Source: Candidatus Magnetominusculus dajiuhuensis (lineage in GTDB: Bacteria > Nitrospirota > Thermodesulfovibrionia > Thermodesulfovibrionales > Magnetobacteriaceae). From it: DNA of 64,000 nucleotides. The stretch spans positions 1 to 64,000 of the forward strand of contig JADFXP010000007.1 of the NCBI GenBank assembly GCA_015233465.1, written 5' to 3'. Shown piece by piece: positions 1 through 64,000 of the stretch. Position 1 is the first letter of the stretch. Each line of letters starts with the position of its first letter. Both the position numbers and the translations under genes were made by a program. Below the pieces are notes generated by a model. That model did no database searches. It had not been told where the DNA came from and was given only the letters and a program-made list of their open reading frames with translations.

Positions 1-207
1 AAATATTATACGTATATCTGTCGTTAGAGAGCAGGCATATTTGCCTTTAAGATTACCTGATAATCCATGAGTATATAATAATGGATTAAAGGGGTTATCT
101 TGCAGACGAAGCAATAGTCTATCTAACTTTTTGTCAATCTCTGAAGAATTTTTTACGATTTTATGCACTTTTCTTAAAAACAATTTTTCATATGTAAGAT
201 TATACAT
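1..207 (-). CDS. RelE/YafQ-like toxin, 3' end beyond window
   Basis: The reading frame begins with ATG at 207 on the minus strand and stays open for 69 codons to the window edge, so the C-terminus is missing. The visible part has the RelE/ParE/YafQ pattern: basic N-terminal helices, then DNPFNPLLYTHGLSGNLKGK, then CSLTTDIRIIF, matching the family's NPFHPxLKxHxLxGxLxGxY...xxxDxRIIF layout. Family members are usually ribosome-dependent mRNA endonucleases or gyrase inhibitors. The start lies 1 nt after the stop of the upstream 76-codon gene, the usual antitoxin-toxin arrangement. The catalytic C-terminal residues cannot be judged because they are outside the window. Confidence 0.75.
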   Translation of the reverse strand, partial: MYNLTYEKLFLRKVHKIVKNSSEIDKKLDRLLLRLQDNPFNPLLYTHGLSGNLKGKYACSLTTDIRIIF

Positions 208-208
208 T

Positions 209-439
209 CTATTCTTTCCAATTTCTAATAGCGTCCATTGCTTCATCAACAGAATTGAATGTAACAGTATCAGACTCAGCCTCTATCTTAAGCGTTTCTT
301 CTACGAAAGCCTTATGTTTACGCTCTTTCTCAGTCATAAAAGAGACGTAGTGATTGATTTCTATCAGGGTTTCTTCTGAAAGACCTTGAAGCATATTATT
401 TATCTCAGAAATAACTGGATTCGAAATTATAGTTTCCAT
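209..439 (-). CDS. Putative antitoxin of a RelE-type pair
   Basis: A 76-aa acidic protein, predicted mostly helical, ending in DEAMDAIRNWKE. I do not recognise a specific antitoxin family, although small proteins with this layout commonly precede RelE/YafQ toxins. The antitoxin call rests on its size, charge and position directly upstream (1 nt) of the toxin-like gene. The N-terminal region (about residues 8-35, ISEINNMLQGLSEE...) would be the DNA-binding or dimer part, and the C-terminal acidic segment would bind the toxin; both are inferences. The gene runs divergently from the mla operon across 239 nt. Confidence 0.6.
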   Translation of the reverse strand: METIISNPVISEINNMLQGLSEETLIEINHYVSFMTEKERKHKAFVEETLKIEAESDTVTFNSVDEAMDAIRNWKE

Positions 440-626
440 TATTCACCTCTTTATGTTAATAAAATATCATTTTATCCATTGTCAAATGTAGTGTCTATCT
501 ATCTATTATACATTGAATATATTTTTATTATCAATTACTCAACCTTAACGAAAGATTGTAAATAAAGAAGATTTTACATAATTTAAATCATTGTCGGAAT
601 AATATTATCTAAATCTATATGTTAAA

Positions 627-635
627 TGCTATAAT
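627..635 (+). promoter_or_regulatory. Extended -10 promoter element upstream of mlaE
   Basis: TGCTATAAT fits an extended -10 (TGnTATAAT), 44 nt before the mlaE ATG. The best -35 candidate (TTATCT, 605-610) is weak and 19 bp away, which is acceptable for an extended -10 promoter. The surrounding 440-678 gap is very AT-rich and otherwise featureless. The call comes from sequence only. Confidence 0.4.
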
Positions 636-678
636 ACAGCGATTAAGCGTAACTATTTTTATATAAAACATAATTTAA

Positions 679-1470
679 ATGAAAAGAATATTTAAACCAT
701 TAGAAATTGTTGGTAAAACTCTTATTGCATTCATAACTGAATTTGGATGCATATCCATGCTTTTATATAATTCTCTTAGATTGATGTTTATACCTCCGTT
801 TGAGTTTAGAATGATCTTTGCCCAGATGTATGAGGTTGGGACTAAATCTTTTCCAGTTGTATTCATAACCGCAATATTTTCTGGTATGGTGCTTGCCTTA
901 CAGACTCTAACTGGTTTTAAATTTATAGCTCAAGTAGGGGCGCAGAGTCTTGTCGGCACTGTTGTTGCCCTATCCATTACAAGAGAACTAGCACCTGTGC
1001 TTACTGGGTTAATTGTAGCAGGCAGGGCTGGGGCTGCAATGGCTGCTGAACTTGGCACTATGAAGGTCTCTGAAGAGATTGATGCCCTTGAAACACTTGC
1101 CACAAATCCTATCAAATATCTTATAATTCCTAGATTAATTGCAGGCGTGGTGATGCTTCCTACTCTTACAATTCTCGCAGATTTTGTCGGAATATTGGGC
1201 GGGTTTTTTGTATCTGTTTATATCTTTGACGCAAGTTCCGTAGGTTATTGGAATCGCACATGGGATTATCTTGAGATAAAGGATATAACGGACGGCTTGA
1301 TAAAGGCGTGCTTTTTTGGCGCTTCAATTTCAATAGTTAGCTGTTATAAGGGATTTTATACAACAGGCGGGGCAAAAGGCGTTGGACAGGCAACTACTGG
1401 CGCTGTAGTGCTTTCATCTATGGCAATATTAGTCTCTGATTATTTTATATCAGTGATATTAGCAAGTTAA
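679..1470 (+). CDS. mlaE: MlaE-family ABC permease (lipid transport)
   Basis: A 263-aa integral inner-membrane protein, the normal length for MlaE/YrbE permeases. It has several hydrophobic spans and the family core near residues 105-130 (ELAPVLTGLIVAGRAGAAMA, then AAELGTMKVSEEIDAL), which couples to the ATPase. With MlaF and MlaD it would form the inner-membrane complex that moves phospholipids between membranes. The mlaF start follows the stop by 1 nt and mlaD follows mlaF by 2 nt, so the three form one operon. No mlaA, mlaB or mlaC is present nearby. No clear Shine-Dalgarno precedes the ATG. Confidence 0.93.
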   Translation: MKRIFKPLEIVGKTLIAFITEFGCISMLLYNSLRLMFIPPFEFRMIFAQMYEVGTKSFPVVFITAIFSGMVLALQTLTGFKFIAQVGAQSLVGTVVALSITRELAPVLTGLIVAGRAGAAMAAELGTMKVSEEIDALETLATNPIKYLIIPRLIAGVVMLPTLTILADFVGILGGFFVSVYIFDASSVGYWNRTWDYLEIKDITDGLIKACFFGASISIVSCYKGFYTTGGAKGVGQATTGAVVLSSMAILVSDYFISVILAS

Positions 1471-1471
1471 A

Positions 1472-2224
1472 ATGATAACATTAACTGATTTATATAAGGC
1501 ATTCGGCACTAAACGTGTTTTACAAGGAGCAACTCTTCAGATAGAGCAAGGCGAAAGCATGGTAATAATTGGCGGCAGCGGTTCAGGGAAAAGCGTATTA
1601 ATAAAACATATTATAGGACTACTTGCACCTGACAGCGGAAGCGTTAAGGTTGAAGGGCAAGAGGTTACAACCTTAAAAGAAAAAGAATTATATAAGATGC
1701 GCAGAAAATTCGGTATGCTTTTTCAAAATGCTGCGCTATTTGATTCTCTAAAGGTTTGGGAAAATGTCGCATTTACACTTTTACGGCAGAAAAAAACCTC
1801 TCTTGTTAAAGCAAGGGAAACGGCTACTGAAAAGCTGCGTCTAGTTGGGCTTAAGGATATTGAAGACCTTATGCCTTCTGAACTTTCAGGAGGTATGCGT
1901 AAAAGAGTCGGTCTGGCAAGGGCTATTGCTCATAACCCTGAGTTTATACTATATGATGAACCAACAACAGGGCTTGATCCTATAATGGCAGATGTAATTA
2001 ATGAACTTATCATAGAATTAAAGCAAAAATTAAAGGTAACTTCTGTTACAATAACTCATGATATGGTAAGCGCATATAAAATAGCAGATAGAATAGCAAT
2101 GTTATATAAAGGAAAGATAATTGGTATAGGAACCCCTGAAGAGATTAAAAATACTTCTAATCCAGTTATAAAACAATTTATAACCGGCAATGCCATAGGG
2201 CCTATAACAGCAGAGGGAGCATAA
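1472..2224 (+). CDS. mlaF: MlaF-family ABC ATPase
   Basis: A 250-aa cytoplasmic ATPase. Walker A is GGSGSGKS at residues 34-41, the ABC signature LSGGMRKR lies near 138-145, Walker B FILYDEPTTG near 159-168, and the H-loop follows in TITHDM. The KRVGLARAIAHNPE stretch is typical of the MlaF/Ttg2A subgroup. It powers the MlaE permease, and its position between mlaE and mlaD supports the assignment. The C-terminal region past the H-loop has the usual short tail with TGNAIGPIT; no defect is visible. Confidence 0.93.
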   Translation: MITLTDLYKAFGTKRVLQGATLQIEQGESMVIIGGSGSGKSVLIKHIIGLLAPDSGSVKVEGQEVTTLKEKELYKMRRKFGMLFQNAALFDSLKVWENVAFTLLRQKKTSLVKARETATEKLRLVGLKDIEDLMPSELSGGMRKRVGLARAIAHNPEFILYDEPTTGLDPIMADVINELIIELKQKLKVTSVTITHDMVSAYKIADRIAMLYKGKIIGIGTPEEIKNTSNPVIKQFITGNAIGPITAEGA

Positions 2225-2226
2225 TT

Positions 2227-3681
2227 GTGAAGGGATTTACAACAGAACTTAAAGTGGGGGCATTTGTGCTAGCGGCATTGGTTGCCGCAGGGTTTATGAC
2301 AATGAAGACTGGTAAGACCTTTTGGTATAAAAAGGCTGGATATAATGTTTATACATATTTTTCAGATATTTCAGGGCTTGATAAAAAGACAAAGGTCAAG
2401 ATTGCTGGCGTTGATGTTGGAGTGATTGAAGATATAACATTAGAAGGAGACAGAGCTAAGGTCAAGATTCGTCTCAATCCAGAGGTTATAATCTATGAAG
2501 ACGCTGTTGCAGGGATTAAGGCAACAGGACTTATGGGTGATAAGGCCCTTGAGATTCAACCCGGAAGCTCTGGTAACGTGATTAAAGAGGGCGGATTCAT
2601 TAGAAATAATAAGGAATCATTTGATATGGATAATCTTGCCTTAAAGATGGGCACGCTTGCTGATGGACTTCAGAATCTTATAAGCAATGTGAATAGTTTG
2701 GTGGGATCTGAAGACACCAAAAAAATGGTCCTTGAGATTCTGAAAAACGTATCAGAATTAACAACAAATCTTAAAACAGTCATTTCATCTAATGATCAGC
2801 GTTTTGGTGATACGCTTAAAAGTATAAACGAGTTGTCTAATTCAGTAAATCAGCTTTTACATGATGAAAAAGGCGATATAAATCAGACAATTGCTAATTT
2901 ACGTGATGTAAGTAAAGCGCTCAAAGAATTTAGCGATAAAAATGCCCAAAAGCTAAACACTATTACAGATAATGCAGATAAAACCCTTACTTCAGTAAGC
3001 AAGATGACGGATAAGATTGAAAAAGGTCAAGGCACTCTTGGCAAGATGGTTAATGATGATACACTTTATAATTCTATAAATAATACTGCTAAGAAGGTCG
3101 AAGAGATGGTTCAAAAGGTTGACCGCGTTCAGACATTTGTAGGTTTAAGGGGCGAATATTTAACTAATCCAAACTCATATAGGGGTAATTTTGATGTAAC
3201 TTTAATGCCTAACCCTGATAAGTATTACATCTTAGGAGTAGCTTCAAGCCCAGTTGGAATTGTCTCTACTACACAGAAAAATGTTACAACTACAAGTGGA
3301 CAAGTTTTTGGCTTTACGGAAAGATCTGTTGAGCAAAAATTTACATTTAATGCTCAGTTTGCAAGAAAATACAATGATACAGTCTTAAGATTTGGACTTA
3401 CCGAAAATACATTTGGTTTAGGGGCAGACCAATTTATATTAAATAATAATGTAAAGCTGTCAGCTGACATTTGGGATTTTGGCAATACAGAGGTAAATTC
3501 AAGCTATCCCCATATAAAGCTGGGAGCTGATTATTTTTTTTATAAGAAATTTTTTGTCACAGTTGGTGCGGATAATTTACTTAATCATTCATGGTCAGGT
3601 GCGTTTATTGGCGGAGGATTTACGCTTGAGGATAGTGATCTAAAATATCTCTTTGGTGTACTTCCAAGAATCTCTCCTTAA
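2227..3681 (+). CDS. mlaD: MCE-domain lipid transport protein with C-terminal barrel-like domain (MlaD)
   Basis: A 484-aa protein starting at GTG, far longer than the roughly 180-aa MlaD of E. coli. Order: one N-terminal membrane span (about 8-27), an MCE domain (about 35-120; GLDKKTKVKIAGVDVGVIED and GIKATGLMGDKALEI are typical), a long Asn/Lys/Thr-rich helical stretch (about 130-300), then a region of alternating hydrophobic strands with aromatic ends (about 305-484, e.g. DVTLMPNPDKYYILGVA, GADYFFYKKFFVTVGADNLL) that looks like an outer-membrane beta-barrel. The long form could bridge both membranes, as proposed for diderm Firmicutes MlaD. That would explain why no MlaC or MlaA gene is present. 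The barrel is inferred from strand pattern only. Confidence 0.88.
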   Translation: MKGFTTELKVGAFVLAALVAAGFMTMKTGKTFWYKKAGYNVYTYFSDISGLDKKTKVKIAGVDVGVIEDITLEGDRAKVKIRLNPEVIIYEDAVAGIKATGLMGDKALEIQPGSSGNVIKEGGFIRNNKESFDMDNLALKMGTLADGLQNLISNVNSLVGSEDTKKMVLEILKNVSELTTNLKTVISSNDQRFGDTLKSINELSNSVNQLLHDEKGDINQTIANLRDVSKALKEFSDKNAQKLNTITDNADKTLTSVSKMTDKIEKGQGTLGKMVNDDTLYNSINNTAKKVEEMVQKVDRVQTFVGLRGEYLTNPNSYRGNFDVTLMPNPDKYYILGVASSPVGIVSTTQKNVTTTSGQVFGFTERSVEQKFTFNAQFARKYNDTVLRFGLTENTFGLGADQFILNNNVKLSADIWDFGNTEVNSSYPHIKLGADYFFYKKFFVTVGADNLLNHSWSGAFIGGGFTLEDSDLKYLFGVLPRISP

Positions 3682-3710
3682 TTGAGCTATAACTTAAACC
3701 TAAAAAAAAA

Positions 3711-3735
3711 GGGCAGCCACAAGGGCTGCCCCTAC
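3711..3735. repeat. Family B palindromic element, copy 1
   Basis: GGGCAGCC-ACAA-GGGCTGCCCCTAC forms an 8-bp perfect stem between mlaD and rluD. The minus-strand reading begins GTAGGGGC, like the other family B copies. An A9 run precedes it on the plus strand, so the minus-strand transcript would look like an intrinsic terminator. No minus-strand gene needs one here, so a mobile or structural repeat is more likely. Confidence 0.75.
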
Positions 3736-3740
3736 TTATA

Positions 3741-4694
3741 ATGTCAATCACGATTAACGTTACTGAAAGCGGGCAGGGCGAGAGATTAGATAATCTGGTC
3801 TCAAAAGAGGCTGCCATCACTCGTTCAAGGGTTAAAACCCTTATTGAAAGCGGTTTAGTAACCTTAAATAATCAATCTGTAAAACAAGGGGCAAGGCTGC
3901 ATATTGGGGATACCATAGAAGTTTTCTTGCCTTCGTCTAGTGATAATATCTTAATCCCTGAAGATATTAATCTTGATATTAGTTATCAAGATAATCATCT
4001 CATAGTTATTAATAAACCCGCTGGTATGGTTATGTATCCAGCTCCTGGAAATCCAAGCGGAACACTATTAAATGCAGTTGCTGGCAGGGTAAAAGAATTG
4101 CCAGATATTGGTTCGCCATTAAGGGCAGGGGTTGTTCATCGTATAGATAAAGATACCTCTGGATTAGTAGTTATTGCACTTGATAATCAATCATATTATG
4201 GGCTGGTGCAACAATTTAAATCCCGCACAATAAAAAGAAGTTATATTGCCATAGTCAACGGAAGGATAAAAGGGGATCAAGGCAGTATTTCTGCTTCAAT
4301 TGGAAGGTCTCAGTCTAATAGAAAGAAGATGTCTACTGTTTCAAGACACAGCAGGCCTGCAGTTACAAATTGGCGGGTTATAGAGCGATTTAATAATGCC
4401 ACAATGATTGAGGCAAGATTAATAACTGGCAGGACACATCAGATAAGGGTTCATCTTTCTTCCATTGGACATTCTTTGCTTGGTGATGTCACTTATGGTA
4501 ATAAAACAGTAATTGGGCTTTCAAATAATAATAAATTTATAGTTAGCCGTCAGATGCTTCATGCCAAAACGCTAGGATTTATCCATCCCGTAACATCAAT
4601 ACCGCTTGAATTTACCTCGCATCTGCCTGATGATATGGTTAATCTTATAGGTCTTTTTAATGGGTTTAAAGGGAGGGTCTCAGACCCGTTTTAA
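3741..4694 (+). CDS. rluD: RluD-family 23S rRNA pseudouridine synthase
   Basis: A 317-aa protein with an N-terminal S4 RNA-binding domain (about residues 12-70) and a pseudouridine synthase domain carrying HRIDKDTSGL (catalytic Asp near residue 138) and GRTHQIRVHLSSIGH. It would isomerise uridines of 23S rRNA; RluD, RluC and related members cannot be separated by eye. The C-terminus is unusual: the last 11 residues (NGFKGRVSDPF) are encoded by a family A repeat that also supplies the stop codon. The start ATG lies just after a family B hairpin and has no strong ribosome-binding site. Confidence 0.9.
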   Translation: MSITINVTESGQGERLDNLVSKEAAITRSRVKTLIESGLVTLNNQSVKQGARLHIGDTIEVFLPSSSDNILIPEDINLDISYQDNHLIVINKPAGMVMYPAPGNPSGTLLNAVAGRVKELPDIGSPLRAGVVHRIDKDTSGLVVIALDNQSYYGLVQQFKSRTIKRSYIAIVNGRIKGDQGSISASIGRSQSNRKKMSTVSRHSRPAVTNWRVIERFNNATMIEARLITGRTHQIRVHLSSIGHSLLGDVTYGNKTVIGLSNNNKFIVSRQMLHAKTLGFIHPVTSIPLEFTSHLPDDMVNLIGLFNGFKGRVSDPF

Positions 4695-4738
4695 AAATCC
4701 CTTTGCGGGTGCCCGTAGATGAAAAGGGCAGAGCCCCC
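4660..4738 (+). repeat. Family A palindromic repeat, copy 1 (forward)
   Basis: Forward orientation: ATGGGTTTAAAGGGA, a nested GGGTCTCAGACCC hairpin, TCCCTTTGCGGG, then GGGCAGAGCCC. The nested hairpin sits inside the outer AAAGGGA/TCCCTTT stem. The first 35 bp are the 3' end of rluD, including its stop codon. Confidence 0.85.
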
Positions 4739-4771
4739 ATTCTTTAATCTTGTAATTTTTTCTTTACAACC

Positions 4772-4799
4772 TTGTAAAATAATTTTTTTATGATATACT
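4772..4799 (+). promoter_or_regulatory. Sigma70-type promoter for rubrerythrin
   Basis: TTGTAA (-35), 16 bp, then TGATATACT, an extended -10 (TATACT at 4794-4799). It sits 71 nt before the ATG. Downstream a loose inverted repeat CCAATA/TATTGG (about 4808-4827) lies in the leader and could be an operator, but nothing identifies a regulator. Confidence 0.5.
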
Positions 4800-4869
4800 A
4801 ATATATACCAATAAAGTCTTATATTGGGGCAGATAATTCCCCAGACCGATTATAAAAGGAGAGTATAAC

Positions 4870-5415
4870 ATGAAAAAATTTATATGTTCAGTATGCGGTT
4901 ATGTTCATAACGGAGATAATCCTCCTGATAAGTGTCCTCAATGTGGTGCACCGAAAGAAAAATTTTATGAGCAAAAAGGCGGAGATTTAGTTTGGGCTGA
5001 TGAGCATAGGATAGGGGTTGCAAAGGACGTAGATGCTGAAGTCCTTGCAGGATTAAGGGCAAATTTTACTGGAGAATGCACAGAGGTTGGTATGTATTTA
5101 GCTATGAGCAGGCAGGCAGACAGAGAAGGATTGCCAGAGGTTGCTGAGGCTTATAAGAGAATTGCTTTTGAAGAGGCTGAACATGCCGCAAAATTTGCTG
5201 AGCTTTTGGGCGAGGTCTTAGTTGCAAGCACAAAGGAAAATCTTAAAGCAAGGGTTGAGGCTGAAAACGGAGCATGTAAAGGCAAGAAAGACATAGCTAC
5301 AAGGGCTAAACAATTAAATCTTGATGCAATTCATGATACAGTTCATGAGATGTGTAAGGATGAAGCTCGTCATGGTCAGGTATTTGAGGGTTTATTAAAA
5401 AGATATTTTGCTTAG
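4870..5415 (+). CDS. rbr: Rubrerythrin (N-terminal rubredoxin-like domain)
   Basis: A 181-aa non-haem iron protein, preceded by a good ribosome-binding site (AAAGGAG). A rubredoxin-like metal site comes first (CSVCG at residues 6-10, CPQCG at about 22-26). A ferritin-like four-helix domain follows, with the diiron ligand pattern ([14 protein letters not shown] and [17 protein letters not shown]). This is the reverse of the classic rubrerythrin order. The family reduces peroxide with electrons from rubredoxin or NAD(P)H and is typical of anaerobes. It appears to be a single gene with its own promoter. Confidence 0.93.
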
Positions 5416-5438
5416 ATTTATGATAAGATAAATATGAT

Positions 5439-5466
5439 GCAGGGGCACGGTGCACCGCGCCCCTGC
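5439..5466. repeat. Family B palindromic element, copy 2
   Basis: GCAGGGGCACGG, a short TGCA centre, then CCGCGCCCCTGC: a near-perfect palindrome just upstream of the GGDEF gene. Ends are GCAGGGGC/GCCCCTGC instead of GTAGGGGC/GCCCCTAC. It lies in the leader of the next gene, so it could affect mRNA folding near the start codon at 5485. Confidence 0.65.
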
Positions 5467-5484
5467 TGGAATACGTTTTATATA

Positions 5485-7785
5485 ATGAAATTTACAATTG
5501 ATAAAAAAATTGGTTTATTATTAATTATGATGGCAGCTATTGCCATCATTAATCTTGCTGTTGTATATCAATTTCTTTCCTCTCAAAAATATAATTCACA
5601 TATTATAAATATTGCAGGAAGGCAGAGGATGTTGTCTGAAAAGATAGGAAGGCTTTTTCTATCTGTAAAAAATGGTAATGACAATGATAGAGAAGAAATC
5701 CTTGGGGCTATAGAGTTTTATAATTTTTCATTAGATAAGTTACAGCATGGAGGCGCAATAGAGGGTTTTACTATTGCTGCAGCCCCAAAATCTATGGATG
5801 CTATTTTTAAAAAAAATTGGGATGTATGGCTTTCTATCAAAACATCTATTGAAAAAATCCTCAATGACATACAAGATCATAATATACAATTTTCCGCTGC
5901 TTTATTTTATATTAATGATAACAGCAATAACTTTCTGAAAAAAACTGCTGCTTTACCTAAAGATTATACAAAACTAACTAACCTCTCACAAATGATTGTA
6001 AAATATGCCGTTTCAGTAGGAGAGGGTAATGATTTAGACAGAGAAAAATTAAGACAATACATTGATTTATATGATAAATCACTCAATGCGTTAAGTCAAG
6101 AAGAAGCAATAACTTCTGATCTTAAGAAAATGTGGCCTGAGTTTAAGAAAAATTTAGAGTTTTTGGTTACTAAAGATCAATTAGATAAAGCCCTTAATGA
6201 CCCTGCACTTAAAATTAATTCTAATATTAATGATCTTCGTGATATAAGTAATGAGATAACAAATATTTATGAAAATATTTTTATAAATAAGATAATTCTT
6301 TTAAAAAGATTACTTGTCATAATGTTAACCATTGATATTATAATAATTATTGTTGGTTGGTTTTTGGCGAATGCTCAAATTGTTAGACCTATAAAATATC
6401 TCTCAAAAACCGCTATTAAAATTGGCAGCGGTAATTTTAATCAAAAGATAATCATCCCAAATTCCAATGATGAAATCTGCGAACTTGCAAATTCTTTTAA
6501 CACAATGTTAAGTGACTTACAGCATACTACGGTTTCTAAAAAATTTGTAGATAATATAATTGCCTCAATGATGAATTCGCTTATTGTAGTTTATCCTGAC
6601 GGGTCAATTAGCCAAGTCAATCAATCAACATTGACTCTGCTTGGGTACAAAGAAGAGGAACTTTTAGGCAAACCATTTAGCATGATTTTGGGTAATTGGG
6701 ATGAATTAAACAAAAATTCAGAAACTATTGGAGAATTACTCAAAGAAGGTGATTTTCAGAGCGAGGAACACAGTTATATCACAAAAGAAGGCAAAAAGGT
6801 GCCTGTTCTTTTTGCAAATTCAATCATGCTTAAAGAAGACGGCAGTGTTCAAGGCGTTGTCTGCGTAGCTCAAGATATTACTGCAATTAAAGCCGCTGAA
6901 AAGCAGTTAAAACTTAATGAAGAGAAATTCCGCTCCATCACAACTGCTGCTAATGATGCGATTATCTTAATGGATGATTCTGGAACTATAACCTATTGTA
7001 ATCATGCTGTAAGTAAACTCTTCGGTTATAAATCTTCAGAGTTGATTGGAAAAGAACTCCATGCCACCCTTGCTCCAAAACGATACTATGAGGATTTTAA
7101 AAAAGGTTTTGAAGGATTTAAAAAAACAGGGCATGGGAATGTTATTGGTAAAACTACAGAATTTACAGGTTTAAATAATAGCGGAATAGAATTCCCTGTT
7201 GAAATATCTCTTGCATCTTTTCAGAGTGATAATAAATTATACGCTCTCGGAATCGTTAGAGATATAACAGCTCGAAAACAAATGGAAGACCAACTTAAAC
7301 ATTTAGCCACTACAGATAGATTAACAGGCGCATTTAACAGACTGAAATTTGACGATATTATCGTCAGAGAAATAGAAAGAACAAAGAGATATAATAGCCC
7401 TTTATCATTACTGATGTTTGATATTGATAAATTTAAACTCGTTAATGACCAGTTTGGACATGACACAGGTGATGAGGTTTTAAAGGTTGTCGCTCACAAA
7501 GTAGCAGCTAATATTCGAAAGATGGATTATTTCTTCAGGTGGGGAGGCGAAGAATTTATCATCCTTGTCCCTAATACAAATTCAAGCGGAGCTAAAATAT
7601 TTGCCGAAAATATCAGAAAGACCATTGAAAATCATGAGTTTAATGCTGTGAAAAAAGTGACAATTAGTATCGGGGTTTCACAATATATTGACGATGAAAA
7701 TACGGATACATTTATCAAAAGAGCCGATGAGGCTCTCTATAGAGCTAAAGAAAATGGGCGGAATAGAGTTGAGGTTGGATATTAA
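5485..7785 (+). CDS. Membrane-bound PilJ-HAMP-PAS-PAS-GGDEF diguanylate cyclase
   Basis: About 766 aa from the ATG at 5485; an upstream in-frame ATG at 5434 would place a family B repeat in the protein, so I reject it. Order: membrane span (about 8-28), type IV pili methyl-accepting (PilJ-like) sensor segments with GRQRMLSEKIGRLF near residue 50 and a second copy, another membrane span (about 270-292), HAMP, two PAS domains, and GGDEF. The active site is GGEEF, with an intact inhibitory RxxD (RKMD) five residues before it, so c-di-GMP synthesis with product inhibition is expected. The periplasmic signal is unknown; PilJ-like domains occur in nitrate sensors. No EAL domain is present. Confidence 0.9.
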   Translation: MKFTIDKKIGLLLIMMAAIAIINLAVVYQFLSSQKYNSHIINIAGRQRMLSEKIGRLFLSVKNGNDNDREEILGAIEFYNFSLDKLQHGGAIEGFTIAAAPKSMDAIFKKNWDVWLSIKTSIEKILNDIQDHNIQFSAALFYINDNSNNFLKKTAALPKDYTKLTNLSQMIVKYAVSVGEGNDLDREKLRQYIDLYDKSLNALSQEEAITSDLKKMWPEFKKNLEFLVTKDQLDKALNDPALKINSNINDLRDISNEITNIYENIFINKIILLKRLLVIMLTIDIIIIIVGWFLANAQIVRPIKYLSKTAIKIGSGNFNQKIIIPNSNDEICELANSFNTMLSDLQHTTVSKKFVDNIIASMMNSLIVVYPDGSISQVNQSTLTLLGYKEEELLGKPFSMILGNWDELNKNSETIGELLKEGDFQSEEHSYITKEGKKVPVLFANSIMLKEDGSVQGVVCVAQDITAIKAAEKQLKLNEEKFRSITTAANDAIILMDDSGTITYCNHAVSKLFGYKSSELIGKELHATLAPKRYYEDFKKGFEGFKKTGHGNVIGKTTEFTGLNNSGIEFPVEISLASFQSDNKLYALGIVRDITARKQMEDQLKHLATTDRLTGAFNRLKFDDIIVREIERTKRYNSPLSLLMFDIDKFKLVNDQFGHDTGDEVLKVVAHKVAANIRKMDYFFRWGGEEFIILVPNTNSSGAKIFAENIRKTIENHEFNAVKKVTISIGVSQYIDDENTDTFIKRADEALYRAKENGRNRVEVGY

Positions 7786-7790
7786 TAAGT

Positions 7791-7853
7791 AACCTTTTAA
7801 GGACTCCGCCCTTAAAAATCCCGCAAGGGGTCTAAGACCCCTTGACCCGTTAA
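7791..7853 (-). repeat. Family A palindromic repeat, copy 2 (reverse)
   Basis: Reverse orientation: CCCGCAAGGGGTCTAAGACC then CCTTGACCCGTTAA. It lies between the convergent GGDEF and slipin genes. The GGGGTCTAAGACCCC stem differs in bases from other copies but pairs perfectly. Confidence 0.8.
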
Positions 7854-7861
7854 TAAAAAAT

Positions 7862-8626
7862 TTACTTCTTGGCTATTGCGTCTGTGAAGATCTTTAACAT
7901 GTCAATTGGGATTGGAAATACTACTGTGGTCTGATTTTCAGTGGAGATTTCTGTTAGGGTTTGTAAGTATCTTAACTGGAGTGCTGCTGGTTCAGTACCT
8001 ATAATCTTTGCAGCATCTGCAAGTTTTTGTGCTGCTTGGAACTCGCCTTCTGAATGTATTATCTTTGCCCTTCTTTCTCTCTCTGCCTCTGCCTGTCTAG
8101 CGAGTGCGCGCTGCATCTCAACCGGAATATCAACATTTTTGACTTCTACAGCCGTTACCTTTATTCCCCATGCCTCTGTTTGAAGATCAATTATCTTTTG
8201 AAGTTCTGAATTAATATTTTCCCTGTTTGAAAGCAGATCATCTAAATGACTCTGACCAAGAATACTTCTCAATGTAGTTTGAGCTATCTGAGATGTTCCA
8301 AAGAGGTAATCCTCAATCTCTGTAACTGCCTTTATTGGTTCAACTACCTTAAAATATACAACTGCATTTACCTTAACGCTTATATTATCCTTTGTGATTA
8401 TATCCTGAGAAGGTACATCCATTGTTACTGTTCTCAGACTAATTTTGACGATTTTATCAACGATTGGCCATAATAATATAATACCAGGCCCCTTTATTGG
8501 AATAACCCTTCCAAGCCTAAATATAACACCTCGCTCATATTCATTGAGAATTCTAACAGCGCTTGAGATGAAATAAATGATCGGAACAATAATAATGATT
8601 ATATTCCACGGAAATTCAGAAATCAT
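7862..8626 (-). CDS. Slipin (SPFH/stomatin-like membrane protein)
   Basis: A 254-aa protein with an N-terminal membrane anchor (about residues 5-20) and an SPFH/band 7 domain ([21 protein letters not shown] near residue 28, then the conserved [19 protein letters not shown]). The Ala/Glu-rich helical segment [20 protein letters not shown] is typical of stomatins. A perfect AGGAGG site precedes the ATG. Slipins assemble into membrane rings and are cut or stabilised by a partner NfeD protease. That partner is encoded 16 nt upstream, so the pair forms an operon. The precise cellular role is not known. Confidence 0.92.
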
Positions 8627-8642
8627 GCTGCCTCCTTTTGTT

Positions 8643-9941
8643 TTAAAGATTATTATTAAGTTTCGCCCGCACCTTGACCTTTAGGCCATTTCTCTCTAAT
8701 ATAATTACTTGAGACCCTTTTTCAATAAATTCATCACTCCAAGCGCTCCAAAGCTCGCCTTGCATCATAATTGTGCCATTTTTAAATATATCCGTTTTAG
8801 CTGAAGCGGTTTTTCCAATATATGCTTCAATACCAGTAATAGGTTTTCGTTTCCATGCCTTATATACAAGCCTAAAGGTTAATATAAAATATAACGCAGT
8901 AATGAAAACTGCAGGAATGATAATTCCTAATGAGATCTTATAAAATGGTTCAGAGTCTGGAAACAGCATCAATGATCCTATCATCATAGATATTATCCCT
9001 CCAATAGTCAATATTCCGTGCGATATAATCGTAACCTCTAATATAAATAATATAATTCCAATGATGATTAAAAACACTCCTGCTATATTAACAGGCAGGG
9101 TTTGAAAGGCATAAAATGCTAAGATTATTGATATTGAACCCATTACGCCCGGAAATATTGCCCCAGGAGAAGTAAATTCAAAATATAATCCATAAAATCC
9201 TAATAACATTAAGATATACGCAACACTTGGATTTGTGATAATCCCTAATATCTTATATCTTAGTCCCATCTCAACATTAACAATCTTTGCGTCTTTGGTA
9301 TTAAGAGTGATTGGTTTATCATTGATGGTGATTACTCTGCCGTTTAATTGTGTAAGAAGGTCATCAATATTATTAGCAATAATATCAATAACATGCTGTG
9401 TTAGCGCATCTTTTTCAGTAATTGAAACGCTGTTTCTGACAGCTTCTTGTCCCCAAACCTCATTTCTGCCTCTTTTTATGGCAATGGATTTAATAAAGGC
9501 AGCCATGTCATTTGTAACTTTTTCCTTCATTGTTGAATCTAAATTCTGTCCGTTTGAGTTTACTGGATGAGCTGCGCCTATATTTGTGCCGGGAGTCATA
9601 GCAGCCACATGTGCTGCCATTGTGATAAAAACCCCAGCTGAGGCTGCATGAGCGCCTGATGGATTAACATATACTATTACAGGGATAAGGCTTTGATTTA
9701 TATCTTTTATAATTGAACGCATAGATGAATCAAGCCCGCCTGGAGTATCTAATTTTATTATAATGGCGGTAAATCTCTCAATGTTAGCGCGTTGGATATT
9801 ACTTTGTATAAATTCTGCGGAAACCGGGCTTATCATATCATTTACACTGACAACTAAAATATCATTTTTGGCAAATACAACCGCAGGGATAGCGAGAATT
9901 AAAAACAATAATATGATAAATTTATACCATAGAGTTTTCAT
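8643..9941 (-). CDS. NfeD-type membrane serine protease (ClpP class)
   Basis: A 432-aa long-form NfeD (NfeD1b). A signal peptide (about 1-24) precedes a ClpP-like protease domain with [12 protein letters not shown] and the [14 protein letters not shown] segment holding the likely nucleophilic Ser. [10 protein letters not shown] follows, then several membrane spans (about 235-345) and a C-terminal OB-fold NfeD domain ([13 protein letters not shown] to the end). Archaeal relatives cut the C-terminus of stomatin, and the slipin gene lies directly downstream. A role in membrane protein quality control is inferred. Confidence 0.9.
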
Positions 9942-9973
9942 ACAACATTATAACATATTTTTGTTTAATTTGA

Positions 9974-10174
9974 TTAAACTTTATTACTATTCACAAGTCG
10001 TGTAAAGTGTTCAAAAGACCTGTCGTAGGTTGCTTCAGCGTCTTTTGGGAAAAAACAAGCTGGTATTTCACGGTTTTTGCGATGATGGGTAATACAATCA
10101 CAACATGTTCCCTTTCTACCGCAAGTATAACTGCAGTTGCAAGACGTTAGGTTTTTTTCTTTTTTACATTCCAT
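9974..10174 (-). CDS. Small Cys-rich cytosolic protein (DUF6485-like)
   Basis: A 66-aa protein starting MECKKEKNLTSCNCSYTC, with further cysteines in GTCCDCITHHR and one in PACFFPK. The Cys/His spacing suggests a bound metal (zinc or Fe-S). I recognise it as the small conserved DUF6485-type protein common in anaerobes; function unknown. It is transcribed with proB, whose stop is 4 nt upstream of this ATG, so it may be co-translated. No membrane segment or signal is visible. Confidence 0.75.
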   Translation of the reverse strand: MECKKEKNLTSCNCSYTCGRKGTCCDCITHHRKNREIPACFFPKDAEATYDRSFEHFTRLVNSNKV

Positions 10175-10178
10175 AGTT

Positions 10179-11276
10179 TTATCCTTTAATGATGGTCATA
10201 TTGTCTCTATGAATTACCTCATCAGAATATTTAAATCCAAGAATTGTTTCAATATGAGAGGTCTTTTTCCCATATATTTTGATAAGTTCTTCTGAGGAAT
10301 AATTTACTAGACCTTTAGCAATTTTATTTCCATTTTTATCAATACAATAAACTGCGTCTCCGCGTACAAATTGTCCTTCAATTTTATTAATACCTGAGGG
10401 TAAAAGACTTGTTCCCTTTGAAATAATGGCATTAACTGCGCCGTCATCAAGAATCAGAGAACCGTTAGATTTTATCCCTGAAGCTATCCAGCCTTTTCTT
10501 GCTCCATAGCGTTTTGTCTGCGGTTCGAATTTTGTTCCAACTTCAATATCTTCTAAAATATCCAATATTTGACCGCTGTTATTACCATTAATAATATAAG
10601 TTGGGATGGAATTATCTGTGGCAATCTTGGCTGCCTGAACTTTAGAACACATTCCGCCAGTGCCTACAAGGCTTTGGGTAACGCCTGCGCATTGTTCTAT
10701 TTCAGTGGTTATTTCCTTTATTATAGGTATAAGTTTTGCTGATTTTGATTGAGGGTTTTCGGTATATAGACCATCAACATCAGAGAGGATTATGAGTTTA
10801 TCCGCATTGAGTAAAGTTGAAACAAGGGCTGCGAGTCTGTCATTATCTCCGAATTTAAGTCCCTCGATTGCAACTGTATCGTTTTCATTAATAATTGGAA
10901 CAACCCTATAGCTAATAAGGGTAGAGAGTGTATTTTTGGCATTAATATATCTATTTCGGTCGGAGAAAATTTCTTGTGTAAGCAGAACTTGGGCAGCCTT
11001 TTTCCCGTGTTTATTAAAAGCCCTTTCGTAAGCCCAGATCAACGAACTCTGCCCAATTGCAGCAGCAGCTTGTTTGAGATTAATGTCAGTAATTTTACCT
11101 TTGATATTAAGTTTATTTTTTCCAGCTGCAACAGCGCCTGAAGATACAATAACTGGGTCTATCCCTTTGTCGTGAATTTCAGATATATTATTAACGATAG
11201 ATTCAATCCTCTTTTCTGAGAGTCCGAAATCATCGGTAATAATGCTGCTTCCAATTTTAATAACAAATATAGTCAT
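10179..11276 (-). CDS. proB: Glutamate 5-kinase
   Basis: A 365-aa protein. The amino-acid kinase domain (about 1-255) opens with IVIKIGSSI-type residues, contains SSGAVAAG and the substrate loop NENDTVAIEGLKFGDNDRL, and a C-terminal PUA domain follows (about 275-350). It phosphorylates glutamate, the first step of proline synthesis, and is usually inhibited by proline. No proA is adjacent, which is a little unusual. The ATG at 11276 gives the family-typical N-terminus. A family A repeat sits 6 nt upstream of the start codon and may shape its 5' leader. Confidence 0.93.
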   Translation of the reverse strand: MTIFVIKIGSSIITDDFGLSEKRIESIVNNISEIHDKGIDPVIVSSGAVAAGKNKLNIKGKITDINLKQAAAAIGQSSLIWAYERAFNKHGKKAAQVLLTQEIFSDRNRYINAKNTLSTLISYRVVPIINENDTVAIEGLKFGDNDRLAALVSTLLNADKLIILSDVDGLYTENPQSKSAKLIPIIKEITTEIEQCAGVTQSLVGTGGMCSKVQAAKIATDNSIPTYIINGNNSGQILDILEDIEVGTKFEPQTKRYGARKGWIASGIKSNGSLILDDGAVNAIISKGTSLLPSGINKIEGQFVRGDAVYCIDKNGNKIAKGLVNYSSEELIKIYGKKTSHIETILGFKYSDEVIHRDNMTIIKG

Positions 11277-11282
11277 CTTTTA

Positions 11283-11388
11283 TAATGGGTTCAAATTTGG
11301 GCAATAGCCCCAAACCCGAATAAATTCTTTGCGGGATTTTTAAGGGCAGGGTCGTAGACCCGTTATAAAAACCCTTAAAGGGTTACTT
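11283..11388 (+). repeat. Family A palindromic repeat, copy 3 (forward, long form)
   Basis: Forward copy of about 105 bp in the divergent proB/11474 gap. It includes a GGGCAATAGCCCC module followed by AAACCCGA, then CTTTGCGGG and two further hairpins (GGGTCGTAGACCC and an AACCCTTAAAGGGTT-type stem). Positions 11327-11388 are a perfect 62-nt inverted match to 13680-13741. Confidence 0.9.
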
Positions 11389-11473
11389 CATAATATTAAC
11401 ATATTATTTACTAAAGGTTATTATAAAATATAACGATACAATATTAAATACATATTAATTAGGAGAAATAATT

Positions 11474-11611
11474 ATGAGCGAACAAATGGATATATATGAA
11501 ATTTTAAGTATTACAATAGCTGGGGATGACAAGTCTATTATTGAGTCTGAAAAAGTTGAACCGCAGAAAAAAGTTATAAAATGTCAATTTTTTTGTTATC
11601 CAGGTTTTTAG
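11474..11611 (+). CDS. Unknown 45-aa peptide ending CQFFCYPGF
   Basis: A 45-codon ORF with a strong ribosome-binding site (AGGAGAAATAATTATG). It reads MSEQMDIYEILSITIAGDD... and ends ...KVIKCQFFCYPGF. The N-terminal 30 residues are acidic and possibly helical. The C-terminus is short, aromatic and has two cysteines three residues apart from each other's neighbours (CxxxC). I do not recognise a family. The leader-plus-core look recalls modified-peptide precursors, but no modification enzyme or exporter gene lies near. It could also be a regulatory leader peptide for thiE-thiC, which starts 180 nt downstream. Confidence 0.5.
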   Translation: MSEQMDIYEILSITIAGDDKSIIESEKVEPQKKVIKCQFFCYPGF

Positions 11612-11790
11612 GATTTTATTTAATCTTTGGTTTCCTGCCCAATTGCAGTGCTCTTGACATTCTTATTGATAATACTGTACTTTAGTAAGAGGGTGTATAT
11701 TAATTATTTTTCTATTTTTATATAGGCAATCCATAAATATTTATTTAAGTCACCCCGAGGAATAATTTCATTTTTCACTAAACATAAAGA
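11612..11790 (+). other. Gap between the 45-aa ORF and thiE
   Basis: AT-rich leader of thiE. I looked for a TPP riboswitch (the CTGAGA and ACCC...GAACCTGAT signatures) and see neither. No clear terminator hairpin with a T-run separates the small ORF from thiE, so read-through is possible. Confidence 0.4.
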
Positions 11791-12405
11791 ATGTTATCCT
11801 TTAATTTATATCTTATAACAGACAGGTCATTGACTAAAAAAGGGCTTATAGATTCAGTCAAGCAGGCGTTAAATGCTGGTATTAAGGCTGTGCAGCTGCG
11901 TGAAAAGGATTTATCTATAAAAGAATTAGTCACACTTGCAGATTCTTTAAGAAAGATTACTGAGCAATACGGCGCGATGCTTTTTATAAATGACAGGGTT
12001 GATGTAGCTCTTTGCACAGGGGCTGATGGGGTGCAGCTTAATTCAACTTCCATACCTGTTAAGGCAGTCAGAAAATTTGTCAAAGACGATCTCTATATAG
12101 GTGTAAGCTGTCATTCTCTTAAAGAGGCAGCTAATGCGCAGGACGAAGGCGCTGATTTTGTTACGTTAGGGCCTGCGTTTGAGACTCCTTCTAAGATAAA
12201 ATATGGAAGTCCTATTGGGTTATTACCTATACGAAACGCAAAAAAATCTCTTAAAATTCCAATCTTTGCCATAGGCGGGATAAAATTAGATCATGTTACT
12301 GGAATTATGAAGTGCGGCGCAGATGGAATTGCCCTTATATCTGGAATATTAGCGCAAGATGATGTCTACGGCGCATCAATTAAATATTTGGAGCTATTAA
12401 AATGA
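11791..12405 (+). CDS. thiE: Thiamine-phosphate synthase
   Basis: A 204-aa TIM-barrel enzyme that joins HMP-pyrophosphate and the thiazole phosphate to give thiamine phosphate. Typical segments are LYLITDRSL (residues 6-14), AVQLREKDL, LFINDRVDVAL, GADGVQL, TLGPAFETPSK and PIFAIGGI. Its 3' end overlaps the thiC ATG by 4 nt, so the two are translationally coupled. The ribosome-binding site is poor. No TPP riboswitch is visible upstream, which is uncommon for thi genes. Confidence 0.93.
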   Translation: MLSFNLYLITDRSLTKKGLIDSVKQALNAGIKAVQLREKDLSIKELVTLADSLRKITEQYGAMLFINDRVDVALCTGADGVQLNSTSIPVKAVRKFVKDDLYIGVSCHSLKEAANAQDEGADFVTLGPAFETPSKIKYGSPIGLLPIRNAKKSLKIPIFAIGGIKLDHVTGIMKCGADGIALISGILAQDDVYGASIKYLELLK

Positions 12406-13685
12406 CTAGAATAGAAAATGCTAAAAAAGGTATTATTACAGAAGAAGTAAAGACTGCTGCCCTTATAGAAGGCGTATCTGCTGAGAAACTCTCTATTGAT
12501 ATTGCTGAAGGCAAGAGTGTTATTGCTCGAAATAATATTCATAATATCAAGCCTCTTGCAATCGGAAAAGACTTAAAGATAAAGGTTAATGCAAATATCG
12601 GCACTTCTAAAGACAAATCCACAATAGATGAAGAAATAGAAAAATTAAAAGTCCTTGTAAAATATGGTGCAGACGCAGTCATGGATCTCTCAACAGGAGG
12701 CCCTATTATTGAAATTCGTAAACGTCTAATTGAAGAATCCCCTATTCCCCTCGGAACCGTCCCAATCTATGAAGCAGCAGTTGAAGGCGCTGCACGCTAC
12801 GGCTCAATCATAAAAATGACCCCTGATGATATGTTTAATGCAGTAAGGGCTCACGCTGAGGGCGGAGTTGATTTCGTTACCATACACTGCGGACTAACCA
12901 TGCGCGCAGTAGACAGACTTAAATCTCAAGGCAGAATTTTGGATATAGTAAGCCGAGGTGGCGCGCTTATGCTTGAATGGATGATATATAATAATAAAGA
13001 AAATCCTTTTTATGAATATTACGACAGATTATTAGAACTCGCGCATCAATATGATCTCACGCTAAGTCTCGGCGATGCTATGAGACCGGGTTGTCTTGCG
13101 GATGCCACAGACAGGGCGCAGATTGAAGAACTCTCAACCTTGGGCGAACTTCAGGCAAGGGCATTAGATGCCGGCGTTCAAGTAATAATTGAAGGCCCAG
13201 GTCACGTGCCCCTTAATCAGGTTGAAATGAATATGAAACTCCAAAAGACCCTCTGTAATGGAGCGCCTTTTTATATATTAGGACCGCTTGTAACTGATTG
13301 CGGTATGGGTTATGATCACATATCTGGAGCAATCGGAGGCGCGATAGCAGGAGCTGCTGGAGCAGATTTCCTTTGCTATGTTACACCAGCAGAACACATT
13401 AGACTCCCTGATTTAGATAATGTAGTTGACGGCCTTATCGCTTCTAAAATCGCAGGGCACGCTGGAGATATTGCACGCGGACTCCCTTCTGCAATTGAAC
13501 GTGATAAAAAAATGGCTCGATTTAGAAAAAACCTAGACTGGGAAGGCCAAATGTCCATGTCTTTTAACCCAGATAAGGTCAGAGCTTGGCGCGCCGCTGC
13601 ACCCCCTTCTGAAAGTGATGTCTGCAGCATGTGCTCTGATTTGTGCGCTATAAAGACTGTTGAAAGAGCTTTAAAGAAGAAGTAA
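12402..13685 (+). CDS. thiC: Phosphomethylpyrimidine synthase (radical SAM)
   Basis: A 427-aa enzyme, the short form found in anaerobes and archaea (E. coli ThiC is over 600 aa). It converts aminoimidazole ribotide to HMP-phosphate. Typical stretches are GADAVMDLSTGGPI, FVTIHCG, SLGDAMRPGCLADA, EGPGHVPL and DFLCYVTPAEH. The C-terminal Fe-S motif reads CSMCSDLC. The last codons (AAG AAG TAA) lie inside a family A repeat that begins at 13680. Confidence 0.95.
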   Translation: MTRIENAKKGIITEEVKTAALIEGVSAEKLSIDIAEGKSVIARNNIHNIKPLAIGKDLKIKVNANIGTSKDKSTIDEEIEKLKVLVKYGADAVMDLSTGGPIIEIRKRLIEESPIPLGTVPIYEAAVEGAARYGSIIKMTPDDMFNAVRAHAEGGVDFVTIHCGLTMRAVDRLKSQGRILDIVSRGGALMLEWMIYNNKENPFYEYYDRLLELAHQYDLTLSLGDAMRPGCLADATDRAQIEELSTLGELQARALDAGVQVIIEGPGHVPLNQVEMNMKLQKTLCNGAPFYILGPLVTDCGMGYDHISGAIGGAIAGAAGADFLCYVTPAEHIRLPDLDNVVDGLIASKIAGHAGDIARGLPSAIERDKKMARFRKNLDWEGQMSMSFNPDKVRAWRAAAPPSESDVCSMCSDLCAIKTVERALKKK

Positions 13686-13769
13686 CCCTTTAAGGGTTTT
13701 TATAACGGGTCTACGACCCTGCCCTTAAAAATCCCGCAAAGGGACTCATCCCTTTGAACCCATTATTAA
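13680..13769 (-). repeat. Family A palindromic repeat, copy 4 (reverse)
   Basis: Reverse copy joining thiC and leuS. Its first 62 bp (13680-13741) are the exact inverse of 11327-11388. The rest, CCCGCAAAGGGACTCATCCC then TTTGAACCCATTA, supplies the leuS TTG start. The thiC stop codon is also inside. Confidence 0.9.
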
Positions 13770-16273
13770 AAGATAGAGTAGATAAATTGGATATTCAAAA
13801 TATTGAGAAAAAATGGCAGAAATATTGGCAAAAGAATAAATTATTTGAAGTAAATAAAAATAAAGAGAAATTCTATTGTCTTGAGATGTTCCCATACCCT
13901 TCAGGTAAAATACATATGGGACACGTCCGAAACTATACCATCGGAGATGTCATCGCGCGTTATAAACGCATGAGAGGTTTTGATGTCCTTCACCCAATAG
14001 GCTGGGATTCATTCGGTCTGCCCGCTGAAAATGCAGCTATCTTAAATAAAGTCCACCCTGCAGTTTGGACTTACGAAAACATCGCATATATGAAAAAACA
14101 GCTCATGGCTATGGGCTTTAGCTACGATTTCACCCGCGAAGTCACCACATGCAGCCCAGAATATTATAAATGGAATCAATGGTTTTTCCTTAAAATGTAT
14201 GAATTAGGTCTCGCCTATAGAAAATCCTCTATGGTCAATTGGTGTAATGACTGCGCAACAGTCCTTGCCAACGAACAGGTTATTGACGGGCAGTGCTGGA
14301 GATGCGGGAATGTGGTCGTTCAAAAAGAACTTGAACAATGGTTTTTTAAAATAACTAATTACGCTGAAGAATTATTAACTGGCTGCGATACCCTTATAGG
14401 ATGGCCTGAACATGTAGTATCTATGCAGAAAAATTGGATAGGCAAAAGTATTGGCACAGAAGTGGATTTTCCTATTTTTGAATCTAATGAAAGATTAAGG
14501 ATTTTCACTACAAGACCAGATACAATATTTGGCGCAACATTTATGTGTATAGCTCCAACCCATCCCCTTGCCTCTCAATTTTTAGGCAATAATTCAGAGT
14601 TGAAGGGTTTAATAGATAATTATGGAAAGATAGATGATAAAATTGGAATCTTTACAGAACACTTTGCGATAAATCCTCTAAGTGAAGAAAACATACCAAT
14701 ATTCGTTGCTAATTTTGTGCTAATGGAATACGGCACTGGCGCTATAATGAGCGTCCCTGCACATGATGAGAGGGATTTTGAATTTGCCCGCAAATATGGG
14801 CTTGCAGTCAGGCAGGTTATTATCCCTAAGGATGTACAAGTTGATGATATACTTACCAATGCCTATATAGGCGAGGGCGTTTTGGTTAAATCTAAACAAT
14901 TTAATAATCTATTTAATATAGAGGCAATTGAGGCAATCTCTAAATATATTGAAGAAAAAGGGATAGGCAAGAGAGTTGTAAATTATAAACTAAGAGATTG
15001 GGGGATTTCCAGACAGCGTTATTGGGGATGTCCGATTCCTATAGTTTATTGTAAGACCTGCGGCGTTGTTCCTGTCCCAGAAAATGAGCTTCCAGTAGTT
15101 CTTCCTGAAGATATAGAATTTAGCGGAGGCAGTGTTTCGCCCCTTGCACAAGTAGAGTCATTTTGTCGTGTGAAGTGTCCAAGATGCGGGGCTGATGGCC
15201 GCAGAGAGACTGATACTATGGATACATTTGTAGATTCTTCATGGTATTTTATACGTTATTGTTCAACTAAGGAAGAAGATGCCCTTGATAAAGAAAATAT
15301 CAAGCGTTTTATGCCAGTAGATCAATATATTGGCGGGGTTGAACATGCGGTACTGCATTTATTATATTCGAGGTTTTTTACAAGGGTTCTGAGGGATATT
15401 GGGGTAGTGGATTTTGATGAGCCGTTTAGACGTTTGCTTACCCAAGGTATGGTTTGTAAGGAAACCCTAAAATGTCCAGAGCATGGATGGTTATTCACTG
15501 ATGAAGTTAAAGAGGATAAATGTATTCATTGTGGTAAAGAAGTTTTAAAAGGGCGTACTGAAAAGATGTCCAAATCTAAAAAAAATGTTATTGATCCAAA
15601 TGTTTTAATAAATAAATATGGAGCGGATACTATAAGGCTTTTTTCATTATTTGCAGCGCCTCCTGAGAAGGACTTAGAGTGGTCTGATCAAGGGGTAGAG
15701 GGTGCGAGCAGGTTTTTGAATAGGTTATGGAATTTAGTAGAGACTAATGTTGATACTCTTAAAAAAACGGATATAAAGGGGTTTAGAGGTAATTCTGGAT
15801 TATTTAAAAAGACGCATCAGACGATAATGAAGGTAACGGAGTCAATAGAGCGTGATTATCATTTTAATACAGCGATAGCAGCGATGATGGAGTTATTAAA
15901 TGAGATGACTGGGCTGCAGCATGATGATAAATCACTAAAATTTGCAGTAAGGGCGATGATTTTATTATTAAGTCCATTTGCTCCGCATATTGCTGAGGAG
16001 TTATGGGAGGTATCTGGTGCGGAGAGGGGAATATCTAAGCAAAGTTGGCCAGAATATGACAAAGAGGCAGCAAAAGAGGATGAGATTGAATTAGTAGTGC
16101 AGATAAATGGAAAGGTTAGGTCAAAGATAATGGTTGATGTTGGGTTAAATGATGACCAGATAAAGGGTATCGCATTATCTGATGAAAGGGTAATATCGTT
16201 TATAGGGAGTAGTGTGGTTAAAAAAATAATTGTGGTAAAGGGCAAGTTAATTAATATAGTGGTGACCAATTGA
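13754..16273 (+). CDS. leuS: Leucyl-tRNA synthetase
   Basis: An 839-aa class I aminoacyl-tRNA synthetase. The HIGH-type motif is HMGH (in [12 protein letters not shown], near residue 55) and the KMSKS motif is in [10 protein letters not shown] near residue 610. The editing domain and C-terminal [10 protein letters not shown] segment are present, and a Cys-rich zinc-type insert ([13 protein letters not shown]) is visible. The longest frame starts at TTG 13754 within a family A repeat; a start at the second TTG (13787, [10 protein letters not shown]) would give a more typical N-terminus. The stop overlaps the lptE start as TTGA. Confidence 0.95.
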
Positions 16274-16806
16274 TTTTTATAAAAGGGTCAAGGGGACGAG
16301 TCCCCTTGCGGGTCAAGGGCAGAGCCCTTGTAATAATCCTTTTAGCATTATCTATAATTTCCTGTGGCTACACAATAGCTAGCAGGGCATCGTTGTCAAT
16401 TGATTCTATTAAGATTGGTAAGATTATAAATAAGACGAGTGAGCCGTCTTTGCAGGACATGTTGAATATAGCGCTTGTAGATGAGTTTCAGAGGCGCGGG
16501 GTGAAGGTGACGGACAGCTCGGATAATATTATAGATGCTGATATAATCAGTTATAAACTTGATTTATTATCTGAGAAGAAGGAGCTTGGTTTAGAATATC
16601 AAACGAATATAAAGGTTGATTTCAGGGTGAGGTGTAATGGAGAGGATAGGGAATATAGAGGGGTGACGTCTCCTTCGATAGATTATTTTGCAGGGCAGAG
16701 TGCTTTAAATTCAACTGCTGCGCATAAGCAGTTATCTGATAAGCAGGCGATGGATGGAATTGCCTTTTTTATAGTAACGCAATTAGCGTTGAATAGTCCT
16801 AAATGA
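16270..16806 (+). CDS. lptE: LptE-like lipoprotein for LPS export
   Basis: A 178-aa lipoprotein directly after leuS, the place where lptE sits in many Gram-negative genomes. A hydrophobic signal ([17 protein letters not shown]) ends in a lipobox with Cys near residue 32. The mature part has the LptE pattern ([20 protein letters not shown], then [16 protein letters not shown]). It would partner LptD in inserting lipopolysaccharide into the outer membrane. The N-terminal stretch [14 protein letters not shown] is encoded by a family A repeat, so the repeat has become the charged start of the signal peptide. TTG at 16306 is an alternative, also inside the repeat. Confidence 0.8.
16285..16330 (+). 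repeat. Family A palindromic repeat, copy 5 (forward, inside lptE)
   Basis: GGGTCAAGGGGACGAGTCCC then CTTGCGGGTCAAGGGCAGAG and CCCTT. The whole copy is read in frame as codons of the lptE signal peptide. Stems are AAGGGGAC/GTCCCCTT and AAGGGC/GCCCTT. Confidence 0.9.
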
Positions 16807-16811
16807 TAATT

Positions 16812-17522
16812 TTATTTAAAGACGTAAACTATACTTACAGATGGGATCAGATTAATTGAACCTTTTGGGAAGTAAACAAAATTATCATTATTTGTTGGGG
16901 TATTCATATTTTGGGTAATTATATCATTGAATATAAAGGTTCTTAAATAAGCGCCAACTGTAATCATAATAGAAGAAACATTAAACGCAACGCCGCCTCC
17001 GATATTCAACCCCAAACCATAGAAACTCATATTTTGAAAAAATGCTGTATATGCGTTTTGGTCTAGTGATAACCATGGAAATGATAATCCAAATTGAAAA
17101 AATGGTTGAATTGCAGAATTTGGCATTAAATAATATCTACCGTCGAGACTAATAATTCTATATTCAGCTAATGTATGATTTTTAAAAACTCCGTTGATGT
17201 GACTATAGGCATCATGAGTGGAAGAAAGATAACAAAATTCAAGGCTTACATTATCATTTCTGACTCCGCCAGTAAATCCATACGCAAAAGCATTTTTAAG
17301 ATATGGGAAAACTGGAGTAATCGTTTGGGTCAATTTAGAACCTTGTTGAGCTATTGAGACATTTGTTCCATTGAAATCTCCAGAAAGAGAATTATAAGCT
17401 GCAACTGGACCTAAAAAAAATGTATATTTATCTTCAAGCTCATCTGCCAAAGCTGTGCTGCAAAGGCATAATATCATCATCATTACAAATATTTTGATTA
17501 GTCCAAGTTTTTTTAATAACAT
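16812..17522 (-). CDS. Outer-membrane beta-barrel protein, function unknown
   Basis: About 236 aa from the ATG at 17522, chosen because a perfect AGGAGG lies 6 nt before it; the frame extends upstream to 17543. A signal peptide (KIFVMMMILCLCSTALA) is followed by strands with alternating polarity (e.g. NVSLEFCYLSSTHDAYSH, PFFQFGLSFPWLSL, GLGLNIGGGVAFNVSS) and ends in SIVYVFK with a terminal aromatic pattern. This resembles small 8-strand outer-membrane barrels of the OmpA/OmpW size class. I recognise no specific family. The gene runs convergently with lptE, with a 5-nt gap. Confidence 0.7.
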   Translation of the reverse strand: MLLKKLGLIKIFVMMMILCLCSTALADELEDKYTFFLGPVAAYNSLSGDFNGTNVSIAQQGSKLTQTITPVFPYLKNAFAYGFTGGVRNDNVSLEFCYLSSTHDAYSHINGVFKNHTLAEYRIISLDGRYYLMPNSAIQPFFQFGLSFPWLSLDQNAYTAFFQNMSFYGLGLNIGGGVAFNVSSIMITVGAYLRTFIFNDIITQNMNTPTNNDNFVYFPKGSINLIPSVSIVYVFK

Positions 17523-17682
17523 CAATTCCCTCCTGAGTTTCAAAAAAAATCTATAATTAGAACTCTAAAATTTGTTCTCAATATTCAAGTATACATTGAT
17601 TAATATGAAATTGTAAACTAGTTGAGATAATTATTCAATCAATATAATATATTGCAGATTAAAATATAAAGGATTTAGTTAA

Positions 17683-17728
17683 TAATAAACCAGTCTCTTC
17701 GTAATACATAGAAGAGACTGGTTTATTA
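17683..17728. terminator. Perfect 18-bp inverted repeat, candidate terminator
   Basis: TAATAAACCAGTCTCTTC (17683-17700) is exactly repeated in inverse at 17711-17728 with a 10-nt loop. On the minus strand it lies 48 nt after the CDGSH stop and ends in GGTTTATTATTAA, a U-rich tail, so it may be that gene's terminator. The perfect long stem also fits a remnant of a mobile element. Nothing else is visible in 17523-17775. Confidence 0.55.
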
Positions 17729-17775
17729 GATAGTTTAAAGTGTAATAGAGATTATTTTTTATGCGAATTATCGCT

Positions 17776-18006
17776 TTATTTCAAATGTGACCCATCGCAA
17801 AAGGGAAGATTTTGAGATTTACCGCATCCGCAGATATTAACGGTCTTTTTTTCTTTTATTTCTACTTTAAAGGGTTTGAATGGAGACCCCTTATGTGAAC
17901 CATCACAATATGGAGGTTTTTTTGTCTTATTGCAGCCACAATATTGTTTAATACCAGGTTCTTCTTCAATTACATAAGGCTTTTTTTGTTCGTACATGAA
18001 ATTCAC
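17776..18006 (-). CDS. Double CDGSH-type iron-sulfur protein
   Basis: A 76-aa protein with two CDGSH sites, each with the Cys-X-Cys...Cys-X3-His pattern: [16 protein letters not shown] (about residues 23-38) and [16 protein letters not shown] (about 58-73). Each binds a [2Fe-2S] cluster through three Cys and one His. Tandem short forms like this are small soluble redox or cluster-transfer proteins of unknown partner. It appears to be a single gene. The C-terminus is complete (SHLK). Confidence 0.93.
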
Positions 18007-18075
18007 CTCATATTATTTATAATCATGGACTAATGTCCAAGCGGGGTTAATAGAATATCTTAACATAAAAAGAAA

Positions 18076-19008
18076 TCATTTAAATGTATGAAGTATTTTT
18101 TTTGCCTTATCAATGTCTTTGAGTATCTGTTTTTTTAATTCATCAGGACTGTCAAAGGTTCTTTCGCTTCTAATTCTCTTCACAAAATAGACTCTAGGTT
18201 TTACGCCTCTAAGGTCGTCTTCAAAATCAAATAGATGTACTTCATAACTTAGGTTATTTTGACCAAATGTGGGATTTTTACCGATATTTGAAACGCCGTC
18301 ATAAATCTTATCTCCAACCTTTACCCGCACTGCGTATACTCCGTCCATTGGCGCTAATTCATCATTAATGGTAAGATTTGCAGTGGGAGTGTTAAGGACC
18401 TTAGCCCCGCGTCCAGCGCCATATCCAACAGTGCCTTCAATAAAATAGGTTCGCCCAAGCAGAATATTTGCTAAATGAACATCTCCATCAAGTAATAATT
18501 TGCGTATCCTGCTGCTGCTTATAGTACCGCCAGTATTTTTAACGTTTCTGATGACATTAAGCGTAAATCCATATTGTCGTCCTCTTTTACGTAGAAGATC
18601 TGTATTGCCTTGTTTTTTACTGCCAAATCTGTAATCATGTCCAACTATGATATGAGAGGCATGAAGTTTATCAACAAGTATGTCTTTAATAAAATCTTCT
18701 GCCTTCACCTTGGCAAATTCGCTGCTGAATTCAATACATAAAAGTACATCTATATCAAATTCAGCAATAAGTTCTGACTTTATGTTAAATGGCGTTAAAA
18801 AGACAAGTTCTCTTTCAGGGTCAATAATCCGCAGTGGATGGGGTTCAAATGTAATGATCATAGAAGTTGAGTTTGTCTCTTTTGCCTTATCTCTAACCTT
18901 TTGAATGGTTTTTTGATGACCTAAATGGACTCCATCGAAATTTCCAAGCGTTATAACAGGATGAGAGTATGTATTTGTTAGATTTAATAGACCCTTAATG
19001 ATCTCCAA
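18076..19008 (-). CDS. ribF: Bifunctional riboflavin kinase / FAD synthetase
   Basis: A 310-aa protein making FMN and FAD from riboflavin. The N-terminal nucleotidyltransferase half has GNFDGVHLGHQKTI (residues 22-35), VGHDYRFGSKKQGN and GGTISSSRIRKLL. The C-terminal kinase half has GYGAGRGAKVLNTPTANL and DGVYAVRV. The start is TTG at 19008, preceded by TGGAGG, which decides the start. Expected length is about 310 aa. It is divergent from def across 84 nt. Confidence 0.95.
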   Translation of the reverse strand: MEIIKGLLNLTNTYSHPVITLGNFDGVHLGHQKTIQKVRDKAKETNSTSMIITFEPHPLRIIDPERELVFLTPFNIKSELIAEFDIDVLLCIEFSSEFAKVKAEDFIKDILVDKLHASHIIVGHDYRFGSKKQGNTDLLRKRGRQYGFTLNVIRNVKNTGGTISSSRIRKLLLDGDVHLANILLGRTYFIEGTVGYGAGRGAKVLNTPTANLTINDELAPMDGVYAVRVKVGDKIYDGVSNIGKNPTFGQNNLSYEVHLFDFEDDLRGVKPRVYFVKRIRSERTFDSPDELKKQILKDIDKAKKILHTFK

Positions 19009-19092
19009 TTATTGCCTCCAGCAGATGAAAAAAATCAATATAAAGCATAACTATTATACAATTTTAAAAAAAAATAGTGTTATAATTAATTT

Positions 19093-19593
19093 ATGGCTAA
19101 AAGAGAAATATTAAAATATCCTCATAAGTTATTAAAAAAGGTATCTGCTCCTATTACAGAGATTGATGGAGAGGTTCAAACTCTTATTGATGATATGTTA
19201 GATACTTTAAATCAAGATGTCATAGGCGTGGGACTTGCTGCTCCTCAGGTTGGCATTAATAGCCGTGTAATAGTTATTGATGGTAAGGTTGTGACCAAGA
19301 CTTATTCTGAGATTGTGGTTATTAATCCTGTGATTATGTATTCAGAGGGTGAGATGGAGTCTTACGAAGGATGTCTAAGTATACCAGAATTTTTCTCAAC
19401 TATAAATCGTTTTGCGAGGATATTTGTCAAAGGGCTTGACAGGGATGGAAAAGAGATTGAATTTGAAGCCTCAGGCCATTTATGCAGGGTATTCCAGCAT
19501 GAGATTGATCACCTTGACGGCATATTATTTGTAGACAGGCTAACTGATGATCAATTAAAAATCTTTAAAAAAACATATCGAAAAAAACGATGA
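19093..19593 (+). CDS. def: Peptide deformylase
   Basis: A 166-aa metalloenzyme that removes formyl groups from nascent proteins. All three motifs are present: GVGLAAPQVG (about 46-55), EGCLSIP (about 95-101) with the metal-binding Cys, and HEIDHLDG (about 136-143) with the two His and the catalytic Glu. Its stop overlaps the fmt ATG by 4 nt. It is the first gene of a six-gene run to miaA. Confidence 0.96.
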   Translation: MAKREILKYPHKLLKKVSAPITEIDGEVQTLIDDMLDTLNQDVIGVGLAAPQVGINSRVIVIDGKVVTKTYSEIVVINPVIMYSEGEMESYEGCLSIPEFFSTINRFARIFVKGLDRDGKEIEFEASGHLCRVFQHEIDHLDGILFVDRLTDDQLKIFKKTYRKKR

Positions 19594-20522
19594 AGACTAT
19601 ATTTATGGGCACTCCAGAATTTGCGCTGCCAACACTTATTGCGCTGGTTGAATCAACTCATACAGTTGAACTAGTTATCACTCAGCCTGACAAAAAAAAG
19701 GGACGCGGTAGGTCTTTATCTCCTCCTCCTGTAAAGGTTTACGCCCAATCAATGGGATTAAAGGTAATTGCGCCTGATAAATTAAATGACCCGTACCTTG
19801 TTAATTTAATAGCCGAATATGCCCCTGATGTTATAGTTGTAGTTGCTTATGGCAGGATTCTGCCTTCATTGATATTAGAGATTCCAAAAAATGGATGCGT
19901 TAATCTGCATGGTTCACTATTGCCGCAATATAGGGGGGCAGCTCCAATTCAATGGGCTATTATTGACGGGAAAAGTGAAACTGGCGTTACAACCATTAAG
20001 ATGGATAAAGGAATAGATACTGGCGCAATATTTTTATCACAATCAGAAATCATCCATAAAGACGATACATATGAGTCACTTGGAGCGCGGCTTTCAATCA
20101 TTGGGGCAGGATTATTGATTAAAACCTTAGACCTGTTACAAGCTGATAATATTACGCCAATTGAGCAGACTGGAAATCAAACATACGCAAGGATTTTAAC
20201 GAAACAAGACGGGTTGATTGATTGGTCAAAGACTGCTGATGAGTTGTCATATCTTGTTAGAGGATTGTATCCTTGGCCTTGTGCGTATACATTTATTAAT
20301 GGTGAGCGTGTAAAGATTATAAAGGCTGAATCTGTTGAGTATGGTGGTAGCGGGGAAGCTGGTAAGATTATAAATGAGGATGATAAAGGTTTTTTTATTG
20401 GCACAGCCTCAGGGTTACTATCAATTATTGAACTCCAGCCTGCTGGGAAATCGCCTATGTCTTATAAGGCATTTTTAAAGGGCAGGCTAAATAAAACTGG
20501 AGACCATTTATATGTGGGCTAA
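19590..20522 (+). CDS. fmt: Methionyl-tRNA formyltransferase
   Basis: A 310-aa enzyme that formylates initiator Met-tRNA. It opens with FMGTPEFALPTL and has SLLPQYRGAAPIQWAI (near residues 110-125, with the catalytic Asn-His-Asp region NLHGS and TTIKMDKGIDTG) and a C-terminal OB-like domain. The pairing with def is the normal formylation cycle. The end overlaps the next gene by 11 nt. All landmarks fit the family length. Confidence 0.95.
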   Translation: MKTIFMGTPEFALPTLIALVESTHTVELVITQPDKKKGRGRSLSPPPVKVYAQSMGLKVIAPDKLNDPYLVNLIAEYAPDVIVVVAYGRILPSLILEIPKNGCVNLHGSLLPQYRGAAPIQWAIIDGKSETGVTTIKMDKGIDTGAIFLSQSEIIHKDDTYESLGARLSIIGAGLLIKTLDLLQADNITPIEQTGNQTYARILTKQDGLIDWSKTADELSYLVRGLYPWPCAYTFINGERVKIIKAESVEYGGSGEAGKIINEDDKGFFIGTASGLLSIIELQPAGKSPMSYKAFLKGRLNKTGDHLYVG

Positions 20523-21033
20523 GATATTTAGGGGTCTTATCTTAAAGATATATTACCCTATATTAATGTTTATAACCGCTTTTTATAAGAGAAAACGCGA
20601 GTCTTGGCAGGGTCATATTATAAGATTAAATAATAAATTTGTACTTATTCAAGGGATAAAAACTAAAAGAATCCTATTACTCCTTCCTCATTGCATCCAA
20701 GTAGATACCTGTAAGATACGAATCACGCATGATATAAATAACTGCAAGAGATGCGGCAAATGTGAGATTAAAGATTTAATAGGAATATCCGAGTCTAAAT
20801 CCCTAAATCTTTATGTTGCCTCAGGCGGGACAATAGCGCGAAAGATTGCCTCAGAGGTTAAGCCTGAATTAATTATAGCAGTTGCTTGTGAAAGAGATTT
20901 GTCGAGCGGACTTGCTGACTCATATCCCATGCCAGTATACGGTATCCCAAATCAACGTCCATTTGGTCCTTGTTTTAACACAAGGGTTGATATAGATTTG
21001 GTAACTCAGGCAATAAGTTTATTTTGTGAATAA
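20512..21033 (+). CDS. DUF116 protein
   Basis: A 173-aa protein with an N-terminal hydrophobic helix (about residues 8-24). Its cysteines include LLPHCIQVDTC and the pair of CxxC-like sites in CKRCGKCEIKDL, followed by AVACERDLSSGL and GPCFNTRVD. The Cys pattern suggests an Fe-S cluster or zinc site. This family (DUF116) is common in anaerobes and often sits next to fmt; no function is established. It overlaps fmt and the next DUF362 gene, so all three are likely translated together. Confidence 0.85.
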   Translation: MWAKIFRGLILKIYYPILMFITAFYKRKRESWQGHIIRLNNKFVLIQGIKTKRILLLLPHCIQVDTCKIRITHDINNCKRCGKCEIKDLIGISESKSLNLYVASGGTIARKIASEVKPELIIAVACERDLSSGLADSYPMPVYGIPNQRPFGPCFNTRVDIDLVTQAISLFCE

Positions 21034-22006
21034 AATGGAAAATAAACTTAATAGACGTGATTTTTTGAAAAAAGCCGCCCTGACATGTTCATTAGCTGCT
21101 GGGGCTGGGATTATCGGCGTATTATCTTATAGCGATCAACCTGTAAGGCATACAGCAGAGAAGATTTATACATTTAAGGATTTTAGGGTTTCTAATAATA
21201 ATCTAAAACCTGTCTTAGCCATTGTGCACGGTAAATCCCCTGAAAAAATGGTAGCTGCAGCCCTTGATCAACTTGGCGGAATCAGCAGGTTTATCAACAA
21301 AGGTGAGCATGTGTTAATAAAGCCTAATGTCGCATGGGACAGGCAGCCTGAACAAGCCGTTAATACCAATCCAGAAATAGTCTCTGCAGTAGTTAAACTT
21401 TGTATTGTTGCAGGGGCTAAAGAAGTCTGGGTTACTGATGTATCAATAAATGACCCGCAGCGCTGTTTCAAACGCTCAGGTATAGGCGATGCCGTAGAGC
21501 GCGCAGGTGGAATCATCAAAATTCCTTCAGGCAGTGATATGCTTGATACTGATTTAAAAGGCGATGTCTTAAAAATATGGCCTGTTAATAAATTCTTTCA
21601 TCAGGTTGACAAGGTTATAAATCTCCCGATTGCTAAGCAGCACTCCCTCAGCCATTGCTCATTTTCTATGAAGAATTGGTACGGAGTCCTTGGCGGTAGA
21701 AGAAATCGCCTTCATCAGGAAATTGATCAGTCCATTGCTGACCTTGCCTTTGCTATTAGACCTACATTTACTATACTTGATGCAACCCGTGTGCTGAAAC
21801 ATAACGGCCCTACAGGCGGAGACCTCTCAGATGTCTCTGTTGAAAATACCATTATAGCAGGACTCGATGAGGTCGCTATTGATTCATATGGATTGAAATT
21901 TCTTGACCTAAAAATAGAAGATGTCAAATTCCTAAATATCGCTGTAAAAAAAGGAGTCGGGATTACTAATTATAAAAGCCTAAATTTTGTTGAGATTGAG
22001 GTTTAA
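21026..22006 (+). CDS. Tat-exported DUF362 protein
   Basis: A 326-aa protein with a twin-arginine signal (NRRDFLKKAALTCSLAAGAG near residues 9-28), so it is probably folded and exported. The body is a DUF362 domain (VLIKPNVAWDRQPEQAVNTN, KEVWVTDVSIND, NLPIAKQHSLS). GTG at 21026 is the longest start; ATG at 21035 is equally plausible and closer to the twin Arg. DUF362 function is not established, though its placement next to ferredoxin-like partners points to redox chemistry. The start overlaps the DUF116 stop by 8 nt. Confidence 0.85.
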   Translation: MNKMENKLNRRDFLKKAALTCSLAAGAGIIGVLSYSDQPVRHTAEKIYTFKDFRVSNNNLKPVLAIVHGKSPEKMVAAALDQLGGISRFINKGEHVLIKPNVAWDRQPEQAVNTNPEIVSAVVKLCIVAGAKEVWVTDVSINDPQRCFKRSGIGDAVERAGGIIKIPSGSDMLDTDLKGDVLKIWPVNKFFHQVDKVINLPIAKQHSLSHCSFSMKNWYGVLGGRRNRLHQEIDQSIADLAFAIRPTFTILDATRVLKHNGPTGGDLSDVSVENTIIAGLDEVAIDSYGLKFLDLKIEDVKFLNIAVKKGVGITNYKSLNFVEIEV

Positions 22007-22011
22007 AAACA

Positions 22012-22062
22012 TGAGGGCTCTGCCCTCAAACTCCCGCAAGGGAACTCGTTCCCTTGACCCTT
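22012..22062 (-). repeat. Family A palindromic repeat, copy 6 (reverse)
   Basis: GAGGGCTCTGCCCTC, then CTCCCGCAAGGGAACTCGTT and CCCTTGACCC. It lies between the two DUF362 genes, ending 10 nt before the next ATG. The AAGGGAAC/GTTCCCTT stem shows paired base changes compared with other copies. Confidence 0.88.
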
Positions 22063-22071
22063 TAATTTACT

Positions 22072-23190
22072 ATGCCTATTGCTTATATAAAAGAATCTAA
22101 TTATGAATATACTAAACTTAAAAAGGATATTTTTGAGATTATTAATAATTTAGATAATAATTTAATAAAAACTGGCTCTATTGTTCTTATAAAACCAAAT
22201 CTCCTTGCGCCTTCAAAAATTGAACAAGCAATTACTACACACCCTCTGATTATCAAGATTGTCTGCGAATATGTCTTAGATAAAGGAGGCATTGCTATAA
22301 TATCTGAAAGCCCAGCTATGGGAAAATTTAAAAAAAATATGAAAGACTGCGGAGTAATGGACGCAATTAATGGAATGGATATCAAAATTAAAGATTTCAT
22401 CGAAAGCCGCGAGATCTCCGTAGATTCATCTATTAATAAAATAGAAATAGCTCAAGATGTATTTGATGCTGACGTTATAATAAACCTGCCGAAACTCAAA
22501 ACTCATTCCCAAATGATGCTCACTCTTGCAGTTAAAAATCTCTTTGGCTGCGTTATAGGATTAAAAAAACCAGAGTGGCATTTTAAGATTGGCGAAAATA
22601 GAACTGTGTTTGCAGAATTATTATTTGAAATCTATAAGGCAATAAAACCAAAGATTAATCTCATTGACGGCATCCTTGTAATGGAAGGAAGAGGCCCTGG
22701 CACTGGCGGAACACCTCGTAGGCTTGGAATACTAATGGGATGCTCTGATGCCCTTTCCTTAGACAGGGCAGTTTGTGATATGCTCTCAGTATCACATGAT
22801 TTTCTCTTAACAAATAAAGTTGGAAAGGCATGTGGTTATAACGAGGAGATTATTATAAACGGTAATATGCCAAAGATTAATGACTTTAAATTCCCTCCAA
22901 AAGGAGATATAACATTTGGCCCTGCATTTACTCGGAGTTTCTTACGGAGAAATTTAACCAAACGTCCAGCCACTTTAAATGAGAAATGTAAACTCTGCGG
23001 TGAATGTTTAAAGATTTGTCCTGCAAATGCTATTACATTAGGGACTACAGAAAAGAGATTAAAATTTGATTATGATAAATGTATACGATGTTATTGCTGC
23101 CTTGAAGTCTGCCCGCATAGCGCAATTAATATTGACAAACCTTGGTTAGGGCGCGTTATTAATAAAATAGGCAGTAAGTTTATCGGATGA
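22072..23190 (+). CDS. DUF362 protein with C-terminal 2x[4Fe-4S] ferredoxin domain
   Basis: A 372-aa cytoplasmic protein (no signal). Residues 1-290 are a DUF362 domain (IVLIKPNLLAPSK, NLPKLKTHSQMMLTLAVKNL, GILVMEGRGPGTGG). The C-terminus has two ferredoxin motifs, CKLCGECLKICP and CIRCYCCLEVCP. A redox or cluster-linked role is expected but unknown. It is the second DUF362 copy in a row and the cytoplasmic counterpart of the Tat-exported one. Its stop overlaps the miaA ATG by 4 nt. Confidence 0.9.
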   Translation: MPIAYIKESNYEYTKLKKDIFEIINNLDNNLIKTGSIVLIKPNLLAPSKIEQAITTHPLIIKIVCEYVLDKGGIAIISESPAMGKFKKNMKDCGVMDAINGMDIKIKDFIESREISVDSSINKIEIAQDVFDADVIINLPKLKTHSQMMLTLAVKNLFGCVIGLKKPEWHFKIGENRTVFAELLFEIYKAIKPKINLIDGILVMEGRGPGTGGTPRRLGILMGCSDALSLDRAVCDMLSVSHDFLLTNKVGKACGYNEEIIINGNMPKINDFKFPPKGDITFGPAFTRSFLRRNLTKRPATLNEKCKLCGECLKICPANAITLGTTEKRLKFDYDKCIRCYCCLEVCPHSAINIDKPWLGRVINKIGSKFIG

Positions 23191-24104
23191 ATAAAATTAT
23201 TATCCTGCTTGGCCCAACTTGCGTTGGAAAGACTTCTGCTTCAATCTCATTAGCCAAATTCCTTGATTCTGAAATAATAAGCGCTGATTCTATGCAGATA
23301 TATAGGCATATGAATATCGGCACTGCTAAACCGTATAAATCAGAAATGGACGGGATTGTTCATCATATGATAGATATTGTAGAACCAACGGATATGTTCA
23401 GCACTGGCAGATATGTGGAAGCAGTTATCCCAATAATAAACTCCATTCTCAAAAAAGGAAGGATTCCAATAATCACAGGCGGGACAGGTCTATATATGGA
23501 GGCAATCACAAGGGGTTTTTTTAAGGCAGCGGAAGCAGATTGGCCGTTAAGAAATAATTTGCTTGAAATTGAAAGAGAAAGGTCTGGGTCTTTGTATCAA
23601 TTGTTATTTGAGATAGATCCTCTTTCTGCGGTTAAGATAATGTCAGGGGATATTAGACGGATTATTAGGGCTATTGAGGTTTTTTTTGAAAATGGGGTGG
23701 GTATTTCTAATCTTCAGGCAACAGGTACAACGTCTTTGCCGTATGATTTTATAAAGATAGGACTTATGAGAGAGCGGGTGGAGTTATATCAAAGGATTGA
23801 AAAACGGGTTGATATAATGATTGGCAGCGGCTTGATTTCAGAGGTTAAAGAATTATTGAGTTTAAATCCAACGCAAACCCCTATGCAGGCAATTGGATAT
23901 AAGGAGATTGCAAGATATTTTTCAGGATTAAGTACAATGGAAGAGGCAATAGCTGAGATAAAACAGGCAAGCAGGAGATATGCAAAAAGACAGATTTCAT
24001 GGTTTAAGCGAGATAAAGATATTATATGGGTAGATATTACAGGTGTCTATGATAAGACACAAATATTTGAAAGGGTGATGCAGTCAATTTCAAGGTTTAT
24101 ATAA
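23187..24104 (+). CDS. miaA: tRNA dimethylallyltransferase
   Basis: A 305-aa enzyme adding an isopentenyl group to A37 of tRNAs that read UNN codons. It opens with a P-loop (LLGPTCVGKTS, residues 6-16) and contains SADSMQIYRHMNIGTAKP, VHHMIDIVEP, ITGGTGLYMEA and the C-terminal QASRRYAKRQISWFKRD. All conserved parts are present, and length is normal. It ends the def-to-miaA run and is convergent with the beta-propeller gene. Confidence 0.95.
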   Translation: MNKIIILLGPTCVGKTSASISLAKFLDSEIISADSMQIYRHMNIGTAKPYKSEMDGIVHHMIDIVEPTDMFSTGRYVEAVIPIINSILKKGRIPIITGGTGLYMEAITRGFFKAAEADWPLRNNLLEIERERSGSLYQLLFEIDPLSAVKIMSGDIRRIIRAIEVFFENGVGISNLQATGTTSLPYDFIKIGLMRERVELYQRIEKRVDIMIGSGLISEVKELLSLNPTQTPMQAIGYKEIARYFSGLSTMEEAIAEIKQASRRYAKRQISWFKRDKDIIWVDITGVYDKTQIFERVMQSISRFI

Positions 24105-24106
24105 AA

Positions 24107-24133
24107 GTAGGGGCACGCTGAGCGTACCCCTAC
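24107..24133. repeat. Family B palindromic element, copy 3
   Basis: GTAGGGGCACGC-TGA-GCGTACCCCTAC: a 12-bp stem with one mismatch between convergent miaA and the beta-propeller gene. It carries the full GTAGGGG/CCCCTAC ends. Its place between two convergent stops makes a bidirectional terminator role possible, but neither strand has a long T-run. Confidence 0.75.
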
Positions 24134-24158
24134 ATAATATATCAATTTTAACTAGTAG

Positions 24159-25199
24159 TTATTTTCCGCCAAGGTCTTTAACTGTTTCAATAGCCTTAGA
24201 AACAGGGATTGCCTTTTGTGACCAATTTACATCTATACCGCAAAGAAATACCTTTCCTTTATCTTCATGAGTTGCTGCAACTGTGGTACCAGTTGCGCCG
24301 TGACAAGATTTGCAGGCTGAGTAAACTTTAACAATTCTCTTTGTAGTTGTATCAACTACTACAATAGCGCTGTCTAAAGCGTCAGGCATCTGTCTTGATG
24401 TAACTAATGCGTATTTACCGTCTGGGGTAAATGTTACGTCATGAGGGTTTCCGCCGATTATGACATAATCAATTTCTTTATTGGTTTTTGTATCAATTAT
24501 ACTTACTCCGCCCATTGAAGCTGCGCTCTCAGCATAACCAACTCCGATGAATTTTTCATCCTTTGTGCCAAGTTTGTAGATTTCATTACCATCGGAAATC
24601 CAAAGCTGCTTGCCGTCTGGAGTTACTCTTCCGCGATGTTCAAAGTTTCCAGAGGTTTTAATTGTACCAGTAACTTTTTTTGTTGCTACGTCTACTATGT
24701 TTACAAATGCGCCAGGCATATCAGCTACATATGCCTTCTTTCCATCTTTTGAAAATGTAATCGCACATACTGACTTGCTGACTGGAAATGAATCCTTTAA
24801 TTTCTTGGTTGCTGGATCATAAACATAAACATGACCGTCAGTCATGTCAGATACCCATATTGTTCCGTCAGGAGCGATTGCAGAACCGCAATGCTGTTTT
24901 CCAACTGTAATCCATGGGGTAGATTTACCTGTCTTTAAATCTGTCTCTGTTCCGTTTCCTTTAAGTGAAAATGTGTAAATAGTGTTGCCGTCTTTTGAGA
25001 GTGTAACTGCATCTGAAGGTTGTCCATGAGCTATTCTTGCTACTTCGCCAGTTGCGAGATCTACTACAGCTATATGTCCACCATGACCCTGAATATATGC
25101 TACTCCGCTTAATTTTGGTCCGTGGTCATCGGCACTAGCTATTCCCAAAAAAGCAACTAAAGTTAATACAAGCGCTAATACTACAAGTGACTTTTTCAT
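24159..25199 (-). CDS. Secreted YVTN-type beta-propeller protein with a haem-c motif
   Basis: A 346-aa protein with a signal peptide (about 1-23, cut near GIASA-D) and a perfect AGGAGG site. Repeats of about 40 residues carry the pattern DGKxAYVxD...VxVxDxxT (e.g. TFTPDGKYALVTSRQMPD), giving a 7-blade propeller. Near residue 295, SACKSCHGATGT holds CxxCH, the covalent haem-c binding motif, so this may be a single-haem periplasmic cytochrome fused to a propeller. The family resembles the d1-haem and YncE-type propellers. No partner gene points to the substrate. Confidence 0.82.
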   Translation of the reverse strand: MKKSLVVLALVLTLVAFLGIASADDHGPKLSGVAYIQGHGGHIAVVDLATGEVARIAHGQPSDAVTLSKDGNTIYTFSLKGNGTETDLKTGKSTPWITVGKQHCGSAIAPDGTIWVSDMTDGHVYVYDPATKKLKDSFPVSKSVCAITFSKDGKKAYVADMPGAFVNIVDVATKKVTGTIKTSGNFEHRGRVTPDGKQLWISDGNEIYKLGTKDEKFIGVGYAESAASMGGVSIIDTKTNKEIDYVIIGGNPHDVTFTPDGKYALVTSRQMPDALDSAIVVVDTTTKRIVKVYSACKSCHGATGTTVAATHEDKGKVFLCGIDVNWSQKAIPVSKAIETVKDLGGK

Positions 25200-25414
25200 T
25201 CATTATCCTCCTGAGAATTTATTCACTTAAAAAGTGATTAGTTAATAAAAGTAAATTTTTCTTTACATTGTATATCAAGATACACCTTAATCATGTCATA
25301 TGTCAACTTGAAGTTTAAATTTTAGAGTTAATGATAGTTATAGTTTACATAATTGACTTTGAATTTAAATTTATGGTAATTTTAAGGGATATTATACTTC
25401 CTTGGGGGTAATCT

Positions 25415-27238
25415 ATGAAGATCTTGACAAAAATTCCTATAAGGATAAAACTTCTTTTTTTGTTAATCATAGTAGTTACTGGTTTAGGCACAGTTGGATA
25501 TATATCATATAATAGTCTTGATCTGATTAAAACAGGGCTTACCAATGTATATTTTAGGGATATGATACCAATTAAAGAGCTTAAAACAATATCTGATTAT
25601 TACACTATAAATATAATTGAAACCATCTATAAAACCCAAAATAATATCATTTCAATCAGGCAGGGCAGGGAAATTATTAAATTTGCTCAAAAAGGAATTC
25701 AAGATAACTGGCAGGTAATTACTAAAAAATATCATCTTCCTGAAGAAGAACACCTTATATCACTGACAAAATTAGATATGATCAAGGCAGATTATTTTAT
25801 TGAAAAGGTTCTTTCTTTTTATAATAATGAAGATATTAAGGCTATTAATGACCTAAAAGATGAGGAAATATTTCAAGTAATTGATCCTGTCAGAAATAAT
25901 CTCGCTAAACTCATTGATAATAGTTATAAAAAGGCAATGGAAGAAAAAAATATCACAAATACAAATTATAATGACACTTCAAATAAGATTATTACCATAT
26001 ATGGGATAATTATATCTCTTGTTATATTACTTTTTGTCCCAATTCTTAACAGCATCAGAGGCACTCAGAAAGAACTTGAATTAAGGACGAAAAATCTCAA
26101 AAAATTAAATCTTAGATTAACTGAAGAAAAAGGTCATCTTGCAAGTTTTATTGATTTTTTATCTTCATTAAATACGGTTGATCTAAATAATATTTCTGTT
26201 AATTCCATAAAAAGGATTGTTCATGATACAAATTCCCAGATTGGTTTATTTTATCATTATGAAAATAGTAATTCTCTTAGACTGATTGCAAAGGAATGTG
26301 TAGATAGCAACTCTTTAGAATCAGAGTTTTTTTCTTTATCTAGTAAAGGACTTCCAAAAAGGGCGATAGAAGAAAAATGTGAGATAATGATAAATAATTT
26401 TGATGAAATAGATATGCCGATTATTGATACAGGTCTGCTTAAAGTTAAAATCAAGAGGATTACCGCATTTCCTCTTATCTTTAATGACCAGAGATTGGGT
26501 GTTATAATACTTGCATCAATATCTAATACCTTAAATATTGTAGAAAATGAATATCTAAAGGGATATATCAGTTCGCTGTCTCAGACTCTAAATAATGCCT
26601 TGGCATACGCTACTATTCAGATACAGTCTGAGAAACTTAAACAGGTTAATGAACGGCTGCGAAATCTCTCTATAACTGATCCGTTGACAAAATTATATAA
26701 TAGAAGATACCTTGATAATGTATTTAAACGAGAATTAGACAGGGTTAAACGCGATAAAAAACATCTCTCTTTTATGATGTTAGATATAGATTATTTTAAA
26801 CAGTATAATGATACATACGGCCATCCTGCAGGAGATGAGGTACTGCAAAAAATAGCTCATTTTTTAACCATTAATCTAAGGCGGCCGGGAGATTTTGTAT
26901 TTAGAATTGGAGGCGAGGAATTTGGCGCGCTCTTTATTGATCTTGACCAGTCCAAATCTATAGATTTAGTTAGTCAGATAATCTCTGGTATTAATGAACT
27001 TAATATTAAACATGAAACCAGTAAGGTTATTGACCATGTAACCGTCTCTATTGGACTGATAGTAGTGTATAATGATTTAGAGATTTTACAGGATGAGGTT
27101 GTTTGCAGGGCTGATTTAGCGTTATATAAGGCAAAACATGAGGGGAGAAATAGATTTGTCCTATGGAATAAAGATGATTATACTTGTGTTCCTGATGCAG
27201 CTTCTAATCCGCAGGTAATTTTTAAGAAAACCACTTGA
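25415..27238 (+). CDS. Membrane-bound GAF-GGDEF diguanylate cyclase
   Basis: A 607-aa protein. Two membrane spans (about 13-33 and 190-212) bracket a periplasmic four-helix-bundle-like sensor, followed by a GAF-like domain (about 250-400) and a GGDEF domain with GGEEF near residue 505. The inhibitory RxxD motif (RPGD) is five residues before it. It should make c-di-GMP with product feedback. The signal is unknown. Its 3' end overlaps mnmG as TTGA, so this gene may be transcribed with mnmG. Confidence 0.9.
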
Positions 27239-29106
27239 CTACATTAGTAAATAAATATGACGTAATTATTATTGGGGCAGGCCATGCAGGGTGTGAGGCA
27301 GCCCTTGTCTGTGCACGATTAGGGTTATACACATGTTTATTTAGTATGAATATTGATAATATTGCCCATCTTTCGTGTAATCCAGCAATTGGCGGGCTTG
27401 CTAAGGGTCATTTAGTTAGAGAGATTGATGCCCTTGGCGGTCAAATGGCAAAGACCTCTGATTCTGCAGGGATTCAATTTCGTGTGCTTAATCGTTCAAA
27501 AGGTCCTGCTGTCTGGTCGTTAAGGGCGCAGATGGATAGAACCCTTTATAAATTGTCAATGCAGAATACACTTTGGCAGACCAAAAATCTTGAAATCAAA
27601 CAAGACACTATTGATGAAATAATGGTAGAGGATAATATTATAAATGGAGTGCGGTCTACACTTGGTATTTTTTATCAGGCTAAGGCAGTTATTGTAACAA
27701 CTGGGACATTTTTAAAGGGTTTAATACATATTGGGTTAGATAGTCATGCTTCAGGCAGAATTGGCGAATTTCCATCTGTAGGGCTCTCAGATTCTTTGCG
27801 GAGATTAGGGTTAGCCCTTGGAAGATTAAAAACTGGAACGCCTCCAAGACTTGATGGTACTACTATAGATTTTTCTGATCTAACGCCTCAATATGGGGAT
27901 AATCCTCCAATGCCGTTTTCATTTTCTACAACGTCTCTTCTATTAACACAAGTGCCTTGTTATATAACCTATACCAATCAGACTACACATGATATTATTA
28001 CAGCAGGGCTTGACCGCTCGCCGTTATATAGCGGAAAGATAACTGGAATTGGTCCAAGATATTGTCCGTCAATAGAAGATAAGGTCGTTAGGTTTAAAGA
28101 AAGAATTCGTCATCAGGTATTTTTAGAACCAGAGGGTCTGAATTCTCGTGAGTATTATGCAAACGGCATCTCCACAAGCCTTCCAATTGATGTGCAGCTA
28201 AATATGGTTAGAAGTATTAAGGGGCTTGAAAAGGCTGAGATTATGAGGCCTGGATATGCGGTAGAATATGATTTTGTCTATCCAGTTCAATTAAACCATA
28301 CCCTTGAGACAAAATTGATAAAGGGATTATATCTTGCAGGGCAGATAAACGGTACCTCTGGTTATGAAGAGGCAGGGGCACAGGGGCTGATGGCTGGGAT
28401 TAATGCTGCTATGTCAATAATGAATAGACCTCCAGTGATACTACACAGGGATGAGGCATATATTGGGGTATTGATAGATGACCTTGTTACAAAGGGGACA
28501 ATAGAGCCGTATCGCATGTTTACTTCAAGGGCTGAATATCGGCTGCTGCTAAGAAATGATAATGCAGAGGTGAGATTACGGCAGATTGGATATGATATAG
28601 GGCTTGTTAGTAAGGATGATTATCAGGGGTTTTTAACCAGAGTTGAGTTGATGGAGAGAGAGATCTTAAGACTTAAAAATACCTCTGTAACACCAAATGA
28701 TATTAATAATGAGTTGACTTCATTAAATACATCTGAGATCTTAGAGAAAACGACTCTTATACAGTTATTAAAAAGGCCTGAGATAGATTATGGATTTATA
28801 AAGAGGGTTTGTCCATCTACAGAGATAATCTCTGATGATATTGCTATGCTGGTTGAGACTGAGATAAAATATGAAGGATACATAAAGCAGCAAAAACAGC
28901 TTGCAGATAAGATGAAACGACTTGAGCAAAAGACTATACCAGTTGATTTTGATTATAATTTATTAAAGGGTTTATCTAATGAGATTAAAGATAAGCTGAT
29001 TACTGTAAGGCCTAAGACAATAGGACAGGCAGGAAGGATTCCGGGCGTTACGCCTGCCGCGGTTTCATTAATATTGATTATGCTTGAAAGGGTTAAGAGA
29101 ACTTGA
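27235..29106 (+). CDS. mnmG: tRNA uridine 5-carboxymethylaminomethyl modification enzyme, FAD subunit
   Basis: A 623-aa FAD enzyme that, with MnmE, modifies the wobble uridine. It opens with a Rossmann motif ([13 protein letters not shown], residues 11-23) and has [31 protein letters not shown] and, near the C-terminus, [14 protein letters not shown] and [13 protein letters not shown]. The start is TTG, overlapping the upstream stop. The C-terminus runs out in LERVKRT, and its last 8 codons share DNA with an antitoxin remnant in another frame. rsmG follows at 107 nt. Confidence 0.95.
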
Positions 29107-29167
29107 CGAAGGAAGAGGTCTTCCGCACGAAGAAGTTGAAGAAAAAATGGCTAAATGGCTGCGTTGA
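29084..29167 (+). pseudogene. C-terminal remnant of a type II antitoxin
   Basis: In the frame TTG AAA GGG... the sequence reads [20 protein letters not shown] then KMAKWLR and stops. This matches the C-terminal tail of RHH or Phd-type antitoxins (Leu-x2-Gly-x-Gly-x2-PHEEV, then an Arg/Lys-rich end). No start codon or N-terminal DNA-binding part is present; the frame begins inside mnmG. It is probably what is left of a toxin-antitoxin pair that once sat at the mnmG 3' end. No toxin remnant is recognisable in the 46 nt before rsmG. Confidence 0.5.
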
Positions 29168-29213
29168 TAAGTTGATCGCTAAAGTTGTAATAAATATGAT
29201 AGGAAAGATTTAA

Positions 29214-29843
29214 GTGGATAGTACAATTCTTGCGGAAGGTTTAAAGACGTTAGGGATAACCCCAACGGAAATAATCCTACAATCCTTTGAGATATACTTA
29301 AATGAACTAAAAAAATGGTCAAAGGTACATAATCTTACTGCAATTCATGACGATAAAGGGATAATTGAGCGGCATTTCTTAGATAGTTTATTGTTTTTAA
29401 AGGCGCTCCCAGATGATGTTATTACAATAGCAGATATTGGAAGCGGGGCTGGTTTTCCGGGTATACCGTTAAAGATTGTAAATAGGAATCTAAAGATATG
29501 GCTTATTGAGGCGCGCCAAAAAAAAACTGCCTTTCTTAGAAATATTATCTATAAATTGAATCTTAATGATGTAAAGGTTATTGAAAAGAGGGTTGAAGAT
29601 ATAATTGATGGAGAGATTGATATTGAGATTGATGTTGGAGTAGTCAGGGCATTATTTAAGGCTGATGATTTTGTGAAAATGGTTTCGCCGATAATAAAAA
29701 AAGATGGTATTATGATCCTTAGTAAAGGACATGATTATAAAAAAGAGTTAGATGGATTTATAGGGAGTTATAATATCATGTCTTTACAGATACCAAATAC
29801 TGAAATCAAGCGGAATATTATTTCAATTGTAAATGTGTCATAA
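29214..29843 (+). CDS. rsmG: 16S rRNA (G527-N7) methyltransferase
   Basis: A 209-aa SAM-dependent enzyme. It contains NLTAIHDDKGIIERHFLDSL, then IGSGAGFPGIPLKI (SAM site near residues 80-95), and LIEARQKKTAFLRN. It usually follows mnmG. The start is GTG at 29214 with the weak AAGATTTAAGTG context. Length is normal for the family. The next gene, fliA, is convergent. Confidence 0.93.
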   Translation: MDSTILAEGLKTLGITPTEIILQSFEIYLNELKKWSKVHNLTAIHDDKGIIERHFLDSLLFLKALPDDVITIADIGSGAGFPGIPLKIVNRNLKIWLIEARQKKTAFLRNIIYKLNLNDVKVIEKRVEDIIDGEIDIEIDVGVVRALFKADDFVKMVSPIIKKDGIMILSKGHDYKKELDGFIGSYNIMSLQIPNTEIKRNIISIVNVS

Positions 29844-30005
29844 AGAAGCAGCTGGTCTGTTAATTAAACTGTGTTAAGGTATAAATTTTTATAGATAACC
29901 CTCACATCTTCCCTTTGTGTAGGCACATACCTTTAGTCATCCTCATATAGAGGCTCATAATTTTTTATACGATAAATATTCATTTTTTTAAACTTATAAA
30001 GTCCC
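29844..30005. other. Convergent gap between rsmG and fliA
   Basis: AT-rich. I see no clear terminator hairpin, ORF or RNA gene in it. Confidence 0.5.
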
Positions 30006-30746
30006 CTACAACTTATCATCCCCTAATTTAGCCTTTAATTTAATCACAGCCTTACTATGGAGCTGACAGACCCTTCCTTCTGTAATATCAAGCACAAGCC
30101 CAATTTCCTTCATCGTCAGCCCCTCCCAATAGTATAATGAAAGCACAAGTTTTTCCTTTTGTGGAAGCTGGTCTATCAAATTTGCTAATATTTTTCTCCT
30201 TGAATTCTCTACCACATTTGCTAGCGGATCTACTGCCTTTGTATCTGGTATTGTCTCTTCAATATTCATGCTTTCACCATCTGGCAAGTTTGCGCCAAAG
30301 TCTTCAAACCTTAGTGTAATTGCTCCATATGCCCCTTGAAGGGTTTTATAATATTCATCTAATGATATACCTGCTGCCTTTGCAACGTCCTCATCCTCTG
30401 GGGTAGAACCCAACTCAGCTTCAAGGGTTGCAAATGCCGCCTTTATTGCCTTTACCTTTTTCTTTAGAGACCTTGGGACTTCATCAAAATTCCTTAATTC
30501 ATCAAGCATAGCGCCTCTTATTCTGAACTCTGCAAATGTCTTTAGCGATGCCTTTGTTGCATCAAAATTCTTCATCGCATCCAGTAATCCCATTATCCCT
30601 ACGCTTATTAGATCATCTACTGTTAAAAGAGGCGGTAGACGATTCATCAAACGAAAGGCATTATATTTTATAAACGGCAGAAAATCCTTTAGCGTATCTT
30701 CTACCCCTGTTCCCATTGCATTACTATAAGCATTTTGAGCAATCAT
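30006..30746 (-). CDS. fliA: Flagellar sigma factor FliA (sigma28)
   Basis: A 246-aa sigma factor with region 2 (DDLISVGIMGLLDAMKNFDA and FAEFRIRGAMLDELRNFD), region 3 (ALGSTPEDEDVAKAAGIS-type) and region 4 (LVLSLYYWEGLTMKEIGLVL and GRVCQLHSKAVIKLK). It directs RNA polymerase to late flagellar and chemotaxis genes. It is last in the fliL-to-fliA operon, 112 nt after flhG, the usual position next to flhF-flhG. No flgM is visible in the window. Confidence 0.93.
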   Translation of the reverse strand: MIAQNAYSNAMGTGVEDTLKDFLPFIKYNAFRLMNRLPPLLTVDDLISVGIMGLLDAMKNFDATKASLKTFAEFRIRGAMLDELRNFDEVPRSLKKKVKAIKAAFATLEAELGSTPEDEDVAKAAGISLDEYYKTLQGAYGAITLRFEDFGANLPDGESMNIEETIPDTKAVDPLANVVENSRRKILANLIDQLPQKEKLVLSLYYWEGLTMKEIGLVLDITEGRVCQLHSKAVIKLKAKLGDDKL

Positions 30747-30858
30747 ATGTATTCACCAGTTGTTATAATTTTTTTTTATTTAATGTTTTGGAGTTTTAAG
30801 AGTAATCCTAACATTAAATATTATCATAATGCAGTCCATTGCTTAATGATATTCATTA

Positions 30859-31713
30859 CTATAAAGGTACCTTTTGAACTGCATTTAGCAGTCTTCTTAT
30901 AAATATTTGAACCGTACCCTTTACATTGATTTCACTTTGAGAAGATATAATTTTTGCAAGTTCATTTATCTTTTCAGCAGCCTTTGATTCTGGAAATGCT
31001 AAGACAAACGGTTTTTGTGTCATTACTGCTTTTCTAACCGCCTCATCAAAAGGTATATATCCGAGATAATCTAATGAAATGCTTAAAAACCTCGCTGTTA
31101 CAGCAGATAGATTCTTAAAGACATTTTTTGCATCATGCTCACTTCTTGCCGAATTGACAAGCACCTGAAATTTCATTTCTTGATAATTTGAAGAAAGCAC
31201 CTTTATAAGTCCATACGCATCCATTATGGATGTTGGCTCTGGAGAACATACAATTATTATTTGCTGAGCAGCTGTACAGAAAAATGCCACATTATCAGAT
31301 ATCCCTGCTGCTGTATCTACAAGCAATATATCAACATCATCTGCAACATCATCAAATGCCTCAATTAAATTTAAACGCTGAAACTCATCCAGTGAGGTCA
31401 TCTCTTGTACGCCATCGCTTGCAGGTAATATCTTTATCCCTGCTGGGCCTTCAATAAGTATTTCTTTTAAGGTTAGGTTGCCTAAGAGTAAGTGTGAAAT
31501 ATTGAATTTGGGCTTTAAATTCAACAATATATCTATATTATGCAGCCCCAAGTCAGCATCAAATACCATTACCTTATTATTTAATTTGCTAAGGGCAATG
31601 GCAAGGTTTGCTACTATATTTGATTTTCCAACGCCGCCTTTTCCGCTTGCAACGGCTATTGTTTTGACGGGTTTATCCCTTCGTTTAGCTGTGTGCATTT
31701 CAGAATCATTCAT
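30859..31713 (-). CDS. flhG: Flagellar number regulator FlhG (MinD-like ATPase)
   Basis: A 284-aa MinD/ParA-type ATPase with a deviant Walker A (VASGKGGVGKSNIVANLA, near residues 20-37), VMVFDADLGLHNID and ILLVDTAAGISDNV. It controls flagellar number, acting on FlhF. The start, ATG 31713, is preceded by AAAAGGAG and overlaps flhF by 8 nt. It encodes a C-terminal Arg/Lys-rich tail (FIRRLLNAVQKV) that could be the membrane-targeting helix. Confidence 0.92.
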   Translation of the reverse strand: MNDSEMHTAKRRDKPVKTIAVASGKGGVGKSNIVANLAIALSKLNNKVMVFDADLGLHNIDILLNLKPKFNISHLLLGNLTLKEILIEGPAGIKILPASDGVQEMTSLDEFQRLNLIEAFDDVADDVDILLVDTAAGISDNVAFFCTAAQQIIIVCSPEPTSIMDAYGLIKVLSSNYQEMKFQVLVNSARSEHDAKNVFKNLSAVTARFLSISLDYLGYIPFDEAVRKAVMTQKPFVLAFPESKAAEKINELAKIISSQSEINVKGTVQIFIRRLLNAVQKVPL

Positions 31714-32980
31714 AACGCTCCTTTTTTAATATCAGGTCTGTCAGCCTGTCAATGTCAGCAAATTCTATATCTCCTGGCACATTTTGACCTGTAGTAATAT
31801 ATGCAATTGGTTTTTGATACGTTAATGATAAATTATATAATGAGCCAAATCTTACCGCCTCATCAATCTTTGTAAATCCTAGATAATTAATCGGTAGTCT
31901 CTTATAATGTTTATAGGCATCTAAAATAAAGCGGTCATCACTGTTTGCGCTCATTATTAAATGAACCTCTATTGGCGTTTCAGGCACTTGGGCTCCGCAT
32001 ATCTTTATCAAATCGTTTAAACTTGCTTCATCCTTTGGATTTTTTCCCGCAGTATCTATGTATATAATCTCTCTGTCTTTTGAAAACCTTAAAAGTCCCT
32101 GCGTTAGTTCCTCAGCGTTTGTGGCAACTAATAGTGGAATGCCCATTATCCTTGAATATATCCTTGACTGCTCCACTGCCCCAATTCTAAAGGAATCATA
32201 ATTAATAATTGCTGCCTTTTGGTGATTTTTAATTGATACTGCCGCTAATTTTGCTATGGTTGTTGTCTTGCCTACTCCTGTTGGACCTACTAACATTACC
32301 GCCTTTTTAATTGCGCCCCCTGTAGTTTGAGGTTTTATCTTGAGGTCTGAAATTATTAAGGCATGAAGTTCAGAAATATCCCTTGCCCTCTCGCATAATC
32401 TTAGGGCATATTCTTCTTTTATGGATCTTTCCATTAGAAAATTAAGCATCTTTTTCTTATTAGGAGATAAAGATACTTCATAGCCTAGGTTTCTCATATC
32501 TTCTATTGAATCTCGTAAACTCTCTATCTCATTGTGAATCCCTGATGTATGGGTTTTGAGGTCTGCTGCTATAATATTAGCTATATTTTTTAAATCTGCC
32601 TCCGAATATTGCGGCGGTGTGGGAATGGAAGGGGGTGGAGATGGAGGAGGCGGCGTTTGTATTGGTTCTGGTTTAATCTCCACACGTTCTATTATTTTTT
32701 TTAGGGCTGCCTTTGTAGATGCCTTAATTGGTTCTTTTTCAACGACTATAAATTCATTATCTGGTTTTTCTTCGGTTAATTCATCATTAAAAGAATCTTC
32801 AACCAGATTTTCTGCAATCATCTGGTCTATTTCATAATCAACTGCTGCAGTAACCTCTACGTAAGGATTCTTCCCTTTTTTCTCATCAGAGGACAGTATT
32901 ATAGCATCTTCGCTTAGTTCTTTTTTAACCAGCTTCAATGCCTCAGCAAACGTCTTAGCCCTAAATCTTTTTATTTTCAT
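31706..32980 (-). CDS. flhF: Flagellar GTPase FlhF (SRP family)
   Basis: About 424 aa from ATG 32980 (MKIKRFRAKTF), the standard FlhF start. The longer frame to 33034 would add 18 residues encoded by a family A repeat. The N-terminal B domain is followed by a Pro-rich linker (PPPPSPPPSIPTPP near residue 110) and an SRP-type NG GTPase with GPTGVGKTTTIAKLAA and IDTAGK. It places new flagella, and flhG is next to it. The frame is intact. Confidence 0.93.
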   Translation of the reverse strand: MKIKRFRAKTFAEALKLVKKELSEDAIILSSDEKKGKNPYVEVTAAVDYEIDQMIAENLVEDSFNDELTEEKPDNEFIVVEKEPIKASTKAALKKIIERVEIKPEPIQTPPPPSPPPSIPTPPQYSEADLKNIANIIAADLKTHTSGIHNEIESLRDSIEDMRNLGYEVSLSPNKKKMLNFLMERSIKEEYALRLCERARDISELHALIISDLKIKPQTTGGAIKKAVMLVGPTGVGKTTTIAKLAAVSIKNHQKAAIINYDSFRIGAVEQSRIYSRIMGIPLLVATNAEELTQGLLRFSKDREIIYIDTAGKNPKDEASLNDLIKICGAQVPETPIEVHLIMSANSDDRFILDAYKHYKRLPINYLGFTKIDEAVRFGSLYNLSLTYQKPIAYITTGQNVPGDIEFADIDRLTDLILKKERYE

Positions 32981-33033
32981 AATGGGTTCAAAGGGACGAG
33001 TCCCTTTGCGGGTGTTTGAGGGCAGAGCCCTCA
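32981..33033 (+). repeat. Family A palindromic repeat, copy 7 (forward)
   Basis: AATGGGTTCAAAGGGACGAG, TCCCTTTGCGGG, then GAGGGCAGAGCCCTC. It fills the flhA-flhF junction exactly: it starts 1 nt beyond the flhF ATG and reaches the flhA TGA stop (33031-33033). This is the cleanest copy with perfect stems. Confidence 0.9.
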
Positions 33034-35085
33034 TGTAGATGCTTTTTGTTCTTCATAAGTAACAGTTCCAATTGCAAATAATTTTGCAGATGACGTTATC
33101 TCCGTATTAGCTATAACTACAACAGACGGCAGGAATTTTTCAATTATCCGTCTTAGATGTCTTCTGATATGTGATGAACAGAGGATTATTGGCTGCATTG
33201 ACACAAATCCCTCTGACCTCATAACCTTCTCTATCCCGCTTATCACAATGTTTATCACATCAGGGCTTACCGCATCTCCAGTTCTTGCAGAATTAGCAAA
33301 TACGCCTTCTATCTTTGAATCAAGCGTTATGACATGTATTCCTCCGTCTTGAAGCATATACTGTCTTGTGATATATCTAGCGAGAGCCTGTCTTACATAT
33401 TCTGTAAGTATATCAAAGTCTTTAACAGTAGCAGCATAATCAAGCAGAGTCTCAAGTATTGTCAGTATATCATTGATTGGAACTCTCTCTTTTAATAAAT
33501 TCTGCAGCACCCTTTGTAGTCCTCCAAGCGACATAAGCCCTGGTATCAACTCATCAACAATCTTAGGATATGCCTTTGTGACGTTATTAAGTATGCTTTG
33601 TACCTCTGTCCTTGAGAGTATCTCCCAGCTTTGATTCCTTATAATCTCTGTTACATGGGTGGTTATTACAGTTGATGGATCAACTACCATATAACCTGCC
33701 TGTTTTGATATCTCAATATTGCTCTCTTCTATCCAATACGCTGGAAGTCCAAATGCAGGCTCTCTTGCAGGGATGCCTTCTATCTCTGCTACTCCCTCTG
33801 AGGCTACGGCAAGCCAATAACCCAGCATTACCTCATTCTTTGCCTCTTCAACGCCCCTTATTAAAAATGAATATTCATGAGGCCTTAATTGTAGATTATC
33901 CTTTATATGAATAGATGGAACTATAAATCCAAGTTCCTTAGCAAGCTGTCTCCTCATTGCCTTGACCTTATTCAAAAGCTCTGCCTTATCGCCTTCAACT
34001 AGCGGTATTAATCCATATCCTATCTCAAGGGTAAGCGGGTCAAGTTCCACAAGTGATTCCATAGTAGGCTCTTCATGTTTTAGTTCTTGGGTTAAATCTG
34101 GAACTACAACTTCATCCTTTACATTTGAAAGCACATATGCAAGCCCTCCAGCCGCTGCTGAAATAAAGAAAAATGGAATATGAGGAAGACCAGGCACTAT
34201 CCCAAATACAAAGAGAATTCCAGCGGCAGTATATAAAGCCTTTGGATCCACCAGCATCTGGCTTGTAATCTCTGATCCAATATCTCCATCCTTACCAGCC
34301 CTACTGACAACTATACCAGCAGCGGTTGAAATTAAAAGGGCAGGTATTTGTGTTACTATACCATCACCTACAGTCAGTACTGTATAGGTCATGCCTGCCT
34401 CAAGTATCGGCATATCTTGTTGTAATATTCCTATTAATAATCCTGCAAATATATTAACCCCAGTTATTATAAGACCAGCAATTGCATCGCCTCGAACAAA
34501 CTTGCTCGCACCATCCATAGCTCCATAGAAATCTGCTTCTTGTCTTATCGTGTCACGGCGTTTTCTTGCCTCTGCCTCGTCTATTAATCCAGCGTTTAGG
34601 TCTGCATCAATTGCCATCTGTTTGCCGGGCATTGCATCTAATGTAAACCTTGCTGCTACTTCTGCGATTCTTCCAGAACCTCGTGTGATTACTACAAAAT
34701 TAACCAATACCAATATCAAAAATACTATCAATCCAACTGCGTAATTGCCCCCGACAACAAAATTACCAAATGATTTTATTACATTACCAACTGAATCCAC
34801 TCCCTCATGCCCATGCAGCAAGATAAGTTTTGTAGAGGCTATATTTAGTGAAAGACGATATAATGTCGTGATAAGCAGTAGTGACGGAAATACTGAAAAA
34901 TCAAGCGGTTTTTTAACATAAACTGCTGTTATCATTATAACTACACTTATGGCAATTGACATAGACAGAAGCAGGTCTAATACAAATGGCGGAAGCGGTA
35001 TAAGCATTACCGCAATTATCGCAATAAGTATTACAGAGACCAATAAATCTGACCTTTGTCTTAGCATTTTTAGAAATTTGCTCAT
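33031..35085 (-). CDS. flhA: Flagellar export apparatus protein FlhA
   Basis: A 684-aa inner-membrane protein, the normal length. About eight membrane spans cover residues 15-320 with the FHIPEP-type core (DAMPGKQMAIDADLNAGLID, RRDTIRQEADFYGAMDGASKFVRGDA). The large C-terminal cytoplasmic domain follows and docks chaperone-substrate complexes. It is the main export gate with FlhB and FliPQR. The stop lies in a family A repeat. It is 37 nt downstream of flhB. Confidence 0.96.
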   Translation of the reverse strand: MSKFLKMLRQRSDLLVSVILIAIIAVMLIPLPPFVLDLLLSMSIAISVVIMITAVYVKKPLDFSVFPSLLLITTLYRLSLNIASTKLILLHGHEGVDSVGNVIKSFGNFVVGGNYAVGLIVFLILVLVNFVVITRGSGRIAEVAARFTLDAMPGKQMAIDADLNAGLIDEAEARKRRDTIRQEADFYGAMDGASKFVRGDAIAGLIITGVNIFAGLLIGILQQDMPILEAGMTYTVLTVGDGIVTQIPALLISTAAGIVVSRAGKDGDIGSEITSQMLVDPKALYTAAGILFVFGIVPGLPHIPFFFISAAAGGLAYVLSNVKDEVVVPDLTQELKHEEPTMESLVELDPLTLEIGYGLIPLVEGDKAELLNKVKAMRRQLAKELGFIVPSIHIKDNLQLRPHEYSFLIRGVEEAKNEVMLGYWLAVASEGVAEIEGIPAREPAFGLPAYWIEESNIEISKQAGYMVVDPSTVITTHVTEIIRNQSWEILSRTEVQSILNNVTKAYPKIVDELIPGLMSLGGLQRVLQNLLKERVPINDILTILETLLDYAATVKDFDILTEYVRQALARYITRQYMLQDGGIHVITLDSKIEGVFANSARTGDAVSPDVINIVISGIEKVMRSEGFVSMQPIILCSSHIRRHLRRIIEKFLPSVVVIANTEITSSAKLFAIGTVTYEEQKAST

Positions 35086-35122
35086 TGTATTGTGCCTATT
35101 TTTTTAATGTTTAATAGCATTT

Positions 35123-36157
35123 TTATAATTTCCCTTTAATCTTATAAACATGTGCAAGTATCTTAGCAACTGCCTTATATAGATCAGCAGGGACAAAGTC
35201 TTTTATCTCAAGCCTAAATAAAATCCTTGCCAGAGGTTTGTCTTCAACTATTGGTATATTATGTTCTCTTGCTATCTCTCTGATCTTTTCAGCAATATGA
35301 TCAGCCCCCTTAGCTATAATCTGAGGGGCGTGCATGACCTTATCCTGATATTTTAACGCTACAGCAAGATGAGTCGGGTTAGTTACAATAACCGTTGCCT
35401 GCGGGACCTCCTGCATCATACGCTTTTTGGAAAGTTCGCGCTGAATCATGCGTATCCTTGATTTTACAACCGGGTCTCCTTCACTCTCCTTTGTTTCTTC
35501 CTTTATCTCTTGCAGTGACATCATTATTGACTGCTCAAAACGCCATACATCAAGCAGGTATCCTATAAAGGCTATTACAAAAAACACCAAAAATGAATAA
35601 AATAATGACCGAATTATCATATCCCCTGATTTAGTGACAATCTGATTTATCTCAAGCGTCATAAGTTCAGGGTAATCAGTTATGCTGTTTTTTATTACAT
35701 AATAAAAAAGAAGTCCGCCAATCACAAATTTCATCAGGCTTTTTATAAATTCAACAAGCCCGTTTTTTGAGAAGATTCTCTTTATTCCCTCTCCAGGGTT
35801 TACCTTATTAAACTCAGGCTCAAAATTCTTTATAAAAAACCCGCCCTGAACTATACTTGTCAATATTGAAAGCATAAACGCTACACCTAACATTGGAAGT
35901 ATTAACACCAATGCCTCAGATGATGCAGTCCTAAAAACCTCTAACCCATTTGTTCCATACTGCATTCCAAGCAGCTTTTTAGTCATCAGCATAAAACTTT
36001 GCAGAAGTCCAGCCCCGCCAAAATATAAAACCGATAACATCCCCCCTAATGCCACAAAAGAGGTTAGCTCTCGGCTTCGCGCAATTTGACCTTTCTCTTT
36101 AGCCTTTTGCCGCCGCCGCGGCGTGGCTTCTTGTGTTTTTTCGTCGCTGTCAGCCAT
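35123..36157 (-). CDS. flhB: Flagellar export switch protein FlhB
   Basis: A 344-aa protein with four membrane spans in its first half and a cytoplasmic C-terminal domain containing the autocleavage site NPTH (VTNPTHLAVALKY near residue 263). Cleavage there switches export from rod/hook to filament proteins. The N-terminus is EKTQEATPRRRQKAKEKG, typical. It overlaps fliR by 1 nt (TAATG), matching the family's usual coupling. Confidence 0.96.
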   Translation of the reverse strand: MADSDEKTQEATPRRRQKAKEKGQIARSRELTSFVALGGMLSVLYFGGAGLLQSFMLMTKKLLGMQYGTNGLEVFRTASSEALVLILPMLGVAFMLSILTSIVQGGFFIKNFEPEFNKVNPGEGIKRIFSKNGLVEFIKSLMKFVIGGLLFYYVIKNSITDYPELMTLEINQIVTKSGDMIIRSLFYSFLVFFVIAFIGYLLDVWRFEQSIMMSLQEIKEETKESEGDPVVKSRIRMIQRELSKKRMMQEVPQATVIVTNPTHLAVALKYQDKVMHAPQIIAKGADHIAEKIREIAREHNIPIVEDKPLARILFRLEIKDFVPADLYKAVAKILAHVYKIKGKL

Positions 36158-36927
36158 TATTTCGCTCCAGCTGCTACCAAGACCTTATACATCTCTGTCC
36201 TGATCTGCTCTATTGAGATGGTTAAAAACTTAAAAAAAATCGGCATACTCAATATTATTATTATAAAACCTACAAATAAATATACCGGATAACTGACAAA
36301 AAAGATATTTATCTGAGGCGCTGCCTTATACATATATCCAAATAGTAAACTTGCAACTGCCATGCCAACCATTATCGGAGCTGCCATCTTTAATGCCATT
36401 ATAAATACCATACTCCCAAATCGTATCCCAAGCGGCAGCATCGTCTCTATATTAATTACCCCAAGCGGCAGTATCTCAAAACTCTTTGCAAATAAATATA
36501 TTATCTCATGGTGAGCATCCAACGAAAAAAATACCAACATCACTATTATCCCAAGCAGCCTCGCTATCTCAGCCGACTGCCCATACTCAGGGTCAAATAC
36601 CGTTGCCATAGACATGCCCATTGAATAACTCATCAACTGCCCCGCCATATTGACCGCCATAAAAATCGTCCTCACACATAGCCCAAGCAGCACACCTAAT
36701 ATTACCTCTTTCGCTATCACTGCCAATATGTTATGCGTGTCCATCACAGGCTTCACAATAGGCGTAAGCACAACCGCCAAAGATACAATAAGCCCTATCT
36801 TAAACTGAGTAGGAAATGACTTGCTCGCAAAAAACGGCAGCATTAACATAAATACCCCTATACGCAAAAATACCATCAGGAATGTCTTCCCATATTCTGT
36901 TAGTCCTGGACCTAAAAGCTCTGCCAT
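36157..36927 (-). CDS. fliR: Flagellar export protein FliR
   Basis: About 256 aa starting at ATG 36927 (MAELLGPGLTEYGKTFLMVF). The longer frame to 36972 reads the repeat and is rejected. It has about six membrane spans with FLRIGVFMLMLPFFASKSFP and the family's conserved PVLITPI-like segment. It forms the export gate core with FliP and FliQ. The family A repeat copy 8 separates it from fliQ. Confidence 0.92.
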   Translation of the reverse strand: MAELLGPGLTEYGKTFLMVFLRIGVFMLMLPFFASKSFPTQFKIGLIVSLAVVLTPIVKPVMDTHNILAVIAKEVILGVLLGLCVRTIFMAVNMAGQLMSYSMGMSMATVFDPEYGQSAEIARLLGIIVMLVFFSLDAHHEIIYLFAKSFEILPLGVINIETMLPLGIRFGSMVFIMALKMAAPIMVGMAVASLLFGYMYKAAPQINIFFVSYPVYLFVGFIIIILSMPIFFKFLTISIEQIRTEMYKVLVAAGAK

Positions 36928-36944
36928 ATGATTAAGTAACCTCT

Positions 36945-36999
36945 TGAAGGCTCTGCCCTCAAACACCCGCAAGGAAGCTCGCTCCCTTGACCCTTTAAT
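36945..36999 (-). repeat. Family A palindromic repeat, copy 8 (reverse)
   Basis: TGAAGGCTCTGCCCTCAAAC, ACCCGCAAGGAAGCTCGCTC, then CCTTGACCCTTTAAT. It lies at the fliQ-fliR junction and contains the fliQ stop codon. The AAGGAAGC-TC-GCTCCCTT stem shows more paired changes than the others. Confidence 0.85.
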
Positions 37000-37264
37000 G
37001 TACGTATTTTGGGATGTTTTCTATTAAATTTGTCGTGAATGCTATCATTATCCTCGCTATCCACGGCATTGCTATAAATAATGTTAAAAATACCGCTATT
37101 ATCTTTGGCACAAATGTTAGCGTAAATTCCTGTATCTGCGTTATCGCCTGCAGGAAACTTACTACTAGACCCACCACCAGACTAACAATCAACACAGGGC
37201 CTGAAACCAATAATATGGTCTTAAATACCTCGGCTGAAATATCTCTTATAACATCTATTGTCAA
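36995..37264 (-). CDS. fliQ: Flagellar export protein FliQ
   Basis: An 89-aa protein, the exact family length, when TTG at 37264 is taken as start. AAGGAG lies 6 nt before it, and the longer ATG frame adds 13 atypical residues. Two membrane helices are seen (VFKTILLVSGPVLIVSLVVG and FVPKIIAVFLTLFIAMPWIA). The TTG overlaps the fliP stop as TTGA, so FliP and FliQ would be translated together. Confidence 0.92.
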   Translation of the reverse strand: MTIDVIRDISAEVFKTILLVSGPVLIVSLVVGLVVSFLQAITQIQEFTLTFVPKIIAVFLTLFIAMPWIARIMIAFTTNLIENIPKYVH

Positions 37265-37905
37265 TGGAAACTCCTTACCAATGAACCGATTACTATATTC
37301 CATCCATCTACTAATACAAATAATAATAGCTTAAACGGCATTGAAATCATTACCGGAGGTACCATCATCATACCCATTGACAACATAATACTTGCAACTA
37401 CCATGTCTATTATGATAAACGGCAGATATATCAAAAATCCGATCTCAAAGGCTGTCTTTAACTCGCTGATTGCAAAGGCAGGCGCTACTACCTTTAATGG
37501 TATCTTCATCGGTTCAGATGGCACAGGTTCTTTTGCCAATCCTAAAAATAGCTCTAAATCCTTTTCTCTGGTGTTTCGTACCATAAATGCCTTCGCAGGG
37601 TCTTCTGCCCTTGAGAGAGCCTCTTTTATGGTTATCTTTTTGTCTAAATAGGGGTCTATTGAATTCTTTGAGATAGTATCTATCGTAGGATACATGATGA
37701 AAAGTGTAATAAATAATGATAATCCTATGATTACTGGGTTTGGCGGAATCTGCTGACCTCCAAGAGCCTGACGTAAAAAGGACAATACTACAACTACACG
37801 CGTAAAAGATGTAAACATTATCAGGATTGCCGGTAAAAGAGACAGAAATCCTATTACAAAAAATACCGCTACAACTGGATTATTATGATTTATTATGTCA
37901 TTCAT
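37261..37905 (-). CDS. fliP: Flagellar export protein FliP
   Basis: A 214-aa protein with MFTSFTRVVVVLSFLRQALG and IPPNPVIIGLSLFITLF, the family's landmark segments, and four membrane spans. It begins [16 protein letters not shown] with no obvious cleaved signal peptide, so it is on the short side of the family. It makes the export pore with FliQ and FliR. It overlaps fliO by 4 nt and fliQ by 4 nt. Confidence 0.94.
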   Translation of the reverse strand: MNDIINHNNPVVAVFFVIGFLSLLPAILIMFTSFTRVVVVLSFLRQALGGQQIPPNPVIIGLSLFITLFIMYPTIDTISKNSIDPYLDKKITIKEALSRAEDPAKAFMVRNTREKDLELFLGLAKEPVPSEPMKIPLKVVAPAFAISELKTAFEIGFLIYLPFIIIDMVVASIMLSMGMMMVPPVMISMPFKLLLFVLVDGWNIVIGSLVRSFH

Positions 37906-38207
37906 GAATCACCATTTTGTTTAGAAGTTTCTGTATTTACAAGATTTTTAAAATCTAATGATTTAAATATTTCCTCATCATAGGTCTTTAGGAGTTTGAA
38001 GTCCGTTGGCGTTATGCCAACTATCATGATCTCATTGCCGACCTTTAAGGCAGCAAAGCCGCGCTTTGGCCCAAGAGACAGATACTGCTTGATGCTCATT
38101 ATCCCTGCACTATGCTGTTGATTTTTCTTATAGATATATGCAAGCAGAAATATCAGTATTATTACTACAATCAATCCGCCAGTCATATTTATGACCATAT
38201 CTATCAT
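37902..38207 (-). CDS. fliO: Flagellar export chaperone FliO
   Basis: A 101-aa protein with one N-terminal membrane span ([20 protein letters not shown], about residues 3-22) and a cytoplasmic part ([37 protein letters not shown]) typical of FliO/FliZ. It helps FliP assemble. It overlaps fliN and fliP by 4 nt each. Function is assigned on pattern and position. Confidence 0.88.
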
Positions 38208-38521
38208 TTTAGTTGTTTTAACCTCTCTTCAGGGCTTACAATATCTGTAAGTCTGATGCCGAACTTTTCATTTACTACCACAACCTCGCCTCTGGCAATG
38301 AGTTTACCATTTACAAGGATTTCCATAGGGTCTCCTGCCAGTTTGTTAAGTTCAATTACAGAGCCTTGTCCAAGCTGCAAAAGGTCATTTATTAACATTC
38401 TGGTCTTGCCAATCTCTACGGTAACCGTTAGAGGCACATCTAAGAGAAATTTAATATCCCTTGCTGGAGCAGATTTTTTATCTCCATCAAGTTCATCAAA
38501 AGAAGGTTCTAAAGGATTCAT
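38204..38521 (-). CDS. fliN: Flagellar motor switch protein FliN
   Basis: A 105-aa SpoA-domain protein: [20 protein letters not shown], then [20 protein letters not shown] and [18 protein letters not shown]. It is the C-ring subunit bound by CheY-P. This is the short form without the FliY CheC-like region. It overlaps fliO by 4 nt and lies 49 nt after fliM. Confidence 0.94.
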
Positions 38522-38570
38522 TTACGTTCTCCATTTATTTAAATAATTTATGATAAACTTCTTTAAAATA

Positions 38571-39548
38571 TCATTCCGTTTGAATTACATCGCCGGTTAT
38601 CTTTACTGCCTGAGCGCCCTTAACTATTCCCGGTTGACATGTAAATTTCGGCATATTTTCAATAGTAATAACCATATCTTCAGTACTGCTTTTATCTAAT
38701 GTGATGACATCTCCTACCTGTAGATTCAATAACTTTGATACAGTTAAATGAGTGCTGCCGAGTTCTACATTTACATCTATTAATGAGTTTTCAATCGCCT
38801 CTTGAATCAGTTCAGCCCATCTGCTGCTACCTGCTACCTTATCGCCTTGTAGTCCTGATGCGAGTTTTTCTTTTATAGGCTCTACAACTGAATATGGCAC
38901 GCAAAAATACATCTTTCCAGTAAAATCTTCTACCTCAACGTGTATCTCTATCTTGATTACAACCTCTGTAGGGGTAACAATGGTTACAAATTGAGGATTC
39001 ATTTCAGAACTGACGTATACCGGCCTTATTTGCGCCATGCCTGACCACGCCTCTGTCAGATCTTTTAGCGCCATATCTACTACCTTTCTAACTATCCGCT
39101 GCTCAATTGGAGTAAAATATCTGCCCTCAGTCTTTACATGACGCGCAAAATTTCCACCAAAGAAAAACTCTATAAAGGCAAATACCATCGGAGCTTCAAT
39201 TACAAACAGCGAATATCCCTTTAAGGGCTCCATCTTAAATATATTTATACTGGATGGAAGGGGAATGCCTCTCATAAATTCATTGAATTTTACTGTCTCT
39301 ACCCCATGAACGCTTACATCTATGAACTTCATGATAACCTGAGATATGGAATTACGAAATAGCCTTGCAAATCTCTCATTTGCCATCTCAAGACCCGGCA
39401 TCCTGCCTCGAACTATACGTTCCTGCCCAGCTAGATCATAAGGCGTAACCTCAGTCTCATCATCATCTCTGCCTTCAGTCTCAACCTCGCCGGTTTGAAC
39501 CCCTCTTAATAAGGCATCAATTTCATCTTGTGTAAGAACTTTATTCAT
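38571..39548 (-). CDS. fliM: Flagellar motor switch protein FliM
   Basis: A 325-aa protein with the N-terminal CheY-binding motif LTQDEIDALL (residues 4-13), a CheC-like middle part with LFVIEAPMVFAFIEFFFGG, and a C-terminal SpoA domain (VGDVITLDK). It is the middle ring of the rotor switch. It overlaps fliL by 4 nt. The full length matches the family. Confidence 0.96.
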   Translation of the reverse strand: MNKVLTQDEIDALLRGVQTGEVETEGRDDDETEVTPYDLAGQERIVRGRMPGLEMANERFARLFRNSISQVIMKFIDVSVHGVETVKFNEFMRGIPLPSSINIFKMEPLKGYSLFVIEAPMVFAFIEFFFGGNFARHVKTEGRYFTPIEQRIVRKVVDMALKDLTEAWSGMAQIRPVYVSSEMNPQFVTIVTPTEVVIKIEIHVEVEDFTGKMYFCVPYSVVEPIKEKLASGLQGDKVAGSSRWAELIQEAIENSLIDVNVELGSTHLTVSKLLNLQVGDVITLDKSSTEDMVITIENMPKFTCQPGIVKGAQAVKITGDVIQTE

Positions 39549-40072
39549 TGCATCACAAAATCAGTAAAATATATGTTTTTAAATATTTCTCTATCCATAA
39601 CCTGATTTAATCTCACTAAAAGTTCATCTTTTAGTTGGAGCTTTCCTTCTATTGTGCCAAGGGTGTCAGATGATTTACTGCTAAGGAGGATTATTATCGC
39701 ATCTCTAAGATTAGGCATCTTTTCAGTTACTGTTGCTTCATATGCCTTGTCAACGATCTCTACATCTATACTAATCTTGACATATCTGTGTTTATCCGTA
39801 AGATTGGCTATAAAAGGCTCCATCTTCATAGTAAGCGGCGCGCCGAGAAGTTTCACATCTGATTGAGTTTTTTCTTCGTGTTTAGCAGAACTCTCTTTAT
39901 CGTCCTTATGCCCGCCTCCTAAAAACATCTTAAATGCCAAAAAACCGCCAGCACTTAATACTATTACAGCTACAGCTATTATTATTATTAATTTAATCTT
40001 ACCCTTAGAAGGTTTCCCTCCTTCTGGTTGTTCCCCTTCTCCTTGCTCTCCTTCTTCAAATTCATTTGCCAT
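39545..40072 (-). CDS. fliL: Flagellar basal body protein FliL
   Basis: A 175-aa protein: a Gly/Glu-rich cytoplasmic start, one membrane span (LIIIIAVAVIVLSAGGFLAF, about residues 28-47), and a periplasmic domain ending IYFTDFVMQ, the family's typical tail. It surrounds the stator and aids torque. It is the first gene of the flagellar operon, so the promoter should lie in 40073-40351. The ATG follows an imperfect GGAGGT site. Confidence 0.92.
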   Translation of the reverse strand: MANEFEEGEQGEGEQPEGGKPSKGKIKLIIIIAVAVIVLSAGGFLAFKMFLGGGHKDDKESSAKHEEKTQSDVKLLGAPLTMKMEPFIANLTDKHRYVKISIDVEIVDKAYEATVTEKMPNLRDAIIILLSSKSSDTLGTIEGKLQLKDELLVRLNQVMDREIFKNIYFTDFVMQ

Positions 40073-40180
40073 TCATACACCTCCTTATAGAATGCAAGCA
40101 ATAATTATGCCAAAAATTATCTAAAATACCCTTAATTTTGACTCTATTTTAGATTAAATTACGATTAAAACACAATAGTA

Positions 40181-40204
40181 GTGTCATATAATTGACACAG
40201 TGTC
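40181..40204. promoter_or_regulatory. Operator-like triple half-site upstream of the flagellar operon
   Basis: GTGTCATATAATTGACAC (40181-40198) is a perfect 18-bp palindrome around TATAAT, and a third half-site GTGTC follows at 40200, so GACAC-A-GTGTC forms a second palindrome. It lies between fliL and the divergent WD40 gene. Such nested half-sites fit a dimeric regulator. No sigma28 or sigma54 consensus is recognisable beside it. The regulator is not identified. Confidence 0.5.
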
Positions 40205-40351
40205 GGTTTTCCAACGTTTTTGAATATTATTTGAGGAGACATTGTATAAAGTGTAAGACAAAAAATAACATAATGACTTTACAAAAAAAGGAGTAATGAT
40301 ATATTATATATATGTTTTATAATATTTTGGCAAGAATATGAGGAATTAAGT

Positions 40352-41860
40352 ATGAATTTGTCTGATATATTAAATATTGTATTAATTGTTGTGATTATAA
40401 TCGGCATATGGGTGATATATAGTCAATTAAGGAATTATAAACAAGAGGCATCTATTTTGAAAATATCAGCAGATCAGATGGACGCTCCTGTTTATATTGA
40501 TGGTTCTTTAAAGGGTACGTGTCCTCTTGAGTTAAAGATTGCTGTAGGTGTGCATAAGATTGTAATCATTAAAAATATAGATGCCTCAAGTTATTATTAT
40601 TATGAAGATAGGATTGTACTAAATGAAGGGGATGAGAGGGTAATTCATGCAAATCTTACTTTAACGCATACTGAGGTTCATTATTGGAATAATGTAAAGG
40701 GTTTAGGGGAAGTTTCGCAGTATCAAGAATATATTGATAAGTATCCAACAGGAAAGTTTGTTCAAGAGGCTAAGGATAAGATTGAGGAGACATTTTATAG
40801 TCAATGTAATACGATAAACGGCTGTAAGGAGTATATTAAAAAATTTCCTACAGGCAAGTATTATGCAGAGGTAAATACGAAGCTTGAGGAGTTATATTTT
40901 GCAGACAGTGATACGCCTTTGGGATGTAAGAATTATCTTGTTACGTATCCAAATGGCAAATTCAGTGATGATCCTAAGCTAAAAAAGATGAAAAAAATGC
41001 TTGAGACCGTAAAATTTAAGGTTATCAAGACATTTGCAGGTCATGCTGGAGGCGTATTATGCTGCGTGGTTAAGGGCGATAAGCTCTTTTCAGGCTCAGA
41101 AGATAAGACATTGAGAATCTGGGATACAAAGATTGCAAAATATATCGCAACTTATGCAGGACATGAGGCTCCGATAAATACAATTGATGTAATAAATGAT
41201 AAGATAATAACTGGTTCAGATGATAAAACTATAAGGCTTTGGGAGCTTGAATCAGGCAAACAGACTATGCAGCTTGAAGGTCATCAGGGATGGGTAACTT
41301 CTTTAGTTGTTCATAATAATGTAATTATATCTGGTTCTGATGATGCAACCATCAAGATTTGGAACTTTGAGACAGGGGCTTTACTAAAGACCTTGACTGG
41401 TCATGAAGATAGTGTTACATCTTTAATTGTTGCAGATAATAAGGTTATCTCTGGTTCTTCGGACTGCACAATTAAGATATGGGATATTTATAAAGGAGAT
41501 GTGGTTGCAACCTTGACTGGACATTCTGATAATGTAAGCGCTTTGACATTTTCAAGCGGATTGTTAATTTCGGGTTCTTGGGATGATACCATCAAGGTTT
41601 GGGATTATAATACCAAAAAAGTTATACTTGATATCAAGACTAATTCCAAACGGATTTATTCAGTAAAGGTATTAGGTAATTTAATTATCTCAGGTTCATG
41701 GGACACAAAGATTAGGATATGGGATATTGAGACAGGCACATTGTTAAATGTTCTTGATGAACATACAGAAAGCGTTCGGACTATTGAGGTGGTTGAGAAT
41801 AAATTTTACTCAGGGGCTGGAGATAAAAAAATATTAGGATGGGGACTTAAAATGGAATAA
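40352..41860 (+). CDS. Membrane-anchored PEGA / helical-repeat / WD40 protein
   Basis: A 502-aa protein with one N-terminal membrane span (LNIVLIVVIIIGIWVIYSQL), so the rest probably faces one compartment. A PEGA-like beta domain follows (VYIDGSLKGTCPLELKIAVG, about residues 45-75), then three repeats of about 40 residues with the YPxGK signature (YIDKYPTGKFVQEAKDKIEE; YIKKFPTGKYYAEV; YLVTYPNGKFSDD). Seven WD40 blades (FAGHAGGVLCCVV, then GSDDKTIRLWELE and so on) complete it. This is an adaptor/scaffold design. No catalytic residue is seen. It is divergent from the flagellar operon. Confidence 0.85.
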   Translation: MNLSDILNIVLIVVIIIGIWVIYSQLRNYKQEASILKISADQMDAPVYIDGSLKGTCPLELKIAVGVHKIVIIKNIDASSYYYYEDRIVLNEGDERVIHANLTLTHTEVHYWNNVKGLGEVSQYQEYIDKYPTGKFVQEAKDKIEETFYSQCNTINGCKEYIKKFPTGKYYAEVNTKLEELYFADSDTPLGCKNYLVTYPNGKFSDDPKLKKMKKMLETVKFKVIKTFAGHAGGVLCCVVKGDKLFSGSEDKTLRIWDTKIAKYIATYAGHEAPINTIDVINDKIITGSDDKTIRLWELESGKQTMQLEGHQGWVTSLVVHNNVIISGSDDATIKIWNFETGALLKTLTGHEDSVTSLIVADNKVISGSSDCTIKIWDIYKGDVVATLTGHSDNVSALTFSSGLLISGSWDDTIKVWDYNTKKVILDIKTNSKRIYSVKVLGNLIISGSWDTKIRIWDIETGTLLNVLDEHTESVRTIEVVENKFYSGAGDKKILGWGLKME

Positions 41861-41915
41861 TAACTATTTACTTTTATCCCCCAAAAGATATAAAATAAAT
41901 ATTGAGAAATAGATC

Positions 41916-42674
41916 ATGTTAATTTTAATAACGATATTTGGCATATTATTAATACCCTCAAACGCATTTGCATGGGGGCCTCTGACGCATATCTTTATAG
42001 GCAATGAGATACTAACTCTTTCATCTTTACTGCCTCCCGCGGTATATTCTGTCATCAAGCAGTATAGAGAGGATTTTTTATACGGAAACATCATTGCTGA
42101 TCTTGTAATTGGCAAAAAATATCTTCCGCCTGATAAAAATGTACACGGCTGGGATTTTGGTTTTAATTTATTAGATTCTGCGCAGAATAATCAGCAAAAG
42201 GCATTTGTATATGGGTATCTTGTACACTTAGCGGCAGATACTGTAGCGCATGAATTTTTGACTCATGAAAAAAAGAATATAGCTCATACTTTATATGAAT
42301 TAAAGGCCGATAGTTTACTCCATAAAAAATATTGGCTTCAGGCTGTAACGATTAAGAAAAATGTTCAGAGGCGAAATGATGAATTTCTGGGCAATTCTAT
42401 CAGCAGGCTTTTTTTATCTTTTAGGACATTTAAGCGTATATTTAAGGGTATAACCTTTTTCAGTTTGTTTACTTCTGAGGGTATGAGTAATTTTATGGAT
42501 AGGCATCAAGGTGTTATAGCTGTGCCTGAGGATAACAAGATTAAAAATCTTAGACAGCAATCCTTAGTTAGGGCGATAGATGTACTTAATAATGGAAGGC
42601 TTTCTTCTATACTGGAGAAAAATCCATCTGGTAATTATAAAGAAGTTTTAAGATATTCCTCGACTTTGATTTAA
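41916..42674 (+). CDS. Zinc-dependent phospholipase C-like protein
   Basis: A 252-aa protein with a signal-like N-terminus (ILITIFGILLIPSNAFA) followed directly by WGPLTHIFIGNEIL. Later it has LHLAADTVAHEFLTHE-like residues, HLAADTVAHEF (near residue 107), and a Trp at the mature N-terminus. These Trp/His/Asp positions are the metal ligands of the bacterial zinc-dependent phospholipase C fold (PF00882). The substrate is unknown. It lies 55 nt after the WD40 gene, so the two may be co-transcribed. Confidence 0.75.
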   Translation: MLILITIFGILLIPSNAFAWGPLTHIFIGNEILTLSSLLPPAVYSVIKQYREDFLYGNIIADLVIGKKYLPPDKNVHGWDFGFNLLDSAQNNQQKAFVYGYLVHLAADTVAHEFLTHEKKNIAHTLYELKADSLLHKKYWLQAVTIKKNVQRRNDEFLGNSISRLFLSFRTFKRIFKGITFFSLFTSEGMSNFMDRHQGVIAVPEDNKIKNLRQQSLVRAIDVLNNGRLSSILEKNPSGNYKEVLRYSSTLI

Positions 42675-42708
42675 ACTCTTCCATGTCTGCTTACGCAATT
42701 TCTTTTTA

Positions 42709-42778
42709 ATGGGTTCAAAGGGAGGGTCTCAGACCCGTTTAAAAATCCCTTTGCAGGTTATAAGTGCAGAGCTCTTAT
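42709..42778 (+). repeat. Family A palindromic repeat, copy 9 (forward)
   Basis: AATGGGTTCAAAGGGAGGGT, CTCAGACCCGTTTAAAAATC, CCTTTGCAGG, then GTGCAGAGCTCTTA. The same nested-hairpin form as copy 1 but with a degenerate end. It precedes smpB by 34 nt. Confidence 0.85.
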
Positions 42779-42811
42779 GAAAAAAATTATCTTTTATGTT
42801 ATAATAAGTAT

Positions 42812-43258
42812 ATGAAGATTTTCGCTCAAAATCGCAAGGCGTATCATGAGTATTTTATAGAGGAGACATTAGAAGCAGGGATGGTGTTATTAGGCACTGA
42901 GGTCAAATCTATTAGAGAGGGCAGGGTTAATTTAAAGGAGGGATATGTATTGATAAAAGACGGTGAGGTTTTTTTATTAGGATGTCATATCAATCCATAT
43001 TCACACGGCAATATTACGAATCATGATCCTCTTAGAACAAGAAAGTGCTTATTACATGCAAAAGAGATAAATAAATTAACAGGCAGGGCGAAGGAAAAGG
43101 GATACACATTAGTGCCTTTAAAGGTATATCTAAAGGGGCAGTTGATAAAATTAGAGATAGGCTTAGCAAAGGGCAAAAAACAGTTTGAAAAAAGAGAACA
43201 GATAAAAGAACGTGAAGTAAAGCGTGAGATAGAACAGCAGTTTAAAACAAGAACTTAG
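42812..43258 (+). CDS. smpB: SsrA-binding protein SmpB
   Basis: A 148-aa protein from ATG 42812 ([18 protein letters not shown]); the frame upstream to 42764 reads repeat sequence and is rejected. It has [32 protein letters not shown] and the C-terminal basic tail ([20 protein letters not shown]), which mimics the missing tmRNA anticodon arm. It binds ssrA, which lies 29 nt downstream on the same strand. Confidence 0.95.
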
Positions 43259-43287
43259 ATTTATAAATCATAAATCTAAAATTATAA

Positions 43288-43628
43288 GGGGGCGTTAGGA
43301 TTCGACGGGGACGTGAATCTTTAGAGTGCATGCCGTGTGCCGTCAACACGATAAAAGGCGGAAAAACACAAACGCAAACGACGAATTTGCACTAGCAGCT
43401 TAAAGTTGCTACGCCTCTCCTGTATAAGCCTGCGATACGGAGAAGGCGTCATAATGCGGGCTGGCATCTGATTAGTACCCTGAAATCAGATGTAAGATTC
43501 AAGGGAGTAGGGCTAAAAGAGCCTGTCTGACAGCGCTTTAAAACCCGAAAATCAATAGTCAGACTAAGCATGTAGAGTTTAAAGTGTAGTGTTTTCGGAC
43601 GCGGGTTCGATTCCCGCCGCCTCCACCA
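43288..43628 (+). ncRNA. ssrA: Transfer-messenger RNA
   Basis: Standard one-piece tmRNA of about 341 nt. The 5' end GGGGGCG pairs with CGCCTCC before the CCA tail at the 3' end, and the T-arm GGGTTCGATTCCC precedes it. The tag reading frame ends GCA CTA GCA GCT TAA, so the tag C-terminus is ANDEFALAA; the exact resume codon is not certain from sequence. It rescues stalled ribosomes with SmpB. The CCA is encoded in the DNA. Confidence 0.96.
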
Positions 43629-43640
43629 AGTTTAAAAGAT

Positions 43641-43692
43641 TGAGGGCTCTGCCCTCAAGCTCCCGCAAAGGGACTCGTCCCTTTGAACCCAT
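43641..43692 (-). repeat. Family A palindromic repeat, copy 10 (reverse)
   Basis: TGAGGGCTCTGCCCTCAAGC, TCCCGCAAAGGGACTCGTCC, then CTTTGAACCCATT. It is 12 nt after ssrA and, with copy 9, brackets smpB-ssrA in inverted orientation. It is a near-exact inverse of copy 7. Confidence 0.9.
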
Positions 43693-43722
43693 TAACTTTG
43701 ATTACAACTTATGTTATTTCTT

Positions 43723-45960
43723 TTATAAGGGTTGAAACACAATTTGTCCCAAAAAAAGTCCGCCATCATTTGCCGGTACATTTTTATGCGTTAATATCGT
43801 AATGCCTTTTTTTATTCCCAATTCTATTATCTTCTCTGTCAATACCTTATTTTGGAATACCCCTCCTGTTAATCCTATCGGAATACCAATCTCCTCCGCA
43901 ATCTCTACCACTGTCTGAGCAAGGGTATTGATGAATCTTGTTATCTTAACGTTTATCTCTGATCTATCCTCTATCATCGCCCTTATGAATCCCTGCCAAT
44001 ATATTATTCCATCCTTTATCATATATGGATAGAAATCTTTCACCCTATGATCATAAATATCCTCCATCATCATCCCTGACTGCCCTTCATATGAGATTAC
44101 TTGCAAGAGATCTAATATTGATGCTGCCCCATCTATAATCCTTCCAACTGAACTGCATAATGGGGAATTTATCCCTTTTTCCCACGCTGTGAATAATCCT
44201 TGTCTTTCTATTTCTGTAAATGCCTTTAAACATGTTAGGTTCATCTCTAAGGCATCTCGTCCATAGATATGAATCAATAGTGACAGCGCAGTTCTTTTTG
44301 GCTCTAAGACTGCCTTTTCCCCTCCTAATAATTTGAAATAATCAAAATGATAAACCCTTTTATATTCATGATAACTGCTTAATAAAAACTCTCCACCCCA
44401 AATAGTCGGGTTTGGGTCTATAGACCCAAACCCGTATCCTGTTCCATCCCAAGTAACAGCTAATATTTCCTTACCCAATTTCACTTCATTATCCGCCATC
44501 ACAGATAAGGCATGGGCATAATGGTGTTGAATGCTCACTAAAGGATAGTTACTAGCCTTCGCCCATTTTGTTGAATAATAGCCGGGGTGTTTGTCATGTA
44601 TCACAAGGTCTGGCTTAAAATTATACATTGACATTAGATTAGTTATAACCTCTTTAAACCGTAAATGTGATTGTATATCCGATAGCTCGCCGATATATTG
44701 ACTGGCTATTGCCTTATCTTCTATTCCGAGGGCAATAACGCTTTTTTGATGACTGCCAAGTGCCAAGATTTTTTTCTCTAATTTAAACGGCAGCCTTATT
44801 GGTGATGCTGCATATCCCCTTGCCCGTCTAACCAGATGCGGCCTTTGATTTATTATTTTTGCTACGCTGTCATCACAATGATTTTTAATCTCCCTGTTAT
44901 GGAGCAATATATAATCGCTTAGATTGAAGAGTTTTGAAAGTGCTTCGGCATTATCTTTAATTATAGGAAGTTCAGAGATATTTGCAGATGTCATTATTAA
45001 TGGAGTATCAATTAGAAGGTAATGGAGTGGAGTATAGGGCAGCATTACACCTATGTTTTGTATATTTGGGGCTATATTGGGCGCTAATTGTGTGGTATCA
45101 TTTTTCTCAATTATTGTTACAGGTCTCTCTCTTGACTCTATACATTTTAAATCTTTCATTGTGGGTCTTGCATATTTTTGTATTGATGCTATGTTTTTAA
45201 ACATCACTGCAAGAGGTTTTAGAGGTCGTTTTTTTCTTTCTCTGAGCAGTTTAACTGCCTGATCATTTAAGGCATCACAGCATAGATGAAATCCGCCTAT
45301 TCCCTTTACGGATATAATAGCGCCGTCTTTTATATACTTTATTGTAGTCTCAATTGCCTGTTCACCTTCAGAGATTAATCCAGCATGTCCGTATAGTGAT
45401 AAATGAGGCCCGCACTTTGGACAGGAATTGGGTTGTGCGTGAAATCTTCGTGAATGAGGGTCATCGTATTCTCTTTGGCAATCAGGACACATCGTAAAAG
45501 CGTTCATTGTTGTATTAATTCTATCATAGGGAAGGTTTTCTAATATTGAGAACCTTGGCCCGCAGTTTGTGCAGTTAATAAATGGGTATCTATATCGTCT
45601 ATCACTAATATCGTTTAACTCTTTATAACAATCCAAACAAATAGAAATATCCGGTGTTATCACTGCCGCTCTATCTCCAACAGAGGAGCTTTCTAATATC
45701 TTAAAATCGCTATAATTTATAAATTCTTCAAAATATTGTGTCTTACAAGTATCAATAGAGGCAAGAGGAGGACATTGAGTAACAATGAATTTTCTAAAGT
45801 CTTCAATATTATCTTCATCTCCTTCTACATCAATCTTGACTCCGACGGAATTATTTATTACATATCCTTTTAATCCTAATCTCTGGGCTAAGATATAGAT
45901 AAATGGACGAAATCCAACTCCTTGAATTGTTCCAGATAGTTCAAGGGTCAGCCGCTTCAT
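43723..45960 (-). CDS. hypF: Hydrogenase maturation protein HypF (carbamoyltransferase)
   Basis: A 745-aa protein making the cyanide ligands from carbamoyl phosphate. Order: acylphosphatase (GTIQGVGFRPFIY, residues 10-22), two zinc-finger pairs (CLDC and CTNCGPRFS; CPDCQ and CPKCG), YrdC-like domain, and the Kae1-like C-terminal domain (SIQHHYAHALSVMADNE). Near residue 510, GYG is followed by an extra FGSIDPNP before TIWGGE; that insertion is a perfect 28-bp palindrome (44407-44434). The frame is kept, so the protein may remain active. It overlaps hypA by 4 nt. Confidence 0.94.
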   Translation of the reverse strand: MKRLTLELSGTIQGVGFRPFIYILAQRLGLKGYVINNSVGVKIDVEGDEDNIEDFRKFIVTQCPPLASIDTCKTQYFEEFINYSDFKILESSSVGDRAAVITPDISICLDCYKELNDISDRRYRYPFINCTNCGPRFSILENLPYDRINTTMNAFTMCPDCQREYDDPHSRRFHAQPNSCPKCGPHLSLYGHAGLISEGEQAIETTIKYIKDGAIISVKGIGGFHLCCDALNDQAVKLLRERKKRPLKPLAVMFKNIASIQKYARPTMKDLKCIESRERPVTIIEKNDTTQLAPNIAPNIQNIGVMLPYTPLHYLLIDTPLIMTSANISELPIIKDNAEALSKLFNLSDYILLHNREIKNHCDDSVAKIINQRPHLVRRARGYAASPIRLPFKLEKKILALGSHQKSVIALGIEDKAIASQYIGELSDIQSHLRFKEVITNLMSMYNFKPDLVIHDKHPGYYSTKWAKASNYPLVSIQHHYAHALSVMADNEVKLGKEILAVTWDGTGYGFGSIDPNPTIWGGEFLLSSYHEYKRVYHFDYFKLLGGEKAVLEPKRTALSLLIHIYGRDALEMNLTCLKAFTEIERQGLFTAWEKGINSPLCSSVGRIIDGAASILDLLQVISYEGQSGMMMEDIYDHRVKDFYPYMIKDGIIYWQGFIRAMIEDRSEINVKITRFINTLAQTVVEIAEEIGIPIGLTGGVFQNKVLTEKIIELGIKKGITILTHKNVPANDGGLFLGQIVFQPL
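44407..44434. repeat. Palindromic insert inside hypF (partial family A)
   Basis: A perfect 28-bp palindrome: CGGGTTTGGGTC, TATA, GACCCAAACCCG. It encodes in frame the extra residues FGSIDPNP of HypF. It shares the CGGGTTTGGG block with copy 3 and the hypE insert, so I group it with family A. Confidence 0.75.
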
Positions 45961-46298
45961 TTCATCTCCAGAGTCTCTAATGTCATGGTATCGCCTTCTA
46001 TTGTCTCAATATCAATACTTCCGCATATTGGGCAGATGAATATAAATTCCGTTAAAATGGACTGCTGATTACACTGATTACATCTTATCACTACATCTCT
46101 AATATCCATAATCAATTCGGCGCAATTGGCAATGGTATTTTCTTTGAATGTATCAAATGCTGTCTTTAATAGATAAGGCTCAACTCCAGAGAGTCTGCCA
46201 AGTTTGATCTTTACAGAGATTACAGTTGCTGCATGATTATCTTCTGCATATTTTTTAATGAGTTTTAATAGATTTTGGACAATATCAAATTCGTGCAT
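45957..46298 (-). CDS. hypA: Hydrogenase nickel incorporation protein HypA
   Basis: A 113-aa metallochaperone beginning MHE, with the nickel-binding His2. The zinc site is formed by CNQC and CPIC (near residues 72-75 and 90-93). It delivers nickel with HypB to the large subunit. It overlaps hypF by 4 nt. The gap upstream to hypE (198 nt) is full of hairpins and one family B element. Confidence 0.94.
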   Translation of the reverse strand: MHEFDIVQNLLKLIKKYAEDNHAATVISVKIKLGRLSGVEPYLLKTAFDTFKENTIANCAELIMDIRDVVIRCNQCNQQSILTEFIFICPICGSIDIETIEGDTMTLETLEMK

Positions 46299-46346
46299 TT
46301 CGCCTTTTTATACTAATTCTGCTTTCATAAAAGTAAAAACTGTTGG

Positions 46347-46406
46347 TTCAATCTTGTAGATTGAATCGTAATGTTTGGGGATTAAAGTTAAATTAAAATC
46401 TCCAAA
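46347..46406. other. Two hairpins in the hypE-hypA gap
   Basis: TTCAATC-TTGTA-GATTGAA (46347-46365) and TTTGGGGATT paired with AATCTCCAAA (46374-46406, one G-T pair). Together with the family B copy that follows, nearly the whole gap can fold. They may reduce or separate hypA-hypF transcription from hypE; no T-run makes a clear terminator. Confidence 0.4.
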
Positions 46407-46415
46407 CAATACGGA

Positions 46416-46472
46416 GTAGGGGTAACCCTTGTGGTTACCCAATATTTGAGCAGGCACAAGACCTGCCCCTAC
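46416..46472. repeat. Family B palindromic element, copy 4 (full length)
   Basis: A 57-bp unit with GTAGGGG at one end and CCCCTAC at the other. Inside are two hairpins: GGGTAACC-CTTGT-GGTTACCC and GCAGGT-like arms (CAGGCACAAGACCTG). It is the longest copy and shows what the shorter ones derive from. It lies between hypE and hypA. The structure resembles a small non-autonomous mobile element. Confidence 0.85.
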
Positions 46473-46496
46473 GTATTTGTATTTGTACTATTACTT

Positions 46497-47525
46497 TTAA
46501 CATATTCTTGGCAGCAGTTCCCCTGATGGAAGTTCCATTAACCTGCTCGTTCCATAATCTGATTTTAAAATCACTTGGGGATGGGGCAATTGCCCCAAAC
46601 CCGATTTTGACTTAACGCTTCCAATAATTGACGCATCCCTTCCTAATGGATGGGTTTTTAATATCTCCAATGTCCTTTGAGTGTCTTCAATATTAACCGC
46701 AATTACCATCCTGCCCTCAGACGCAAATGTCACCGCATCAAGTCCAAGCAGCTCACATATTCCAAAGACCTCTGGCTTTATTGGAATTGCAGTCTCAATA
46801 ATCTCAATCTCTACCTTTGAAGCAGCAGCCCATTCATTTAATACTGCTGCAAGACCGCCCCTTGTCGGGTCGCGCATTGCTGATATTTTGATACCGCTGT
46901 CAATGAGGCACTTAACCAATTGCCAAAGAGACTGGCAGTCGCTCTCTAAGGATGTCTCTAGTTTAATCCCTTCTCTTTGAGCAAGTATACAAGCCCCATG
47001 ATCTCCAACTGTTCCTGACACTATAATAACGTCGCCTGTGTTTAGATTCTTTGAAGATAACCCGTCATAGACAACCTCGCCAATCCCTGATGTGTTTATA
47101 AATATCTTATCAACTGCATGTTTAGGTACAACTTTAGTATCTCCAGTTACTATCTGCGCTCCAGATTTATCAAGTTCTGCTTTCATAGATATTATAATCT
47201 TCTCTAAATCGCTTAGCAAAAAACCTTCTTCAATTATAAAAGATGCGCTTAGGTATAATGGTCTTGCCCCCATCATAGATAGGTCATTGACTGTGCCTGC
47301 AATAGAGAGTTTTCCAATATCTCCGCCATTAAAAAATATTGGAGATACAGTAAAACTATCTGTTGTAAATGCCAATTTAGATTTAGTGTTAATCACTGCG
47401 GCATCTTCTAATCTATTTAATATTGGATTTGAAAAATGTTTGAGTATAAGCTCATGAATCAATTCTTGACTTTCAAGCCCGCCGCCGCCGTGTGACAACA
47501 TTATATTTTTTAATAATGGGTTCAA
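46497..47525 (-). CDS. hypE: Hydrogenase maturation protein HypE
   Basis: A 342-aa protein that dehydrates the carbamoylated Cys to thiocyanate. It has LSHGGGGLESQELI near the start and GDTKVVP, SGTVGDHGAC and MRDPTRGGLAAVLNEWA, and ends in PRIC with the essential terminal Cys. About residues 303-315 (KSGLGQLPHPQ) carry an extra segment from a palindromic insert. The start is TTG 47525 inside a family A repeat, overlapping the hypD stop as TTGA; ATG 47501 (MLSHGGGG) is an alternative but gives a very short lead. Confidence 0.93.
   Translation of the reverse strand: MNPLLKNIMLSHGGGGLESQELIHELILKHFSNPILNRLEDAAVINTKSKLAFTTDSFTVSPIFFNGGDIGKLSIAGTVNDLSMMGARPLYLSASFIIEEGFLLSDLEKIIISMKAELDKSGAQIVTGDTKVVPKHAVDKIFINTSGIGEVVYDGLSSKNLNTGDVIIVSGTVGDHGACILAQREGIKLETSLESDCQSLWQLVKCLIDSGIKISAMRDPTRGGLAAVLNEWAAASKVEIEIIETAIPIKPEVFGICELLGLDAVTFASEGRMVIAVNIEDTQRTLEILKTHPLGRDASIIGSVKSKSGLGQLPHPQVILKSDYGTSRLMELPSGELLPRIC
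46575..46606 (+). repeat. Palindromic insert inside hypE (partial family A)
   Basis: GGGGCAATTGCCCC (46583-46596) is a perfect 14-bp palindrome followed by AAACCCGA. Copy 3 has nearly the same module (GGGCAATAGCCCCAAACCCG). It adds in-frame residues to HypE near its C-terminus. Confidence 0.75.
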
Positions 47526-47566
47526 AGGGACGAGTCCCTTTGCGGGTCAAGGGCAGAGCCCTTGTA
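47514..47566 (+). repeat. Family A palindromic repeat, copy 11 (forward)
   Basis: AATAATGGGTTCAAAGGGAC, GAGTCCCTTTGCGGGTCAAG, then GGCAGAGCCCTTG. The minus-strand reading supplies the hypD C-terminal residues [13 protein letters not shown], its TGA stop and the overlapping TTG start of hypE. Confidence 0.92.
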
Positions 47567-48652
47567 ATATTTGTAATACGCTGAACAAGCCCCTTCGTTA
47601 GAAACCATACAAGCTCCTATTGGTGAATCAGGTTTACAGGCATTTCCGAATACTGTGCAGTCGAACGGTTTTTTAATCCCTCTTAGAATATCTCCGCATA
47701 TACATAATTTATGGTCATCTATTGGTTCATAAGACAGCATTTCCTTAAACACAATCTCTGCATCTATTTGTGAGAATTCTTTTTTCAGGCAGTATCCGCT
47801 CTTTGGTATATCTCCAATCCCTCTCCATCTTACGCTCTCTTTTATATCCAGATATTTATCAATCAATCCTTGTGCCGTCTTATTTCCCTCCCATGTAACT
47901 GCCCTGTTATATTGAATCTCTACCTCTGCCTTAGTTTCCTTAAATTGTTTGACAATCCTATAAACCCCATCCAATACATCCACAGGTTCAAACCCTGTAA
48001 CTACAACTGGTGTTTTATAGTTGGTTACTAATTCCTGATATATCTTAGCCCCAGCGATTACGCTTACATGCGAAGGCCCAATAAAAGCGTCAATTTTAGC
48101 GCCAATCATTATTGCCTTTATCGGAGGAGGAACCATTACGTGATTAATATGGAAAAATACATTCTTAATCTTGTTTGATAAAACCCTTTCTATCAGTGAT
48201 GCAGTCATTGGAGTCGTTGTCTCAAAGCCAATTGCAATGAATATTATATTTTTATCTTTATTTTGATGCGCAATAGATATAGTGTCAAATGGAGAATAAA
48301 CAACCGCAATATTCTTCCCCTTAGCCCGCTCTTTTTGTAGTGAACTGATACTCCCCGGAACTCTAATCAAATCTCCAAGCGTAACAACTATATTTCTCTC
48401 TCCCTGAGCAAGGGCAATCGCTTGATCTATCCGCTCCTTAGGCATTACACACACCGGACACCCAGGCCCATGTATAAAATTTATCTCTATAGGCAGCAAC
48501 CTCTGAAGCCCATATCTCATAATAGTATGCGTATGCCCCCCGCATATCTCCATGATATTTATCCGCCTATCAATATCCCTATTAATTAGTTTAGATATAT
48601 CGGAGATTCTCTGCGGATTACGGAAATCTTTGAGATAATCAATGCTAGACAT
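47522..48652 (-). CDS. hypD: Hydrogenase maturation protein HypD
   Basis: A 376-aa Fe-S protein that, with HypC, builds the Fe(CN)2CO unit. It has NIMEICGGHTHTIMRYGLQ, HGPGCPVC, FFHINHVMVPPP, CICGDILRG and the C-terminal GACMVSNEGACSAYYKY. The last 13 residues after YYKY ([13 protein letters not shown]) are encoded by the family A repeat; HypD normally ends just after this point. It overlaps hypC by 8 nt. Confidence 0.95.
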   Translation of the reverse strand: MSSIDYLKDFRNPQRISDISKLINRDIDRRINIMEICGGHTHTIMRYGLQRLLPIEINFIHGPGCPVCVMPKERIDQAIALAQGERNIVVTLGDLIRVPGSISSLQKERAKGKNIAVVYSPFDTISIAHQNKDKNIIFIAIGFETTTPMTASLIERVLSNKIKNVFFHINHVMVPPPIKAIMIGAKIDAFIGPSHVSVIAGAKIYQELVTNYKTPVVVTGFEPVDVLDGVYRIVKQFKETKAEVEIQYNRAVTWEGNKTAQGLIDKYLDIKESVRWRGIGDIPKSGYCLKKEFSQIDAEIVFKEMLSYEPIDDHKLCICGDILRGIKKPFDCTVFGNACKPDSPIGACMVSNEGACSAYYKYYKGSALDPQRDSSL

Positions 48653-48866
48653 CAGACATTTCTCTATACATATTCAACGTCTCCATCGCCTGTACTTCAT
48701 TCAACTTTGTTATCGCATATCCCACATGTATCAATACATAATCCCCTATAGAAACAGGCTCATACATCAGGTCTAATAATACCTCCTTCCTTATGCCAGA
48801 TATTTCACATACGGCTATATTATCAGATCTTATCTCTACTACCCTAAATGGTACGGCTAAACACAT
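48645..48866 (-). CDS. hypC: Hydrogenase maturation chaperone HypC
   Basis: A 73-aa protein starting MCLAVPFRVV at ATG 48866. Cys2, exposed after Met removal, is the essential residue, so this start is preferred over the upstream TTG at 48872. It has IGDYVLIHVGYAITKLN, typical of HypC/HybG. It brings the iron unit with HypD to the large subunit. It overlaps hypD by 8 nt. Confidence 0.95.
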   Translation of the reverse strand: MCLAVPFRVVEIRSDNIAVCEISGIRKEVLLDLMYEPVSIGDYVLIHVGYAITKLNEVQAMETLNMYREMSDV

Positions 48867-48870
48867 AAGC

Positions 48871-48953
48871 AACCTTTTGAGGGTTTTTATAACGGGGTCT
48901 TAGACCCCTGCCCTCAAACTCCCGCAAGGGAACTAAGTCCCCTTGACCCCATA
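48871..48953 (-). repeat. Family A palindromic repeat, copy 12 (reverse)
   Basis: A long copy with the same layout as copy 4 but with paired changes: AACCTTTTGAGGGTTTTTAT, AACGGGGTCTTAGACCCCTG, CCCTCAAACTCCCGCAAGGG, then AACTAAGTCCCCTTGACCCC. It contains the hypB stop and encodes its last few residues. Confidence 0.9.
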
Positions 48954-49607
48954 ATTTAAAAGATTTATCCAACCATCCATTCCTATATTATTTTTAATCG
49001 ATAACTCCATAACCTTAATAGCTGGATTAACCTTTCTCGCCAAAGAAATAACCTTTGAAATATCAAAATCTACATACGGTAATAAATCACTTTTACTAAT
49101 AACTAATACCTGAGCAAATCTAAACATCACCGGATATTTTGCAGGTTTATCATCACCCTCTGTCACAGATAACACCACTACATTACAATCAACTCCTAAA
49201 GAATACACAGCAGGACATACTAAATTCCCTACGTTTTCTATAAATACTATGTCTAAGTCAGATAGAGGAATATGGGACATAGCGTGCCTTACCATGAAGG
49301 CATCAAGATGACACGCAGAACCTGTCGTGATTTGATAAGCTGGAACACCCTTTTGCCTTATCCTTTCAGCATCAAGACTTTCCTCTAAATCACCCTCAAT
49401 TACCCCAATCTTTAATCTATCTCCCAAAAGCTCTATGGTTTTTTCAAGCAACGATGTCTTCCCAGAACCTGGACTCCCCATTATATTAAGACTAAATATG
49501 CGGTTCTCTCTAAAAATCTGAATATTTACAAGCGCCTGTTTATCTTGTTGATCAAGAATTTTTATTGCTGGAGAAATTGTTAATGTACATCCACAATTAT
49601 CACACAT
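48933..49607 (-). CDS. hypB: Hydrogenase nickel incorporation GTPase HypB
   Basis: A 224-aa GTPase with an N-terminal Cys motif (MCDNCGC, residues 2-7), P-loop GSPGSGKTS near residue 43, then GDLEESLDAERI, GSACHLDAFMV (metal-binding Cys/His) and ISKSDLLP. It supplies nickel with HypA. The last residues (YGVKGT) and stop come from family A repeat copy 12. It is first in the hyp operon and divergent from the hydrogenase operon. Confidence 0.95.
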   Translation of the reverse strand: MCDNCGCTLTISPAIKILDQQDKQALVNIQIFRENRIFSLNIMGSPGSGKTSLLEKTIELLGDRLKIGVIEGDLEESLDAERIRQKGVPAYQITTGSACHLDAFMVRHAMSHIPLSDLDIVFIENVGNLVCPAVYSLGVDCNVVVLSVTEGDDKPAKYPVMFRFAQVLVISKSDLLPYVDFDISKVISLARKVNPAIKVMELSIKNNIGMDGWINLLNYGVKGT

Positions 49608-49652
49608 GACTATATATCCTTTATTATTTATTTAAATTATAACAAAAATATC

Positions 49653-49682
49653 TTGTAGAAAAGTTAAGAGTTTTATTATTAT
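49653..49682 (+). promoter_or_regulatory. Possible promoter of the hydrogenase operon
   Basis: TTGTAG, 18 bp, TATTAT, starting 23 nt before the 49705 ATG (from the end of the -10). The match is modest. The 97-nt divergent gap also has to hold the hypB promoter. GAGGAG at about 49696 is the ribosome-binding site of the small subunit. Confidence 0.35.
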
Positions 49683-49704
49683 ACAGTGAAATAAAGAGGA
49701 GCGT

Positions 49705-50694
49705 ATGGCAGAACTACCAAAAATTAGTATTTATTGGGCATCTTCATGCGGGGGATGTGAGATTTCTGTAGTAAATCTCAATGAAAAAATCCTTGATGTC
49801 GCTGCGAATTTTAATCTATTTTTCTGTCCCTGCCTGCTTGACACCAAAAAAACCGATATTGAGGCGTTGCCTGATAAAGATATTTTGATTACATTTTTTA
49901 ACGGCAGTATAAAAAATGAAGACAACGCAGAGATGGCGCATCTCTTAAGAAAAAAATCCCAATTATTAATCGCATTTGGCTCGTGTTCCTCTGAAGGCTG
50001 TATCCCAGGACTCAGTAATCTCCACTCCCTTGATGACCAAATGAATGCTATATATTTAGATAACCTAACTACCATAAATCCAGACCGCATCATTCCAAGA
50101 CATGAGACCATTGTGCCTGAAGGTGCTTTAACCATTCCAGCAATTTATGATAGAGTCAGAACTCTGTCTGAGATTGTAGAAGTTGATTATTATATTCCCG
50201 GCTGTCCCCCAGAACCTCATCAGATTTGGAATGTTATTGATCATGTCATCAAACAAAGGCCGCTTCCAGAAAGGGGCAGTGTAATAGGCGCTGGAAGGTC
50301 TACTGTATGTGATGAGTGTTCTAGGAAAAAAGGTAATAAAAGCATAAAGAAATTTTATAGGACTTATGAGATTGTGCCAGAGCCTGAGACCTGTCTCCTT
50401 GAACAAGGGCTGATATGTATGGGAATTGCAACAAGAGATGGCTGCGGCGGGCTTTGTCCTAAGGTAAATATGCCTTGTACTGGTTGTTATGGCACGCCTG
50501 AGGGTGTGCTTGATCAAGGCGCAAAGATGGCTGCTGCACTTGGCTCTATCTTAGATATTGGGGATGTAAAAGGGCTTACAGATGATGAGATCAATAAAAG
50601 AATTGATGATATAATTAATGAAATCCCTGACTTTGCAGGGATGTTTTATAAATATTCCTTGTGCTCATCTATTTTAAAAGGAAAAGTAATTTGA
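49705..50694 (+). CDS. mvhG: Group 3 [NiFe]-hydrogenase small subunit (MvhG-like)
   Basis: A 329-aa cytoplasmic subunit carrying Fe-S clusters. The proximal cluster motif SSCGGCEISVV (residues 14-24) comes first, then FGSCSSEGCIPG and YIPGCPPEPHQIW. The C-terminus has further cysteines (CLLEQGLICMG, GCGGLCPKVNMPCTGCYG). No Tat signal, so it acts in the cytoplasm. With the large subunit, HdrA and MvhD it fits the Mvh (group 3c) layout; group 3 is inferred from neighbours and cysteine pattern. The stop overlaps the large-subunit TTG start. Confidence 0.88.
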   Translation: MAELPKISIYWASSCGGCEISVVNLNEKILDVAANFNLFFCPCLLDTKKTDIEALPDKDILITFFNGSIKNEDNAEMAHLLRKKSQLLIAFGSCSSEGCIPGLSNLHSLDDQMNAIYLDNLTTINPDRIIPRHETIVPEGALTIPAIYDRVRTLSEIVEVDYYIPGCPPEPHQIWNVIDHVIKQRPLPERGSVIGAGRSTVCDECSRKKGNKSIKKFYRTYEIVPEPETCLLEQGLICMGIATRDGCGGLCPKVNMPCTGCYGTPEGVLDQGAKMAAALGSILDIGDVKGLTDDEINKRIDDIINEIPDFAGMFYKYSLCSSILKGKVI

Positions 50695-52175
50695 ATAAGA
50701 TCACAATAGAACCAATAACAAGGTTAGAAGGTCATGGCAAGATAGAAATATTTCTTGATGAAAAGGGGAATGTCGCTAATACCTATTTTCAGGTGCCTGA
50801 GTTAAGGGGATTTGAGCAATTCTGTGTGGGCAGGCTGGCTGAAGATATGCCTGTTATCACAAACCGCATATGCGGTGTATGTCCTGAGGCGCATCATATG
50901 GCATCAGTCAAGGCGCTTGATGATTTGTTTGGAGTTGTTCCTCCCCCTGCTGCTGTTAAGATTAGAGAATTAATATATATGGCATTTTATGTTACTGATC
51001 ATACCACTCATTTTTATGCCCTTGGAGGTCCTGATTTTATTATAGGCCCTGAAGCCCCTCCTGCTGAACGAAATATCTTAGGAGTTATTAAAAAGGTCGG
51101 GCTTGATATAGCTAAGCAAGTGATAGACTGCAGGGCGCGGAACCATCATATACTTGAACTTTTAGGAGGCAGGGGGATTCATCTTGTAGCTGGAGTTCCG
51201 GGCGGCTGGTCAAGGGCTGTATCTGTTGATGAAAGAAGGCAGATAGAGGATATTGCAAGGAAAAATATAGATTTTGCTTTATTTACATTAAAGATATTCT
51301 CTGATATTGTATTAAAGAATTCTGCATATCTTGATCTTATTACCTCTGATATATATCTGCATAAGACATATTATATGGGGACTGTAGATGATAAGAATCG
51401 TGTTAATTTTTATGATGGGCTTGTCAGGGTGGTTGACCCAGAGGGTAAAGAATTTGTCAAATATCATCCCAAAGAATATGCCTCTCATATTGCAGAACAT
51501 GTTGAACCTTGGACATATCTAAAATTTCCATATCTGAAAAATATAGGTTGGAAGGGTTTTGAAGATGGGATTAATAGCGGAGTATACTGTGCGACACCAC
51601 TTTCAAGATTAAATGTCTCTGATGGAATGGCTACTCAATTAGCGCAGGAGCATTATGAGCAGTTTTATGAAACCCTTGGCTCTAAAAAGATAAATGGTCG
51701 TTATCAACCTGTTCATTACCGACTTGCAACGCATTGGGCGAGGCTTGTGGAGTTATTATATGCAGCAGAGCATATGTTAGAACTTGCCATAGACCCTGAG
51801 ATAACCTCTGATCATATTAGAAATATTCCTAAAGAGATTAAGGGCGTTGGTATTGGTTCTGTAGAGGCGCCAAGAGGCACATTAACTCATCATTATATAT
51901 CTGATACACGGGGCGTGCTGACAAAGATTAATCTAATAGTAGGCACAACAAATAATTATGCCCCAATGTCAATGTCCATAAAGCGTGCTGCTCAGAAGTT
52001 TATTTATAATGGACAGATTGTTACTGAAGGGCTTTTAAATAAGATAGAGATGGCTTTTAGACTCTATGACCCTTGTCTTTCATGCGCAACACATACGCTG
52101 CCGGGCAAGATGCCTATGGAAGTAACCATTAGAGATAAGGACTGCAATATTATAAGGACGCTTGCAAGAGATTAA
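50691..52175 (+). CDS. mvhA: Group 3 [NiFe]-hydrogenase large subunit (MvhA-like)
   Basis: About 494 aa from TTG 50691 (MNKITIEPITRLEGHGKIEI), which has a GGA-type site and couples to the small subunit; the longer frame from 50661 is rejected. The active-site ligands are the N-terminal RICGVCPEAHH (near residue 60) and the C-terminal DPCLSCATH (near residue 465), all Cys, no selenocysteine. The stretch after the His (about 26 residues) would be cut off by the protease encoded next. It oxidises H2 in the cytoplasm. Confidence 0.93.
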   Translation: MNKITIEPITRLEGHGKIEIFLDEKGNVANTYFQVPELRGFEQFCVGRLAEDMPVITNRICGVCPEAHHMASVKALDDLFGVVPPPAAVKIRELIYMAFYVTDHTTHFYALGGPDFIIGPEAPPAERNILGVIKKVGLDIAKQVIDCRARNHHILELLGGRGIHLVAGVPGGWSRAVSVDERRQIEDIARKNIDFALFTLKIFSDIVLKNSAYLDLITSDIYLHKTYYMGTVDDKNRVNFYDGLVRVVDPEGKEFVKYHPKEYASHIAEHVEPWTYLKFPYLKNIGWKGFEDGINSGVYCATPLSRLNVSDGMATQLAQEHYEQFYETLGSKKINGRYQPVHYRLATHWARLVELLYAAEHMLELAIDPEITSDHIRNIPKEIKGVGIGSVEAPRGTLTHHYISDTRGVLTKINLIVGTTNNYAPMSMSIKRAAQKFIYNGQIVTEGLLNKIEMAFRLYDPCLSCATHTLPGKMPMEVTIRDKDCNIIRTLARD

Positions 52176-52638
52176 GAAAAAAACGATTATTATTGGATTA
52201 GGAAATCCAATTGTCTCAGACGATGGGGTTGGTATAAAGGCTGTAAGGATATTAAGTGAAACGATTAAAGATGATGCCATTACATTTAAAGAGATTTATA
52301 TTGGGGGAATGCAGTTAATGGAGGCAATGGTTGGATATGACAGGGCTTTGATAATAGATGCCATTGCGGCTGGCGGTGTTGTAGGCAGCTTCTATGAGTT
52401 AGCATTATCTGATATAAGTAGGAGCAGGAATTCTTATTCAAGTCATGATACAGATTTATTATCTGCCATTGATTTGGGCAGGATGGCTGGACTGCTACTT
52501 CCTAATGATATAAAATTCTGGGCTATAGAGGTTAAGGACGTTATTACATTTAGCGAGGGATTGACGGAAGAGGTGCAGAATGCGCTGCCTGATTTTATAA
52601 AGGTAATTGCACAAGATTTATTAGATGGGGAAATATGA
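52162..52638 (+). CDS. Hydrogenase maturation endopeptidase
   Basis: A 158-aa protease of the HycI/HyaD/FrcD family. It starts with TTG in the end of the large subunit gene (14-nt overlap) and reads IIIGLGNPIVSDDGVGIKAV (near residues 8-27). The acidic residues Glu/Asp and His that bind nickel as sensor are present (ALIIDAIAAGG, SSHDTDLLSAI). It would remove the C-terminal tail of the large subunit after nickel insertion. Its own stop overlaps the hdrA ATG. Confidence 0.92.
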   Translation: MQEIKKKTIIIGLGNPIVSDDGVGIKAVRILSETIKDDAITFKEIYIGGMQLMEAMVGYDRALIIDAIAAGGVVGSFYELALSDISRSRNSYSSHDTDLLSAIDLGRMAGLLLPNDIKFWAIEVKDVITFSEGLTEEVQNALPDFIKVIAQDLLDGEI

Positions 52639-54539
52639 AGACAGGCGTATATTTTTGTAATTGCGGATCTATTATTTCTGATAAGATAGACCCTGAAAAG
52701 GTCAAAGAAAAACTTAAAGATGCCTCTTATATTAAGTCATTTGGACTGATGTGTTCTGATGAAGGAAAGCAGTTTTTGGAAGTCGATATAAAGGCAGAAA
52801 GACCAGACAGGATAGTAATAGCCGCATGTTCTCCTCGCGACCATCAACTGACATTTATGAATGCCATTGAAGCTGCAGGTATGAATCCATATCTAATGCA
52901 GATGGTAAATATCAGGGAACAGATAGCATGGGTGGTTGAGGACAAAGCTAGGGCAGTAGATAAGACCGCAAGTTATATTCAAGGAGCTATCAAGAGGGTA
53001 AATCTTCAAAAACCTCTTAATATAAAAGAAATAGACGCTGAGATATCTGTGTTGATTATAGGGGCAGGCCCAGCAGGGTTAAAGGCAGCAAGCGCGATAG
53101 CTGAGGCAGGCAGAAAGGTTATACTTGTAGATAAATCTCCAGCTATTGGAGGCAAACCAGTACTTTATGAAAAGATTTTTCCTAATATGGAGTGCGGGCC
53201 TTGTATGCTTGAGCCAATATTAGATGATGTGCTTTTTGGAAGGTATGCTGATAACATTGAGACCCTGACAATATCAGAGGTTACTGAGGTTACAGGATAT
53301 TACGGCAATTTTACTGTTAAGATAAAACAGTCCCCAAGATATGTAAATCTCAAGACCTGTATTGGTTGTGGAGAATGTGTTGAGCCTTGTCCACAAAAGG
53401 CAATTGCCGTTCCATTTACAGGTGCAATGCCGAATTCTGTATCAATAGACGACTCAGCTTGTTTGAGGTTTAAGGGGAAGGAGTGTTCTTTGTGTAAAGA
53501 AGCCTGTCCTATCCCTGATGTTATTGATTATGATGATAAAGAGTTGATACATGAGCGAAGGGTTGGGGCGATAATTATTGCAATTGGAGCAGGGCTTTAT
53601 GATTGTTCTCGTTTTCCAAATCTGGGGTTTGGTTTATTAAAAGATGTATATACAGCAGATCAATTTGAGAGGCTGCTTAGTTCAACAGGGCCTACAGAAG
53701 GGACTTTGGAGACCTCAGATGGAGGGGAACCTGAAAGCATTTCTATTATTCATTGTGTAGGAAGTCTTGATAATAATCATAATGGGTATTGTTCTGAGGT
53801 TTGTTGTCAATATGCCTTTAAATTTAATCAAATGATTAAAGAAAAATTACCTCAAGCGAAAATTTATCATATTTATAAAGAGCTAGTGTTGACTGGTAAG
53901 GATGGTTTTATCCTTTATGATAAGGCTAAAGTCTCTTCTGATACAAAGTTTATTCGTTATAAAGATATTAAAGATATAAATATAATTGATCAAGATGCTA
54001 AAATTTTAATAAGTATTGAGGGAATAGACGTTAAGATCAAATCTGATATGGCGGTTTTATGCCCATCAATCGTGCCAGTTGAGGAGTCAAAGCAGATTGG
54101 TAAAATGCTTGATACAACCCTTGATAGGTTTGGATTTTTTGAAGAACTGCACGGAAGATGTGATTCAGCACAAAGTAAGATAAAGGGAGTATATTTGGCT
54201 GGAACATGTCAGTCCCCAATGGATATTGCCGCTTGTATGAATCAAGGTATGGCTGCTGCCAGTTATATTCTTTCAGGGATAGTAGAAGGTAAAAAGTTAG
54301 AGATTGAGCCGATAACTGCAGTAATTGATAAGGAGCGGTGTTCTGGATGCAAGGTATGCCAATTAGTTTGTCCATATAAAGCGATTGCCTTTGACGAAAA
54401 AGATGGTATTTCTATTGTAAATGAGTTATTATGTCATGGATGCGGTACATGTGCTGCAGCATGTCCGATAGGCGTTATTGAAGTTAATCATTTTACAACT
54501 GAGGAGATATTTGCAGAGATAGAGGGGCTTCTTGCATGA
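52635..54539 (+). CDS. hdrA: HdrA-like flavoprotein with ferredoxin domains
   Basis: A 634-aa cytoplasmic protein, close to full-length HdrA. Order: N-terminal Cys-rich domain (CNCGSI, then LMCSDEG and IAACSPRDH), FAD-binding thioredoxin-reductase-like domain (VLIIGAGPAGLKAASAIAEA near residues 136-155), an inserted ferredoxin (CIGCGECVEPCP, with CSLCKEACP), and two C-terminal [4Fe-4S] motifs (CSGCKVCQLVCP and CHGCGTCAAACP). In methanogens it splits electrons from H2 between ferredoxin and heterodisulfide. HdrB and HdrC are not here. It overlaps the protease gene and mvhD by 4 nt each. Confidence 0.92.
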   Translation: MKTGVYFCNCGSIISDKIDPEKVKEKLKDASYIKSFGLMCSDEGKQFLEVDIKAERPDRIVIAACSPRDHQLTFMNAIEAAGMNPYLMQMVNIREQIAWVVEDKARAVDKTASYIQGAIKRVNLQKPLNIKEIDAEISVLIIGAGPAGLKAASAIAEAGRKVILVDKSPAIGGKPVLYEKIFPNMECGPCMLEPILDDVLFGRYADNIETLTISEVTEVTGYYGNFTVKIKQSPRYVNLKTCIGCGECVEPCPQKAIAVPFTGAMPNSVSIDDSACLRFKGKECSLCKEACPIPDVIDYDDKELIHERRVGAIIIAIGAGLYDCSRFPNLGFGLLKDVYTADQFERLLSSTGPTEGTLETSDGGEPESISIIHCVGSLDNNHNGYCSEVCCQYAFKFNQMIKEKLPQAKIYHIYKELVLTGKDGFILYDKAKVSSDTKFIRYKDIKDINIIDQDAKILISIEGIDVKIKSDMAVLCPSIVPVEESKQIGKMLDTTLDRFGFFEELHGRCDSAQSKIKGVYLAGTCQSPMDIAACMNQGMAAASYILSGIVEGKKLEIEPITAVIDKERCSGCKVCQLVCPYKAIAFDEKDGISIVNELLCHGCGTCAAACPIGVIEVNHFTTEEIFAEIEGLLA

Positions 54540-54985
54540 ATAATGGCATGAATAGTTTTGAACCAAAGATAGTTGGATTTTTATGTAACTGGTGTTCTTA
54601 TGCTGGAGCAGATAAGGCAGGAGTAGCTCAAACTCCTTATCCGTCAAATGTTAATATAATAAAGGTAATGTGCAGCGGAAGGGTTGATCCGCAGTTTGTG
54701 TTAAAGGCGTTTGCCTCTGGAGCAGACGGGGTATTAATTTTAGCGTGTCACCCAGGGGATTGTCATTATAAAGAAGGTAATTACAAGGCTTTACAAAGAT
54801 ATAAAATACTCTCAAGACTTTTAAAGCAGTTTGATATAGCAGAGCAGCGTCTTAGGTTTGATTATGTTTCAGCAGGCGAAGGTGAAAAATTTGTAGAAGC
54901 TATTACGAGTATTGTAGATAACGTTAAGTCGCTTGGACCATTATCAATTAAAGGAGGTAATAACATATGGGAACAACAACATTAG
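54536..54985 (+). CDS. mvhD: MvhD-like [2Fe-2S] subunit
   Basis: A 149-aa protein: PKIVGFLCNWCSYAGADKAG at the start, VKVMCSGRVDPQFVLKAF-like stretch (KVMCSGRVDPQFVLKAF), and GVLILACHPGDCHYKEGN with cysteines, the standard MvhD cluster ligands. It passes electrons from the hydrogenase to HdrA. Alternative start at 54545. The 3' end overlaps the TusA-like gene by 19 nt, whose ribosome-binding site lies in this coding end. Confidence 0.92.
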   Translation: MNNGMNSFEPKIVGFLCNWCSYAGADKAGVAQTPYPSNVNIIKVMCSGRVDPQFVLKAFASGADGVLILACHPGDCHYKEGNYKALQRYKILSRLLKQFDIAEQRLRFDYVSAGEGEKFVEAITSIVDNVKSLGPLSIKGGNNIWEQQH

Positions 54986-55188
54986 ATTTAAAAGGGTTGA
55001 CATGTCCGCAGCCTACTCTCAAGATGACTATAGAGAGCAGCAAGATGAAAAAAGGTGATGTACTTGAGGTAATGGCTGATTGCCATAGTTTTGCTGATGA
55101 CGTGAAAAATTGGTGTGAAAGAAGAAAAAAGGTGCTTTTATGGATAAGAGATGAAGGCTCTTATAAGCGCTGTCAGGTGCAGATGTAA
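54967..55188 (+). CDS. TusA/SirA-like sulfur carrier
   Basis: A 73-aa protein with LDLKGLTCPQPTLKMTIES (CPxP at residues 13-16), the active Cys of TusA. A second Cys in ADCHSF and one near the end (KRCQVQM) differ from E. coli TusA. A strong AAAGGAGG site, inside the end of mvhD, precedes the ATG. TusA family members carry sulfur as persulfide or act with Hdr-like complexes in sulfur oxidation. Its role with this Mvh-HdrA set is inferred from the operon. Confidence 0.88.
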   Translation: MGTTTLDLKGLTCPQPTLKMTIESSKMKKGDVLEVMADCHSFADDVKNWCERRKKVLLWIRDEGSYKRCQVQM

Positions 55189-55189
55189 T

Positions 55190-56824
55190 ATGAGTGTTTT
55201 TAATTTCAAGAATATAAAGATTAAATCGAAATTATTTATATTAATAATGATTGCTGCGTTAGGTCTTATCATTATTGAGATAACTTCTTTCTGTTATTTT
55301 AAAGATATCCTGTTGAATGAAAGAAAGACTAAGACCAAGCAGCTAGTAGATGTTGCTTCTGGAGTAGTTGAAACCTATTATACTCGTTTTAAGGCAGGAG
55401 AAATTACAGAAGAACAGGCAAAGACCAGAGCTATAAGGTATATTAAGGCCATGAGATATGATGAAAAAGAATATTTTTGGATAAATGACATGCACCCGAC
55501 TATGTTAATGCATCCTTATAATCCAGAACTTAATGGCAAGGATATGACAGATCTTAAGGATTCAACAGGTAAGCACTTTTGTGTAGAGTTTGTTAAGGTG
55601 GTACAAAAGGACAAGGCTGGATATGTCAGTTATCTTTGGCCTAGACAAGGTGCTACTAAGCAAGTACGAAAAATAGCTTATGTAAAAGGCTTTGAGCCAT
55701 GGGGTTGGATTATAGGCAGCGGTATATACTTGGATGATGTAGAAACAGTTTATTCTAATGCGGTGTTGCATGAATCTGTAATGGCTGGGGTAATATTTTT
55801 AATACTTGCCTTAGTTGCTTTGATGATTATAAGGAGCATAAACAAACCTATTTCTAAAATAATTGGGAAGATGCAGAATCTGGCTAATGGAGATCTAACT
55901 ATTGATGTTAAAGTAAAATCAAACGATGAAATTGGACAAATAATTGGCGCCCTGAAAAATATGGTTGATAAATTAAAAGAGACATTATTGCTTTCAGTTG
56001 ACGTTACAAATAAGGTGAATTCCTCTGCCGTTGAAATTGCTGCTGCCATTCAGCAGCAGGCAATAATAACAGAGCAGCAGTCTTCTTCAGTGCTTGAGAT
56101 AAGCGCAACAATGGAGGAATTTTCAGCAACTTCAACTCATATTGCAGACAATGCTGCAACTGTTGTAGATATTTCAGATAAGGCATTTGAAGAGTCAAAA
56201 GAAGGCGCTTATGCAGTTGAAACTATAATGGGCAATATGGATGAGGTAAGCGAAGATAATCAAAATATTATCAATGAAATAGTTGAATTGGGTAAGAGAT
56301 CTAAAGAGATAAATAAGGTCATGGAATTTATAAATACAATAGCAGATCAAACCAAACTGATAGCCTTTAATGCAGCAATTGAGGCAGCAAGCGCTGGGGA
56401 GTCAGGCAAGAGATTTGGAGTGGTTGCGGCTGAGATACGCAGGCTTGCAGACAGTGTTATGGAGTATACAGAAGAGACAAGAACTAAAACCGTTGAAATA
56501 GGCGAGGCAATAAATCGTTTAGTTATAATCTCTGAAAAAGGCTCTAACACGATAGAGCGCGCAAAGGAAACCTCGCTTAATACGGTTACCATTTTAGATA
56601 AAATAGTAAATGAATCAAAATCTACATTTGATGCTGCAAAACAGATTTCTCTTTCAACATCTCAGCAGAAGACTGCAAGCGCTCAGGTAGTACTGTCATT
56701 AAAAGAAATTGCTAATGGGGCAGAACAGATCTCTACTTCTATTCATCATATATCCAGCACTACAACTGCTCTAACTGATTTATCAAATCGGCTGAAGGAA
56801 TTGATGGAGAAGTTTAATTTGTAA
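55190..56824 (+). CDS. Methyl-accepting chemotaxis protein with Cache sensor
   Basis: About 544 aa from ATG 55190, just 1 nt after the TusA-like stop; the longer frame from 55151 is rejected. Membrane span (about 10-30), a single Cache domain (EYFWINDMHPTMLMHPYNPE, then AYVKGFEPWGWIIGSGIYLD, about residues 45-185), second span (about 195-215), HAMP, and a cytoplasmic signalling hairpin with TIADQTKLIAFNAAIEAASA near residue 390. It reports to CheA. Its place at the end of the hydrogenase operon suggests chemotaxis tuned to energy or redox state. Confidence 0.92.
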   Translation: MSVFNFKNIKIKSKLFILIMIAALGLIIIEITSFCYFKDILLNERKTKTKQLVDVASGVVETYYTRFKAGEITEEQAKTRAIRYIKAMRYDEKEYFWINDMHPTMLMHPYNPELNGKDMTDLKDSTGKHFCVEFVKVVQKDKAGYVSYLWPRQGATKQVRKIAYVKGFEPWGWIIGSGIYLDDVETVYSNAVLHESVMAGVIFLILALVALMIIRSINKPISKIIGKMQNLANGDLTIDVKVKSNDEIGQIIGALKNMVDKLKETLLLSVDVTNKVNSSAVEIAAAIQQQAIITEQQSSSVLEISATMEEFSATSTHIADNAATVVDISDKAFEESKEGAYAVETIMGNMDEVSEDNQNIINEIVELGKRSKEINKVMEFINTIADQTKLIAFNAAIEAASAGESGKRFGVVAAEIRRLADSVMEYTEETRTKTVEIGEAINRLVIISEKGSNTIERAKETSLNTVTILDKIVNESKSTFDAAKQISLSTSQQKTASAQVVLSLKEIANGAEQISTSIHHISSTTTALTDLSNRLKELMEKFNL

Positions 56825-56872
56825 CTATTTTATTTTAGACATTTTTTTGGCTTTAAAGACTAAAAGTTTTGA

Positions 56873-58963
56873 TCAACTCTTTTTGAGTAATACTCTATAA
56901 ACACATTTCTTATCCCCATTTCTACGACATTCTTTAGTGGCATGTTCAACAGTAATTGGAGTATGAAAATAGGCTGCATAACCATAAAATATTCCTTCAT
57001 CAAAGGAGCATGGATATGGCACATCCACTGTAAGTAGATATTCAGTATCAGAGATTTTATTGCATATGTACGTGCCAATCTCGCCTTGAACACAACCTTT
57101 GTGGTTCAAGTAATAAGCCTGAGTTGTAGTCATCAAGACCTGCTCAAAGTCTATTAAAGGAGGAAATATAGCCTCTTTGATAATCTTTTCTCCAATAAGT
57201 CTCATAATTGCCGGTATGCGCTGGTCTATATCATGATATAAACATAGCACTTTTTTCAGCGGGTAGAATTTTGTCTTTTGGACATTGTTAAGGTGATATT
57301 TTTCAAATAAATTATTTATATACGTGCCAGTTTTTATTGTGGTGATAACAGTTTGAATAACATGTCCACTTACCTCAATATGACTTAAGTGGTCAAAACT
57401 ATTAGTATTAATCTTCGAAGCTCCTGTCTTATATGTTACCCCATTATAGATAAAATCATCTAATTGTTCTACGTGTAGTTCCTTCATGGCATATTCTAAA
57501 ACCAGACCTGATTCAACGAATAAATCTATAATATCCTTATCAAGATGTCTGTCTTTGATCATATATTCTAATATCTTGAAGGCTTCAGAGAGGGTTTTGC
57601 CCTTTTTATACGGCCTGTCTGCTGCAGTTAGTGCCTCAAATACATCTGCTATAGCTATAATTCTTGCTTGAGTAGGCAGAGATTGATCATCAATATGATT
57701 TGGATACCCTTTTCCATCAAGGGTTTCATGATGCGCACCTGCAAATTCAGGAACCCTCTTTAGTTCCTCTGGCCAAGGCAGCTGCGTCAGCATCTTAATA
57801 GTAAGTTTTACGTGATTTTGAATTATTTCTCTTTCTTGATCATTCAATGTACCTTTTCGAATACAAAGATTTTCTACTTCATCGCTGGTTAATAATTGTT
57901 TATCTTGTCCATTTATCTTGATAGTCTTAAGGGCAATCTCTTTAATCTTGCTTATCTTAATATCTTCCATAAATTCCCCGCCTGTATTTGCATTCTTAAG
58001 CAGTTGGAGGTCTTTATCAAGATCTACAATTTTTAGGTTAAATTCATCTTCAATTTTTTTGATCTCATCGTCTGTAGGGGCAGAACTATGTGACTGCCCA
58101 GAGGATATTAATTCAATCTTATTTTTTAGAAATTCATTTTCAAATTCTTTTTTAAGTATCTCTGCCCTTGTATAGATTAGCTCAATCTTGTCAACAATGG
58201 TTTCTAATTTTGTTGCTTTATCTACAATATGCTGAGGTGTTGTAATCTTTCCAATATCATGCATCCATGCTGCAATCCGTATTTCATTTTGCTCAGATTC
58301 TGACAGGTTAAAATCTACCCATTTTTCATCCTTTGAGTCGCACAATTTTTGAGTAATTGCTTGAGTTAATTCAGCAACCCTTCTTATATGTCCAGCAGTA
58401 TAAGGAGATTTCTCGTCAATTGCAGTTGCGGTTGATTTTATAAATGAATCCAATAAATTGCTTAATAATTTATTGGCAGTGTCTAATTTTATGATTCCTT
58501 CATATGAACGCAAGGAAGATACAATAGTTGTAAAAAGTCTATCTACTGTCAATTCACGTTTTTCTCTATAATCATTAATATCATAATGAAGCACTACATC
58601 AGTTTCAGGCACTTCGCCGGGCTGACCTGTGATCATGATTATCCTGACATTATGATTATTCAGAGTCTGCCGTATGTATTTTATTAACTTTAGCCCGCTA
58701 TCATCTTCTTCCATGATTACATCCAAAAATATCAACGCAGTATCAGGATGTTCTTTTAATAGTGCCTCTGCTGAATTTACTGAATAAGCGCTTAAAAATG
58801 ATAATCCCTTATCATTATATTTAAAGTTCTTTAATGCTATTATTGCTACCTTATGAACGTCAGGCTCGTCATCTATGATCATTACCTTATATTTAGGGTT
58901 AGAAAGAGTTTGGTCTTTTATTTCAATTTCTTCTGCAAATATTGATTCATCTGGATAGTTCAT
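56873..58963 (-). CDS. Receiver / DUF3369 / HD-GYP protein with C-terminal V4R-like domain
   Basis: A 696-aa protein. The receiver (VMIIDDEPDVHKVAI to about residue 150, phospho-Asp in LIFLDVIMEEDDSG) is followed by a DUF3369-like part (RLFTTIVSSLRSYEG). The HD-GYP phosphodiesterase has HDIGKITTPQHIVDKATKLE (near residue 235), an insertion, then HHETLDGKGYPNHIDDQS. The last about 170 residues contain CVQGEIGTYICN and ECRRNGDKKCVYRVLL, resembling the ligand-sensing V4R family. It would break down c-di-GMP when phosphorylated, countering the GGDEF proteins. Ends the minus-strand signalling run. Confidence 0.88.
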   Translation of the reverse strand: MNYPDESIFAEEIEIKDQTLSNPKYKVMIIDDEPDVHKVAIIALKNFKYNDKGLSFLSAYSVNSAEALLKEHPDTALIFLDVIMEEDDSGLKLIKYIRQTLNNHNVRIIMITGQPGEVPETDVVLHYDINDYREKRELTVDRLFTTIVSSLRSYEGIIKLDTANKLLSNLLDSFIKSTATAIDEKSPYTAGHIRRVAELTQAITQKLCDSKDEKWVDFNLSESEQNEIRIAAWMHDIGKITTPQHIVDKATKLETIVDKIELIYTRAEILKKEFENEFLKNKIELISSGQSHSSAPTDDEIKKIEDEFNLKIVDLDKDLQLLKNANTGGEFMEDIKISKIKEIALKTIKINGQDKQLLTSDEVENLCIRKGTLNDQEREIIQNHVKLTIKMLTQLPWPEELKRVPEFAGAHHETLDGKGYPNHIDDQSLPTQARIIAIADVFEALTAADRPYKKGKTLSEAFKILEYMIKDRHLDKDIIDLFVESGLVLEYAMKELHVEQLDDFIYNGVTYKTGASKINTNSFDHLSHIEVSGHVIQTVITTIKTGTYINNLFEKYHLNNVQKTKFYPLKKVLCLYHDIDQRIPAIMRLIGEKIIKEAIFPPLIDFEQVLMTTTQAYYLNHKGCVQGEIGTYICNKISDTEYLLTVDVPYPCSFDEGIFYGYAAYFHTPITVEHATKECRRNGDKKCVYRVLLKKS

Positions 58964-58983
58964 TATTATTTCACCTTATATTG

Positions 58984-60216
58984 TTATTGTGCAATATTTA
59001 AAATCTTGGGAAGATTAATCTTAAATGTCGTTCCTTTTCCTAAAACGCTCTCACAGCTAATCCCACCCTTTAGAGTCTGACAAATAATATTATATACCAC
59101 GTGAAGACCAAGTCCTGTGCCTCCTGAGCCCCTTTTAGTTGTAAAAAATGGGTCAAATATTTTTTTCAAATTTTCCTCTGGAATTCCCTTGCCATTATCG
59201 CTGTAATCAATAAATATCTCTGATTCGTTGGATGTTATAGCTATTGTAATTATACCAGAGTCTTCTTGGGAATAGGCATGGATTAGAGAATTCATAATAA
59301 GATTTGTAATAATTTGAGCAAATGCACCAGGATAACTGTCTATCTCTATGTCATTTGGACAGTTTATCTCTAATTTGTGTGTTGTAACTTTTAACTTTGG
59401 AGAAAGACTTAGTAAGATATCTTCAATATATGATTTGACGTTAAATACTCTTTTTTCACTGCTTGTTTGATCAGCAGAGACCATCTTGAAACTCTTTACA
59501 AGTTCGCTTGTGCGAAAGAGATTTTTTGTTATTATATCGCAGTATTCATTTGAATCTGTAAGGAATTGCGTGAGATCTGATTTCTTCATTTTCTGCTCAT
59601 TTAAAGATGTTGTGATCTCTTTTGTCATTTTATGCAGATGAGATATTGCTGTTGTGCAAACTCCAACAGGGGTGTTGATTTCATGAGCAACTCCAGCCAC
59701 AAGCAGTCCCAGAGATGCCATCTTTTCTGATTGGACAAGACGTTCTTGGCTGGTTTTAAGCTCGTCTAAGGTTGATTCTAATTCCTTGTTTTTGATGGAT
59801 AAATCAATTAACAGTCTTTCATTTTGTTCCTTCATAGCCTGTTTTTCTAAGACTTTATTAACAGACATTATGATTGTATCTTGGATATTTTCATCCTTTA
59901 ATAGGTAATCGTTTGCTCCGCTGTTTATTGCTTCAATGGCTATGCTTATCTCGTTATTGCCTGTCAGAATAATAATTGGGATGGAAGATTTGGCTTCTCT
60001 GATTTTTTTTATCAACTCAAGCCCATTCATTTCAGGCATATTCATATCTGAGACAATAAGCTTGAGGTCAGTATTTTGATTATGTACTTCTATTGCATTT
60101 AGCCCATTATTAGCAGTAAGTACATTAAATCCGCTGTCTTTTAGTATTTCAGCAAGCATCTCGCTTGTAAAAAGATCATCGTCTACAATTAGGATTTTCA
60201 TATCCTTGATTTCCAT
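58984..60216 (-). CDS. Hybrid receiver-histidine kinase
   Basis: A 410-aa cytoplasmic protein. An N-terminal receiver ([19 protein letters not shown], phospho-Asp in [13 protein letters not shown]) is joined by a coiled coil to HisKA ([20 protein letters not shown], phospho-His near residue 178) and a HATPase domain ([25 protein letters not shown]). A receiver before the kinase allows relay from the CheA-REC next door. No transmembrane span. It lies 3 nt after the upstream TPR gene. Confidence 0.9.
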
Positions 60217-60219
60217 ATT

Positions 60220-61935
60220 TTAATCTCCGTATTTTTTATCAACTAAATTTTCAAAAAGTTTTGATAATTGGAAATATTTATCAATCAAATTATCTCTTAG
60301 TTTTATTTTATTTAAACAAGAACCAGTCTTTGAAGAGAACTCCATATTAACGCCTTGTTTTTGCATATACATAATAAATATTGTCACTGCCTGAATATTT
60401 AATTTCATATTTTGAGGATATGAATTTAGCGCCTTTTCAATATTCTTTAAGGCATCATCAAGATTACCGCTCTTAGTAAGGTTTGCGCAGGTGTTGCATA
60501 AATTATTAACTTTTTCTTTTAAGGCAGTGATTATTTGATTTATTTCAGGGTCTTTGAATTTTTCTGATATAATTGAAAGAATGCTGTCGTTATCTGTATT
60601 ATTGCCTATAATATTTTGAATCACCTTTAGAAATTCTTGTTTCTCCTTGTTGAGATATAAGGCATGTGCCATATCTATTCCAGCTTCCACAGAAACGTCT
60701 TCAATTAAGATATTATACATCTCAAGGGCGCTGCTAAGAGCGGACTTTGCTTCTTTTTCTAAGACTTGTTCTATATAGATAACTGCCTTCACTGCGCTTG
60801 AGTGCATTAAGCAATGTTTATCATCTTTATAAATAACTGAAGCTATTTCAAGGGTCTTAATTGCCTTATCTTTTTCATTTAATAAAATCAAAGCCTTTGA
60901 AATGCCTATATAATCTTTATAATCTTTGAAAAAAGAATTTTTGCCGTAAAAAATAGCTGAATTAAACGATTTAACTGCGATGTTGTAATTGCCGTTAGTA
61001 AAAGCGATATTAGCAAGCCTTCTCAAAAGCAGCACAGACTTTGGCGCTAATTTTATTGCTTGAGTCAGTATATCTTCAGCTGTTTTTAGATCTTTCATCT
61101 CAATGTAAATTCTTGCCATCCAGTCATATGCCTCTACGAACAACTTATTTAAATCAATGAGTTTTTGAAATGTCTCTAGAGATTTCGAATAATTCTTTTC
61201 ATAAAATAATGCTGTTCCAAGACCAAGAAATGCCCATGGCACCTTGACCATACCAAGAATTTCGTCATACATTGCATGCGCTGTTGCAAATTGTCCTGTC
61301 TTGATAAACAAAGTCCCTTTTATCTTGAGAAATATTAAGATATTATCCCCATTTGATTCTTCAAGATAGTTATCACAGATATTTATTGCCAAGTTTAAGT
61401 CTTTTTTCTTTACGGCAGTATCAATTTTGTGGTAGACCTTTCTTAATTTAAGGATTTTTCTTATTCTTGTATCTATAACGCCTTTACTTAAAGGTTTAAT
61501 AAGATAATCATGAGGCTGATATTCTATTACTGAGGCAATATTTTCAACTGTAGCGTTCCCTGTCACAATAATAAATATATTGCTAAAGCCTATAAATTCA
61601 CATACCTTTAACTCTTCAAGCACCTGTTGTCCACTTTTCTGATCAGCTCCAAGATCATCATCGCAAAAGATTAAGTCATAGGACATTTTTGATATCTTAC
61701 TGATTGCGCTTAATCCGTCAGGCGCAGTTTCAACCTCTTTTATACCTAAAGATTTAGAGAGATCTTTCATCATCGCTCTTTCATATCCGCTGTCATCTAT
61801 GATTAAGACCTTTAAAGCGCTCATATCTATGTCTTGAAACTTTGCAGAATAATCTTTACTACTGACATGTTCCCGCAGCTCTTTTAGAGTCTCTTTGTTG
61901 TGTCTTGCGCTTAAAACTGTAGGTGTTGTTGCCAT
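60220..61935 (-). CDS. Receiver-TPR repeat protein
   Basis: A 571-aa protein. After an N-terminal lead, a receiver domain (VLIIDDSGYERAMMKDLSKS, phospho-Asp in LIFCDDDLGADQ, and the Lys in HDYLIKPLSKG) runs to about residue 170. Then TPR-like helix pairs (e.g. PWAFLGLGTALFYEKNYSKS; AYDWMARIYIEMKDLKTAED; VLLLRRLANIAFTNGNYNIA) continue to the end. The TPR would bind partners only when the receiver is phosphorylated, or the reverse. No output enzyme domain is seen. Similar REC-TPR proteins are known in proteobacteria, but function is unclear. Confidence 0.85.
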   Translation of the reverse strand: MATTPTVLSARHNKETLKELREHVSSKDYSAKFQDIDMSALKVLIIDDSGYERAMMKDLSKSLGIKEVETAPDGLSAISKISKMSYDLIFCDDDLGADQKSGQQVLEELKVCEFIGFSNIFIIVTGNATVENIASVIEYQPHDYLIKPLSKGVIDTRIRKILKLRKVYHKIDTAVKKKDLNLAINICDNYLEESNGDNILIFLKIKGTLFIKTGQFATAHAMYDEILGMVKVPWAFLGLGTALFYEKNYSKSLETFQKLIDLNKLFVEAYDWMARIYIEMKDLKTAEDILTQAIKLAPKSVLLLRRLANIAFTNGNYNIAVKSFNSAIFYGKNSFFKDYKDYIGISKALILLNEKDKAIKTLEIASVIYKDDKHCLMHSSAVKAVIYIEQVLEKEAKSALSSALEMYNILIEDVSVEAGIDMAHALYLNKEKQEFLKVIQNIIGNNTDNDSILSIISEKFKDPEINQIITALKEKVNNLCNTCANLTKSGNLDDALKNIEKALNSYPQNMKLNIQAVTIFIMYMQKQGVNMEFSSKTGSCLNKIKLRDNLIDKYFQLSKLFENLVDKKYGD

Positions 61936-61944
61936 ATTATATTA

Positions 61945-63180
61945 TTACACCTCTTGGGCAATCTCAATAACCCTCAATACATTTCCATTATTATCTTTAA
62001 TAGGGACTGCCTTTATGTTATAGGAAATGCCTTCTGTTGTAGTTATCTTTGTTTCTTCCTCTTTTCCAGATTTGAAACACAATGCTGCTGGACAGATCTC
62101 GCACTTTGTATCATTATTGCCTAGTAATTGATAACATTGTGGCTGTATGTGTAATAAGGTATCAGCGTTTGTCCAAATAATGCTAAAATCAGACGAAACG
62201 CATGTTATTTTATCATGGCTGCCGCTCAACACTGCCTTAAGTTCTTCTTTAACTTGTTTTAGTTTGATATTATTTCGATTTAATTGCGCCTCATACAGTG
62301 TGCGTTCAATAGTATCCTTTACTATGCCAATAGAGTGCCACTGTCCTTTTATTTGAACTGAGGAAAGAGATAATTCTATTGGAAATTCTTCACCGTCCTT
62401 AGTTAAAGCCGTTATATCTATATGAGAACCAATTGCAGCGCCTGTCCCTGTAGACTTAAAATGCTCTAAAGCGGGCATAATAATATTATGATATTTCTGA
62501 GGGGCAAGCAGATTATGCAAATTCTTACCAATAATTTCATCTTCTGTATAACCAAATATCCTCTCTGCCGCATTATTCCAAAATGAAACATTTCCGTTAT
62601 TATCCATCATTATTATAGCGTCATTTGCCTGTGAAGATAAAAGCCTGAATCTCTCTTCACTTTCAAAGAGTTCTTTATTAAGCTGGTCTAATTTAATCAG
62701 GTCATTATATGATCTAAGAGAAGAGATAAGGGTAGTGAAGAGTTTTTCGATGGTTATATCCTGTTTTGATTTATAATCATTAATATCATATTCAACGATT
62801 ACTTTTTCCTCAGGTGCCTGCCCCGGCTGTCCTGTACGAAGTATTATTCTTACAAGTTTATTTTTAATAGTTTCGCGAATATGTTTTACTACTTCCAATC
62901 CTGCGTGATCGTGTTCCATGACAACATCAAGTAAAATCAGAGCTGTGTCAGGATTGTCTTTGATTGCTTCCATTGCATCTTTACCGGAATATTTGCTTAT
63001 TAACTCAAGTTTCTTTCCGTCATAAGAAAAACCTTTAAGTGCAAGGGCCGTGACTTTATGTACCTCTTCCTCGTCATCAACTATTAATATCTTCCATTTA
63101 TTATCTTTGGCATTTTTGGCAGATGTGAGTTTTTCTTCTTCCTCCTCTGCAAATAAAAAATCATTTGTATCCTCTACCAT
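61945..63180 (-). CDS. Receiver-PAS protein
   Basis: A 411-aa protein. The receiver (WKILIVDDEEEVHKVTALAL, phospho-Asp in LILLDVVMEHDHAG) is very close to the receiver of the HD-GYP protein, including the linking GQPGxxPE...YDINDYK segment, so the two probably arose by duplication. A PAS domain follows (ANDAIIMMDNNGNVSFWNNA) and a second PAS-like C-terminal region (CVSSDFSIIWTNADTLLHIQ, with CEICPAALC). No output domain is present. It stands between the CheA-REC gene and the TPR gene. Confidence 0.88.
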   Translation of the reverse strand: MVEDTNDFLFAEEEEEKLTSAKNAKDNKWKILIVDDEEEVHKVTALALKGFSYDGKKLELISKYSGKDAMEAIKDNPDTALILLDVVMEHDHAGLEVVKHIRETIKNKLVRIILRTGQPGQAPEEKVIVEYDINDYKSKQDITIEKLFTTLISSLRSYNDLIKLDQLNKELFESEERFRLLSSQANDAIIMMDNNGNVSFWNNAAERIFGYTEDEIIGKNLHNLLAPQKYHNIIMPALEHFKSTGTGAAIGSHIDITALTKDGEEFPIELSLSSVQIKGQWHSIGIVKDTIERTLYEAQLNRNNIKLKQVKEELKAVLSGSHDKITCVSSDFSIIWTNADTLLHIQPQCYQLLGNNDTKCEICPAALCFKSGKEEETKITTTEGISYNIKAVPIKDNNGNVLRVIEIAQEV

Positions 63181-63198
63181 AACTTCTCCTTTATGAAT

Positions 63199-64000
63199 TT
63201 ACACAGTAAGATTTCGAATAGTCTCAACCAAGTTATTCTGTTCAAATGCCCCTTTAACTATATAAGCATTTGCCCCAACGCTTATTCCCCTTTTTTTATC
63301 TTCTTCTTTTTCTCTTGAAGTCACAATGATAATAGGAGTATATTTATAATCACTGTCCTTTCTTAGTGTTTGCGTCAAGGTAAACCCGTCCATTCTCGGC
63401 ATTTCAACATCTGTGATTATTATATCATATTTAGATTTCTTTGACATCTCTACTGCGCTGATACCGTCAAATGCTAAATCAACATTGTATCCATATGAAA
63501 CAAGTATATCACGCTCTATCTCTCTTGTATTAATTGAATCATCTACTACTAATATCTTTAATGCCTCAGTTTCTTTTTTAGGTTTGATTGTAACATTTGA
63601 AATCTTTGAGGCCTCCATCAGCATTGGGGCATGTAAAATATTAATCAGATCATTATTTCCAGATATGATGATGCCAGATACTAATCTGTTGTTTTTCATA
63701 GTAAATGGGAGAGGTAATATTGCCATATCTTGTTCATCTATAATAGCATCAATAATAAGCCCCATTCTTTCATTGCCAGCCTTAATTATCAAGATAAGTA
63801 TGTTATTATTTGGGGCTAATGTCTTATTTTGTTCTTTTTTAAATAAAATTAAACTAAGATGCGTTACTGGTATAAATTGTTCTCTTAATCTTATTGCAGA
63901 TCTATTTGCAACTGGAATAATCTCTTTCTGCGATACCCTTAAAAGTTCTTGACAATAATATGATGGAATGGCAAAGGTTGTATCATCTACTGAAATTAAT
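63199..64000 (-). CDS. cheA: CheA-type kinase C-terminal part with CheW and receiver domains (partial)
   Basis: The frame is open from the window edge (64000) for 266 codons, so only the C-terminus is seen. Residues 1-115 of this part are a CheW-like domain (TTFAIPSYYCQELLRVSQKE, RLREQFIPVTHLS, LIIKAGNERMGLIIDAIIDE); then a receiver (ALKILVVDDSINTREIERDI, phospho-Asp in DIIITDVEMPRMDG, and Lys in NAYIVKGAF). This is the usual end of hybrid CheA kinases; a CheV-like protein is less likely but cannot be excluded. The shorter TTG start at 63792 is inside the CheW domain and is not the true start. Confidence 0.85.
   Translation of the reverse strand, partial: LISVDDTTFAIPSYYCQELLRVSQKEIIPVANRSAIRLREQFIPVTHLSLILFKKEQNKTLAPNNNILILIIKAGNERMGLIIDAIIDEQDMAILPLPFTMKNNRLVSGIIISGNNDLINILHAPMLMEASKISNVTIKPKKETEALKILVVDDSINTREIERDILVSYGYNVDLAFDGISAVEMSKKSKYDIIITDVEMPRMDGFTLTQTLRKDSDYKYTPIIIVTSREKEEDKKRGISVGANAYIVKGAFEQNNLVETIRNLTV

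Follow-up and report, generated by a model that had tools for sequence, protein, structure and literature searches.

The window analysed here is a stretch of 64,000 nucleotides from a genome of the phylum Nitrospirota, order Thermodesulfovibrionales, whose assembly is 92.5% complete and spread over 75 contigs. Near its beginning, positions 679-3681 hold a tight plus-strand operon, mlaE-mlaF-mlaD, with gaps of 1-2 bp between the genes. These genes, the parts of MlaD and an lptE gene found further downstream are as follows.

679..1470, + strand: mlaE, permease, 263 aa (Pfam MlaE, E 6e-81; TIGR00056 above cut-off)
1472..2224, + strand: mlaF, ABC ATPase, 250 aa (Pfam ABC_tran, E 2e-34)
2227..3681, + strand: mlaD, long form with predicted C-terminal barrel, 484 aa, GTG start (Pfam MlaD; AlphaFold2)
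2242..2313, + strand: N-terminal TM helix of MlaD, residues 6-29 (AlphaFold2 secondary structure)
2338..2565, + strand: MCE domain, residues 38-113 (Pfam PF02470, E 1e-19; the full-length model matches solved MlaD chains)
2626..3111, + strand: helical linker, residues 134-295 (AlphaFold2 helices at low pLDDT; hydrophobic period 3.5)
3130..3630, + strand: predicted ten-stranded outer-membrane barrel, residues 302-468 (AlphaFold2, fold matches, face conservation)
3631..3678, + strand: C-terminal tail, residues 469-484 (alignment; after the last strand)
16270-16806: lptE (PF04390, E 2.5e-9), overlapping the end of leuS, 12.6 kb downstream of mlaD

The window MlaF is 61-75% identical to the MlaF of relatives whose MlaD is of the barrel type, and 40-50% identical to MlaF encoded beside a short MlaD. 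The gene downstream of the operon is rluD, and the contig begins 678 bp upstream of mlaE; in relatives, the barrel-type operon is usually preceded by a gene of about 370 aa, which is an alanine racemase in the two loci where it was named (L034, by Pfam; L043, by eye). At the contig end upstream of mlaE, the minus strand of positions 1-439 encodes an ORF that resembles the YafQ toxin below the Pfam cut-off, with a small ORF before it, the two possibly forming a toxin-antitoxin pair. A sequence-only reading of this DNA had pointed to an LptE gene near the operon. The gene is real, but it is a mere neighbour of leuS lying 12.6 kb away, and we rejected it as a member of the mla locus. It is adjoined by a 243-aa ORF (16812-17543, minus strand) that by eye looks like a secreted beta-rich protein and whose Pfam match is sub-threshold only.

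Architecture of MlaD and its predicted barrel

The same reading had described MlaD as an MCE domain joined through a helical linker to a barrel-like C-terminus, and this domain order was recovered computationally, the MCE domain by Pfam, and the TM helix and a ten-stranded barrel, between residues 302 and 468, in a full-length AlphaFold2 model built from a 48-row alignment of the window protein and its relatives. The MCE domain, the single MCE stretch that Pfam detects in the protein, is modelled confidently (block pLDDT 85-93 over most of the domain), and helices are modelled over residues 134-240 of the linker at low confidence (block pLDDT 30-55). Over the whole linker (134-295), hydrophobicity is most strongly periodic at 3.5 residues, a heptad-like pattern with a periodicity of 1.26 versus 0.58 +/- 0.09 in shuffled sequences (0 of 500 as high), which would fit a coiled needle with a hydrophobic stripe. 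Five residues directly before the barrel (G267, G269, G272, L280 and Y281; MlaD 267-281, positions 3025-3069) are invariant and resemble a motif-like hinge. Beyond the MCE domain Pfam gave nothing above cut-off, only a sub-threshold CAP_assoc_N match. The protein scores 101 with the MlaD equivalog model TIGR04430 (cut-off 135) and 22 bits with the full PqiB model (cut-off 525); with its one MCE stretch it is no multi-MCE protein of the PqiB/LetB kind. Relatives that match over the full length or over the C-terminus, at 37-48% identity, were found in 15 of 39 other genomes searched, and a profile of the barrel matches 63 of the 129 genomes of the order, a recurrence that suggests more than chance for the architecture as read from sequence.

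Modelled alone (the C-terminal 189 residues, with 70 relatives), the barrel reached a mean pLDDT of 81.7 and a pTM of 0.72, with strand blocks up to 96. A Foldseek search of the PDB returned as top match a designed ten-strand transmembrane barrel (8uzl, E 6.8e-4), followed mostly by outer-membrane barrels. Realignment ranked OpcA first (Z 17.3; rmsd 2.7 over 142 aligned residues), ahead of a Legionella porin (15.2), Pla (15.0) and TMB10 (14.2); among soluble barrels, nitrobindin and its like came to Z about 11-12 at best. In the strand list of the AlphaFold2 model, the strands are joined by short turns at the end where the two termini lie and mostly by longer ones at the opposite end. The barrel profile gave nothing convincing against the sequences of solved structures (best E 0.24), and a plasmid search with the barrel sequence gave no match.

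Alternation of residues along the strands was rejected as proof of a membrane barrel, as the soluble MCE domain alternates as strongly; because alternation fails to discriminate, we compared instead the conservation of the two faces, omitting 1 of 10 barrel stretches and 1 of 7 MCE stretches in which the faces differ by less than 0.2, as well as the outer half of the long hairpin of the barrel (345-369). The more variable face of the barrel is the hydrophobic one (1.35 bits over 44 positions versus 0.78 bits over 46 positions for the polar/glycine face, p = 9e-4), and the MCE domain shows the reverse (0.91 bits over 22 positions versus 1.46 over 23, p = 0.016). A variable hydrophobic face and a conserved polar/glycine face are what is expected where the outside faces lipid and the polar lumen is fixed, and on this membrane-type pattern and the models we predict that the C-terminus of MlaD is an outer-membrane barrel. 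Because the residues presumed to line the lumen are polar and conserved, the passage of lipid through a single monomer barrel would be unlikely. In the tail that follows the last strand, residues D469, D471, K473 and Y474 are invariant in the 48 rows.

Outer-membrane ends across the order

The operon holds neither MlaC nor MlaA, as had been noted from its sequence, and a search of the whole genome for MlaC (PF05494) and MlaA (PF04333) gave no match at E<=0.001 in the 92.5% complete assembly, the E. coli and Caulobacter controls both being matched. An E. coli type set of a short MlaD with MlaC and MlaA was not found in the host genome either. The two findings that the sequence-only reading had named as speaking against it, a model without a barrel and separate mlaA and mlaC genes elsewhere, thus did not materialise. 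We extended the survey to all 129 genomes of the order offered at a completeness of at least 90%, in which barrel MlaD totals 63, MlaC 87 and MlaA 55 genomes, in the following combinations.

Barrel alone (no MlaA, no MlaC): 37/129 genomes
Barrel + MlaC + MlaA: 18/129 genomes
Barrel + MlaC, no MlaA: 7/129 genomes
Barrel + MlaA, no MlaC: 1/129 genomes
MlaC + MlaA, no barrel: 36/129 genomes
MlaC alone: 26/129 genomes
None of barrel, MlaC, MlaA: 4/129 genomes

MlaC is present in 25 of the 63 barrel genomes versus 62 of the 66 others (odds ratio 0.04, p = 2e-11); the avoidance of MlaA is weaker (odds ratio 0.36, p = 0.007, 129 genomes). Kinship was handled by pooling per genus only, which over 75 genera gave 19/43 versus 30/32 for MlaC (odds ratio 0.05, p = 5e-6) and an odds ratio of 0.32 (p = 0.02) for MlaA. 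The barrel in place of MlaA and MlaC is thus a strong tendency and no rule, with 18/129 genomes holding all three. This pattern of two systems that are mostly exclusive, yet together in these 18 genomes, is in our opinion the main value of the finding, along with the three kinds of outer-membrane end described next. In the phylum as a whole, the barrel profile matches 132 of 378 genomes, each at least 90% complete.

The comparison of 40 loci around the mla genes of the order revealed a further candidate for the outer-membrane end. An ORF of the TolC family (OEP) lies in the mla operon of 24 of the 26 genomes with MlaC and with neither MlaA nor barrel, and of all 7 genomes with barrel and MlaC and no MlaA. 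Its slot is between the short mlaD and mlaC, or before mlaC where mlaD is off the contig (L121-L154; genomes G026, G029, G038 and others), and it was called by similarity to the ORFs of L022 and L027 (PF02321, E 1e-30); in G035 the ORF is partial, at a contig edge. The pattern is broken by G040, whose MlaC is near a contig start, and by G057, which has no such ORF. None of the 6 MlaA-positive loci examined carries an OEP ORF, and in G023 MlaA sits in the slot otherwise held by it. Three outer-membrane ends therefore occur in one order: MlaA, a TolC-family protein and the barrel of MlaD itself. A short MlaD (146-161 aa) is present in 37 of the 40 loci; its wide occurrence in the order goes against PMC10665443, which confines the short, E. 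coli-like MlaD to Proteobacteria.

In a tree of MlaE+MlaF (88 rows, some genomes present twice), barrel loci and short-MlaD loci separate into two deep, fully supported clades. The window pair belongs to the barrel clade, where its branch is long (0.69) and its placement unsure. Of the 12 genomes of the host's own family with a completeness of at least 90%, the host alone has the barrel. Horizontal transfer of the window operon was considered and is unsupported: MlaE and MlaF share 59-75% identity with their counterparts in barrel-type relatives, about as much as LeuS does across the order (60-69%), so that vertical descent with loss elsewhere would suffice; LeuS fails to separate the host's family from the other members of the order. 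A stop codon lies within the barrel profile match in three genomes of a single genus (G030, locus L016; G130; G131), which also have MlaA and MlaC; the protein of L016 stops right after the last strand, lacking the conserved tail.

A proposed bridge between the two membranes

The barrel-MlaD design itself is known from Veillonella; what we add is the order-wide comparison of outer-membrane ends. In V. parvula, MlaD (419 aa) runs from a TM helix through a single MCE domain and about 150 residues of helical structure to a ten-stranded barrel, and a separate construct of this barrel was found in outer-membrane fractions (Grasekamp et al. 2023, PMC10665443). The likeness to a form in diderm Firmicutes, drawn earlier from the sequence, is a correct analogy: on every tested feature described in that paper the window locus is the same, with a TM helix, a single MCE domain, a long helical region, a predicted ten-stranded barrel, an mlaEFD cluster and no MlaA or MlaC, the agreement of the two barrels being one of strand number and domain order. 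The accompanying claim that the design's spread would be extended is less novel than it seemed, as PMC10665443 reports 103 barrel-bearing MlaD sequences across diderms and already terms the design widespread. Nitrospirota are unnamed in its main text, although its supplement may list them, and our literature search found no report of a Nitrospirota barrel MlaD or of a TolC-family gene inside an mla operon.

The window locus differs from that of V. parvula in the length of MlaD (484 versus 419 aa), in its Nitrospirota host, in the gene downstream (rluD versus tolC-tamB) and in the host's match to LptE, which V. parvula lacks according to PMC10665443. Among relatives of the host, in contrast to the V. 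parvula type, the barrel coexists with MlaA and MlaC (the 18/129 genomes above). The same paper links the absence of MlaA to that of Lol; in the host, LolA is matched while MlaA is absent and MlaD is of the barrel type, which bears on this link.

We consider it fairly likely (a probability of about 0.7) that the window encodes a Veillonella-type long MlaD within a three-gene MlaEFD lipid ABC transporter that spans both membranes without MlaC or MlaA. By analogy with known families, the TM helices of MlaD would lie in the inner membrane alongside MlaE and MlaF, the MCE domains would assemble into a ring, the linkers would cross the periplasm as a helical needle that bears a hydrophobic stripe, and the ten-stranded barrels would insert into the outer membrane. 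Such a complex would move phospholipid between the membranes, most likely from the outer to the inner one, with neither MlaC nor MlaA; TamB, proposed as the opposing line in V. parvula, is present in the host genome. The working of a transenvelope needle is borrowed from the work of PMC10665443, from PqiB and from Mce1, and it is from these that we infer the bridging, the oligomeric state and the lipid passage of the window MlaD. The one-piece lipid bridge suggested earlier is in keeping with the absence of MlaA and MlaC, but the genome holds two other MCE systems (see below), and the 18 relatives combine the barrel with both proteins.

The barrel might instead serve only as the outer-membrane anchor of the needle, lipid entering at the membrane surface or via another outer-membrane protein. 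This we regard as possible, if somewhat doubtful, and it is a sub-version of the bridge, such that both can be true. The conserved polar/glycine face suggests a narrow, closed barrel, and PMC10665443 considers that of V. parvula too narrow for lipid, leaves anchoring possible and finds a barrel in only about 10% of MlaD sequences. On the other side, the barrel-less Mla systems of the order mostly carry a dedicated outer-membrane partner (MlaA or a TolC-family protein), which fits a barrel that is a functional end, although an anchor is still compatible with it. One might speculate further that MlaA, the TolC-family protein and the fused barrel are interchangeable, the barrel being a functional gate and not an anchor, and that species with both systems run separate lipid lines differing in cargo or direction; we put this forward tentatively. 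For the question of how phospholipids cross the periplasm outside Proteobacteria, an order whose related species exchange or combine three kinds of outer-membrane end on homologous pumps of the inner membrane offers a natural comparison for the role of the barrel.

A division of labour between the barrel system and the short-MlaD/MlaC system (by cargo or direction), with the window encoding an MCE transporter outside the Mla asymmetry pathway, is rather unlikely. The two deep, fully supported MlaE+MlaF clades and the retention of MlaC in 25 of the 63 barrel genomes, 18 of them with MlaA, argue for such a division, but the strong avoidance of MlaC (odds ratio 0.04) suggests a functional overlap, and mla mutants of V. 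parvula have asymmetry phenotypes (PMC10665443). A soluble, nitrobindin- or lipocalin-like periplasmic lipid-binding barrel within the needle tip is very improbable, since the Z of about 11-12 of nitrobindins and similar proteins is exceeded by outer-membrane barrels (Z 14-17), the conservation of the faces is opposite to that of the soluble MCE domain, and the strands are even in number, their connections being short turns at one end of the barrel and mostly longer loops at the opposite one. Equally improbable is an assembly gap hiding a normal MlaACDEF system: the genome is 92.5% complete in 75 contigs and 8 of the 11 other family members at a completeness of at least 90% have MlaA and MlaC, but the assembly would have to lack mlaA, mlaC and the short mlaD together with their mlaEF, and the site directly after recN (named by eye), occupied by mlaEFD(short)C in 3 of the 4 fetched family members (G008, G002, G005), is sequenced through on a 126-kb contig of the host, where an unrelated gene and no mla follows.

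Relation to other MCE systems

With the Mla system of E. coli (MlaFEDB, MlaC and MlaA-OmpC/F) the window locus shares MlaE, MlaF and the MCE domain, and differs from it in having no short MlaD, MlaC or MlaA. The succession of an MCE ring and long helices would recall the needles of mycobacterial Mce1 (8fed) and PqiB, and chain B of Mce1 is the top Foldseek match of the full MlaD model. Mce1 is, however, a heterohexamer and PqiB has three MCE domains, and for neither is a ten-stranded barrel per chain described (PMC10665443, PMC12436622).

Similarity also exists to Brucella Mpc, an MlaEF-type ABC transporter whose elongated MlaD-like protein has been proposed to extend as far as the outer membrane; MpcD has 331 aa and a helical C-terminal part, and was modelled with an outer-membrane partner (PMC12436622). 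The second MCE locus of the host (on C8), which encodes MlaE, MlaF, an MCE protein of 304 aa and then an ABC_trans_aux (PqiC-like) lipoprotein, resembles Brucella Mpc more than the window locus does. The third (on C73, at about 94.9 kb) encodes MlaE, an ATPase with a weak match (ABC_tran, E 2e-7) and an MCE protein of 321 aa, followed by a TPR protein.
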